In this document: in pieces, positions 1 to 42,574 of the stretch
Layout: every line of letters starts with the position of its first letter
How positions within the stretch are numbered: the stretch's first letter is position 1
DNA from: Geobacter sp.
Lineage (GTDB): Bacteria > Desulfobacterota > Desulfuromonadia > Geobacterales > DSM-12255
Reading direction: 5' to 3'
Assembly (NCBI GenBank): GCA_009886125.1
Contig: VFJK01000052.1
Span: 1 to 42,574 of the forward strand
DNA: 42,574 bases
The notes under the pieces: model-generated
Told to the model about the DNA's origin: nothing
The model's database searches: none
What the model saw: only the letters and a program-made list of their open reading frames with translations
Made by a program: the position numbers and the translations under genes

Positions 1-46
1 TTTCAATCTTAAACTCGCGGTTGTATGACTTTCTTCTCGATACCAT
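1..46 (-). CDS. IS3-family transposase OrfA, N-terminal fragment
   Basis: Fifteen codons from an ATG at 46 read MVSRRKSYNREFKIE before the window ends. The basic start followed by Y-x-R-E-F-K is the usual beginning of the helix-turn-helix OrfA (transposase_8) of IS3-family elements. GGAGGA lies 7 bases upstream. Family assignment rests on this short stretch only. Confidence 0.55.
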   Translation of the reverse strand, partial: MVSRRKSYNREFKIE

Positions 47-109
47 GACTGTCCTCCGTCTGCTGTTGTAGCAGCTTTTCGGACTGTCCGCAATTTCGGG
101 GGAGATTCA
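1..109 (-). mobile_element. End of an IS3-family insertion sequence, cut by window edge
   Basis: On the minus strand a putative terminal repeat starts with TGAATCTCCCCC at 109. It is followed by a ribosome binding site (GGAGGA) and a start codon at 46. TG at the tip and an orfA start about 60 bases inside the end are usual for IS3-family elements. Only this end is in the window, so neither the other inverted repeat nor a target duplication can be seen. The tip directly abuts a copy of the C-rich dispersed repeat at 110-145. Confidence 0.55.
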
Positions 110-145
110 GACTCCCCCCCTGACAAGGGGGGATTGAGGGGGGTT
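110..145. repeat. C-rich dispersed repeat, copy 1 (half unit)
   Basis: A CCCCCC...GGGGGG hairpin unit (CCCCCCTGACAAGGGGGG) followed by GATTGAGGGGGGTT. It matches half of the longer copies at 8460, 9578, 15569 and 20187. It lies about 50 bases past the CHAT gene stop and touches the IS3 end at 109, so the IS may have inserted into a full copy. Confidence 0.7.
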
Positions 146-197
146 ATATTTAAGATTTAACTATAACACCGCTCTTCCCACAAGCAATCACCCGTGC

Positions 198-3100
198 TCA
201 CAGATAATCCCCGCTCAGGACAAACGCCCCCCAGTAACCGGGATGCGGATAACGGCCCTTTACATGCAGCATCGCCTTGCGCAGGCTCCCGGCCTTGTCA
301 CCGTGGGAGTATTCACGGTAAAACTGCTTCATCAGAATGGCGGTCGAGACGTCGCTGACGCGCCAGAGACTGGATATCAGCGCATGAGTGCCGGCAAAGA
401 GAAAGGCCCGGTTCATCCCCACCACGTCGTCCCCCCCCCTGATATCTCCCAGCCCGGTCTGACAGGCGCTCAGCACCACCAGGTCCGCCGTGATGTTCAG
501 GCCGAAGATCTCCTCGGCCTGGAGCTTACCGTTTGATTTTCTGTCAGACGCCAGTCGGATGGCAGAGAAGAGCGGATTGACCGGATCGAACTCGCCATGG
601 GAAGCGAGATGGATGATGCCGAATTCACTGATATGCTCCCGTACCCAGCTCTCCGTGGCCCGCTCCCTGATCAGCGTGGTCACATCCGGGTAGCTCCAGC
701 GGAGCGTCCCGGCTTCCCGCTCGGCAAACGGCAGATCGAGTGAGCGCTCCCCTAGGTCGGGATTCCCGATGGCGAGGACGCGAATATTTTTTGCACCCTG
801 TCTGCGGGAGAGCGTGTAGCGGAGGACCGAAGCAGCCGGGAGATAAAAGAGCTGCTGCCGGTCCACGACATAGTCGCGACCATCTTGCAGCGTGGCAAAG
901 GCAAGGTAGTGCAGGGAGCCATGGGGGATGATACCGAGTGCCTTCACTTCACCAAGTCCGGTCAGAGGCTGTGCAAGCAGTTTGTCATAGAGTTCGCGTG
1001 AACTTTTCTCCAGCGGTTCAAGATTCTGCAGCATCCTGCGATAGCCGGCAATCGTTTCGCCCAGCTCACGGGCCTTGACCGGAAGAATGAACAGTTTTGC
1101 CTGATCGCGCTCCAGGCGCCAGCAGAGAAGGCGGTCCGTAAGTTGGTAATAGGAGAGGAGCACCACCCCAGGTTCCAGCTGCTGCCTGATTTCTGCGAGA
1201 GACACCGGGTTGACCTTCACCAACGAAAGGAGTTCCGGCCGCTTGCGCTCGATATCCAGCAGCAGGTCCTGGTATTCGGCCTGCAGACGCTCAAGTGCCG
1301 AGGCATACATCAACCTGTCCTGGGGTTTTGCCGCCTGCAGCGCCAGTCCCTCCTGCTCCTGGATCTGCTCCTTCAGCCGGTTCTGACGGTCGTACAGCTC
1401 CTGATCTACGGATCCGGAGAGGGAAAGACGCTGGCGGCCGAGGATGTCGATGAGGTTCCGGGCCCGCGAGCGCTCCGCTACGCTAAACGCCTCGTCACCC
1501 TTCTGCAGGTCCACCAGCAGCCCCACCATCCCGGCGTAAAGATCCATCTTGTTCGCCAGAAAACCGTCCTTCAACTGATCCAGACGGATCTCGGCGCGGA
1601 GCCCCTCGACCGTTTCAATCGCCTGGCGATAGGATTCGACAGCAGCAGTCGAATCACCCCCGGACTGCTGCTGTCGTGCGATACCGAACAGGGCGCGCCA
1701 GCGTACCTCGCGCAGCAGCATCGCATCAGCCGCTGCCAGCGCCCGACGGTAGCTGGCAAGGGCTGCTCCGCCGTTTTTGAGCGCCGCTTCAGCATCACCC
1801 CGGGCCAGATAAATCTTTGCCAGATTGACCTGATCACCGATCTCGGCTGCCATGGTGCCGGCTTCTGTCAGCAGCTTTACGGCAAGTTCCGGCTCCCCCA
1901 TTTTGAGGCGAGTCTGGGCCAGGTTGCGCAGATCATATGCCATGGCCCAGCGCGAGCCGAGTTTGCGGTCGATAGCAAGTGCACTGTCCAGAGTGGTCAC
2001 AGCCCCCTTGTAATCACCGGATTCCCGCTGCACCAGACCGATGTTGTTCAGGGTCGTCGCCACCTCGTCACGGCGTACTTCAAGCTGCTCCGCCTTTGTC
2101 AGAGCACCACGCAACTCCAGCAGCGCCCGCTTGTTGTCTCCCAGAGTCCACCAGATGAGGCCGCCGGTGTTTTGTGCCATGACCTGTTCCAGGGTCCATC
2201 CCTCCCTGACGGCACTCTTCTCCACCTGCTCCCGCAGGTCGAACGCCTCCTGGTAGCGGCCCTGGAACCAGGCATTGTTGGCCTGCTCCAGCACGACCCG
2301 CATCCGGGTCCGCAGCTCCTTCTCCCCGACTTTGTCCAGAGCCTGCTTGTATAGTCCATCCGCCAGAGGGAAATTCCCCAGAAGCCGCTGGCAGCGGCCG
2401 CGCTCCAGCAGGGTCTCGGCCTCCAGCCCTCCATTGCCGGCTTTGCTGTAGATCTCTCCTGCCCGGGCATAGTAGCGCTCGGCAACGGCATACTGATTCA
2501 GGCGAAGATCATAGAGACGACCGAGGTTGCGATACTGCTCCGCCAGCGGCAGGTCGTCTTTCAGAGTACGCCGGATGCCGGCCGACTCCTCGAACAGGGA
2601 GCGGGCGGTCGGGTAATCGATTGCATTCTCCATCACCACGCCGAAATCGGCCAGGGCTGCTGCATGTTCCTTGGCGAGTCCCAGTTCGGCAAAGATGGCG
2701 ACCCCCTCCTTCAGGGAGGATGCCGCCTCTACAAAACGCTCGGCTCTCCCCTGCAGCAGCCCGAGCCGTAAATAAGCATCGGCATGTTCTGCGGAGTAGG
2801 GTTTCTCTTTTGCCACCAGCTTCAGGAATGCTTCTCCGTGACTGATCGCCGCGTCTGTCCTGCCTGCAGCATAGGCGCTCTCCCGGGCATAGCGTTCCAG
2901 TGTAGAGCGGTGTTTCGCCAGATCGGAATTCTCTGCCGCAATTGCCAGTCCGTTCTCGAACAGCGCCAAAGCCTCTGCATAGCGCTGCCCGTTGTGGGCC
3001 TGCACCCCGGCCTTGCCAAACTCCGCAAACTGTTTCTTGCCCAGCTTGGCCGCCTGGGCAGAATCAGGCCCCCAGTCGCCAAGCAGCAGCCAGCCGGCTG

Positions 3101-6100
3101 GAAGAGCCGGGCGCGCGTCACTGACAGAGCCTGCAGCATAGGCAGCGACAAACGTCAATGGCACTTGAGATGAGCGATCTGCCTGAAGCAGCGACGGCAC
3201 CCCCTGCAGCACGGTCAACTGCCCAAGATAGTAGGTCTGATCGATACCTCCCCGCGGAGCGACAACCAGAGAGACTCCGTTGGCAGCAAAAAAATCGAAC
3301 AGGGAACGGCGCGCACCTCCTGACTCCTCCCAGAGAGGGGCCATTGTCGCACCTCTTCCCGGTTCGGACGGCACCCGTGCCAGCAGTCCGGCTCGTCCCG
3401 GCAGGACAACGGTATGCGCGAATGTCAGACGGTCTGACGGCTGACCCGTAGAAAGCCTGGTGAACGGTTCACGATCCGGCCACCACCCCCCCGGATCGAG
3501 CAGCTGGCGGCGGAAGGGTCGTCGCTGCTCGACAGCTCTGAGCAGATGAGAGGCACTCAGACCCCAGGTCACCACCGGAGCGGAGCTGAACTGCTGCGGC
3601 TCTTCAAAGAGTGCCAGAACCGGCGGAGTTGCCGCAAGACGGCTTTCGAGCTGCGCTCTGTCGATCGTCTCGGCCCTGATCCCGCTCTTCCCGCCAAGGG
3701 TGAAGAGGAGCCAGCGTTTCTCATCAAACGGAGTGAAGCGGAGCACGGTCCGGCCGGGGATATTCTCAAGGATATCGATCGCTTCGACCGGTAGGGGGGT
3801 AACCACCCGGCAGAGACGTCCCCCCTTGCTGACAGCACACTCTTTGTAAAAAGCTTTCTGCACTGCAGTGAAGCGCTCTTTGATCGCGGCATCACTCACT
3901 GCTGCCGGATCGTTTTCAAAACTCTCATGCAGCGCTGCAGCAGCGGCAGCCAGCTTCACAACCCCGCTCCCTGCCAGGTGGTAATAAGCCGGAAGTCGTT
4001 CCAGCTCCTTGCCGAGCAGATCGTCAAGCAGTGTCTGTTCCTGCTGTAGACGTAGATCAAGGTACTCACGGTCTGCGACAGGCGCCGTGGCTATTCTGGC
4101 CCGGATCCGCTCCTGTTCAGCCAGATACGGTGCGGCCGCAGCCAGACGCGACCGGACTGCCGGGTCAGCAAGTTCAAGGACGCTTTGCCCGAAGATCTGC
4201 ACCCGTTCAAGCTCGCTCAATTTTTCCAGCAGTGCAAAAGCAGCTTCCGCATCTTTAGCTGCCAGCTGTTCCAGACGGGGAGCAAACCGCTGCTGCACTT
4301 CCCCCCGGGTCAAGCCGTATTCAGCCGGAGAAAGCTGCTCCAGGACCTTGAGCGCCGCATCGTACTGACCAAGCGCTGCCAGTGCCCTCCAGATATACCC
4401 GTCTGCCTCTGCTGCGCGTCCTTCTTCAAGCGCCGACTTCCAGGCTTTTTCTGCAGCTTCGGGGAGATCGAGCGCTGCCAGCACCCTGCCCCTGTTCAGC
4501 TGATTCGCCGCCCGGAGCTTCAGCCGCTCCCGGCGCTGTTCACGTAGATATCTCGTTGTGTCAAGCGACTGGTCAAGGTGCCTGATCGCCTGAAACAGGA
4601 GCACCTGGCGACTGACATCGTTCAGACTCCGGAATGCCAGACGGGCAAGGACGGCACCCACGTCGTTCTGATAGCGGGCATACGCCAAAGGGGGGAGCGT
4701 CTTGCGGTAGGCTGCTGTCAGGAGCGCTGTCTGACCCTCGATATTCAGGAATTCTGCCTCCTCATCAGTTGCCGGAAGAAGAGTGAGCAGCTCACCCCAG
4801 TTGACCAGGTTTAGCATGGCGCTGACCGGATTTGCGGACTGCAGCGAGAGGAGGGCTGACCGCCTGAAACCGGCAGCAGCGGGTGTGAGTTCACCAAGAG
4901 CGTACTCCACGTGAGCGGTCCGGTGGGTCAGGAGACCGACACCGTAGAGATCATTGACAGCGATCCTGCTCTCCTCGGCCGGGTAGCGGCCAAGCTGGCT
5001 CCGCAGCAGGGCCGCAGCAGCAGCAGGTTCTCCGAGTTCGGACAGTATCCGGGCCAGGTACGTCTCGGCCAGTCGCTGCTCCTGGTCCGCAGTGAAACCG
5101 AATGCCGCCTGGGTGGCCGCCCCCTTGTCGAGGGACTTGGTAGCACCAAGAGAAAAGAGACCGCTGCTCCGCTGCTCCGCTGCCTTCGGCTTGGGAGGAT
5201 AGAGAGAGATCAGGGCAAGCTCTTCCCGGAAACCGTCACGCCCCAGCCGGAGGAGACGCAAACGCTCCTCACCTGCAGCTGTCTGTGCCTCGCGGTACGT
5301 AGCGATGCTCGCAGAGCGGCGGTTGGCCACCAGGTTCCCGGTACTGCCGAGCCCTTTGTTCAGACGGAAGGCCGTGTCGAACTGTACGCGAGCCGGTCCG
5401 AAGCGCTCCGCCTCCAGCAGTGCCAGTCCCAGACGGTCGTGCACCCCGGCACTCGTCTCGACCAGCCGCGGCACATCTGCCAGCCCCTTTTCAACACCTT
5501 CCAGCAGCGCCTGCAGCTCGGCCCCATGCAGTGCAGCAGCTTCCCTGTTCCACGACGCAGCCTCTGCCAGCAGAGTCCGCTCCCTCACCAACAGCTGACG
5601 TAAGGTCTGGCTGAAGCTGTCCCATCCCGGAGACGGCGGGGCTTCCGGAACAGCTGTGCCGAGCTTCTCCAGTTCGGCGGTGATCAACTGCTGCTCCAGC
5701 AGTCCCTTTCCTGCCGGGGCACTCCGCTCCTTGGCTGAGAACAGTCGTTCCACGACCCGTCGTGTCAGGCGGCCAAATAGCTCCAGCGGGCGTGCAGGAT
5801 CGAGCCTCCCCTCTATCAGCTGCAGTGCCCTGGTATATCCGGCGATCGGTGCTTCCTTTTCTCTCATCTGGAAGGCGACAGCAGCATAACGCTGCTGAAA
5901 GATCAGCTCGGTCTCTGAATTGTCGAATGGTATTTTTGAGGCAAGCCGGCGGCTGTAGTGACTCCAGGCAGTGGCATTGCTGCCGAGAAGCCAGGCGATG
6001 TTGCCGATATTCAGATCGAGGTTGGCACGGTTCTCCGGATTCTCCCGGGACCGGTTCAGAAGCAAGGCCCGGCGATAGAGCTGCATCGCCTTTTCCAGCC

Positions 6101-8573
6101 CACCCCGCTCACCGTAAACGGTTTCGGTCACCTCAGCAATGTAGCCGCGGGTCTGGGGAGGATATTCAGACTCCGGCATCCGCTCAGCAGCACGGGCGAT
6201 CCGCTTGTCAGCCGCAGCAAGTCGCTCCCTTCCCGGCAGGTAGGTCTCTGTCAGACCGCTGGCATAAAGAAGCACCGGATCATCCTGATAGCCGGCAAGC
6301 AGCCTGGTGTATAAAAGTAAAAGCTCCCCTGCCTGTCCCTGTGAAGCAACAGACTTTATATAGCCTCGATGAGCCTCGATATTCCGGCCGTCATAGCGGA
6401 TCAGCTCAAGAAAGATAGCCCGGGCCGCAGCCACCTCGCCGGTCCGGTACAGGCTCTCCCCTGCAGCCAGAGTCTTGCGGATGAATGCGGTACGGGCCAG
6501 ATTGTAAAGCGGCGCCTCCTCGACCAGACCGGCCATCTCCTTTTCATAGAGCGCTGTTGCTTCAGAGTAGCGCTCCTCCCGGTAAAGGATTTCAGCCAGT
6601 GCAAAGCGGGCAGCGGCTGTAGGCGTAGTGAGCGGCTGAAACTTGTCGAGCACGGTCCGGTAGGCATCCTTGGCACGGGCCCATTCGTTCGCCCGGTACG
6701 CCAGATCACCGATCCGGTTCCAGACCCCCATGGCAAGACGCGGCAGTTCGGAACGGTATCGCTCAGCCAGGGCGGCGAAGCCGGACTGCTCCTTCCCGTC
6801 GGCACCGGCAACCTGATCGAGAATAACGGCAATCGATGCTTCAGCCCACTCTTCCTGATCATCATAGTCGCGAACAACCGCTACAAGAGCCGTCAGCGCC
6901 CCCTCCCCTTTTTCAAGCAGGACCAGCAGGGCCGCCCGCCGGTAGGCCGCCTCGGCACGCAGGGCTCGGGCAGCGTCCGGCACGGAAAGCGCCTCCTCAA
7001 GCAGCTCAATAGCAGCCAGGTGATCCTCTGCGCCGCTACCATGATCGACCAGGAGCCGGGCAGCATCGATCCTCGCCCGGGCCGCTGCGTCCCCCCCTTT
7101 CCCGCGGGCAGCTGCAAGCATCTCCTGCCGGACTCCATCCAGCAGTGTTTTCCGGCCGGAAGGCTCCTGCAGGAGTGTGCAGCGCTCTGCCGTCATCACC
7201 CTGATCCGGGCGATCTCAGCCAATGCTGCTTCCCGTGGAAACGTTCCATACCGTGATGAGACGACCGCATACGTCGCAGCCGCACGGAAGAGCTCGCCCC
7301 CTTTTTCAAGGAGTCCGCCAAGAGCGAGCCCTGCCAGAGCGCCCTCCCTGGTGGGCGCATTCTCCCTGGCCAAGACCCGCAAGACCGCCAGCCGGGCATG
7401 GAGAGGGTCGGGTGGCTGGCGGTTCAGGACCAGTTGTGCCAGCTCCCACTGGGAGGCGACATTCTCTTGTTCAGGGATCTCCCCGCTAGCCGGCAGTGAC
7501 AGAAGCTGGCCGCCGCTCCCCTCACCGGCTATGAAGAGAAAACCCTCTCCGGTCAGGATCGGCGCCACCGCCGACAGGGTGCCTGCGGTCAGCGGGAAAA
7601 CAGCCGGACGGCCGTCAGCAGCGCGAAGATCGAGATGGAGCCGGAAGATCTGACCGCCAGCACCCTTTGTGGCAGCGTCAAAGCGGGTAAAGAGGATCTT
7701 CCCGTCAGCTTCCCAGACAGGATAGAGGTCACGGTCAGGGCCGCTGGTCAGCTGTTCCAGGGCCCCGCTGCGCTCATTCCAGAGCCAGAGGTCCCCTCCG
7801 GGATCATCCTTGCGGGAGACCAGCACCCACCTGACCCCATCCGGCGCAGGCGCGGCAAAGCCGGCATCCATTCCGAGCGGCAGCAGACGGCTTTTGCCGC
7901 TGGCATAGTCGAGACAGACCAACTCAAGTATCTGCGATCCGGGCGTCTGTCGCTGATAGACAAGTGCCGTGCCATCTACCGTGAAAACCGGAGCATCATC
8001 ACCCGCCTCCTGACCGGTAAGACGGCGCGGCTCCCTGTCACCGGCAGTCAGATCGAACAACCAGATATCACCCTTTACATCATCCCTGGCATCGACAAAT
8101 GCCAACCTGCTGCCGTCACGGTTAAAAGCCGGCGCCGCTATCCGCACCGGACTGGACCAGAGGAGCCGGGGAAGAGCGTCTGCATCTCCGCTCTTATGGA
8201 GCCAGAGTTCGTCTCCGTTATCGCCTTTTTCTACCGTCGCGATCCATCTGCCGTCTGCTGAACGGGCCGCATAGACCACTGAGCGTGCCGTGAAGACGGC
8301 CGGACGGGGGACGATCTCGGGACGAGAACGGGGCGCCGGCCTCGGCACTACAGGAGCAAGGAGTTCCTCCCCCAGCGGGGTGGCGGATGTCGTCCCGACG
8401 CTTCCCAGAAGGAGGAGAGCTACCAGGAGAGGTCTTTTCCAAACCGCTCCAAACCGGAACCCCTCCCCGGCCCTCCCCTTGTCAAGGGAGGGTGTCTTTA
8501 GTCCCCCCCTGATAAGTACCCTCTGGGGCATAAAGGGGGCAAGGGGGGTTAGAGGTTGCTTTTCCTTTCTCAT
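198..8573 (-). CDS. Giant exported TolB-like propeller / TPR / CHAT-domain protein
   Basis: About 2,791 residues. The N-terminus (to about residue 64) ends in a hydrophobic LLVALLLLGSVGTTSA signal-like segment. Residues about 95-360 contain repeated WD40/PD40-like strands (SADGRWIA, FNRDGSRLAF, LWLWNERSG), as in TolB-type propellers. A very long alpha-helical part with many TPR-like repeats follows. The last about 350 residues form a CHAT (caspase-like) domain: HLASHGEFDP supplies the His (about H2659) and LSACQTG the Cys (about C2704), so the catalytic dyad is intact. CHAT proteins are cysteine peptidases or their relatives, often activated through TPR partners; the substrate here is unknown. 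I chose the ATG at 8573 because it overlaps the upstream stop as ATGA; an ATG at 8585 is possible. The first about 40 residues are encoded by a copy of the C-rich dispersed repeat. Last gene of the operon. Confidence 0.9.
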   Translation of the reverse strand: MRKEKQPLTPLAPFMPQRVLIRGGLKTPSLDKGRAGEGFRFGAVWKRPLLVALLLLGSVGTTSATPLGEELLAPVVPRPAPRSRPEIVPRPAVFTARSVVYAARSADGRWIATVEKGDNGDELWLHKSGDADALPRLLWSSPVRIAAPAFNRDGSRLAFVDARDDVKGDIWLFDLTAGDREPRRLTGQEAGDDAPVFTVDGTALVYQRQTPGSQILELVCLDYASGKSRLLPLGMDAGFAAPAPDGVRWVLVSRKDDPGGDLWLWNERSGALEQLTSGPDRDLYPVWEADGKILFTRFDAATKGAGGQIFRLHLDLRAADGRPAVFPLTAGTLSAVAPILTGEGFLFIAGEGSGGQLLSLPASGEIPEQENVASQWELAQLVLNRQPPDPLHARLAVLRVLARENAPTREGALAGLALGGLLEKGGELFRAAATYAVVSSRYGTFPREAALAEIARIRVMTAERCTLLQEPSGRKTLLDGVRQEMLAAARGKGGDAAARARIDAARLLVDHGSGAEDHLAAIELLEEALSVPDAARALRAEAAYRRAALLVLLEKGEGALTALVAVVRDYDDQEEWAEASIAVILDQVAGADGKEQSGFAALAERYRSELPRLAMGVWNRIGDLAYRANEWARAKDAYRTVLDKFQPLTTPTAAARFALAEILYREERYSEATALYEKEMAGLVEEAPLYNLARTAFIRKTLAAGESLYRTGEVAAARAIFLELIRYDGRNIEAHRGYIKSVASQGQAGELLLLYTRLLAGYQDDPVLLYASGLTETYLPGRERLAAADKRIARAAERMPESEYPPQTRGYIAEVTETVYGERGGLEKAMQLYRRALLLNRSRENPENRANLDLNIGNIAWLLGSNATAWSHYSRRLASKIPFDNSETELIFQQRYAAVAFQMREKEAPIAGYTRALQLIEGRLDPARPLELFGRLTRRVVERLFSAKERSAPAGKGLLEQQLITAELEKLGTAVPEAPPSPGWDSFSQTLRQLLVRERTLLAEAASWNREAAALHGAELQALLEGVEKGLADVPRLVETSAGVHDRLGLALLEAERFGPARVQFDTAFRLNKGLGSTGNLVANRRSASIATYREAQTAAGEERLRLLRLGRDGFREELALISLYPPKPKAAEQRSSGLFSLGATKSLDKGAATQAAFGFTADQEQRLAETYLARILSELGEPAAAAALLRSQLGRYPAEESRIAVNDLYGVGLLTHRTAHVEYALGELTPAAAGFRRSALLSLQSANPVSAMLNLVNWGELLTLLPATDEEAEFLNIEGQTALLTAAYRKTLPPLAYARYQNDVGAVLARLAFRSLNDVSRQVLLFQAIRHLDQSLDTTRYLREQRRERLKLRAANQLNRGRVLAALDLPEAAEKAWKSALEEGRAAEADGYIWRALAALGQYDAALKVLEQLSPAEYGLTRGEVQQRFAPRLEQLAAKDAEAAFALLEKLSELERVQIFGQSVLELADPAVRSRLAAAAPYLAEQERIRARIATAPVADREYLDLRLQQEQTLLDDLLGKELERLPAYYHLAGSGVVKLAAAAAALHESFENDPAAVSDAAIKERFTAVQKAFYKECAVSKGGRLCRVVTPLPVEAIDILENIPGRTVLRFTPFDEKRWLLFTLGGKSGIRAETIDRAQLESRLAATPPVLALFEEPQQFSSAPVVTWGLSASHLLRAVEQRRPFRRQLLDPGGWWPDREPFTRLSTGQPSDRLTFAHTVVLPGRAGLLARVPSEPGRGATMAPLWEESGGARRSLFDFFAANGVSLVVAPRGGIDQTYYLGQLTVLQGVPSLLQADRSSQVPLTFVAAYAAGSVSDARPALPAGWLLLGDWGPDSAQAAKLGKKQFAEFGKAGVQAHNGQRYAEALALFENGLAIAAENSDLAKHRSTLERYARESAYAAGRTDAAISHGEAFLKLVAKEKPYSAEHADAYLRLGLLQGRAERFVEAASSLKEGVAIFAELGLAKEHAAALADFGVVMENAIDYPTARSLFEESAGIRRTLKDDLPLAEQYRNLGRLYDLRLNQYAVAERYYARAGEIYSKAGNGGLEAETLLERGRCQRLLGNFPLADGLYKQALDKVGEKELRTRMRVVLEQANNAWFQGRYQEAFDLREQVEKSAVREGWTLEQVMAQNTGGLIWWTLGDNKRALLELRGALTKAEQLEVRRDEVATTLNNIGLVQRESGDYKGAVTTLDSALAIDRKLGSRWAMAYDLRNLAQTRLKMGEPELAVKLLTEAGTMAAEIGDQVNLAKIYLARGDAEAALKNGGAALASYRRALAAADAMLLREVRWRALFGIARQQQSGGDSTAAVESYRQAIETVEGLRAEIRLDQLKDGFLANKMDLYAGMVGLLVDLQKGDEAFSVAERSRARNLIDILGRQRLSLSGSVDQELYDRQNRLKEQIQEQEGLALQAAKPQDRLMYASALERLQAEYQDLLLDIERKRPELLSLVKVNPVSLAEIRQQLEPGVVLLSYYQLTDRLLCWRLERDQAKLFILPVKARELGETIAGYRRMLQNLEPLEKSSRELYDKLLAQPLTGLGEVKALGIIPHGSLHYLAFATLQDGRDYVVDRQQLFYLPAASVLRYTLSRRQGAKNIRVLAIGNPDLGERSLDLPFAEREAGTLRWSYPDVTTLIRERATESWVREHISEFGIIHLASHGEFDPVNPLFSAIRLASDRKSNGKLQAEEIFGLNITADLVVLSACQTGLGDIRGGDDVVGMNRAFLFAGTHALISSLWRVSDVSTAILMKQFYREYSHGDKAGSLRKAMLHVKGRYPHPGYWGAFVLSGDYL
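8460..8552. repeat. C-rich dispersed repeat, copy 2, inside the CHAT gene start
   Basis: Two hairpin units (a CCCTCCC/GGGAGGG-type and a CCCCCC/GGGG-type) lie between AACCCC-like and GGGGTT-like ends. This copy carries about 20 extra bases (near 8514-8534) compared with the copy at 9578-9662, and the change keeps the reading frame. On the minus strand it begins 18 bases after the stop of the DUF1318 gene and is translated as the N-terminus of the CHAT protein (LTPLAP...IRGG...DKGRAGEGF). Confidence 0.75.
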
Positions 8574-9163
8574 TGCACGCCCCATCTGCCGTCATCAGCC
8601 TGCACCTTGCTGCCCGGCGCGCTGTTCTGCCGGTTGATCCGTGAAAAGACCTTCCGGATGATTGGCAGGTCTTTGGCCGTGAAATTCTCGTTGGTCTGCA
8701 CCACCCGCTGCACCAGGACTTCACGGGACTGGTTCACCTCTTCGATCACCTGACGAAACTCTTCCTCGTTATAAAGGGTTGCGAAGGATTTCAGATCAGG
8801 GGGGAGACTTTTCGGGATATCCCGTGGAAACGGGGTGATCAGCCCCTCCCGGTTCTCGCCGACCCAGCCGAGCCTTTTGAACGATTCCAGATCGTCAGCA
8901 TGAAACGAGATCGTCTCAAGCGCCCGGGTCGCATCCTGCTGTTCAGGCGACCTTTGCGGTTTGGCCTCGATCTTGCCGGTCGGCGATACACCACGCACCG
9001 AAGCGACCAGGAGCAGCTCCTCGCTCAACCGGTTATAGGTACCGAGCACCTGGTTTTCCAGCGACGTCCGCTCACTGACCACGTTGACATCGACCTTGGC
9101 AAGGGTACAGCCGCCGAGCAGCAGAGTGACGAGTACACAGATAGTCCTACAAAAACTATTCAT
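8570..9163 (-). CDS. DUF1318 (YdbL-like) outer-membrane lipoprotein
   Basis: 197 residues from the ATG at 9163, which overlaps the DUF559 stop as ATGA. The signal peptide ends in a lipobox (LLLGGC), so the protein is probably lipidated. The C-terminal about 60 residues fit the DUF1318/YdbL pattern: INxxR-like EVNQSREVLVQ, then a helix, then a closing DDGRWGVQ like the GKWV ending of YdbL. In Escherichia coli YdbL works with YdbH and the lipoprotein YnbE, which bridge inner and outer membranes for lipid transport. Here the AsmA/YdbH-like gene lies two genes upstream in the same operon. No separate YnbE gene is visible; the lipidated N-terminus may take its place (inference). The stop overlaps the CHAT start by ATGA. 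Confidence 0.8.
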   Translation of the reverse strand: MNSFCRTICVLVTLLLGGCTLAKVDVNVVSERTSLENQVLGTYNRLSEELLLVASVRGVSPTGKIEAKPQRSPEQQDATRALETISFHADDLESFKRLGWVGENREGLITPFPRDIPKSLPPDLKSFATLYNEEEFRQVIEEVNQSREVLVQRVVQTNENFTAKDLPIIRKVFSRINRQNSAPGSKVQADDGRWGVQ

Positions 9164-9678
9164 AATAGCTCCGAATTCGTTGCAATTGGTGGGTAACAAC
9201 AGGCTGATATGCGAGGGTTGATTTTAGCACTCAAATCATCATACACACCCGCAATGTTCTCCATGACCTCGGCATTTGTATAGCGAAGGACTGAAAAACC
9301 AAGTGCTTCGAGCGTCTTCGTCCGTTCAGCATCATATTCGACCGATTCTGCATGACTTTCCCCGTCGATTTCAATAACCAGTCGCAGTTCGGAACAGTAG
9401 AAATCTACGATATAGTTGGCAATCGGCTTTTGACGAAGGAATTTGTAACTGGCGAACTGCCTCATACGCAATATTTCGTTCCAGACTTTGCTTTCGGCCT
9501 TTGTGGGATTGCTACGGTTTTCACGAGCAAGTAGAGTAAGGTTCTTGTTGTAGGGGAGAAAAGCAGCTCCTAAAGCAAACCCCTCCCCGGCCCTCCCCTT
9601 GTCAGGGGAGGGTGATGGACTTGGTTCAAGTCCCCCCCTGATAAGGGGGGCTAGGGGGGTTAGCTTTTCACTATTCAT
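9160..9678 (-). CDS. DUF559 endonuclease-like (Vsr-related) protein
   Basis: 172 residues. The domain from about residue 50 reads NPTKAESKVW..., LRMRQFASYKFLRQKPI, YIVDFYC and LVIEIDGESH. This is the DUF559 pattern, a PD-(D/E)xK-type fold related to very short patch repair endonucleases; D in YIVDFYC and the E and D of EIDG are the likely metal ligands. The substrate is unknown. The ATG at 9678 follows AGGAGG with a 4-base gap and overlaps the YdbH-like stop by 8 bases. The first about 35 residues are the translated C-rich repeat (LTPLAPLIRGG...DKGRAGEGF), and no other Met precedes the domain. The stop overlaps the lipoprotein ATG. A nuclease-like gene inside an envelope operon is odd; it may be a passenger. 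Confidence 0.8.
   Translation of the reverse strand: MNSEKLTPLAPLIRGGLEPSPSPSPDKGRAGEGFALGAAFLPYNKNLTLLARENRSNPTKAESKVWNEILRMRQFASYKFLRQKPIANYIVDFYCSELRLVIEIDGESHAESVEYDAERTKTLEALGFSVLRYTNAEVMENIAGVYDDLSAKINPRISACCYPPIATNSELL
9578..9662. repeat. C-rich dispersed repeat, copy 3, inside the DUF559 gene start
   Basis: This copy shows the full layout on the minus strand: an AACCCCCC end, hairpin CCCCCC-TTATCA-GGGGGG, a spacer, hairpin CTCCCC-TGACAA-GGGGAG, and a GGGGAGGGGTT end that can pair with the first. It begins 9 bases after the stop of the YdbH-like gene and is translated in frame as the N-terminus of the DUF559 protein. Confidence 0.8.
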
Positions 9679-12600
9679 GTCCCCTCCTGACTAATTCGAC
9701 CTTCCCCTTCGCACCTACGATCAGGGTATCTGCCCGGGCAAGATCCAGCAGTTTGCGGAACGAGGTAATCCCTGCAAGGGCTCTGGCCATCTGCTTCTGG
9801 ATCGGCAGCTCAGACAGCCTTAACCGCTCCACTTTCGGCAGGGAGATCGTCACCCCTTTCACTTTCACCTCTCCGTCAAGGCTGAACGCCCCGTCCAGTG
9901 TACCCGCCCGCAGAACCTGCAGAGTGCCGTAGCGCAGCTGTTTTCGCTGGGCGACTATCTGTTCGTTCCGTTCATTGGGATCAAGACCGAAGAGTGCCCG
10001 TTCAAGGGTATTCGCGCCGATCTTGCGCAGATTCAGCCGCATCCTGAACCCTTCCAGCAGTTCGCGTTGCCCGGTCTGCAGTGGAGCGTCGAAGGAGATC
10101 TCGCCGGTGATCCCGGTATCCTGATCTGTTTTAGTGCTTTTATTCCGGATATCCGGGGAGAGCAGAAGAAAAGTCTCCAGATTAGTGAAAGAGCAGGCTG
10201 CGGATACGCTCGGTATCTCGGGTTTCAGATCTATCATGCTGCGCAGCCGTATGGTCCCTCCCAGGAGCTCACCCTGGAAGAAACCCAGCCCCATCTCTTC
10301 CGGAGTCAGCAGCAGATCCCCTTCGAGTGAAGTCAGTTCCAGTGTAGTGTCACCGCTTCTGGTGACAAGCTTCCTGATCGAGAATTTCCGACTGCCGCTC
10401 CCCTGTCCCCGCAGGTCCTCTCTGACCCGGCTGATGATCTCGGTTGTCCCGGCTGCTGAAAATGACTCAGGCAGAGGGTGCACCAGTGATACCGAGAGCG
10501 GAGACCAGTCAACGGCCTCACCTTTGGCCAGGAGATACGTCCGGTCGATAAGGATGTCGGCATTCACCCCTTCCACTTTCGTGGCATTCGCCATCCTGAC
10601 CCCGAAATCACGGGTCGCTGCAGTCGCCCTCACCTTCAGGTCGCGACCGGCAGCAAGATCGAGTCGGACCCCGGCACGGCTCTCACCGGACAGTTCTGCC
10701 CCACCGGGGACCGGTGTCGGCAAAGAAGGGAAACGGGCTTCGATATCGGCCGTCACGACAGCATCAAGCTTCTGCAGCAGGACCGCTGCGGTTATGGTCT
10801 CCGGCTTTTCCAGCAGCATCCCGATCCGGCTGATCGTGGCATCCGCCTTCTGGACAACCCCGAACGGCTCTGCGCGAAGTTCCTCGTGCAGCTTCAGACT
10901 CTGCCAATCTGCAAGCTCGCCGCTGAAGGCAAGTGAACCGCTCTGCGCCGGCAGCTTCCCGGAAGCTCCGGAGAGCCCGCCCAGCCCGGCAAAGGCGAAA
11001 GCACCTTCAAGGGTTATCTTCCCGCTTCTCCCTGGAAGAACAATCCGCAAAGGCTTCGACGTATGCAGATCAGCGAGGGTCATAAGGCCGCTCTTCAGTG
11101 GCCAGCTGATAGCACGGCTGTTCAGCTCTACAGAAATCCCGGCGCGATCGACCATTGTTGCTGCGGCTCTGGCTCCGACCAGGGGATTCTTGTTTTTAGG
11201 GAGCGGCGGCTGCACTGTCGGCGCTGCCAGACTCCATGACAGAGAGGCGCTGCCGCCTGCAGCAGCACCTTTCGGGAGAAACGGTGCGGCCAACGGGAGG
11301 ATGCGGTCCAGATCCAGCCTGACCGTGCCATCGGTGACAGCAAGCTGCGGTGTACCGGCCAACAGGGCTCCGGTCGCCGAAAGCTGCAGGAAATCACCCC
11401 CGCTTATGGTGCAGGCGGCACGCTCGATAACCAGCTGAGCACCTTTGGCTGCTGACAGCCGAATACCGGAAGCATTCACAACCGCAGTCAGCGGCAGCGG
11501 TTTAAGCTGTTTGCCGGAGGCGGTCGCCTGAACGGCAGCTGCGGAAACCTTCAGCTCCGGCAGCGTCACTTCGATCACCCCGCTCTCTTTTGCCGTGATC
11601 AGGGCAGTCAGCTGCTGATGCAGGGTAGCGATAGACAGTTTCTTATCAACACTTACCCGACCCAGGTCCAGCGACTGTTTCAGATCGACATTGGCAGTGA
11701 CCTTGCGCGGCGATTTGCTCTTCAGATCCAGATCGGTAATCGTCAGTTGCAGGCCCCCCTTCAGCCCTTCGGCAACAAGAGGCTGCGCCCCACTCAGAGT
11801 GCAGCGCTGCACTGCATAGGAGAGCGCAGCATCGACCCGAGTCGGTTTCCGGGACTCAAGCGGGACCGTTGCCCGGTCAATGGAGAGATCGACCCCGTCA
11901 ACAATGACTCCCCCCTTGGCCAGGACAACTCTGAGACGGGGGACCGTCATAGCGAGCTTCTCAAGTTTGATCTCACCCCGGTTTTTTCGCCCGGACAGCT
12001 TTGCAGAGAGCTGCTGCAGGGTCACCTCCCCGGTCATCTCCCTGACCGGGAAATCTTTTGGCAACAGCGGTCCGGCGGCCTCAAGCGCCTTCTTCAGATC
12101 GACCCTGACCGGACCAAGCCGCGCTGTCAGATCGCGATCCTTTCCGGACGGCCGGTCAACGGTCGCCTCCCACGCTGCCTCCAGGAATCTGCCGAACCGT
12201 GCACTCCCTTCGGTAAAGCGGACCTGCTGCTTCTGCCGGTCGGAAACTATCTTTTGCTGCAGATTCAGATCCAACGGGCCGACCCGACCCTGTCGCAGAC
12301 GTCCGCCGCTCAGGGCGACCCGTGAGCCGACCAGCTCCAACCCGGCATGAAGGTTTTGCTCAGTATCGACCCGTGCTTTCAGATCGAGCAGCATCTCCCC
12401 CGACACCTTCGGCGTTGTTGTTGTCAAAAACGGACCGGCAGCTGCCATGATCCGGGGGAGATCCAGCCTGGCCTTGACTGCGACCCCTTCCGGCTCCTGA
12501 AGCCCCCCCTTTATTGTCAGGGATGTGCCGGGGAGATCCGCTTTGAAGGAGACCTCTGCAGCAGCCGGATGAATATGCCGGGCAGTGGAGACGAGGTGAC

Positions 12601-13285
12601 GCAGGTCACCGGAAAAGGAGAGCTCCTCAAACGGATGACCGTCGACGCTCAGTTTGCCATGGAGTTCCGTAATGATCGGCTTGTCTGCCAACGATGGCAT
12701 GGCAAAACGGAATGCAAGATCGCCCAGTTTCAGGCTTCTGCCGGACTTCGGATCCCGGTAAGCAAGGTTGACCGGCTCTACTGCGATTGTCACCCCCAGA
12801 TCTAGCGGCAGAGGCCAGTCCATCCTTTCGAATTTCTGCAAACCCTCCGCAATAGCGGTCAGCGGCTCCTTGTACGGCTTGGGCGGAGCGGGCGGCCCGG
12901 GAGCTGCTTCTGCTGAAATGGTACGGCAGCGCAGGGCAAGGTCTACCCGGAGACGGCCATTCTTGAATCCGATATCCGGCAGCAGGGTCATCTCGTCCAT
13001 GGAGAGAGTCAGCAAAGGTGCAGGTCCGGGGCCAAGAGCGAACCCTTTCAGATCCAGACCTCTTGACCAGGAGATGTTCAGTCTTGCCCAGGTCACCTGG
13101 CGTTTGAGCGACTTCGAAAGTGAACTGCGGATATACGTCTGGGCTGCATCAGCGGAAAGGATCGTTGGCATATATGCAATAAAAACGATAACTGCCAGCA
13201 ACGTCGCAAGGGAGGTCAGCGCGCTGATCAGCAATAATCGTTTAAGGTGTATGGAGGAGAAGCGTTGTTTTGTTCGCTGAAGCAT
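9671..13285 (-). CDS. AsmA/YdbH-like intermembrane transport protein
   Basis: About 1,204 residues. A single N-terminal membrane helix (about residues 14-36: RLLLISALTSLATLLAVIVFIAYM) is followed by a very long, repetitive beta-rich periplasmic part, as in the AsmA/TamB/YdbH group. These proteins form hydrophobic grooves across the periplasm that carry lipids between membranes. A motif typical of the group, GLGFFQGELLGGTIRLRSMIDLKP, lies in the last quarter (shown here only in part as FFQGELLGG). The DUF1318 lipoprotein in the same operon favours YdbH-like over other AsmA types. I chose the ATG at 13285 just before the membrane helix; an in-frame TTG at 13339 with GGAG upstream would add 18 residues. 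The start lies within the 3' end of the NMT1-like remnant ORF. Confidence 0.75.
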   Translation of the reverse strand: MLQRTKQRFSSIHLKRLLLISALTSLATLLAVIVFIAYMPTILSADAAQTYIRSSLSKSLKRQVTWARLNISWSRGLDLKGFALGPGPAPLLTLSMDEMTLLPDIGFKNGRLRVDLALRCRTISAEAAPGPPAPPKPYKEPLTAIAEGLQKFERMDWPLPLDLGVTIAVEPVNLAYRDPKSGRSLKLGDLAFRFAMPSLADKPIITELHGKLSVDGHPFEELSFSGDLRHLVSTARHIHPAAAEVSFKADLPGTSLTIKGGLQEPEGVAVKARLDLPRIMAAAGPFLTTTTPKVSGEMLLDLKARVDTEQNLHAGLELVGSRVALSGGRLRQGRVGPLDLNLQQKIVSDRQKQQVRFTEGSARFGRFLEAAWEATVDRPSGKDRDLTARLGPVRVDLKKALEAAGPLLPKDFPVREMTGEVTLQQLSAKLSGRKNRGEIKLEKLAMTVPRLRVVLAKGGVIVDGVDLSIDRATVPLESRKPTRVDAALSYAVQRCTLSGAQPLVAEGLKGGLQLTITDLDLKSKSPRKVTANVDLKQSLDLGRVSVDKKLSIATLHQQLTALITAKESGVIEVTLPELKVSAAAVQATASGKQLKPLPLTAVVNASGIRLSAAKGAQLVIERAACTISGGDFLQLSATGALLAGTPQLAVTDGTVRLDLDRILPLAAPFLPKGAAAGGSASLSWSLAAPTVQPPLPKNKNPLVGARAAATMVDRAGISVELNSRAISWPLKSGLMTLADLHTSKPLRIVLPGRSGKITLEGAFAFAGLGGLSGASGKLPAQSGSLAFSGELADWQSLKLHEELRAEPFGVVQKADATISRIGMLLEKPETITAAVLLQKLDAVVTADIEARFPSLPTPVPGGAELSGESRAGVRLDLAAGRDLKVRATAATRDFGVRMANATKVEGVNADILIDRTYLLAKGEAVDWSPLSVSLVHPLPESFSAAGTTEIISRVREDLRGQGSGSRKFSIRKLVTRSGDTTLELTSLEGDLLLTPEEMGLGFFQGELLGGTIRLRSMIDLKPEIPSVSAACSFTNLETFLLLSPDIRNKSTKTDQDTGITGEISFDAPLQTGQRELLEGFRMRLNLRKIGANTLERALFGLDPNERNEQIVAQRKQLRYGTLQVLRAGTLDGAFSLDGEVKVKGVTISLPKVERLRLSELPIQKQMARALAGITSFRKLLDLARADTLIVGAKGKVELVRRGHE

Positions 13286-13743
13286 GGTGGTGGTCCGATA
13301 TTTTTGGGTAACAATACCATACGGGAAGATGATTTCCAAATGACTCCGTCATCAGAATGACCGCCTGGTTGAATCAGTGACAAAAAAAGCGCCCCGGCCG
13401 GGGAGTGCTGGAAGACCTGCCCGAGCACAACGAACTCCTGCCCCTTTGCAAGATCGAGCAGAAGGGCCGAAGTGCCGACACCGAAATCAGCCCTCCCTGA
13501 AGCGACATCCTTTTCGACCTCGGCAGTCGGGCCACCTTCCTTTATGGTCACATCCAGACCGGTCGCGCGGTAGAAGCCCTTTTCCTGCGCCATATAGTAA
13601 CCGGCAAACTGGAAATGATGCAGCCATTTAAGCTGGAGTGTGGCCTTTTCCAGAGCATGGGCGTTTGGTGCTGCCAGCATAAGTATCGCTGATGACCAAA
13701 ATACCGCTGCCAGACGACGAATACATGGAAATCCGGATGCCAT
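13228..13743 (-). pseudogene. Truncated NMT1/THI5-like (SsuA-type) binding protein remnant
   Basis: An ATG at 13743 with a good ribosome binding site (AAGGAG, 8 bases upstream) opens a signal peptide and then the start of an NMT1/THI5-like periplasmic domain: LQLKWLHHFQFAGYYMAQEKGFYRATGLDV, KEGGP, SGRADFGVGTSALLL, FQHSP. Whole domains run over 200 residues. Here the resemblance stops after FQHSPAGALF, near 13385, and the ORF continues about 50 codons of unrelated sequence into the start of the YdbH-like gene. I read it as a 3'-deleted gene; proteins of this type are often fused to sensor kinase domains. Its promoter and ribosome binding site survive. Confidence 0.65.
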
Positions 13744-13769
13744 ATGGAAATCTCCTTCGAGTGCCTTTT

Positions 13770-13797
13770 ATTATAACGCATAAATGCTGCGCCTCAA
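13770..13797 (-). promoter_or_regulatory. Sigma-70 promoter upstream of the NMT1 remnant
   Basis: On the minus strand TTGAGG (13797-13792) and a perfect TATAAT (13775-13770) are separated by 16 bases. The predicted start is near 13763, about 20 bases before the remnant's ATG. With no terminator seen before 13285, it could drive the YdbH-DUF559-DUF1318-CHAT operon. Confidence 0.6.
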
Positions 13798-13832
13798 GAT
13801 GGTGTCAGAACAAATCTTCAGAGCAGCAGAAT

Positions 13833-13865
13833 AAAAAGGGCACTCCCCGTGAAGGAGTGCCCTTT
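13833..13865 (-). terminator. Intrinsic terminator after nifK
   Basis: A perfect 12-base stem, AAAGGGCACTCC pairing with GGAGTGCCCTTT, with a 7-base loop is followed by TTATT on the minus strand. It lies about 180 bases past the nifK stop and ends the nifHDK transcript before the next promoter at 13797. Confidence 0.8.
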
Positions 13866-13932
13866 CAAACCGCTGCGAGTGAGAATGTTGCGTTAGATCA
13901 AGGTAGCCAGTGAAGTTGCCTCCTGGACCGTC

Positions 13933-14035
13933 GATTTTTCGTCCTGAGCAGGCGCCGGTGTGGAGCGGGCGGAGGCGTAGCAGCGCTACGCCGCACAACT
14001 GCTACGCACCGGCAACGAACGCAGGGCGGAAAAGC
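13933..14035. repeat. Palindromic repeat (family 2), copy after nifK
   Basis: A nested imperfect palindrome. The outer arms TTTTTCGTCCTG/CAGGGCGGAAAA and GCCGGTGTGGAGC/GCTACGCACCGGC surround a core GGCGTAGC-AGC-GCTACGCC. The 30-base core at 13969-13998 matches 17185-17214 at 29 positions. The element starts about 10 bases past the nifK stop. It would fold into a long hairpin at the mRNA 3' end. Confidence 0.75.
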
Positions 14036-14044
14036 GGCGGGACA

Positions 14045-15508
14045 TCAGCGCATCATCTCGAAGAACCTCTCTTCGCACGTCTCATCCTTAATATCAATAA
14101 ACTTGTTGCAGATCTCGGTGACCATGTTGATAACCCCCTGGTAACCGATAATCGGGTAGCGGTGCTTGTTGACCCGGTCGAAGATCGGGAAACCGAAGCG
14201 GAAGAGCGGGATACCGGCGTCGCGGCAGGCGAACTTGCCGTGGGTGTCGCCGATCATGGCATCAACGCGATCGGTCATGACCAGGCTGCGCATGTGCCAG
14301 AGGTCCTTGCCCATGTAGATTTTGCAGCCGGCGCCGTACATGGAGGCGTCGAGCAGTGCCTGGATTTCCTTCTCAACCTTCTTACTCCCCTTGCTGCAGA
14401 GGATATGATACGGGATGGCCCCCATCTCCAGGAGGAAGGAGACGTAACCGATCAACTGGTCCGGGTCGCCGTAGAGAGCAAATTTCTTGCCGTGCATGTA
14501 CTGATGGGAGTCGGTCATTGCATCCACCGCCCTGCCCCGCTCGTTCTTGATGCTTTCCGGGACCGGTTTGCCGGAGAGTTCGGAGATCTTCTTGATAAGC
14601 TCGTCGGTCTTGGCAATGCCCAGCGGCATGGGTATGGCAGCATGCTTGCCGGAGTAGTTGTCCTTCAGCCAGGCAAAGGTCTTGGCTCCTGAGTAGGGGC
14701 CGAGGCTTAGCGTAGCCTTGCCGTTGATGGAGTCCGCGGCGTCATCAAGCTTTGTACCGCCCGGATAGGTATGATAGGAGCCGTCACAGGGGGAGTCGAA
14801 CACGTCGGAGATGTCGCCCAGGATCGTCAGCGGCACGCCGAACTCGGCAAAGAGCCGCTTGTATTCGCGGAAGTTGCCGGTGTTGGCGTCGAAGCCGGGG
14901 ATCAGATTGACCTTGCCGGTACAGCGCCCCTCCACCTTCTTCCCTTCGGTCAGGGTATGGAGGATGGAGTTCAGCATGGCGTCGTAGCCGTGGATGTGGG
15001 AGCCGTTGAAGCTCGGTGTATTGGCAAACGGTACCGGCATCCCCTCCGGAATGATCCCCTTGTTGCGTGCGTTCTTGAGGAAAGCCACCAGGTCGTCGCC
15101 GATGATCTCCGGCATGCAGGAGGTGAAGATCGAGACCATCTTCGGTTTGTATATGGCAATGGCGTTTTCCAGGCCTTCATGGAGGTTGTTCTGGCCGCCG
15201 AACACCGCGCCGTCTTCAGTCATGGAGTCGGACACTGCCGGCGCCGGATCGCGAAAGTGACGGTTCAGGGTGGAGCGGTAGTAGGAAGCACAGCCCTGGG
15301 AACCGTGGACAAAGGGAAGCGATCCTTCAAAGGCATGGGCCACCAGTTCGGCCCCGAGAGGCTGACAGGTATGCGGTGGGGCGATCACTAAGGCCTCGCG
15401 CTTGAAGTTCAGCTCCTTGTACTCTTCAGTGTTGATCCAGGCGGCAACCCGCTCTTTTTCAGCTTCGGTAGTTTCGGTTACATATTTGACAGCAGCTTCT
15501 GCGCTCAT
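14045..15508 (-). CDS. nifK: Nitrogenase MoFe protein beta subunit
   Basis: 487 residues. Beta subunit of the alpha2beta2 MoFe protein, which reduces N2 with electrons from NifH. P-cluster cysteines are present: C48 (PPHTCQPLGA), C73 (HGSQGCASYYRS) and C131 (FTSCMPEIIGDD). FNGSHIHGYD and the SPCDGSYHTYPGGT region are typical NifK. It is shorter than the about 520-residue Azotobacter form, as in many anaerobes. The ATG at 15508 has AGGAG 6 bases upstream. Last gene of nifHDK, 137 bases behind nifD; the gap is largely a C-rich repeat. It is followed by a palindromic repeat and an intrinsic terminator. Confidence 0.97.
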   Translation of the reverse strand: MSAEAAVKYVTETTEAEKERVAAWINTEEYKELNFKREALVIAPPHTCQPLGAELVAHAFEGSLPFVHGSQGCASYYRSTLNRHFRDPAPAVSDSMTEDGAVFGGQNNLHEGLENAIAIYKPKMVSIFTSCMPEIIGDDLVAFLKNARNKGIIPEGMPVPFANTPSFNGSHIHGYDAMLNSILHTLTEGKKVEGRCTGKVNLIPGFDANTGNFREYKRLFAEFGVPLTILGDISDVFDSPCDGSYHTYPGGTKLDDAADSINGKATLSLGPYSGAKTFAWLKDNYSGKHAAIPMPLGIAKTDELIKKISELSGKPVPESIKNERGRAVDAMTDSHQYMHGKKFALYGDPDQLIGYVSFLLEMGAIPYHILCSKGSKKVEKEIQALLDASMYGAGCKIYMGKDLWHMRSLVMTDRVDAMIGDTHGKFACRDAGIPLFRFGFPIFDRVNKHRYPIIGYQGVINMVTEICNKFIDIKDETCEERFFEMMR

Positions 15509-15568
15509 GATTGACTCCTCTCCGGATACTAATCCGTATCACGGTAGATTATTGTTTTTTGCAAACCG

Positions 15569-15647
15569 CACCACCCCTAGCCCCTCCTCAGCAAGGAGGG
15601 GAACTAACACCCCCCCTCCTGGTTCAGGAGGGGGCTGGGGGGTGGTT
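15569..15647. repeat. C-rich dispersed repeat, copy 4, between nifD and nifK
   Basis: On the minus strand this copy touches the nifD stop codon (15646-15648). It has an ACCACCCC end, hairpin CCCCTCCTG...CAGGAGGGG, hairpin CCCCTCC...GGAGGGG and a GGGGTGGT end. The hairpins differ in sequence from copies 3 and 5 but keep the same two-hairpin layout. Confidence 0.75.
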
Positions 15648-17091
15648 AAAACGGACTTTCCACCAGTTTCCATGTGGGGCTATTCACCGCCATATCGATA
15701 TCTCTGGCAAACACCGAAAACCCCTGATAGCCATGATAAGGCCCCGAATAATCCCAGCTGTGCATCTGTCGGAACGGGATCCCCATCTTCTGGAACACGT
15801 ATTTCTCTTTGATGCCGGAACCGATAAGATCGGGCTTCAGGGCATGGGCAAATTTCTCGAACTCATACTCGGACGGATCGTCGTACACAACCGTAGCATC
15901 CGGCATCTCAGGTGAGGTACGCTCATAATCGTCGTTATGGGCAAATTCGTAACCGGAACCGACGCACTCCATTCCCAGATCCTCATAGGCGCCGATAGTA
16001 TGGCGCGGGCGGAGGCCCCCGACCAGCAGCATCACTTTTTTTCCTTCCAGACGTGGTCGGTACTCGTCAACGATCGCCTGCATGATCGGGTCATACTTGG
16101 CAATGGCCTGCTCCACCTTGTCCTGGATGTTCTGGTCGAAACGCTCGCCGATGGCACGGAGACTCTCCCGGATCTTGGTCGGGCCGAAGAAGTTGAACTC
16201 CAGCCAGGGGATGCCGAACTTCTCTTCCATCACCTTGCACATGTAGTTCATGGAGCGGTAGCAGTGGATCAGGTTCAGCTTCACTGTATGGGTGGCAGCA
16301 ATTTTTTCCAGCTCGCCGTCTCCGGTCCAGACCGACTTTACATTGAGGCCGATCTCCTCCAGCAGAGCCTTGGCCGACCAGACGTCGCCGCCGATGTTGT
16401 AGTCGCCTATCAGGGAGATGTCATACGGCGTCTCCGGCTCGGAAAATTCGCGGGTACCAATGATATAGTCGCGGATGGTGTCGTTGGAGATATGGTGACC
16501 CAGCGACTGGGACACACCGCGGAACCCCTCACAGTTGCAGGGGATGATCGGGAGATCCAGATCCTTGGCCGCCTGGCGGGAGGTCTGATTTATATCGTCG
16601 CCGATGAGCCCGACCGGGCACTCGGACAGGACCGAAATCCCCTTGGCCAGCGGAAAGAGCTCTTTCGCCTCGATCAACAGCTGCTTCAGCTTCTTGTCGC
16701 CGCCGTAGACAATATCTTTCTCCTGAAAATCGGAGGTGAACTGCATGGCGAACTGATCGACACCCAGCTTACCGGTCATCAGGTTACGCCGCGTACCCCA
16801 TGAGTACCAGCCGCAGCCGACCGGACCGTGGGAGACGTGAACCATGTCGCGGATCGGCCCCCAGACCACCCCTTTGGCGCCGGCATAGGCACAACCACGG
16901 GCTGACATGACACCGGGGACAGTCTTCTTGTTCGACTTGACCGCAGCACAGCCGGAAGCCTGATCATTGGCGCCCAGGTGCGGCGCCCGTTTCTTCTTCG
17001 CTTTCTCGGGATAGACCTCAAGAGTTTTGGCAATCAACTCTTCGGTCGACTCTTTAGTTATTCCTTCTATTTTCTTTATAGGATGTGACAT
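15646..17091 (-). CDS. nifD: Nitrogenase MoFe protein alpha chain
   Basis: 481 residues. Carries the FeMo-cofactor where N2 is bound and reduced. FeMo-co ligands are present: C277 ([11 protein letters not shown]) and H444 ([12 protein letters not shown]). P-cluster cysteines are C67 (SARGCAYAG), C93 ([14 protein letters not shown]) and C158 ([11 protein letters not shown]). These sequences and the neighbouring modABC and nifV point to the molybdenum enzyme. The ATG at 17091 has AGGAG 7 bases upstream. It lies 169 bases behind nifH, a wide gap for an nifHD junction; a palindromic repeat fills most of it. Confidence 0.98.
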
Positions 17092-17149
17092 AAATCTCTC
17101 CTGTCAGCGCAGTTCAAGCGCTTTTCGTTTTATCCACACTGGCGAACGA

Positions 17150-17250
17150 TTTTGATGCCAGGTCGGTGTCGGCCAAGGGGAGCCGCGGAGGTGTAGCAGC
17201 GCTACGCCGCACAAGGACTCCCCGAAGGGCGGCGCCGAGATGGCGCAAAA
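17150..17250. repeat. Palindromic repeat (family 2), copy between nifH and nifD
   Basis: The core at 17185-17214 matches the copy after nifK at 29 of 30 positions. The outer arms differ in sequence but still pair with each other (GGGGAG/CTCCCC, GGTGTCGGCC with GGCGCCGAGA, TTTTGATGCCA with TGGCGCAAAA). That pattern suggests the fold is what is kept. It begins 10 bases after the nifH stop. Confidence 0.75.
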
Positions 17251-17260
17251 GCGTTTGTCA

Positions 17261-18244
<984 letters not shown>

Positions 18245-18281
18245 TCATTCATCGTGCCACGTGCTGCTTGATTCTAATTAA

Positions 18282-18297
18282 AGCATTTGCCGTGCCA
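18282..18297 (-). promoter_or_regulatory. Sigma-54 (-24/-12) promoter of nifH
   Basis: The minus strand reads TGGCAC-GGCAA-ATGCT, a close match to TGGCAC-N5-TTGCA with the GG and GC at the required spacing. The predicted start is near 18270, about 140 bases before the nifH ATG, which leaves room for the attenuator. No TGT-N10-ACA NifA site was found upstream. Confidence 0.7.
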
Positions 18298-18383
18298 ACA
18301 TGGTTTTATCTTGTGATTACTGATAGTTGCAATTTAGTACTGGGAAAACCAGAGGTCTTGAGGGTGTTTATCAGGAAGGTGGT

Positions 18384-18409
18384 GCGCCAACTGAGCAGGC
18401 AGTTGCCGC
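18384..18409 (-). other. Hairpin just after modC
   Basis: GCG-C-CAACTG and CAGTTG-C-CGC pair with one mismatch around a 6-base loop, 9 bases past the modC stop. No T run follows on the minus strand, so it may be a weak or factor-dependent terminator or an mRNA end-stabilising hairpin. Confidence 0.35.
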
Positions 18410-18417
18410 ACAATTAA

Positions 18418-19476
18418 TCAGCCGGGGAGGATTCGAAATGCTGAAGCTTTAATCGCAGCGAAGATTGTACTACCAGTCGTTATGCCCAACTCGTCAACAG
18501 CATCCTGGACCACCTCGGCGATCAGCGTAGTACCGGCGCAGTCGAGCTCTACGCCGATTTTCCGCCCCGATCTGAACAGTGAGCGGACAGTGCATTGAAG
18601 GAGATTGCGGGCACTGATCGCTTCAGGGTGCTGCTTGAAGAGGATGATGTCCTTGGAGGAGAGTTCTGCCATGGATTCGTCACGCTCCGCATCGACTGAC
18701 AGCAGCAGTCGTGAAGCGCCCCAGGGATAGGCAAAAAGCCCGTTCAGCTGAGAGGGACGTCCCAGTTTCAGCAGATTGATGTAGCCAACCTGGCTCTGTC
18801 CCATTCGACTTCTGGCCAACTGCTCGCTGGTAGCCTGCTCGACCATGCACCCCTTTTCAAAAACCAGCACACTGTCGGTCATTAGCCTCATCTCCAGCAA
18901 GGAGTGGGAGATAAAAAGATACGGGATGCCGAAATGTTCGCTGACACTTTTCAGATAGGGGATGATCTGGAAACGAAGGGAGTCATCCAGAGCAGACAGC
19001 GGCTCATCCATCAGCAGCAGACGCGGATTGGCCAGAATGGCGCGCCCCAGGGCGACACGCTGTTTTTCACCGCCGGACAGGTTTGTGACACCACGTTCCA
19101 GGAGGCCTTCAAGTTTCAGCACTGCCGCCAGTGCATCAAAATCGATTGTCCGGAATTTCGCCGGACAGCGTTTATAGCCGTAAAGCAGATTGTTTTTGAC
19201 ATTCAGATGCGGAAAGAGGCAGTGCTGCTGGAAGACCATGGCGATCCGCCGCTGCTCGGGAGGCAGATTGATACGCATTTTGCTGCTGAAAAGGCACTCT
19301 CCGTCGAGAACGATCTCGCCGCTGTCCGGCTCCAGCAGGCCTGCCAGGATACTGACCAGAGTCGATTTGCCGCTTCCCGAAATACCGAAGACACCGATCC
19401 GGTCTCCACTGACCGTGAAATCAGTGGAGAGGTTAAATTCACCAAAGCGCTTCTCTGCTGTCAGGGAAAGTTGCAT
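18418..19476 (-). CDS. modC: Molybdate ABC transporter ATP-binding protein
   Basis: 352 residues. Energises molybdate import with ModB and ModA, supplying Mo for FeMo-cofactor. Walker A GISGSGKST (31-39), Q-loop Q83, signature LSGGEKQRV (133-141), Walker B LLLMDEP (153-159) and the switch His in FISHS are all present. The C-terminal part (about 285-352) fits the molybdate-binding TOBE/Mop domain that separates ModC from other ATPases. The ATG at 19476 follows GGAGG and starts one base after the modB stop. It lies directly upstream of nifH in the same direction. Confidence 0.93.
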   Translation of the reverse strand: MQLSLTAEKRFGEFNLSTDFTVSGDRIGVFGISGSGKSTLVSILAGLLEPDSGEIVLDGECLFSSKMRINLPPEQRRIAMVFQQHCLFPHLNVKNNLLYGYKRCPAKFRTIDFDALAAVLKLEGLLERGVTNLSGGEKQRVALGRAILANPRLLLMDEPLSALDDSLRFQIIPYLKSVSEHFGIPYLFISHSLLEMRLMTDSVLVFEKGCMVEQATSEQLARSRMGQSQVGYINLLKLGRPSQLNGLFAYPWGASRLLLSVDAERDESMAELSSKDIILFKQHPEAISARNLLQCTVRSLFRSGRKIGVELDCAGTTLIAEVVQDAVDELGITTGSTIFAAIKASAFRILPG

Positions 19477-19477
19477 A

Positions 19478-20161
19478 TCAGTCCCTCCGGGCCGTTTTTC
19501 TGGCCATCAGCTCATGCACGAAAAGGACGATGACGGAGATGACCACCGAGACCAGGCAGAGAGACAGGGCCATCTTCTCGCTGGTGGGGGAACTGGCATA
19601 CTCATAGATGGCCAGCGGGATGGTCTGGGTTACGCCGGGAATGTTACCGGCAACGATAATGGTCGCGCCGAACTCCCCCAGACTGCGGGCGAACATCAGG
19701 GAAGAACCGGCGATCAGGCCGGGACCGGAGAGCGGCAGGATCACCGTCAGCAGGGTGTCGTACCAGCGCGCTCCGAGAGTCCGGGAAGCATTGATCAGTT
19801 GGGGATCGATAGTCTCCATGCCAATGCGCAGTGAGCGCACCAGCAGAGGGAAGCCGACCACGGCAGAAGCGATCACTGCAGCCTTGAGGGTGAAGATGAT
19901 CCGGAAACCGGCTTCATTCAACAGCGAACCGAGCCAGCCATGTTTTCCCAGCAGCAGCAGCAGGAAATAGCCGACCACCACCGGCGGCAGGGTCAGCGGC
20001 AGATTTACGAGCACTTCCAGCACGATCTTGCCGCGAAACCTGACAAAGGTGATCAGATAGGCGACGGCGAAACCGAGCGGAAGCGACAGCAGGGTCGCAG
20101 CGACCGAGACCTGCAGTGAAAGCCTGATGGCATCGTAATCTGTTGAAGATAAAGGTGTCAT
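19478..20161 (-). CDS. modB: Molybdate ABC transporter permease
   Basis: 227 residues with about five membrane helices. The inner-membrane channel of the molybdate importer. The cytoplasmic coupling motif is clear: INASRTLGARWYDTLLTVILPLSGPGLIAG (EAA-type loop, about residues 138-168), followed by the ModB-like ARSLGEFGATIIVAGNIPG. The ATG at 20161 has only a weak AAGG upstream, and the 104-base gap to modA is mostly a C-rich repeat. Confidence 0.93.
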   Translation of the reverse strand: MTPLSSTDYDAIRLSLQVSVAATLLSLPLGFAVAYLITFVRFRGKIVLEVLVNLPLTLPPVVVGYFLLLLLGKHGWLGSLLNEAGFRIIFTLKAAVIASAVVGFPLLVRSLRIGMETIDPQLINASRTLGARWYDTLLTVILPLSGPGLIAGSSLMFARSLGEFGATIIVAGNIPGVTQTIPLAIYEYASSPTSEKMALSLCLVSVVISVIVLFVHELMARKTARRD

Positions 20162-20186
20162 AATTTGCCTTACATTGTCACAGTCA

Positions 20187-20265
20187 AACTAACCCCCCTC
20201 AATCCCCCTTTATCAGGGGGGAAGCCTTAAGCCTCCCTTGATAAGGGGAGGTTTGGAGGGGTTAG
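20187..20265. repeat. C-rich dispersed repeat, copy 5, between modA and modB
   Basis: Two hairpin units (CCCCC-TTTATCA-GGGGG and CTCCC-TTGATAA-GGGAG) lie between AACCCCCC-like and GGGGTT-like ends. On the minus strand it begins immediately after the modA stop codon (20266-20268). Confidence 0.8.
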
Positions 20266-21006
20266 TTATCGAACTGCAAACCCGAATTTCGACAGTAACG
20301 TTTTTGCCTCATCACCGTGAAGATAGGTGAAGAAGGCCGCCGCATCCCTGTTTTTTGCCCCTGCCACCGTAAGTGCCATGGGGTAGGTCACCCGCGGATA
20401 GAGTTCCTTCGGAACAGTAAAGAGAATCTTTGCCTGCTTTGCCAGAAGCGCGTCAGTCTTATAGACAAAGGCACCATCAACTTCGCCCCGCTCGGCATAC
20501 ATCAGGCATTCACGCACATCTTTGGCATAGACCAGTTTTTTTTCCAGCTGTTTGTCGATTCCGGCTTTTTTAAAAGCCTCCATGGCATACTCTCCGGCAG
20601 GAACACTTTTAGGGCTGCCAATGGCAATCGTGTCCAGCTTTACCAGATCCTGCATCGAAGCTGCCTTGCCGGGCGCTCCGGCAAAGACAAGGGTGTTGTA
20701 GGTAAAGGTGCCGACGCTGGAGGTATCCACCAGTTTCTTGTTCTTCGCGTAATCCATCCACTCAAGATTTGCAGTAATGAATATATCAGACGGAGCGCCG
20801 CTTTCGATCTGCTTGGCCAGCGCCCCGGATGCGCCGTAGTTCTTGAGAAACTTCACACCGGAATTTTTCTTGGCAAAGCTGTCGGAGAGCTCGTTGATGA
20901 CCTCTTTAAGGCTGGCGGCGACGGAAAGGTTGATATTATCAGCCAGTGCAGACGTCGCCAGAGCGACAAGACAAAAAAGGTGGATGATTATCTTAGATAG
21001 ACATTT
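20266..21006 (-). CDS. modA: Molybdate-binding periplasmic protein
   Basis: About 246 residues. Captures molybdate in the periplasm for ModBC. After a signal peptide (IIIHLFCLVALATSALA) come LSVAASLKEVINELS, NYGASGALAKQIESGAPSDIF, the VPAGEYA motif and VYAKDVRECLMYAERGEVDGAFVYKTDA, all typical of ModA. The start is debatable. A TTG at 21006 has AAGGAG 7 bases upstream and gives a normal Sec signal. A GTG at 21039 would add 11 residues with a Tat-like SPRRTFLK, but those Arg codons are the ribosome binding site itself. The gene follows mazF closely. Confidence 0.92.
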   Translation of the reverse strand, partial: KCLSKIIIHLFCLVALATSALADNINLSVAASLKEVINELSDSFAKKNSGVKFLKNYGASGALAKQIESGAPSDIFITANLEWMDYAKNKKLVDTSSVGTFTYNTLVFAGAPGKAASMQDLVKLDTIAIGSPKSVPAGEYAMEAFKKAGIDKQLEKKLVYAKDVRECLMYAERGEVDGAFVYKTDALLAKQAKILFTVPKELYPRVTYPMALTVAGAKNRDAAAFFTYLHGDEAKTLLSKFGFAVR

Positions 21007-21035
21007 CAAGAACGTTCTCCTTGGGCTACACCTAT

Positions 21036-21386
21036 TCACACATTAACCAGTGTCCCCAGCCTTTTCAATACGGTCGTCAGTGCCTTTTTAGGCAAGTTGC
21101 AGGCAAACTCGGCTTTCCGGGCCTTCCAGTCGAGACTTTTCACTTGATCGCTCAGAATAACCCCGCTCACTGCCAACCCTTGCGGAATCACGACTTCAAA
21201 CGGGTAGCCCTTGATCTGGCTTGTTACCGGACAAAATATCGCAAGCCCGACTTTGCCGTTATATGCCTTGGGTGACAGCACCAGTGCCGGACGTCTGCCA
21301 GCCTGCTCGTGACCTGCCTGTGGAGTAAAAGTAAGCCAGACGATATCTCCCCGCTCCGGGACATACTGAAGCTCCGCGGCTACCAT
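21036..21386 (-). CDS. mazF: MazF-type endoribonuclease toxin
   Basis: 116 residues, the usual length. Cuts mRNA at short sequences when MazE is lost. Family motifs are PERGDIVWLTFTPQAGHEQAGRRPALVLSP (with the catalytic Arg), VTSQIKGYPFEV (with the Thr) and GVILSDQVKSLDW. The ATG at 21386 overlaps the mazE end by 7 bases, so the two are translationally coupled. The gene sits between the amidotransferase and modA inside the nif-mod region. Confidence 0.93.
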   Translation of the reverse strand: MVAAELQYVPERGDIVWLTFTPQAGHEQAGRRPALVLSPKAYNGKVGLAIFCPVTSQIKGYPFEVVIPQGLAVSGVILSDQVKSLDWKARKAEFACNLPKKALTTVLKRLGTLVNV

Positions 21387-21622
21387 ATCTCATTACCGAC
21401 CACTGCTCCGGTTGTCACTTCATGGTGGCAGTTGAAATCCGTAACACCTGCCAACAACATATCCAGAGTCGGCTCTTCAGTTTCAATCAGCGTGATAACC
21501 AGCTTTCCCTTTACCTCGGAAAGATCGACCCTGCTTCCCGGCTGAATTTTTGATTTTTTGGCATATGCGCTCGGAATCCTTAAAGCCAGGCTATGTCCCC
21601 ATTTCTGAACTTTTGCTTCCAT
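21380..21622 (-). CDS. mazE: MazE-type antitoxin (AbrB-fold)
   Basis: 80 residues. An AbrB/SpoVT-like DNA-binding N-terminus (VQKWGHSLALRIPSAYAKKSKIQPGSRVDL, residues 5-34) is followed by an acidic and flexible tail that would occupy MazF. The ATG at 21622 has GGAGG upstream. A perfect 8-base inverted repeat overlaps the promoter, as expected for autoregulation by MazE or MazEF. Confidence 0.93.
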   Translation of the reverse strand: MEAKVQKWGHSLALRIPSAYAKKSKIQPGSRVDLSEVKGKLVITLIETEEPTLDMLLAGVTDFNCHHEVTTGAVVGNEIW

Positions 21623-21636
21623 TTATACCTCCATAT

Positions 21637-21659
21637 ATGTATCTACAAAGAAGATACAT
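21637..21659 (-). promoter_or_regulatory. mazE operator (inverted repeat)
   Basis: ATGTATCT and AGATACAT form a perfect 8-base inverted repeat with a 7-base centre, 14 bases upstream of the mazE start. It overlaps the -10 element of the promoter at 21651-21679, so bound MazE would block transcription. Confidence 0.6.
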
Positions 21660-21679
21660 TGTGCTCAGAAGAAAAGCAA
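21651..21679 (-). promoter_or_regulatory. Sigma-70 promoter candidate for mazEF
   Basis: TTGCTT (21679-21674) and TATCTT (21656-21651) are 17 bases apart on the minus strand. Since modABC follow mazF with no visible terminator, this promoter may also feed the molybdate transporter. Confidence 0.5.
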
Positions 21680-21725
21680 CTGTTCTCGTGCCTGCAACAC
21701 GCTATCAAGAGCTTTTTCAAAAACA

Positions 21726-22424
21726 TTATAAAGTTATCTCGGAGTTCGGCGTCAGCTTCACCGACAGCAGAAAATTTCTCATCAACTGCCTGATCGTTGC
21801 ATGAAAACTCTCTTCCACGGCTTTGAATCCGGCCACGAGCGCTTCGGTTCCGGCTGCCATGGATTTGTCCCAGGCAGACCAGGTTCGAATGATCTCCTCT
21901 GTCGCCTCCGGGTGGAATTGAACCCCCCAGGCACACTCCCCGATTCGAAAAGCCTGGTGCGGACAAGCCGGTGAAGATGCCAACAGTGTCGCGCCTTCAG
22001 GAATATCGAAACTGTCATGGTGCCACTGGAGGGTCGTGAACTCCGGCGGTATATCCCTGAAGAGCAGGTCGCGGCAGCCGTTGTCCGTCAGTGAGACCGA
22101 AAAAATGCCGATCTCATCCCAACGTGATGAAACCACTTTCGCGCCAAGAGCCGCCGCAAGCAGCTGCCCGCCGAGACAGATTCCCAGATAGGGAACTCCC
22201 GCATCCACAACCCGGCGGATTAGGCCCTTGAGATCCGTCAGGAACGGATGTTTGTGATCGTCATTGGCGCTCATGGAACCGCCGAGGACTATCAGTGCGG
22301 AAATATCCCCAACCTGCGGCAGCTTGCCGTCACGGTATGGGTGATGGATAAGATAGGGAGCGGTGAGATGTTCGACTACAGACCCTGGCGGCACTTCAGG
22401 ATCGTTCTGGATGATGTGCAGCAC
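21726..22424 (-). CDS. Class I glutamine amidotransferase (GMP synthase-like)
   Basis: 232 residues. A triad-type glutaminase domain: the nucleophile Cys lies in YLGICLGGQLLA and the His-Glu pair in FHPEAT. GGSMSANDDHKHPFLTDL and the small size place it with stand-alone GATase-like proteins rather than full GMP synthase. The ammonia acceptor is unknown. The GTG at 22424 has AAGGAG 6 bases upstream. It lies between nifV and mazEF on the same strand; nothing in it links it to nitrogen fixation. Confidence 0.85.
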   Translation of the reverse strand: MLHIIQNDPEVPPGSVVEHLTAPYLIHHPYRDGKLPQVGDISALIVLGGSMSANDDHKHPFLTDLKGLIRRVVDAGVPYLGICLGGQLLAAALGAKVVSSRWDEIGIFSVSLTDNGCRDLLFRDIPPEFTTLQWHHDSFDIPEGATLLASSPACPHQAFRIGECAWGVQFHPEATEEIIRTWSAWDKSMAAGTEALVAGFKAVEESFHATIRQLMRNFLLSVKLTPNSEITL

Positions 22425-22507
22425 GCTTGCTCCTTCCTGGTTCAGAATATTCGTTAGACGTGTATGCAGGTTTACAGCATTTTCAGGGTTATTGAGTCAT
22501 TCGTCAA

Positions 22508-22657
22508 CTACTGCTGGCTGATGACAATAAATCTACTGTCAAACCATGGCGAAAGAAGCGGCTGCACGTCTTTCCAGGAGAGCCCTCCGCCACCGATAAC
22601 TCCCGGGCCGGAGAGCTCCCATATGTCTCCTGTCACCTCTAGCACTCTACCCTTCAT
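22508..22657 (-). CDS. Small ORF coupled to nifV (49 residues), unknown
   Basis: The ATG at 22657 overlaps the nifV stop as ATGA. The frame runs 49 codons to a TAG, beginning [17 protein letters not shown] and ending [13 protein letters not shown] do not recognise it. The ATGA coupling and plausible residue mix speak for translation; the short length and lack of a known family speak against. It may be the remaining start of a longer lost gene. Confidence 0.4.
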
Positions 22658-23793
22658 GCTGCCTTGGGAAGGGGTTCATTTCCCTTGTATATCGCCATAA
22701 GTTCCCTGTTGGTAAGATCCCGCTTGCGTCTGCATGCCATGGCCCGCGTAAGCTCCAGCATTGACTCCGCCGCTCCCCTGCCGATGGTGACCCCCATGCT
22801 GCGGTAGCGCTCGATCAGGCCGCTGGTGCCGGAGTGCTTGCCGACGACGATGCTCCGTTCAAGCCCGACTTCAGCCGGGTCGAAACCTTCATAATTATGC
22901 GGATCCTTGATGACACCATCAGCATGAAGGCCCGATTCATGGGCAAAGACCAGTTCCCCGACCACCGGCTTGGAGACAGACACCGGCCGGTGCGACGCCT
23001 TGGCAACGAAAAGCGACATCTCGCGGAAACGATGGGTATCGATGCCCGTCTCGATACCGCAGGCATGCTTCAATCCCATCACCACCTCTTCCAGTGCAGC
23101 ATTGCCGGCCCTCTCTCCCAGTCCGTTGATGGTCGTGTTGACGAATTTCGCCCCGGCGCGGATACCGGCTATCGCGTTTGCCGTTGCCATACCGAGATCG
23201 TTATGCGTATGGACTTCGATCTCCAGCTCCGGGACCGCGATTCTCAGGAAGGCTATCTTGTCATACATCGTGAACGGATCCATGATGCCGAGGGTGTCAC
23301 AGAAGCGGAAGCGATCTCCCCCCATCTCACGAGTGATCTCCATCAGCTCCACCAGAAAGGTGAGATCAGCGCGGCTGGAATCCTCCCCGCCGACTGAGAC
23401 ATAAAGATCGTGCTTCTTGGCAAAACCGAGCGCCACCTTCAACTGTTCCTTGACCGCTTCACGATCTTTTCGCAGTTTATGGACTATCATCTGATCGGAT
23501 ACGGAGAGAGAAATGTCTACAGCCTGGACACCACAGGCGATACTTGCCTCAATTTCAGGCACCAGTGCCCGGTTCCAGGTTATGAGCCGGGCATTAAGGC
23601 CGAGCTTTACCAGCGCCTTGATACCAGCCTGTTCATCCTCCCCCATAGCGGGAATACCGCATTCGATCTCCTGAATGCCTATGGAATCGAGCATCCTCGC
23701 AATTTCAATTTTCTCCCTCAGTGAGAAGACTACACCGGCGGTCTGTTCCCCATCACGCAGGGTGGTATCGTCTATAATCACTGAATCGGCCAT
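22654..23793 (-). CDS. nifV: Homocitrate synthase
   Basis: 379 residues. Condenses acetyl-CoA and 2-oxoglutarate to homocitrate, the organic ligand of FeMo-cofactor. The DRE-TIM barrel start [18 protein letters not shown], the metal-binding [13 protein letters not shown] and [11 protein letters not shown] are present, as is the HESGLHADG motif of the C-terminal region. The length fits NifV and not the longer isopropylmalate synthases. I chose the ATG at 23793 because GGAGG lies 6 bases upstream; the in-frame extension to 23883 lies in the leader. That leader has an intrinsic terminator overlapped by an AAAGGC hexaloop hairpin, as at nifH. Confidence 0.93.
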
Positions 23794-23813
23794 GTGACAC
23801 CTCCAAAAAACAG

Positions 23814-23839
23814 AAAACCCCGGAGATTTCTCTCCGGGG
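23814..23839 (-). terminator. Intrinsic terminator in the nifV leader
   Basis: The minus strand has CCCCGGAGA-GAAA-TCTCCGGGG, a perfect 9-base-pair stem with a GAAA tetraloop, then TTTT. It ends about 20 bases before the nifV start, so transcription must read through it for expression. Confidence 0.8.
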
Positions 23840-23850
23840 CGCCTTTGCCC
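23837..23850 (-). promoter_or_regulatory. AAAGGC hexaloop hairpin, candidate ANTAR antiterminator in nifV leader
   Basis: The minus strand reads GGGC-AAAGGC-GCCC: a 4-base-pair stem and the same six-base loop (A1, G4) as in the nifH leader. Its 3' arm shares three bases with the 5' arm of the terminator at 23814-23839, so the two folds exclude each other. The stem sequence differs from nifH while the loop is identical. Confidence 0.65.
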
Positions 23851-23916
23851 GGGATTGAGTATGGTTACCGTCTCATTAAGCATAAGTCATGCCCGAAGGA
23901 AATCATGCAGGTAGAA

Positions 23917-23931
23917 GCTTGACACTATCCA
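23917..23931 (-). promoter_or_regulatory. Weak sigma-54 promoter candidate for nifV
   Basis: The minus strand TGGATA-GTGTC-AAGC keeps the essential GG and GC at correct -24/-12 spacing but matches the rest poorly. A start near 23905 would give a leader of about 110 bases containing the attenuator. Confidence 0.4.
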
Positions 23932-24021
23932 GGTTAAGGAGTATCTAATTTACGTTCATTTCATACCTTTTTCAGCCAGAACCGGACTTCGATAGTTATT
24001 TTAGACTGAAAGGCGGGCTCT

Positions 24022-25731
24022 ATGTCACCGGACAAAAAGAAACTGCTCGGCGATCTGCTGCTTGAAAAGAAGGTTATCAACCTGAAGGACGCAGAGGATG
24101 CACTTGCAGAAAATGAAGAGATCGGACTGCTGCTCGGCAGCATCCTGGTGGAGCAGAAGATCATTTCCGACCTACAGCTTGAAGAGGCCCTGGAAGATCA
24201 GAAGCTTAAGGGCAACCTGAAACTGGGCGAGATCCTGGTCGCACGAGGGGTCGCCACCCAGAACGATATCATGAGAGCCTTCTCGATCCAGCTGCAGCAG
24301 CAGTTGGAAGGAAAGCCGGTCAAGCCGGCCTCTTCCCGCTTCACCCTGATGAACCGCCTGAAAGATGCCCGGATCTCGATCCGTCTCAAGCTGGCCCTCC
24401 TGATAACGCTCCTGATCATATTCATAATGTCCTGCGCCAGCATCTTCTTTTACCGGAGCCAGAAAGAGGAGTTCGTCAACCAGATGACCCGTTTCGGCTC
24501 GGCCATATCCGCCAACCTTTCTCATAACAGCTCGGTCCCGCTCCTGGAAAACGACGAAGCATCCCTGCATATTCTTCTGGAAGAGGTGTCGAAGGTACAA
24601 GACATCGACTATGTCATGGTGCTGGACAAGCAGGGCAAGATCAAAGCCCACTCCGATATCAGCAAAATAGATCTCCAATATCAGCAGATACCCAATCCCG
24701 TCCTGATTTCCAGAAGCGACACCCTGGAGATCGTCAGGTCCAGAGACGGAAAACATGAGGTGCTGGATTTCACGACCCCGGTCCGGTTCAATCAGGTGCC
24801 GCTCGGGACGATACATGTCGGCGTTTCTCTTGAAAGCCTCCGCAAGAAAATCAATCAGACGGCACTTTTCGCCATCCTCCTCACTTCGGTCCTGATCATC
24901 ACAGGCGTAGGAGTGTCGCTCTCCATCAGCACCCAGTTTTCCCGACCGATCTTCAACCTGGTGCGCGGTACGAACGAGATCAAGAACGGCAACTTTTCCT
25001 ACAGGACGCAGCGGCTCCAGAACGATGAGCTGGGGGATCTCTCCCTCGCCTTTAACGACATGGCTGAAGGCCTGCGCAAGAAAGAGGTGATTCAGGATGC
25101 ATTCGGCAAGTATGTCAATCCTGAAATTGTCGAGATGATCCTGAAAAACCCTGATGACCAGTGGTTTCAGGGGAGAAAGATCCCCCTCACGGTTATGTTC
25201 ACAGACATTCGAGGATTTACCTCTTTCTCGGAAAAGTCGACTCCGGAAGAGGTTGTCACACTTTTGAACGATCATTTCACCATGGCCACCGAGATAATCC
25301 TTCATCACGGCGGGCATGTCGACAAATTCATCGGGGATGCGGTCCTGGCTGTATTCGGCGCACTGATGGAGTATGATGACCATGCAGAGAGAGCTGTAAG
25401 GGCGGCGGTGGCACTGCAGGATGCGATGAGAGCGGAAGGGACCGTTCTCGGCGACGGCACCCTGCTCGGCATAGGTATCGGGATCAATACCGGCGAGGCT
25501 ATCGCAGGGAATATCGGTTCCCAGAAAAGGATGGAGTTCACGGTCATAGGTGACACCGTGAATCTGGCCTCACGTCTTACCGGGGTAGCTAAAGCCGGCG
25601 AAGTGATAATCAGCCGCAGCGTCTATGAAAAGGTGGCGAAGATGGTAACCGCTGAGAAACTAGAACCGGTGCCAGTCAAAGGAAAGAGCGAACCTGTTGA
25701 TATCTACAGGGTCGATGCGGTCAAAGGGTAG
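24022..25731 (+). CDS. Membrane class III adenylate cyclase with MshEN-like N-terminus
   Basis: 569 residues. Residues 1-95 look like the MshEN/T2SSE N-terminal fold (LLGDLLLEKKVI..., LLGSILVEQKIIS, LGEILVARGVATQNDI), which in some proteins binds cyclic di-GMP. Then come a membrane helix (about 120-148), an extracytoplasmic sensor region, a second helix (about 283-305), HAMP, and a cyclase domain (about 385-560). Catalytic residues are present: metal-binding D395 (MFTDIRGFT) and D439 (DKFIGDAVLAVFG), adenine-selecting K435, and Asn and Arg in TVNLASRL. It should make cAMP in the cytoplasm. Its stop lies 9 bases from that of the convergent TPR lipoprotein. Confidence 0.9.
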   Translation: MSPDKKKLLGDLLLEKKVINLKDAEDALAENEEIGLLLGSILVEQKIISDLQLEEALEDQKLKGNLKLGEILVARGVATQNDIMRAFSIQLQQQLEGKPVKPASSRFTLMNRLKDARISIRLKLALLITLLIIFIMSCASIFFYRSQKEEFVNQMTRFGSAISANLSHNSSVPLLENDEASLHILLEEVSKVQDIDYVMVLDKQGKIKAHSDISKIDLQYQQIPNPVLISRSDTLEIVRSRDGKHEVLDFTTPVRFNQVPLGTIHVGVSLESLRKKINQTALFAILLTSVLIITGVGVSLSISTQFSRPIFNLVRGTNEIKNGNFSYRTQRLQNDELGDLSLAFNDMAEGLRKKEVIQDAFGKYVNPEIVEMILKNPDDQWFQGRKIPLTVMFTDIRGFTSFSEKSTPEEVVTLLNDHFTMATEIILHHGGHVDKFIGDAVLAVFGALMEYDDHAERAVRAAVALQDAMRAEGTVLGDGTLLGIGIGINTGEAIAGNIGSQKRMEFTVIGDTVNLASRLTGVAKAGEVIISRSVYEKVAKMVTAEKLEPVPVKGKSEPVDIYRVDAVKG

Positions 25732-25740
25732 AAAGGACAG

Positions 25741-26679
25741 CTATTTCTGATTTTTTAAAGCTTTCTGCAGTTTTTTTGCCTTCTCAATGTACTCCTTCGA
25801 CTTAAGATGGTCCGGCTCAATTTCGAGCACCGCATTCCAGCGTGATATAGCATCCTGAAGCTTCTGTTCACGGAAAAATTTCAGCCCGAGCTTGTATAAC
25901 TCCTCTGCCTGCTGTTTGAGCCCACTGCGACTTTTCTTCAGATAATCGTCTACATTTTCGAATCCTTTCTTAACCTTCGAAAAAGCTTCTAATGCCTTCC
26001 TGTACTCTTTTTTTCTGGAAAGGGCTATTCCGAGGTCGTACCAGCAAAGATTGAGGTACCTCTGGATTTCAGAATCGTTTGGTGAGTGCGACTTTGCCTT
26101 CTGGAACTCATGGATGGCCGTCGCATAATCACCATCTTCAAATAACGAGACGGCCCGTTCAAAGGTAGTCTCATCTGCGGCTTCCTCGTATGAAGCCTGG
26201 CTCCTCTCGTTGGCCCGCACCGCAGAAGCCGCTTCCCTCTTTGCTCTTACCTGCAGGGTCGCCTCCGACGATTCCAGCTGAAGGTTCTTTAGTTCCAGCA
26301 TCGCATCCTGATAGTCAGACCTGATCCGGAGCGCCATCAGGAACTCCCTTTTTGCCCCCTGTAAATCGCTCTGCTTCAGTGCCATTCCTGCCTGATAATG
26401 CTCTCCTGCCAGCTTGTTACGCTTCTCTACCAACCTGCCTAATTGCTCCTTCGCCTTCAGGTTATCCGGATCAAGGGTTAGAGCGATCTTCAACTCTTCT
26501 ACAGCAGCAGATATATCACCCTTATCCTCAAGTACAGTAGAGCTCTTCATCGAATCTTCCGGCTGCTTGGGAAAATCCTGAACCTTTCGCACCGACTCAA
26601 CATGAGCACAGCCTCCTGCCATCAGAAGCAGACTCAGAAGGATCGGAATAAAAAAGGATGAAATGTATCCGGAACGCAT
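25741..26679 (-). CDS. TPR-repeat lipoprotein
   Basis: 312 residues from an ATG at 26679 with AGGAG 5 bases upstream. The signal peptide ends in a lipobox (LLLMAGGC). The rest is helical with TPR-like repeats, including ALTLDPDNLKAKEQLG, ALRIRSDYQDAMLEL, FQKAKSHSPNDSEIQRYLNL and WNAVLEIEPDHLKSKEYI. It probably acts as an envelope scaffold; the partner is unknown. It begins 17 bases after the deacetylase stop, so the two form one operon. Confidence 0.85.
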   Translation of the reverse strand: MRSGYISSFFIPILLSLLLMAGGCAHVESVRKVQDFPKQPEDSMKSSTVLEDKGDISAAVEELKIALTLDPDNLKAKEQLGRLVEKRNKLAGEHYQAGMALKQSDLQGAKREFLMALRIRSDYQDAMLELKNLQLESSEATLQVRAKREAASAVRANERSQASYEEAADETTFERAVSLFEDGDYATAIHEFQKAKSHSPNDSEIQRYLNLCWYDLGIALSRKKEYRKALEAFSKVKKGFENVDDYLKKSRSGLKQQAEELYKLGLKFFREQKLQDAISRWNAVLEIEPDHLKSKEYIEKAKKLQKALKNQK

Positions 26680-26696
26680 GCAGACTCCTGCCATAA

Positions 26697-27749
26697 TCAA
26701 TCCTTCTGGGAAGTTTCGAGCAGCTTTGCAAAGTCACCCATTTTCTCACTGTTATAGACCATCGATCTGCTAAGCGAAAATTTATTGTAGAAAAAAGCGT
26801 TGCTCCCACGTATGACCGTAAACCCAGCCCTGTAACCGAGATCCTTCATTGCGGCAACGACCTTTTCATTGAAATTGCCGTAAGGATATGCAAGAAACTG
26901 CGGGGACTTCCCGACCTTCATATTGATGATCCGCTGAGACTCCTTCAGCTCTTTAATGATCTTTTCATCGGATATTTTAGTCAGATCCGAATGGCTGACC
27001 GTGTGCGATTCGATCTCGATCACACCTGACTCAGCCATCGCCTTCACCTCATCCCATGACAAGGCGACAGAACTCGGCTTAGACTTCATCAGTTCGGTAT
27101 ATACGAAGAGCACAGCGGAAAAGCCGTACTTCTTCAGGATGGGATAGGCGATGGTACTTACAGTCTTCCAGCCATCATCGATGGTGATCAGCACCGATTT
27201 TTTCGGCAGCCTTTGCTTGTAATCAACAAAGTCATACAGCTGCTTGAGAGTAATCACTTTATAGCCATTGTTCTTCAGGAACGCCATCTGGCGATCAAAC
27301 GTTTCGGCAGAGACATCAATCTTGTTGGTACTCACCTTCGGACTGAACTTGTGGTAACAGAGCACTGGAACAGTCTGGTAGCCGTCAGCGGTCAACCCAC
27401 CCGGATTAACCGGTTTGAGCGGGATCACCACGTCCTTGCCTGCTACGACAGGCGCATCATTGTTGAATTCGGAAATGAGATAACTTAGTTTTCTGTCGCC
27501 GAAATAGCTCTCTGCAAGTGACTCGTAACTGTCTGACGGTTCGGCAATGATTATGGCATAATCATCAGAACGACGTTCCCGCTGAGTGTTCTTAGGAGGC
27601 CGCTTCGTCTCTGGAGGCAGTTCTGCAATCAGAGGCGCTTCTGGTTGCGGCTGCGGCGCGGTCGCGCACCCACCTACCAGCAACAGTATAAAAATGAAGA
27701 GAGAATTTAATCGGACAGACCATAATCCTGGTAACAGGCCGGATGACAT
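26697..27749 (-). CDS. LysM / polysaccharide deacetylase lipoprotein
   Basis: 350 residues from the ATG at 27749. A signal peptide with lipobox (LLLVGGC) is followed by a Pro-rich linker, a LysM-like domain (about 65-120: SYESLAESYFGDRKLSYLI...VIPLKPVNPGG) and a NodB-type deacetylase domain (about 130-340). Catalytic motifs are ITIDDGW (Asp pair), SHTVSH (the two metal His) and AYPYGNF. LysM suggests binding to peptidoglycan or another GlcNAc polymer; deacetylation of such a polymer is the likely reaction. The longer in-frame start at 27836 lacks a ribosome binding site and would bury the signal peptide. Confidence 0.9.
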   Translation of the reverse strand: MSSGLLPGLWSVRLNSLFIFILLLVGGCATAPQPQPEAPLIAELPPETKRPPKNTQRERRSDDYAIIIAEPSDSYESLAESYFGDRKLSYLISEFNNDAPVVAGKDVVIPLKPVNPGGLTADGYQTVPVLCYHKFSPKVSTNKIDVSAETFDRQMAFLKNNGYKVITLKQLYDFVDYKQRLPKKSVLITIDDGWKTVSTIAYPILKKYGFSAVLFVYTELMKSKPSSVALSWDEVKAMAESGVIEIESHTVSHSDLTKISDEKIIKELKESQRIINMKVGKSPQFLAYPYGNFNEKVVAAMKDLGYRAGFTVIRGSNAFFYNKFSLSRSMVYNSEKMGDFAKLLETSQKD

Positions 27750-27883
27750 AGGATGACCTCTTGGAATGATTGACAGTGCCTCTTGGTGAGAGGCGATCAA
27801 TAGAACTTCCCACGACTGACGGCTGAATAGTATCAAAAATAGAACGGTATTGCAATCAGAGGCAAGGTGTTTTGTCGTTTCAG

Positions 27884-27912
27884 TTGACTTGCGGATATTT
27901 GGCAGGTATCGT
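27884..27912 (+). promoter_or_regulatory. Sigma-70 promoter candidate for the MinD-like gene
   Basis: TTGACT and TATCGT are 17 bases apart, about 65 bases before the start codon at 27979. The -10 element is only a partial match. Confidence 0.35.
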
Positions 27913-27978
27913 GCGCGTATATTTTTTAACTACTCGGCGCTGCCGGCGTTTCTATCTTATAGTTGATCACTGGAGCCT

Positions 27979-28920
27979 ATGGGAGAATCGGGAAGAAAAG
28001 GTGAAATCTGGGCTGTTGGCGGCGGGAAGGGGGGCACGGGGAAAAGCTTTGTCACCAGCGGCATGGGCACACATCTGGCCCAGAAGGGTGGCAGGACCAT
28101 TCTCCTCGATGCGGACCTGGGAGGTGCAAATCTTCACACTTTGCTGGGGATGAACCGGAACAGGCACTCGCTTTCAGACTTTTTCGACCGGAAAGTCCCG
28201 CTCAGCGAGATCGTCGCGCAGAGCGGTATCGCCAATCTGGAACTGATCACCGGCTCATTTGCGTCTCTCGATTCAGAAAGCATAAACCATGCGCAGAAAC
28301 AGAAACTGTTCCGTCACATCCGAGCCCTCGACGCCGATCATGTCCTCATCGATCTCGGCGCAGGGAGCCACATCAACACCCTCGACACGTTCCTCCTCGC
28401 CGACAAGATGATCGTTGTGACCACGCCCGAGATCACCTCGCTGGAAAATATGTACCAATTCATAAAAAGCGTCTACTTCCGGAAACTGAAACTCATATTC
28501 AAAGCCCACAATCTGACTGCCACGATACAGGGTACATGGAAAGACCGGGCGACCCACAACATACGCAGCCTGAAAGAGCTCATCGTTCATCTCAAGCAGA
28601 GCTCTGACGATATTCGCGACATATTGGAGCGTGAGATGTCGGGATTCGTCATATATGTCGTCCTGAACCAGGTCCGGACACCCAAGGATATAGTCGTCGG
28701 TGAAAACCTGAAGAGCGTCTGCAGCAATTTTCTGGGACTCTCTGTTGTCTATGCCGGCCATTCCAGGCATGACGAAGCAGTCCACAGGAGCATCAACAAC
28801 AAGGAACCTTTCATGCTCCTGAACCGTTTTTCACCTGTTGTCAAGGAGATCCGGACCCTCACTGAGATCATTGCTGCAGAGCCCCATCCCTTGTTTGAAA
28901 AGGATATGGTCAATGGATAA
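27979..28920 (+). CDS. MinD/ParA-family ATPase
   Basis: 313 residues. Deviant Walker A GGGKGGTGKS (about residues 14-23) and LLDADLGGANLHTLLG match the MinD/FlhG (FleN) branch of ParA-like ATPases; VLIDLGAGSHINTLD is the switch region. Such proteins position structures in the cell or regulate transcription factors. There are no flagellar or min genes beside it, so the cargo is unknown. It is coupled to the next gene by an 8-base overlap, which suggests the pair acts together. Confidence 0.85.
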   Translation: MGESGRKGEIWAVGGGKGGTGKSFVTSGMGTHLAQKGGRTILLDADLGGANLHTLLGMNRNRHSLSDFFDRKVPLSEIVAQSGIANLELITGSFASLDSESINHAQKQKLFRHIRALDADHVLIDLGAGSHINTLDTFLLADKMIVVTTPEITSLENMYQFIKSVYFRKLKLIFKAHNLTATIQGTWKDRATHNIRSLKELIVHLKQSSDDIRDILEREMSGFVIYVVLNQVRTPKDIVVGENLKSVCSNFLGLSVVYAGHSRHDEAVHRSINNKEPFMLLNRFSPVVKEIRTLTEIIAAEPHPLFEKDMVNG

Positions 28921-29503
28921 GTATCTTCAATACTACGATCTCCTCGAACTCCCCCCGGAGGCGACGATCAAAGAGATCCATAGCAAATACGTCTATCTCA
29001 AAAATCTCTACTCCTGTAACCCTATTGAGATTCAGGCACTCAACGAAGATTTCTCCCAGGAGTTACGAGAAGAGTACCTCTCCCGACTGGACGATGCGTA
29101 TGAAAAACTTGTCCTGCTGATGGACCCCAAAAAACCTGCCCGGATACCGCAAAGTCTGAAGATCGACGAAGAGACCCGTCACTGGATCGAGCAGATCGGC
29201 TGCTTCGATGGTGCGGCTCTCAGAGCTGTCCGGGAGCGGCTGGGGGTAGACCTGAAGGAGATGTTCGTCGTCACACGGATCCAGCCTCATCACCTGCAGA
29301 ACATTGAAAACGAAGTATTCGAGTTCTTTCGTGCAGAAGTCATCCTGAGAAGCTTCATCATCGAGTACGCCCGTTTTCTCTCTCTGGACCCCCAGAGAGT
29401 TCTGGCCGACTATATGCCCAGATACCAGTCATGGACTGCAAGTCCAGAGGGTCGCGGGCAGGACGATCTGCCTGACATTCTGACCATGCTGGGACAGGAG
29501 TAA
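28913..29503 (+). CDS. Degenerate J-domain / RodZ-type HTH protein
   Basis: 196 residues. Residues 1-70 (YYDLLELPPEATIKEIHSKYVYLKNLY...LDDAYEKL) follow the J-domain layout, but the essential HPD tripeptide is absent, so it cannot stimulate DnaK in the usual way. Residues about 105-170 (LRAVRERLGVDLKEMFVVTRIQPHHLQNIENE...LDPQRVLADYM) fit the RodZ-type HTH_25 fold. I saw no membrane helix. The ATG at 28913 overlaps the ATPase gene by 8 bases. It is likely a partner or adaptor for the ATPase (inference). Confidence 0.75.
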   Translation: MDKYLQYYDLLELPPEATIKEIHSKYVYLKNLYSCNPIEIQALNEDFSQELREEYLSRLDDAYEKLVLLMDPKKPARIPQSLKIDEETRHWIEQIGCFDGAALRAVRERLGVDLKEMFVVTRIQPHHLQNIENEVFEFFRAEVILRSFIIEYARFLSLDPQRVLADYMPRYQSWTASPEGRGQDDLPDILTMLGQE

Positions 29504-29595
29504 AGCGGGCCCTTTTTTTTTCAAAGGGCCTATTCTCAGACTCTCGGAAGAATCCCTTTAACTCAGACAGCCGCCTGCTCCTCTTTAAACAAATA

Positions 29596-29629
29596 AGACG
29601 CCGACTCTTGAGAGAGCCGGCGTCTTTTT
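29596..29629. terminator. Bidirectional intrinsic terminator between convergent genes
   Basis: AGACGCCG-A-CTCT and AGAG-C-CGGCGTCT pair with one mismatch. TTTTT follows on the plus strand and a T-rich stretch on the minus strand. It separates the J/HTH gene from the CorA gene. A second 8-base hairpin (GGCCCTTT/AAAGGGCC) lies at about 29509-29531, just after the J/HTH stop. Confidence 0.8.
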
Positions 29630-29717
29630 GTTTGTCCCTATGATTGTAAAGTGCTGCCATGGCGCTGCAATGAAGTGAGAAACAGCAGCTGGCAAGTTCC
29701 GGTGGCTGAATTACACG

Positions 29718-31004
29718 TTAGCGTCTCACCGGATTGCGCTTCTCGAACTTTTTCAGAATATAATAGGTGATCCAGCCGACAAGAATCAATCCAATGGTGA
29801 AGATGGCGTAAGAAACTGGCCAGGGGATATCCTTGGTCATCATCGAGAATTCCGACATGCCGCCTATCCCGGCAATCACATTGAGCGGCATGAAGATTAC
29901 GCTCAGGACCGTCAGACGGTAAATGACACGGTTCTGGTTGATGTTGATAAAACCGACTGTGGAGTCCATCAAAAAGTTGATCTTGTCAAACAAAAAAGCG
30001 GTATGACCGTCCAGTGATTCGATGTCCCGCATTATCTGCTGGGCATCCTCTAGCTGGGCAGACGAAAGCAGTTTCCTCCGGATCAGGAAGGCAAGTGCCC
30101 GGCGGGTATCCAGCACGTTTCTGCGGATACGGCCGTTCAGGTCCTCCTCTTCCGCTATATCGGCAAGGGTCTTCGCCGCATCTTCATCGCTCATCCTTTC
30201 ACTGAGAACCTTTTTCCCCACATTCCCGAGCGCGGTATAGCTCTCCTCCAGCGCATCTGCGGAATACTCGACATCAGCAGCGTAAAGGTCGAGAAGCATG
30301 TCCATACCATCCGAGACATATCCTGCCTGGATGCGCGCACGAAGACGCTGCAAACGGAAGACCGGCAGCTCTTCCTCACGCACTGAAAAAAGAATGTCCC
30401 TGAAGAGAATAAATGCTACCGGTACGTTACGGGATTCCCCTTCCTTGTCGAGCAGAAAATCGGAATGGAGATGTATTTCACCCTCGTTCTCAACATAAAA
30501 TCGGGCGCTGGATTCAATGTCGGTAAGCTCTTCCGGATCAGGAAATTCCAGGCCGAAATACTGTCCGATCTTGCGCCGGTCAGCCTTGGTGGCGCCAACC
30601 AGGTCAACCCAGATAGGGCTGATCCCTTCCAGGTCTTCCACAGACTCGATCGTAGTCTGGGACAACCGCCCCTGCGCCAGCTCAAAGGCATTCACAACAC
30701 AGGAAGAGCCAAGGTAGCTGCTGCGGCTAGCAAGGATGTCACGGGTGGTATCGGAGACTTCGTCCAGCAGGTCATCAACCCGGCTTTCGTCAATCTCTCC
30801 CCAGACAAGCAAAAGATCATCCGGTGAGAGCGCTTCGAGAATTTCCGCAATCTCTGCCGAATCGAGCTTGCTAAGATATGAACGCAGCTCGATCAGATAC
30901 CTTTTATGCGGCGTGCTTTCCACCGGGTCATGGGGCTGCCTCGTTACTGTGCCTTCCTCATGCCGGTGCTTTGCAAGCAGATCCTGAAAAATATGCAGTG
31001 ACAT
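29718..31004 (-). CDS. CorA-type magnesium channel with MgtE_N-like domain
   Basis: 428 residues. The C-terminal half is CorA-like: a long helical funnel region and two membrane helices at the end (about 355-378 and 395-418). The pore signature is altered: instead of GMN the first helix ends in GIGGMSEF (G382-M383-S384). Residues about 35-105 (YLSKLDSAEIAEILEALSPDDLLLVWGEI...) resemble the MgtE_N domain, a Mg2+-sensing domain of another transporter family. The ATG at 31004 has GGGAG 7 bases upstream. An M-box riboswitch with promoter and terminator lies 420-620 bases upstream in the same direction, which supports a Mg2+ role. Confidence 0.85.
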   Translation of the reverse strand: MSLHIFQDLLAKHRHEEGTVTRQPHDPVESTPHKRYLIELRSYLSKLDSAEIAEILEALSPDDLLLVWGEIDESRVDDLLDEVSDTTRDILASRSSYLGSSCVVNAFELAQGRLSQTTIESVEDLEGISPIWVDLVGATKADRRKIGQYFGLEFPDPEELTDIESSARFYVENEGEIHLHSDFLLDKEGESRNVPVAFILFRDILFSVREEELPVFRLQRLRARIQAGYVSDGMDMLLDLYAADVEYSADALEESYTALGNVGKKVLSERMSDEDAAKTLADIAEEEDLNGRIRRNVLDTRRALAFLIRRKLLSSAQLEDAQQIMRDIESLDGHTAFLFDKINFLMDSTVGFININQNRVIYRLTVLSVIFMPLNVIAGIGGMSEFSMMTKDIPWPVSYAIFTIGLILVGWITYYILKKFEKRNPVRR

Positions 31005-31424
31005 CTTGGACTCCCAATCCGGATCGGGCCAAGACCTCTGACCTGTCCGATAAAAAATTGGTAGTTACAACTCAATGGGGTATCCAGTCAGTTGTAACTT
31101 TTTCTGGAAAATAGACGTTGCAGCATGTCCAACCTGGAGCGCGGCATTGATTGCCGCAGGAATAATGGACAGCCGGGCTTCAACGGCGAACTTTCCGAAG
31201 CATGATCAATTAATATTTTGCAACCAGGAGTTAACGAAAAAGGAAACTCCCTGCATTTGAGTGTCCCGTTCTATTGAAACCGGAACCTTTCACAAAGCAG
31301 GCAGGAGAGCGGTGAACTTTGAGGGGATTACGGTTGAAAGAACGGGATGGGTAAAGGATAATCACTACTATGACTGTCCAATGTAGATAACCACCACCTT
31401 TCCGATGCAGAATAAAGACAAATA
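31005..31424 (-). other. Gene-free stretch between M-box terminator and CorA gene
   Basis: About 420 bases on the CorA side of the riboswitch terminator with no convincing gene in either direction. The only structure I see is the inverted repeat at 31063-31099. It would be an unusually long 5' leader if the M-box transcript reads into the CorA gene. Confidence 0.5.
31063..31099. terminator. 10-base inverted repeat, possible second attenuator or terminator
   Basis: AGTTACAACT and AGTTGTAACT form a perfect 10-base stem with a 17-base loop. TTTTT follows on the plus strand. On the minus strand six T begin 5 bases after the stem, 59 bases before the CorA start. It may be a terminator in either direction. 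Confidence 0.4.
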
Positions 31425-31450
31425 AAAAAAGGTCATGGCGAACCATGACC
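31425..31450 (-). terminator. M-box expression-platform terminator
   Basis: The minus strand has GGTCATGG-TTCG-CCATGACC, a perfect 8-base-pair stem with a UUCG tetraloop, then six T. It starts about 24 bases after the M-box aptamer, as expected for Mg2+-controlled premature termination. Confidence 0.9.
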
Positions 31451-31474
31451 CAAACAGGCAATTCCGGTTCCCCT

Positions 31475-31627
31475 CTCGTGGATTTTCGGCAGTGCACAAC
31501 GTAGGCCCGTAAGGGCCAGCTACCTTGGGTAAAGCCTTAAGCCGACAATACCTGGTCTACCCGTTGGCGTCTTTCGACATTTCCGGGCAGTAGCCTCTGT
31601 TTGTGCAAACGCCTCATGCTAACGAGG
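31475..31627 (-). ncRNA. M-box (ykoK) Mg2+ riboswitch
   Basis: On the minus strand the conserved core GGCTACTGCCCGGAAATGTC continues into GAAAGACGCCAACGGGTAGA. This is the M-box signature (ACUGCC, GAAAxGUC, AGACGCCAA, GGGU). GTTAGCATGAGGC lies 5' of it and GGCTTAAGGC and TGTGCACTGCCGAAAA follow. CTCGT and ACGAG at the two ends form the closing stem P1. M-box RNAs bind Mg2+ and usually shut off Mg2+ transporter genes when Mg2+ is plentiful. A terminator follows at once and a CorA-type gene lies downstream. Confidence 0.9.
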
Positions 31628-31636
31628 AATGTACGT

Positions 31637-31665
31637 TTTTTACTCCAACGCTCTACTATTGTCAA
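31637..31665 (-). promoter_or_regulatory. Sigma-70 promoter of the M-box transcript
   Basis: A consensus TTGACA (31665-31660), a 17-base spacer and TAAAAA (31642-31637) on the minus strand. Transcription should start near 31630, right at the beginning of the M-box. Confidence 0.7.
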
Positions 31666-32230
31666 CCCTATAACAAAAGCGCAGCCTTGAGTCCGGGAAA
31701 GCTGAAGGCACGCTGGATGCTTGAATGCTTTCTTCCCAAAGCCCGTGTTTTAATAATAATATTATAATCAAATTTCCATCGGTACCTTCAACCATTCTCT
31801 CAAAAGTCAGCCTTACGAGTAATATGCATAACAGTCTGTTATTTAAGCTAAAATTTAAATCACGCCAAATGGAGACTCATTAATAATTTGCCCGGTCAAA
31901 TAACAAACAACTAATTACAAACTGTTAATTAATCCACCAATTAATTCTGCACTACACTTATAAACCACCCCCAAGAGCAAATATTCATCAACAATAATCA
32001 TTTAAGTTTCCTTTTAAATCGGCCAGTTATCTATTAGTAAAACAACATTACATTATATTTATGATCTCATCCTCACATACTATAGGTAAAGGCACATAAA
32101 TTGCGTTTAGCGCGGATATACTTAATTCTAATAAAACAACATGTCAGATTCAGCACAACAGTTTTTGAATTCACATTTTTAGTTAAACGGTAGCAGTAAT
32201 CACCACAACGCGCTACAAAAGGAGAAACAC
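31666..32230. other. AT-rich gene-free region before the cytochrome gene
   Basis: About 565 bases, clearly richer in A and T than the rest of the window, with no gene I can support. No riboswitch (the GEMM class was looked for) and no strong promoter could be assigned. A ribosome binding site (AAGGAG) lies just before the cytochrome ATG at 32231. Confidence 0.5.
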
Positions 32231-34747
32231 ATGGGTAATCTATTGAAGAGTACGGGGAGGCATATGAGAGTGAATATAACACTTCTCGTCTGCCTGCTCA
32301 CATCGGCATTCATGGCGCTGGAAGCTTCGGCATCGGTTGACTTCGTCAACCAGTGGCCGGCCACACCTACGATTGTCAGCAACGGGGCTTCAGCTACGGC
32401 AACCGGCAAGTTCACCGCCGGCATGGGCACTAACCGGCTCATGCTTGTCGCAGTGGCCACCGAGTACTCAGCCGCACAGGCACCGACCTTCACGGTCAGC
32501 TATGGTGGTCAGACAGTCACCCAGATAGTTACCAATACTGCCCAGAACAACAAGATCTGGCTCGGCTATCTGAACAATGCAGGCATTATTGCCGCCGGTG
32601 CCAACACAACACTGTCGGTGACCACCTCCGTGACCACCAATCTTACCGCCATGTACGCCAACGTAGCGGTCTTCAACGGTGTCGATCAAACAACACCGCT
32701 AACCGGCAACAACTCCAATGCCACTGCAGCCTCAGCAACGCTGGCGCTGACAATACCCCTGACCGCCAATGCCGGTCTCGCTGGCAACACCGGCATGAGC
32801 ATTTACCTGGCAAACTGGAACGGCCAGACCTCGACCCCTGCAGGCGGCTACACCGAGTTGCGGGATTATACGGGCACCAACTTCAATTTCGCCGCCTGCT
32901 ACAAGGTAATCACCGGCACCACAAATGAGACTCCGACAACGACTGCCGCGGCCGCAACAATCGGCGCAGCAGCAGGTGTCAGCATAAATCCGGCAGTCAG
33001 ACTGTACCAGATCCTCGCCGGCGCCTGCGGTGACTGCCACGGCAATCCGCCGGTTACCGGTACTCGCAACAGTCCTGCCGGCGCCGTTGCTGGCTCCCAT
33101 GAAAAACATGCCGCCGGCACCAATGTTGATTACGCCTATGCCTGCACGGCCTGCCACCGCAGCAACGCTCTCGTCAATCACGCCAATGGCAGAAAGAACA
33201 TAGCCGGTGCCAGACTGCCGAACACCGCCTATTCCAATACCAGCTCCATCGCCATCAGCAACTCGCCGACAATGGGCACCTGCTCCAACGTTTCCTGCCA
33301 CAGCACCGGCAGGGCTGTTCCGCAGTACACCGTTCCGACATGGGGCGGCGCAGCTAACAACTGCCTCTCCTGTCACGCCGGTCGTGCCGGCACAGGTAAT
33401 GGCGTCCAGGCCAACAGCAGCTTAGGGTTCAAACTCTCATCTTCACACTCCCAGCACCTTAAGTACACTGCAACCGAAGTCAACTGTAACATGTGCCACG
33501 GAACAGTAGCTTCATTCGACGGTACCAACCTCACCCTCAAGAACTACTCCGGCGTTATCTATCATGCCAACGGTACAAATAACGTTGTTTTCAGAGACCT
33601 TGCCTACGGCACTTATACAGCATTCAAGACAGCGACCAAGACCTGTAACAATATATCCTGTCACGGCGGTAAAAGCCGCGGCGGCTGGCAGAATGCTTCC
33701 ATCAACACCACTCACACCTGTACCCACTGCCATGGACAACCGACAGCGGCAAACATCCTCCCCAGCAACACCAACCGGAAGAATTTTGCTCCTGGCTGGC
33801 TTGGCACCGGCACCAGCACCGACCAGATCTCGACTGCCGGCGATCTTCGCGTCGGCGCCCACTTCGTTCACCTCTCTTCAGTTTACACGAAGCAGATCAA
33901 GTGCAACGAGTGCCACAGAGTACCGGCTACTTCCTTTGACGGCACCCACATGACCGGTCCACGCTACAGTTCACAATCGATAACCTTCCTCCAGGCATCG
34001 ACAGCAATAAAGAACACTACCGCAACCGCATTCGTCTCCGGGACCGCTATCGCCCCGGCCACCTGTACCACTACCTACTGCCACGGCTCCAAGCTGATTC
34101 TGAACGATACGGCCGGTACTAACAGAAGTCCACAGTGGAATCAGAACCTCACCACAGGCACACCTGGCACTGTCGAGTGCGCACGTTGCCACGGCAACCC
34201 GCCTAACTCTTCGACGGGCAACCACGGCGGGGCCACCCCGACAACCTCCTGCTATGGCTGTCACCCCAACGTAGTTAATGCCAGCGGTGCGGTCATCAAC
34301 AAAACCCTTCACATCAACGGTGTGAACGACTTCAACATGGCCTGCGCAAACTGTCATGACTACGACACCAGGTCCAGTGGCACCGTCTGGGGTAATACCA
34401 ACTACGGCGGCACTGCATTACTTGAAGGCCGCGGTGCTCACGCCAAGCATATCGAGTACCTGAAAACCAAGGCTGGCGTAACTCTGAACGCAGCGACCGA
34501 TACATACGGCGGCGCAGCATTCAACGCGACTTGCGGTGTTTGCCACAGCGTTCTCCCGGCAGACCATACCCCTGGGAGCACTGCCGGCACGCGTACCATA
34601 AACTTCGGCAGCAGCATAGCTCGTCAGTTCGGCGTCAGTGCGCCTGTGTTCAACGGTGCTTACAACACCTCTTCATCGGTTAATCCGAAGTCCTGTTCGA
34701 ACACGGATTGCCACTACAGAACTTCACCAATCTGGTCAACCTACTAA
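32231..34747 (+). CDS. Multiheme c-type cytochrome, 14 motifs (CXXCH and CX4CH)
   Basis: 838 residues. A signal peptide (to about residue 36, ending ALEASA) is followed by a Ser/Thr/Ala-rich beta domain of about 215 residues without heme motifs. From about residue 260 there are 10 CXXCH motifs (such as CGDCH, CTACH, CLSCH, CARCH) and 4 CX4CH motifs (CSNVSCH, CNNISCH, CTTTYCH, CSNTDCH). The repeating CX4CH/CXXCH pattern is typical of a cytochrome family enriched in Geobacter. It is likely exported and involved in electron transfer to extracellular acceptors (inference). GGAG lies 7 bases before the ATG, and a terminator follows, so it is probably a single-gene unit. Confidence 0.92.
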   Translation: MGNLLKSTGRHMRVNITLLVCLLTSAFMALEASASVDFVNQWPATPTIVSNGASATATGKFTAGMGTNRLMLVAVATEYSAAQAPTFTVSYGGQTVTQIVTNTAQNNKIWLGYLNNAGIIAAGANTTLSVTTSVTTNLTAMYANVAVFNGVDQTTPLTGNNSNATAASATLALTIPLTANAGLAGNTGMSIYLANWNGQTSTPAGGYTELRDYTGTNFNFAACYKVITGTTNETPTTTAAAATIGAAAGVSINPAVRLYQILAGACGDCHGNPPVTGTRNSPAGAVAGSHEKHAAGTNVDYAYACTACHRSNALVNHANGRKNIAGARLPNTAYSNTSSIAISNSPTMGTCSNVSCHSTGRAVPQYTVPTWGGAANNCLSCHAGRAGTGNGVQANSSLGFKLSSSHSQHLKYTATEVNCNMCHGTVASFDGTNLTLKNYSGVIYHANGTNNVVFRDLAYGTYTAFKTATKTCNNISCHGGKSRGGWQNASINTTHTCTHCHGQPTAANILPSNTNRKNFAPGWLGTGTSTDQISTAGDLRVGAHFVHLSSVYTKQIKCNECHRVPATSFDGTHMTGPRYSSQSITFLQASTAIKNTTATAFVSGTAIAPATCTTTYCHGSKLILNDTAGTNRSPQWNQNLTTGTPGTVECARCHGNPPNSSTGNHGGATPTTSCYGCHPNVVNASGAVINKTLHINGVNDFNMACANCHDYDTRSSGTVWGNTNYGGTALLEGRGAHAKHIEYLKTKAGVTLNAATDTYGGAAFNATCGVCHSVLPADHTPGSTAGTRTINFGSSIARQFGVSAPVFNGAYNTSSSVNPKSCSNTDCHYRTSPIWSTY

Positions 34748-34800
34748 CCAGCTTCCTGGTTGATACCGGGAACAGACTGTTTTACCGGTAGCATCAAAAG

Positions 34801-34833
34801 CGGCTTCAGCCTTAATCGGCTGGAGCCGTTTTT
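34801..34833 (+). terminator. Intrinsic terminator after the cytochrome gene
   Basis: CGGCT-T-CAGCC pairs with GGCTG-G-AGCCG across a 6-base loop, followed by TTTTT, about 55 bases after the stop codon. Confidence 0.85.
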
Positions 34834-34909
34834 CATATTTTTTGGTTTCTATTGACCGCCCCCATCGTGTATCATTACCTGGACTCCAAACGCCCTACAA
34901 GTCGAGATC

Positions 34910-37384
34910 ATGCCCATTAAACAGTTCATAAAACCCATGCTTCTCCTCTCTCTCCTGTTGCACTGCTCCACCCTGGAAGCGGCTGTCATCGCAGCTGACA
35001 CCATCTGGCAGAATGAAGTGACCGTGACCGAGGACATCCTTGTACCGCCGGGAGTCACCCTCACTGTCCGCCCCGGAACTGTTGTCAAGGTCTCTCCGGC
35101 TGACAGCACGAAGACCGACCCGGAGTTCCTCTCGCCTTTGACAGAGATCACAGTCCGCGGCAGGATAAAGGTCGAAGGGAGCATCGAAGCTCCGGTCAGT
35201 TTCAGCGCAGCAGAATCCGACAAGAAAGGTGAATGGGCCGGGATCCTCATCGACGGCGGTATTGCAGATCTTAAAAACTGCTCGATAAGTGGTGCGGATT
35301 CGGCACTCTACTCTTTTGACGGAATCCTTTCCGCTTTGAATATCAATCTCGCTGGAAACCGTTACGGCGTGACGCTCATCGGCAGTTCAGGGAAAACATC
35401 GATTCAGGGGAGCAGCATCAGCAGTAACGATTACGGGATGATCATCCTCTCTTCTGCTGAACCGGTTCTTATTGGCACCTCAGTTTCCGGGAACAGGAAA
35501 AAGGACCTCTGGAAAGAGGAGATCCCTGTTTCTCCTGAACTCCAGAAAAGGAGTTCAGCACCCCCCGCCCTTGCCAGGGCATATGGCGATGAAGCGCTGG
35601 TCGGAGACACTGTCTGGCGTGGAAAGGTCAGGATCAACGGCAACCTCAGGATACCGGAGGGGAGTAGACTGCTGATAACTCCGGGAACAGTTGTGGAGTT
35701 CTCCCGTAAAGATACGAATGGTGATGGTATCGGTGAGAACGGGATCCTGATACAGGGGAGCATCATAGCCAAAGGGACCAGACAGTCACCCATCATTTTC
35801 CGCTCTGCTGAAAATCGAGCAAAACCAGGTGATTGGGACTCTGTCAACCTGATGAACAGCAGTAAGGCTGAAAATCTGATCGAAAACTGCATGTTCGAAG
35901 ATGCCTACCGCGGACTTCATTTTCACTTCTCGACCGTGAAGGTCAGCAGTTCCAGCTTCTCCAACAACTTCCGCGGGATCCAGTTCCAGGAATCTGCTGT
36001 CGAGATCATCGATTCCGACTTCTTCTCGAACAAGAGTGCAGTCCAGGGGAGAGACTCTTCTATCAAGTTTACCAATAACCGGCTGTACGGGAACCACCAG
36101 GGGGTTAATTTTTTCAGGAACACCCTCGTCTTTTCAGGCAACAAAGCCTCAGGCACCCTGAAAGAGGCGGTCAGGATCCGTGAAGGGAACGCATCCGTCA
36201 GCCGGAACATCATCACGGCAAACCGCTTCGGGATGATGTTCAGTGATCTCTACTACGGCACTATAACGGGAAACGTAGTCGCAAACAGCAGTGAGACCGG
36301 AGTCGCCCTGCGCAGCACCGACAATCTGGAAGTCAGCGGAAACTATCTGGGGAGAAACGGCTCGAACGGCCTTAGCCTCCAGGACAGCAGGGCAGACATC
36401 AAGGGAAATCTCATTGCCTTCAATGCCGAACGCGGCATAGGCGTCCTCTCCTTTTCAGGAGGCATCTCCGCCAATAACATAACCGGAAACGGACTCTACG
36501 CCATAGACCTTGAATCCTCCGAAGATATCGATGCAGTTGGAAACTGGTGGGGCGGGGACAAACCCTCCTCGGTCGTGTTCGATCGCTTGAAGGACCCTGC
36601 CAGAGGATCAGTCAAGGCAGAGAGTACTGCTGACTCCCCCTTCCCGTTTATCTGGCCCGTTGATGAACTGTCCGGACAACTGACCCTGGCAGGGGATGTC
36701 GTCATAAACGGGCGACCGACAGTGCCGCAAAACTCCGTCCTCACCATTCACCAAGGCTGCGGGATCAGGTTTTCTGACAGCGCAGGGATGATAGTACGAG
36801 GCAGACTGACCTCTGCCGGAACTGCTGAAAAGCCGGTCCTGTTCACCTCCCTTTCAGAGAAAAGACCGGAAGCTTGGGATGAGATAGTCCTGGAACAGGC
36901 TCTTGACAGCTCCTTCAGGTACTCGATCATCGAGTACGGGACCTGGGGCATTCACGGCCACTTCACGAACCTCCTCCTCGACCACATACTGGTACGGCAC
37001 AACAATGGCGGGATGCGCTTCAGGAGCGGTCCTGTCACCGTCAGGCAGTCGATCTTCACTGATAACGGCATTGGCATCCGTTCATACATCGGCAATGGCG
37101 TTTTCGAGGAGAATGAAATAGCCGGAAACGAGATCGGGCTTTTTGTCCGGGAACGTGGTGGAGGCCTGACCTTAAGGAGAAATAATTTTTTCGGCAACTC
37201 AGAGTACAACATCCGTTCCGGCGACTTCAACAGTGAGGACATCACGGCAACCGGAAACTGGTGGGGGACTGCTGCCCCTGCAACGACCATCTACGACGGA
37301 AGGGTTGAGGAAGGAATAGGAAAGGTCCTTTTCGAACCTTTTCTGGAGAAACCGGTAAACCTTGAAAAAGCAGGTGTCAGATGA
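34910..37384 (+). CDS. Exported right-handed beta-helix protein (NosD-like repeats)
   Basis: 824 residues with a signal peptide (LLLSLLLHCSTLEAAVIA). Three modules begin with the same pattern: a strand, a proline-containing turn and LTVRPGTVV-like strand (residues about 30-60, 230-265 and 585-620). Each is followed by short repeats of the NosD/parallel beta-helix type (ENCMFEDAYRGLHF, ITANRFGMMFSDLYY, GNYLGRNGSNGLSL). Two ends read GNWWGG and GNWWGT, usual in this fold. Such proteins bind or cleave polysaccharides or act as scaffolds; no catalytic site is obvious. The start has only a weak ribosome binding site. Its stop overlaps the next gene's ATG by 4 bases. Confidence 0.85.
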   Translation: MPIKQFIKPMLLLSLLLHCSTLEAAVIAADTIWQNEVTVTEDILVPPGVTLTVRPGTVVKVSPADSTKTDPEFLSPLTEITVRGRIKVEGSIEAPVSFSAAESDKKGEWAGILIDGGIADLKNCSISGADSALYSFDGILSALNINLAGNRYGVTLIGSSGKTSIQGSSISSNDYGMIILSSAEPVLIGTSVSGNRKKDLWKEEIPVSPELQKRSSAPPALARAYGDEALVGDTVWRGKVRINGNLRIPEGSRLLITPGTVVEFSRKDTNGDGIGENGILIQGSIIAKGTRQSPIIFRSAENRAKPGDWDSVNLMNSSKAENLIENCMFEDAYRGLHFHFSTVKVSSSSFSNNFRGIQFQESAVEIIDSDFFSNKSAVQGRDSSIKFTNNRLYGNHQGVNFFRNTLVFSGNKASGTLKEAVRIREGNASVSRNIITANRFGMMFSDLYYGTITGNVVANSSETGVALRSTDNLEVSGNYLGRNGSNGLSLQDSRADIKGNLIAFNAERGIGVLSFSGGISANNITGNGLYAIDLESSEDIDAVGNWWGGDKPSSVVFDRLKDPARGSVKAESTADSPFPFIWPVDELSGQLTLAGDVVINGRPTVPQNSVLTIHQGCGIRFSDSAGMIVRGRLTSAGTAEKPVLFTSLSEKRPEAWDEIVLEQALDSSFRYSIIEYGTWGIHGHFTNLLLDHILVRHNNGGMRFRSGPVTVRQSIFTDNGIGIRSYIGNGVFEENEIAGNEIGLFVRERGGGLTLRRNNFFGNSEYNIRSGDFNSEDITATGNWWGTAAPATTIYDGRVEEGIGKVLFEPFLEKPVNLEKAGVR

Positions 37385-38076
37385 AACGAGCCCTTCTTTT
37401 CATATTGATGATTATCCCTCTCTGCCTGTCTGCTTCTCCGTCAACAGGTGCCGATGCCACCTTCACCCTCCAGGGAATTATCTCGGGGATCTCTGGCGAA
37501 CCGGTCAAGGATGCCGAACTCTACCTCTATGGCACACCGAACACGAGGCGCCCTGCAGACTTCATCTCTCCAAAGACCGGAATAAGCGGTGCGTACCGGC
37601 TGATTCTGCCGAAAGCGGTTTACTGGGGAGTTGCCAGGATAAAAAAAGGTGAAAGATACGGCCCGCTTATGCCTGGAGACCGGCACTCCGGCGAACCGGT
37701 CAGGATCGATCCGGATTCCGATGCAGTTCTGACTCTGGGTTTTTCTGTTGCAGACATGCAGGAACTTGCTCAAAAACGTGAAAAAGAGAGAGATGATCTT
37801 CTGGAGATCTCCGGCATCATAACAAGAGACGGCAAGCCGGCAGCAGATGCCTACGCATATGCAAAAACCGGTAAAATTGCAGCGACTATCCCCGAATATT
37901 TCTCAGGATCGGCAGATGAATCAGGACGATTCAGCCTGAAACTTCCGCCCGGCCACTACCATATCGGCTGCGAGACAGAGTTCCCCCCCGTTGTCACCAT
38001 TGAAAGAACTCAGGAGCTTGACGTAACCGCCGGGAAATTACCGGTTGCAATTAATTTACAATTGCCGTTAAAATGA
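37381..38076 (+). CDS. Exported protein with two carboxypeptidase-regulatory-like domains
   Basis: 231 residues with a signal peptide (LLFILMIIPLCLSASPSTGA). Two beta-sandwich-like repeats are visible: FTLQGIISGISGEPVKDAELYLYG...TGISGAYRLILPKAVYWG (about 27-90) and LEISGIITRDGKPAADAYAYA...SADESGRFSLKLPPGHYHIG (about 140-200). The pattern G-x-I-x(5)-G-x-P-x-x-x-A with a later sGxyxLxLPxGxY is that of CarboxypepD_reg-like domains, structural modules without catalysis. ATGA overlap couples it to the beta-helix gene, which suggests a shared surface or periplasmic complex. Confidence 0.75.
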   Translation: MKRALLFILMIIPLCLSASPSTGADATFTLQGIISGISGEPVKDAELYLYGTPNTRRPADFISPKTGISGAYRLILPKAVYWGVARIKKGERYGPLMPGDRHSGEPVRIDPDSDAVLTLGFSVADMQELAQKREKERDDLLEISGIITRDGKPAADAYAYAKTGKIAATIPEYFSGSADESGRFSLKLPPGHYHIGCETEFPPVVTIERTQELDVTAGKLPVAINLQLPLK

Positions 38077-38113
38077 AATATTAAAAACTTTATCAACCTC
38101 AGGAGGATTCAGG

Positions 38114-38686
38114 ATGTCACGGGTTTTACTGGCACTGCTTCTGATCATATCCGCACTTTACATAGCACCTCTTGATGCCTGCGTCGGGAAGACTCTTCAT
38201 ATAGGCATTCTCGATACGCCGAACGAGCAGATGCTCGCAGAGCTTACCTCACAGATCATCACTGCCCGCACCGGCACTACAGTCAAGATCGATATCTTCA
38301 AAGCGCAGAAAGATCTCTACAGCGCCGTCAAACAAGGGCAGGTCGGAATGATGATCGAAGGCACTGACAGGGCTCTGGAGATGATTGGCAAACCGCGTGA
38401 ATCCGGCAAGGCCGGTTTTGACTCTGCCAAGGCAGAGTACCGGAAAAGCCTGAACCTTATCTGGCTTGAGCCTTATGGGACAGTGCCGGGGAGTGGAAGC
38501 CAGCAGCTGTTTGCTCCGGTCATCTCAAATGATATACTGAGCAGCCTGCCTGCACTTCCGAAACTCCTGCAGAAACTCTCCGGAATAGCAAATGACTCGG
38601 GATACGGCAGAATGCTGAAAGCCAGGAGTGACGAAAAACCGAAGAAACTCGCTAAAGATTTCCTCAAATCCAAAAAACTGATCTAA
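38114..38686 (+). CDS. Short OpuAC-like periplasmic binding protein
   Basis: 190 residues with a signal peptide ending near DAC. KTLHIGILDTPNEQMLAELTSQIITARTGTTVKIDIFKAQKDLYSAVKQGQVGMMIEGTDRALEMIG resembles the first lobe of glycine-betaine (OpuAC-type) binding proteins. Those are usually about 270 residues or more, so much of the second lobe is shortened. No permease or ATPase of that transporter lies nearby. AGGAGG precedes the ATG. The ligand is unknown and a non-transport role is possible. Confidence 0.65.
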   Translation: MSRVLLALLLIISALYIAPLDACVGKTLHIGILDTPNEQMLAELTSQIITARTGTTVKIDIFKAQKDLYSAVKQGQVGMMIEGTDRALEMIGKPRESGKAGFDSAKAEYRKSLNLIWLEPYGTVPGSGSQQLFAPVISNDILSSLPALPKLLQKLSGIANDSGYGRMLKARSDEKPKKLAKDFLKSKKLI

Positions 38687-38696
38687 CTTCCATCCG

Positions 38697-39605
38697 ATGC
38701 TACCCGAAGGCAATAAAGTCATACAGTGGTTGTCGTCAACGCAACTCTCCTTAATCCTCTTCGGGCTTCTCGCGGCAGCGGCGATTCCGGGCACACTGCT
38801 GAAATCACAGAGAGAATACTACAACCACCCCGTATTCCTGCTGCTCCTGACTGCCTTCGCCCTACATCTTGCCATCTGTACTGCAAGGAGGTGGCAGACT
38901 CTTTCCCGGACTACGCTGATCGTTCATGCAGGGGTTCTGATCACTCTTGCCGGAGCTTTTCTGACCGGAAGAGGCTATGTCGCGACCATAAACATTTACG
39001 AAGGCGAAAGTTCCCATTCTGTGTACCGGTGGGACCTGAAGAAGGATACCCTTTTCGGTCAGGAGATCAGGGTAAAGAAGATCAATACTGAATTTCACCC
39101 GGTCCCTCTCCAGATCGGGATCATGAAGGGAGAAGCGAAGTTCGACCTGAAAACCCTGAAGACCGGCGATGCATTCCCCCTTGACGGCTATTCTATCAAA
39201 GCCGAACGATTCGAACCATGGAAAGAAGCAGTTACTCTAACCGTCGTGAAGGGCTCAAAGCTCATTGGATCAGCAGATACGCTCGGAGCATCCACCCTTC
39301 CGGCCGACTTCCCCTTCAGTTTCAAACTTGTCGCCTTTCAGGATGCTGTGATCAAAAGGTTCTGGGTCGATCTTGAACTCCTCGAAAACGGGCATGTCGT
39401 GACCAGCGGCATTACCGAGATAAACCATCCGTTTAACTGGAACGGTCTGGACTTTTTTAACACCCAGGTAAGCCTGGATCCCGAAAAGCGCCCTTTTGCA
39501 GGGATCCAGATCGTTCATGACCCGGGCAAATATGTCGTTTACTCCGGGATGTTCATACTCTGTGTCGGCACTATCGCCGCTTGGTACCGACGGTTCAAAA
39601 GGTAG
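38697..39605 (+). CDS. ResB-like cytochrome c biogenesis protein
   Basis: 302 residues. Two early membrane helices (about 13-30 and 41-60) and a third (about 68-88) come before a soluble extracytoplasmic part. The C-terminal motif FNWNGLDFFNTQV...IQIVHDPGKYVVYSGMFILCVGTI with a final helix is typical of ResB/Ccs1. ResB works with ResC/CcsA to deliver and attach heme to c-type cytochromes. It is shorter than most ResB proteins and no ResC gene lies next to it. The nearby multiheme cytochrome is a plausible client. It starts 10 bases after the binding-protein stop, with no clear ribosome binding site. Confidence 0.8.
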   Translation: MLPEGNKVIQWLSSTQLSLILFGLLAAAAIPGTLLKSQREYYNHPVFLLLLTAFALHLAICTARRWQTLSRTTLIVHAGVLITLAGAFLTGRGYVATINIYEGESSHSVYRWDLKKDTLFGQEIRVKKINTEFHPVPLQIGIMKGEAKFDLKTLKTGDAFPLDGYSIKAERFEPWKEAVTLTVVKGSKLIGSADTLGASTLPADFPFSFKLVAFQDAVIKRFWVDLELLENGHVVTSGITEINHPFNWNGLDFFNTQVSLDPEKRPFAGIQIVHDPGKYVVYSGMFILCVGTIAAWYRRFKR

Positions 39606-39611
39606 CCGATC

Positions 39612-41501
39612 TTGTCCTTATCAACTCCCCAACCCGAGAATACCGACCCCTGCCAAGTTCATGGCGGTCATGCTAAAAAAGCCAATCTGACCCTCCTCGC
39701 GATGATTCTGGCCGGCTTTGCCATCATTATCTGCCATGTCTGGGTTTACGGCCCGGCCGGACACGCTCAGAACAGTGCGGACCTGAATGGACCGTTTTTG
39801 TCGAACCTCGGCATTGAACTCTGGAATCTCCTGACCGACAAGCACGGGGTCCTTGCCGAACTGTGGGACATCTTCCCCTACTTCATCTCAGGCATTCTCC
39901 TTGCCGGTTATATCAGGACATTCAAGATAGCGGTCAAACTTCAATTGTATCTGAAGCGCTACGGGATCATGAGTGTATTCCTTGCCTCTTTTATCGGGAT
40001 AATAACCCCGCTCTGCGCCTGCGGCACCCTGACGACCGCAATCAGTCTTCTCTTTGCAGGGGTGCCTCTGGCCCCGGTCATGGCCATCATGGTGACCTCA
40101 CCGCTGATGAGCCCCTCCACCTACCTCCTCACCCTGAACGATCTCGGAGCGGAATGGACGGTAATACGGACTGTGGCAGCCTTTTCCATGGGAATCTTTG
40201 CCGGGCTTGTGACTCATTTTCTCAAAAAACGGGGTTTTGAAATAAAAGATGTCTTTATCGATGGCGCCATAGTCCGGGGTGATTTTCATGATGAGGACTA
40301 CCCTGACGAGCGTCTTCGCTGCGGCTGCAAGCAGAACTTCGGCAACAGAGTGGCACTGAAAACCGGCAACAAGTTCCTGATATTCCTCGCAAAGTCATAT
40401 GAGATGCTCTGGCTGGTAGGAAAATACGTGCTGGTCGGTGTGATCATAGGCGCCATTGTCGAGAGATACATGCCGAGTGAGTGGATCTACCGGTTCTTCG
40501 GCAGGAAAGATCCTCTGAATATCCTCTGGGTCACACTGGCATCAGTCCCGATGTTTCTCCACCAGATCAGTGCCTCAAGCATCATTTATCACATAAAGAG
40601 CTCGCTCGGAGGGACGCTCGACAGCGGAGCAGCCCTGGCATTCATGATCGGCGGTCCGGTCACGGCAATCCCGACGATGGTGATGTTCTGGACTCTCTTC
40701 AAGAGACGGGTCTTCGTCCTCTACATGTTTGTCTGCCTCGTTGGCACCCTGCTGATAACATACAGTCTCCAGGCTCTTTTCTTCGTACCCGGCGTCGACA
40801 CCGGCAACGTTCTCCTCAAAGGAGTAGGATCACTCTCCGGAGGGATTTCATCTGTACTGACGAAAACCGGGGAAGATGTCCGGATAGTCATGGACCCTTC
40901 CGGAAAGCCCTTGATAGCGACCTATGCAAAAAGCCTTGGCACAGAAGGGGCTGCTGTCTTTGACGCGGGCTTGTCCAGATTTGTCTCCAGCAACACCGGC
41001 AGCTATGATAACGGGAAGTATATTCGGAACATCGCCGGATGGCTTGAAGAGAACAGCAGCACCAAACAGAAGGGGAGCATTCTTGCTTTCAATCTCTCTG
41101 CAGGGCATAATGATCTTTCGGGTGATAAACTGAAAAACGCATCAGGAGTTGACCCCAGGGGATTCACCTTCATCAGCAGGAATGATGCTCCGTTGATTTC
41201 AGAGGCCACCCTGGAAAAGCATAGCCAGGTATGGCTCTTCTTTGGAGACGGGAAGCCTCTTTCTGACTCCGAGATAAAAGCTCTTGCAGCGTACAACCGG
41301 TCAGGAGGATCTCTTCTGATTGTCGCCGGAGAACAGAGTTCGCACCGGAACGATGTCAACCGCATAGCATCAGCATTCGGCGTGACTTTTCATGACCGCG
41401 CAAAACAGGCTGAAGAAATACCGGTTGCCATTGCCTCGCCGTTCCTCTATCGGGCTGCGGAATTTATCGGCAGGGCACTGAAACTGACACATAAAGCTTG
41501 A
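39612..41501 (+). CDS. SO_0444/ArsP-type permease with GATase-like C-terminal domain
   Basis: 629 residues. The first about 400 hold about nine membrane helices with the family motif TPLCACGTLTTAI and a second conserved half (MFLHQISASS...GGPVTAIPTMVMFWTLF), as in permeases for metals or metalloids (SO_0444, ArsP group). The N-terminus has CQVHGGH, and a loop has RCGCKQNF, both possible metal ligands. After the last helix the protein continues about 220 residues: ILAFNLSAGHNDLSGDKL, VWLFFGDGKPLSDSEIKALAAYNRSGGSLLIVAGEQ. This looks like a GATase1/DUF4350-type sensing domain without an obvious nucleophile Cys. The start is a TTG at 39612; the next in-frame Met lies about 30 residues in. Confidence 0.75.
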   Translation: MSLSTPQPENTDPCQVHGGHAKKANLTLLAMILAGFAIIICHVWVYGPAGHAQNSADLNGPFLSNLGIELWNLLTDKHGVLAELWDIFPYFISGILLAGYIRTFKIAVKLQLYLKRYGIMSVFLASFIGIITPLCACGTLTTAISLLFAGVPLAPVMAIMVTSPLMSPSTYLLTLNDLGAEWTVIRTVAAFSMGIFAGLVTHFLKKRGFEIKDVFIDGAIVRGDFHDEDYPDERLRCGCKQNFGNRVALKTGNKFLIFLAKSYEMLWLVGKYVLVGVIIGAIVERYMPSEWIYRFFGRKDPLNILWVTLASVPMFLHQISASSIIYHIKSSLGGTLDSGAALAFMIGGPVTAIPTMVMFWTLFKRRVFVLYMFVCLVGTLLITYSLQALFFVPGVDTGNVLLKGVGSLSGGISSVLTKTGEDVRIVMDPSGKPLIATYAKSLGTEGAAVFDAGLSRFVSSNTGSYDNGKYIRNIAGWLEENSSTKQKGSILAFNLSAGHNDLSGDKLKNASGVDPRGFTFISRNDAPLISEATLEKHSQVWLFFGDGKPLSDSEIKALAAYNRSGGSLLIVAGEQSSHRNDVNRIASAFGVTFHDRAKQAEEIPVAIASPFLYRAAEFIGRALKLTHKA

Positions 41502-41550
41502 GATCGCCCTGTCCGGCTTCTCATTATTTTTCTAACCGGGAGACTAATCA

Positions 41551-41871
41551 ATGAAACCAACAATTCTCGACCTCAACAAACTCAAGCAGTTCAACGATGA
41601 CAAGCGCTCCCTCGAAACGATCTGGTCCGACGACCATGCGAAAATAAGCCTTCTTTGCATGAAACCGGGGCAGGAGGTCCATACCCATACTCACCACGGC
41701 AACCATATCTGGAGTGTGGTTGAGGGTGAGGGAGAGTTTTTTACCGGCGGAAAATCAGAGACCATCAAAGTCGGCCAGATCGTCATAGTCCCGGCATTTG
41801 AAGATCACGGGATCAGGAACGCCGGGTCATGCAACCTCGTTATCTCCTCTATGACAGTAGCAGGCGACTAG
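41551..41871 (+). CDS. Small cupin-domain protein
   Basis: 106 residues, one cupin barrel. The metal-site motifs are CMKPGQEVHTHTHHGNHIWSVVEGEGEF (His cluster and Glu) and VGQIVIVPAFEDHGIRN (second His). Its enzymatic role, if any, is unknown. GGGAG lies 8 bases before the ATG, and its stop is one base from the next gene's start, so it shares an operon with the PqqD-like and radical SAM genes. Confidence 0.85.
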   Translation: MKPTILDLNKLKQFNDDKRSLETIWSDDHAKISLLCMKPGQEVHTHTHHGNHIWSVVEGEGEFFTGGKSETIKVGQIVIVPAFEDHGIRNAGSCNLVISSMTVAGD

Positions 41872-41872
41872 T

Positions 41873-42184
41873 ATGAGACGGATAGTCAGAAATCCGGACA
41901 TACTCTGGCGTGAAGAGGATGAAGCTATGGAAGAGGCAACCGCCCTGCTGGAAGGGGGCGGAGAGGCTGCCGAGATCGGTACCGCGATCCTCTTCTCCGA
42001 CGGGACCATGGTGACGCTTAATCTTCTCGGCACCGAAATCTGGAAGATTTGCGAAGGAGTTACTGAAGAAGAGATCGTCACCCGACTGCTGGAAGAGTTC
42101 GAGGTGGAAGCGGATATCCTTCGTCATGATGTCCATGCATTTCTGACCGAACTTGCTGAAAAAAGGTACATTTCCTATGTCTGA
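41873..42184 (+). CDS. PqqD-family peptide chaperone (GeoRSP-type)
   Basis: 103 residues. The core WREEDEAMEE...FSDGTMVTLNLLGTEIWKICEGVTEEEIVTRLLEEFEVEADILRHDVHAFLTELAEKRYI has the PqqD/RRE layout: a small beta part, N-x-x-G-x-x-I-W, then three helices. Such proteins hold a precursor peptide for a radical SAM enzyme. It overlaps the following radical SAM gene by 8 bases. In Geobacter this pairing is known as the GeoRSP system. No precursor peptide gene is seen in the window. Confidence 0.8.
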   Translation: MRRIVRNPDILWREEDEAMEEATALLEGGGEAAEIGTAILFSDGTMVTLNLLGTEIWKICEGVTEEEIVTRLLEEFEVEADILRHDVHAFLTELAEKRYISYV

Positions 42185-42574
42185 AACCATTTTGAAGGCC
42201 CCTCTTACCATAAACTGGGCTTTGAACAACAGCTGCAACTTTAGCTGCCGACACTGCTACAGCCGGGTTGATACCGGTGAAGAACTCGACGGTGCAACAC
42301 TGAAGGGATGTCTCACAAAGTGTGCGAAAGCCGGTGTCATGGCCGTTAATTTCGGCGGCGGCGAACCCCTGCTGCGGAGCGACATCCTTGATATAGCCCG
42401 TCATGCCGCAGACGCCGGTTTCCGGGTATCAATGAACAGTAACGGCTATCTGATCGACCAGGCAAAAGCCATGTCACTCAAAGATGCCGGTTTTGCGAAG
42501 ATCGGCATAAGCATCGACAGCCACATAGCTGATGTCCATGACAAATTCCGCGGCATGCCGCGGAGCCATGAAAA
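42177..42574 (+). CDS. Radical SAM protein (GeoRSP-type), N-terminal part
   Basis: 132 codons before the window ends; no stop is reached. The 4Fe-4S motif CNFSCRHC gives C20, C24 and C27, followed by the SAM-binding GGGEPLLR and MNSNGYLI. ISIDSHIADVHDKFRG is typical of the SPASM-type group that modifies peptides. The ATG at 42177 lies inside the end of the PqqD-like gene, which implies translational coupling. The C-terminal SPASM region, if present, lies outside the window. Confidence 0.88.
   Translation, partial: MSETILKAPLTINWALNNSCNFSCRHCYSRVDTGEELDGATLKGCLTKCAKAGVMAVNFGGGEPLLRSDILDIARHAADAGFRVSMNSNGYLIDQAKAMSLKDAGFAKIGISIDSHIADVHDKFRGMPRSHE

Follow-up and report, generated by a model that had tools for sequence, protein, structure and literature searches.

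We propose, at a probability of about 85%, that the nifV leader of this Geobacter sp. is a transcription attenuator read through a single hexaloop by the cell's only ANTAR response regulator, a GnfR-type protein, with transcription beginning at predicted starts. The leader lies in a stretch of 42,574 nucleotides, analyzed at its full length and called the window here. The original prediction, made from the letters of the window, missed the unusual feature of this leader, which is the lack of an upstream partner for its hexaloop. In the current ANTAR model, the terminator is outrun only when two hexaloops are present. Dozens of single-loop nif leaders, usually in genomes that have one ANTAR protein and dual sites too, set one loop against two for the same protein in the same cell and make this rule testable. 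Through these leaders, the genes for nitrogenase structure, FeMo-cofactor synthesis, and ammonium uptake would also share one regulon at the RNA level, recognizable by a clean sequence signature. The leaders suggest, moreover, that a published orphan riboswitch candidate could be explained by a protein.

Organization of the nifV leader and its predicted reader

Read 5' to 3' on the minus strand, the leader runs ...GGGCATGACTTATGCTTAATGAGACGGTAACCATACTCAATCCC GGGC AAAGGC GCCCCGGAGA GAAA TCTCCGGGG TTTTCTGTTTTTT GGAGG TGTCAC ATG. Its sigma54-type promoter element, GGCATGACTTATGC (23880..23893, minus strand), has the GG-N10-GC spacing of a -24 GG and a -12 GC and is found in related nif leaders as well; from the usual distance between -12 and +1, transcription is predicted to start at about 23868, leaving about 20 nt ahead of the hexaloop hairpin, P2. 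This hairpin (23837..23850), a putative ANTAR site and antiterminator supported by sequence and fold, is built of GGGC (23850-23847), the loop AAAGGC (23846-23841), and GCCC (23840-23837). It shares three bases, CCC (23839-23837), with an intrinsic terminator (23818..23839) made of CCCCGGAGA (23839-23831), GAAA (23830-23827), and TCTCCGGGG (23826-23818) and followed by the T-rich tract TTTTCTGTTTTTT (23805..23817). Thus, the GGGC-AAAGGC-GCCC hairpin overlapping the 5' arm of a 9-bp GAAA-loop terminator, as originally described, was confirmed in every part on the minus strand. A ribosome-binding site, GGAGG (23800..23804), leads into nifV itself (22654..23793, ATG at 23793), a homocitrate synthase gene by its match to NCBIfam TIGR02660 (522.5 bits, cut-off 462.9).

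These features are those of an ANTAR target RNA: the loop carries A1 and G4 as in known targets (PMC3369931), the stem has 4 bp where at least 3 bp are expected, and P2 both overlaps and excludes an intrinsic terminator. Folding gave -6.1 kcal/mol for P2 alone and -20.1 kcal/mol for the terminator including a flanking G-T pair, and in step-wise folding P2 formed first and was displaced once the 3' arm of the terminator had been transcribed. Bases just 5' of P2 are able to pair with the remaining terminator 5' arm (CTC/GAG, TCC/GGA), stabilizing the antiterminator, and this lengthening has a z score of -2.75 in the present leader. As a general replacement for the missing upstream hairpin, P1, the same lengthening was rejected, with a class mean z of -0.07; it holds for this nifV leader only. 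The gene upstream of nifV (24022-25731, plus strand) is divergent, and therefore the terminator belongs to nifV alone. The protein encoded there combines nucleotide signals in an unusual way, having an MshE-type c-di-GMP-binding motif together with an sCache sensor and with HAMP and adenylate/guanylate cyclase domains.

Exactly one ANTAR protein is encoded in the genome (PF03861, 79.4 bits). It has 198 amino acids, with a receiver and an ANTAR domain, and its gene is situated directly upstream of the glnK-amtB leader. The protein matches EutV (6wsh, E 6.6e-19) and Rv1626 (1s8n, E 3e-31), and 7 of the 11 EutV RNA contacts named in PMC8934654 are identical in it (R142, K143, K147, K149, E160, M172, and R175), the others being changed from Y164 to Phe, N173 to Asp, R168 to Gln, and R177 to Ser. 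Since the leader has the ANTAR recognition loop (A1, G4) and the one ANTAR protein is encoded beside the glnK-amtB leader, antitermination of the ANTAR/GnfR kind is the most likely mode of control.

GnfR of Geobacter, the subject of Ueki & Lovley 2010 (cited in PMC8164766), is reportedly an ANTAR response regulator that acts by antitermination on a subset of nif genes with terminators behind activator-dependent promoters. That work is not known to describe a hexaloop code or a distinction between single and dual architectures. The nifV leader would share with the GnfR system the type of ANTAR regulator, and it comes from the same bacterial group. As expected of a GnfR regulon, the genome has a receiver-ANTAR protein linked to ammonium genes and a sigma54-type promoter with a leader terminator in four leaders. 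Its single ANTAR protein is probably the orthologue of GnfR, which we take to be GSU2822 in Geobacter. ANTAR antitermination of nif genes is thus already known; the single-hexaloop class is what we regard as new, and part of that class may be contained in Ueki & Lovley 2010.

In the proposed mechanism, a sigma54 activator would start transcription at the sigma54 promoter, forming a first gate, and RNA polymerase would by default halt at the GAAA terminator of the nifV leader. Active GnfR, which by analogy with EutV would be phosphorylated and dimeric, would then grip the hexaloop hairpin; with the 3' arm of P2 held, the base of the terminator 5' arm would be withheld and polymerase would read into nifV, passing the second gate. 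We infer GnfR binding, the signal of GnfR, the start site, and the sufficiency of one hexaloop. Transcription of nifH, of a NifX-like operon, and of glnK-amtB would pass through an equivalent switch. Across the order, the nifV, nifE, nifB, and most NifX-like leaders would present one hexaloop near the transcript 5' end, with glnK and most nifH leaders being dual, and at single-loop leaders GnfR would act on P2 alone, dispensing with the 'recruitment hairpin' that the EutV model in PMC8934654 includes.

An ANTAR protein is present in 129 of the 141 genomes of the order, usually as the only one, and in 167 of the 394 genomes of the phylum sample. In two related near-complete genomes of one genus (G007 and G008), profile and relaxed protein searches for an ANTAR gene returned only receiver-domain matches, and a close nifV was looked for and not found. 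Both genomes keep leaders with hexaloop and terminator ahead of nifE and of the glnK operon (L105, L106, L341 at 4180 on the plus strand, and L342 on the minus strand). Their retention counts against the GnfR reading; either the two assemblies share a gap or another protein reads the loop.

The hexaloop-terminator module in the window and the genome

The nifH leader repeats the loop and the overlapping terminator, as the original prediction stated. On the minus strand, a sigma54-type promoter element, GGCACGGCAAATGC (18283..18296), is followed by the hairpin TGGC [AAAGGC] GCCA (18228-18215) and a terminator, AAAGGCGCC...GGCGCCTTT (18188..18224, score 20.2), that overlaps the hexaloop. The nifH open reading frame (17261..18151, minus strand) matches NCBIfam TIGR01287 (469.7 bits) from residue 10 onward; translation probably begins about 8 codons inside this frame, after an AGGAG. 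Identical loops on differing stems had been taken to mean that a protein reads the loop. This claim holds up in that the stem varies, A1 and G4 are kept, and a single ANTAR protein is available, and it is weakened at nifH, where the loop bases double as part of the terminator arm. The window also contains, between nifV and nifH and just upstream of modABC, a mazEF-like toxin-antitoxin pair (21036-21622, minus strand), and, upstream of a CorA-type transporter gene (29718-31004, minus strand), an M-box magnesium riboswitch (31464-31633, minus strand; 139.7 bits).

The bare sequence AAAGGC occurs 28 times in the window against 27.5 expected, a chance level that makes it uninformative, and 4-bp stems carrying an ANNGNN loop are frequent too (28 in the window). 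The hexaloop with an overlapping terminator, in contrast, occurs exactly twice, at nifV and nifH, and never in 10 shuffled windows. A search of the whole genome (3.57 Mb) for GGCANNGNCGCC gave 94 matches compared with 51 in the control. Among the 89 scorable sites, four have an overlapping terminator with a score of at least 20, the next best scoring 4.6, a count that covers GGCANNGNCGCC-type stems, so that leaders with other stems could be missed. A relaxed pattern for other stems in the same genome, sigma54 + N11-41 + NNNCANNGNNGNNN, gave 47 places versus 17 in the control; inspected by eye rather than scored singly, only the known nifV P2 and a P1 hairpin at glnK stood out.

A sigma54-type GG-N10-GC element precedes each of the four leaders, and all four stand before nitrogen genes. 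Besides nifV and nifH, they are C175:10195, ahead of a NifX-like/ferredoxin/NifX-like operon, and C20:30098, ahead of an unassigned gene followed by glnK (P-II) and amtB. The possibility that the motif might be equally frequent outside nif leaders is thus answered in the negative, since hexaloop, terminator, and sigma54-type element were found together in this genome only at nif and ammonium leaders. The predicted regulon joining structural and cofactor genes was supported for nifHDK and the FeMo-cofactor genes (nifV, nifE, nifB, and NifX-like), and it extends to glnK-amtB ammonium control.

One hexaloop or two

The ANTAR targets known so far each carry two hexaloops, P1 and P2, and two hairpins are part of their definition (PMC3369931). 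No second hexaloop with G4 and a stem of at least 4 bp lies between the predicted +1 of nifV and P2. We therefore do not class this leader as a classical dual-hexaloop site and propose that it works like one. Within the same genome, the glnK leader is dual, with GCAC[AACGGT]GTGC placed 12-13 nt before P2, whereas the nifV and NifX-like operon leaders have no P1, and the P1 of nifH is decayed at best.

Across related leaders with a promoter element, P2, and a terminator, we scored upstream hexaloops with a six-base loop, G4, and a stem of at least 5 bp. Such a hexaloop was present in 12 of 14 glnK leaders, 8 of 13 nifH leaders, and 1 of 9 NifX-like leaders, and absent under the same definition from all 15 nifV, 16 nifE, and 11 nifB leaders; shuffled leaders gave at most 0.6 upstream hexaloops per class. 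These counts are descriptive because related sequences are not independent; the contrast between classes is still sharp. Genes were placed in classes from short protein signatures, and some of the leaders were included because they fit the search patterns. Several upstream hexaloops of nifH (L135, L139, and others) have G instead of A at loop position 1 and keep G4, for example, GAATAC[GCTGCA]GTATTC. In 14 of the 78 leaders, including nifB and some nifV leaders, P2 follows the -12 GC by 16-21 nt, leaving about 4-10 nt of transcript and hence no room for P1 unless transcription starts elsewhere. One protein thus appears to act on targets of two architectures.

An unlikely alternative is that nifV is a classical dual site, with a P1 that has degenerated or is located farther upstream, on a transcript longer than predicted. 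A 3-bp hexaloop, GGT[AACCAT]ACT, does sit just after the predicted start and 8 nt before P2, the same genome has a dual site at glnK, and P1 loops are somewhat variable across the order. However, the AACCAT loop lacks G4, which in the EutV system is stacked against the protein (PMC8934654), and the nifV leaders as a class lack a 5-bp hexaloop with G4; for nifB and some nifV leaders, the short distance from the -12 GC argues against any P1 unless the start is elsewhere.

The reading of the nifV leader as a single-hexaloop attenuator has evidence from other systems on both sides. EutV antitermination needs both hexaloops (PMC3369931, PMC8934654), and NasR binds a lone P2 weakly, at ~12 uM (PMC7496416); by analogy, both results would count against sufficiency of one hexaloop. 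The minimal ANTAR binding unit is one hexaloop, and natural single-hexaloop sites were foreseen by the authors of that work (Walshe 2022, PMC8934654). They expected single sites where the transcribing polymerase sets no time limit, whereas the sites described here are at transcription terminators. A nitrogenase regulon under hexaloop ANTAR antitermination has also been predicted in Pelobacter carbinolicus (Ramesh 2012, PMC3369931). Like that regulon and the dual-hexaloop eut, nas, and ami leaders (PMC3369931), the present leaders have an A1/G4 hexaloop, a C-G closing pair, and overlap of P2 with a terminator, and they share with the regulon a link to nitrogen genes; unlike them, the nifV, nifE, nifB, and most NifX-like leaders have no P1.

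Conservation in the order and the published nifV motif

Directly upstream of nifV, six relatives of the same family (L006, L008-L012) have GGC-AANGRC-GCC with a terminator behind a promoter element, and three (L004, L005, and L007) do not. The fixed AAAGGC loop of the original prediction is true of nifV and nifH and gives way to AANGRC among related leaders, where the R and the final C are partly imposed by the search pattern. The outer P2 stem varies among these leaders, and A1 and G4 of the loop are kept. A fourth P2 base pair is complementary in 54 of 104 leaders versus 27.5 expected (background sites, 27 of 87 versus 26.0). The excess is real over the whole set of leaders, but as proof of covariation it was rejected, because most of the signal reflects how the gene classes differ; it gives moderate support only.

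A short-spacing pattern was found in 116 of the 141 genomes of the order, some matches being chance ones in coding sequence (~24 control hits), and a long-spacing pattern was found in 118 of the 141, with 2 control hits. In the phylum sample, 9 of 10 genomes of the order have the short-spacing pattern compared with 6 of 384 others. The module thus recurs across this bacterial order and is rare elsewhere in the phylum. Among the carriers identified by name in a scan of public genomes are Geobacter sp. AOG1, Geobacter argillaceus, Geotalea sp. SG265, Geomobilimonas luticola, and Pelotalea chapellei.

Conservation of this kind could also arise if the element served only to terminate transcription constitutively or to insulate, with the hexaloop as a by-product of the terminator arm, which we consider very improbable. 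At nifH and nifE the last loop bases do lie in the terminator arm, so that the terminator partly explains conservation where loop and arm coincide, and the two genomes with no ANTAR gene detected still keep their leaders. However, there is nothing to insulate at nifV, whose upstream gene is divergent; the P2 5' arm (GGC) and A1A2 are kept although the nifV terminator does not need them; and in one genus (g12), the hexaloop before nifV persists while the terminator is gone.

The nifV leaders of genus g12 (L120, L123, L124, L126, and L324-L335) have the promoter element and the hexaloop, and in most of them a downstream fold covers the ribosome site, suggesting a probable translational version of the switch. 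A 'nifV motif', WRC-61-5, has been published from Geobacter as a structure upstream of nifV with the Shine-Dalgarno sequence inside it and a presumed ligand (PMC11109978). The leader in the window is likewise a structured RNA placed directly ahead of nifV, also in Geobacter, but its GGAGG lies behind the terminator and outside the structure, and by this comparison of descriptions the g12 leaders fit WRC-61-5 better. Set beside those leaders by description, WRC-61-5 is likely to be the g12 nifV element and would be read by the ANTAR protein.

That the window leader is instead a small-molecule riboswitch is the least probable reading: in a 2024 survey, four Geobacter sequences did show this structure, with covariation, ahead of nifV, and it was listed as a weak candidate (PMC11109978), but the ~20 nt before P2 are too little space for an aptamer, the hexaloop is common to leaders of unlike genes (nifH, nifE, nifB, and glnK), the loop is an ANTAR loop in a genome with an ANTAR gene, and Rfam 15 has no match at the nifV leader or in ten related loci, though WRC-61-5 may simply be absent from Rfam. 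Extending the single-hexaloop attenuator reading, we give even odds to the joint proposal that the order uses natural single-hexaloop ANTAR antiterminators at sigma54 transcript starts beside dual ones for the same protein, the second hexaloop serving for tuning and being dispensable, and that the orphan 'nifV motif' represents this protein-read switch in a form that acts on translation.

Similar arrangements were seen at a few more distant loci. In Azospirillum sp. TSO22-1 (L236), a sigma54-like element is followed after 18 nt by GGCAAAGGCGCC, just before a nifH-like signature and with no terminator detected, an arrangement that could be due to chance. In Acinetobacter and similar loci (L185, L190, L200, L229, and L287), a sigma54-type element accompanies two GGC[AANGRC]GCC-type hexaloops that are 26-28 nt apart, compared with linkers of 5-12 nt in the E. 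faecalis eut leaders.
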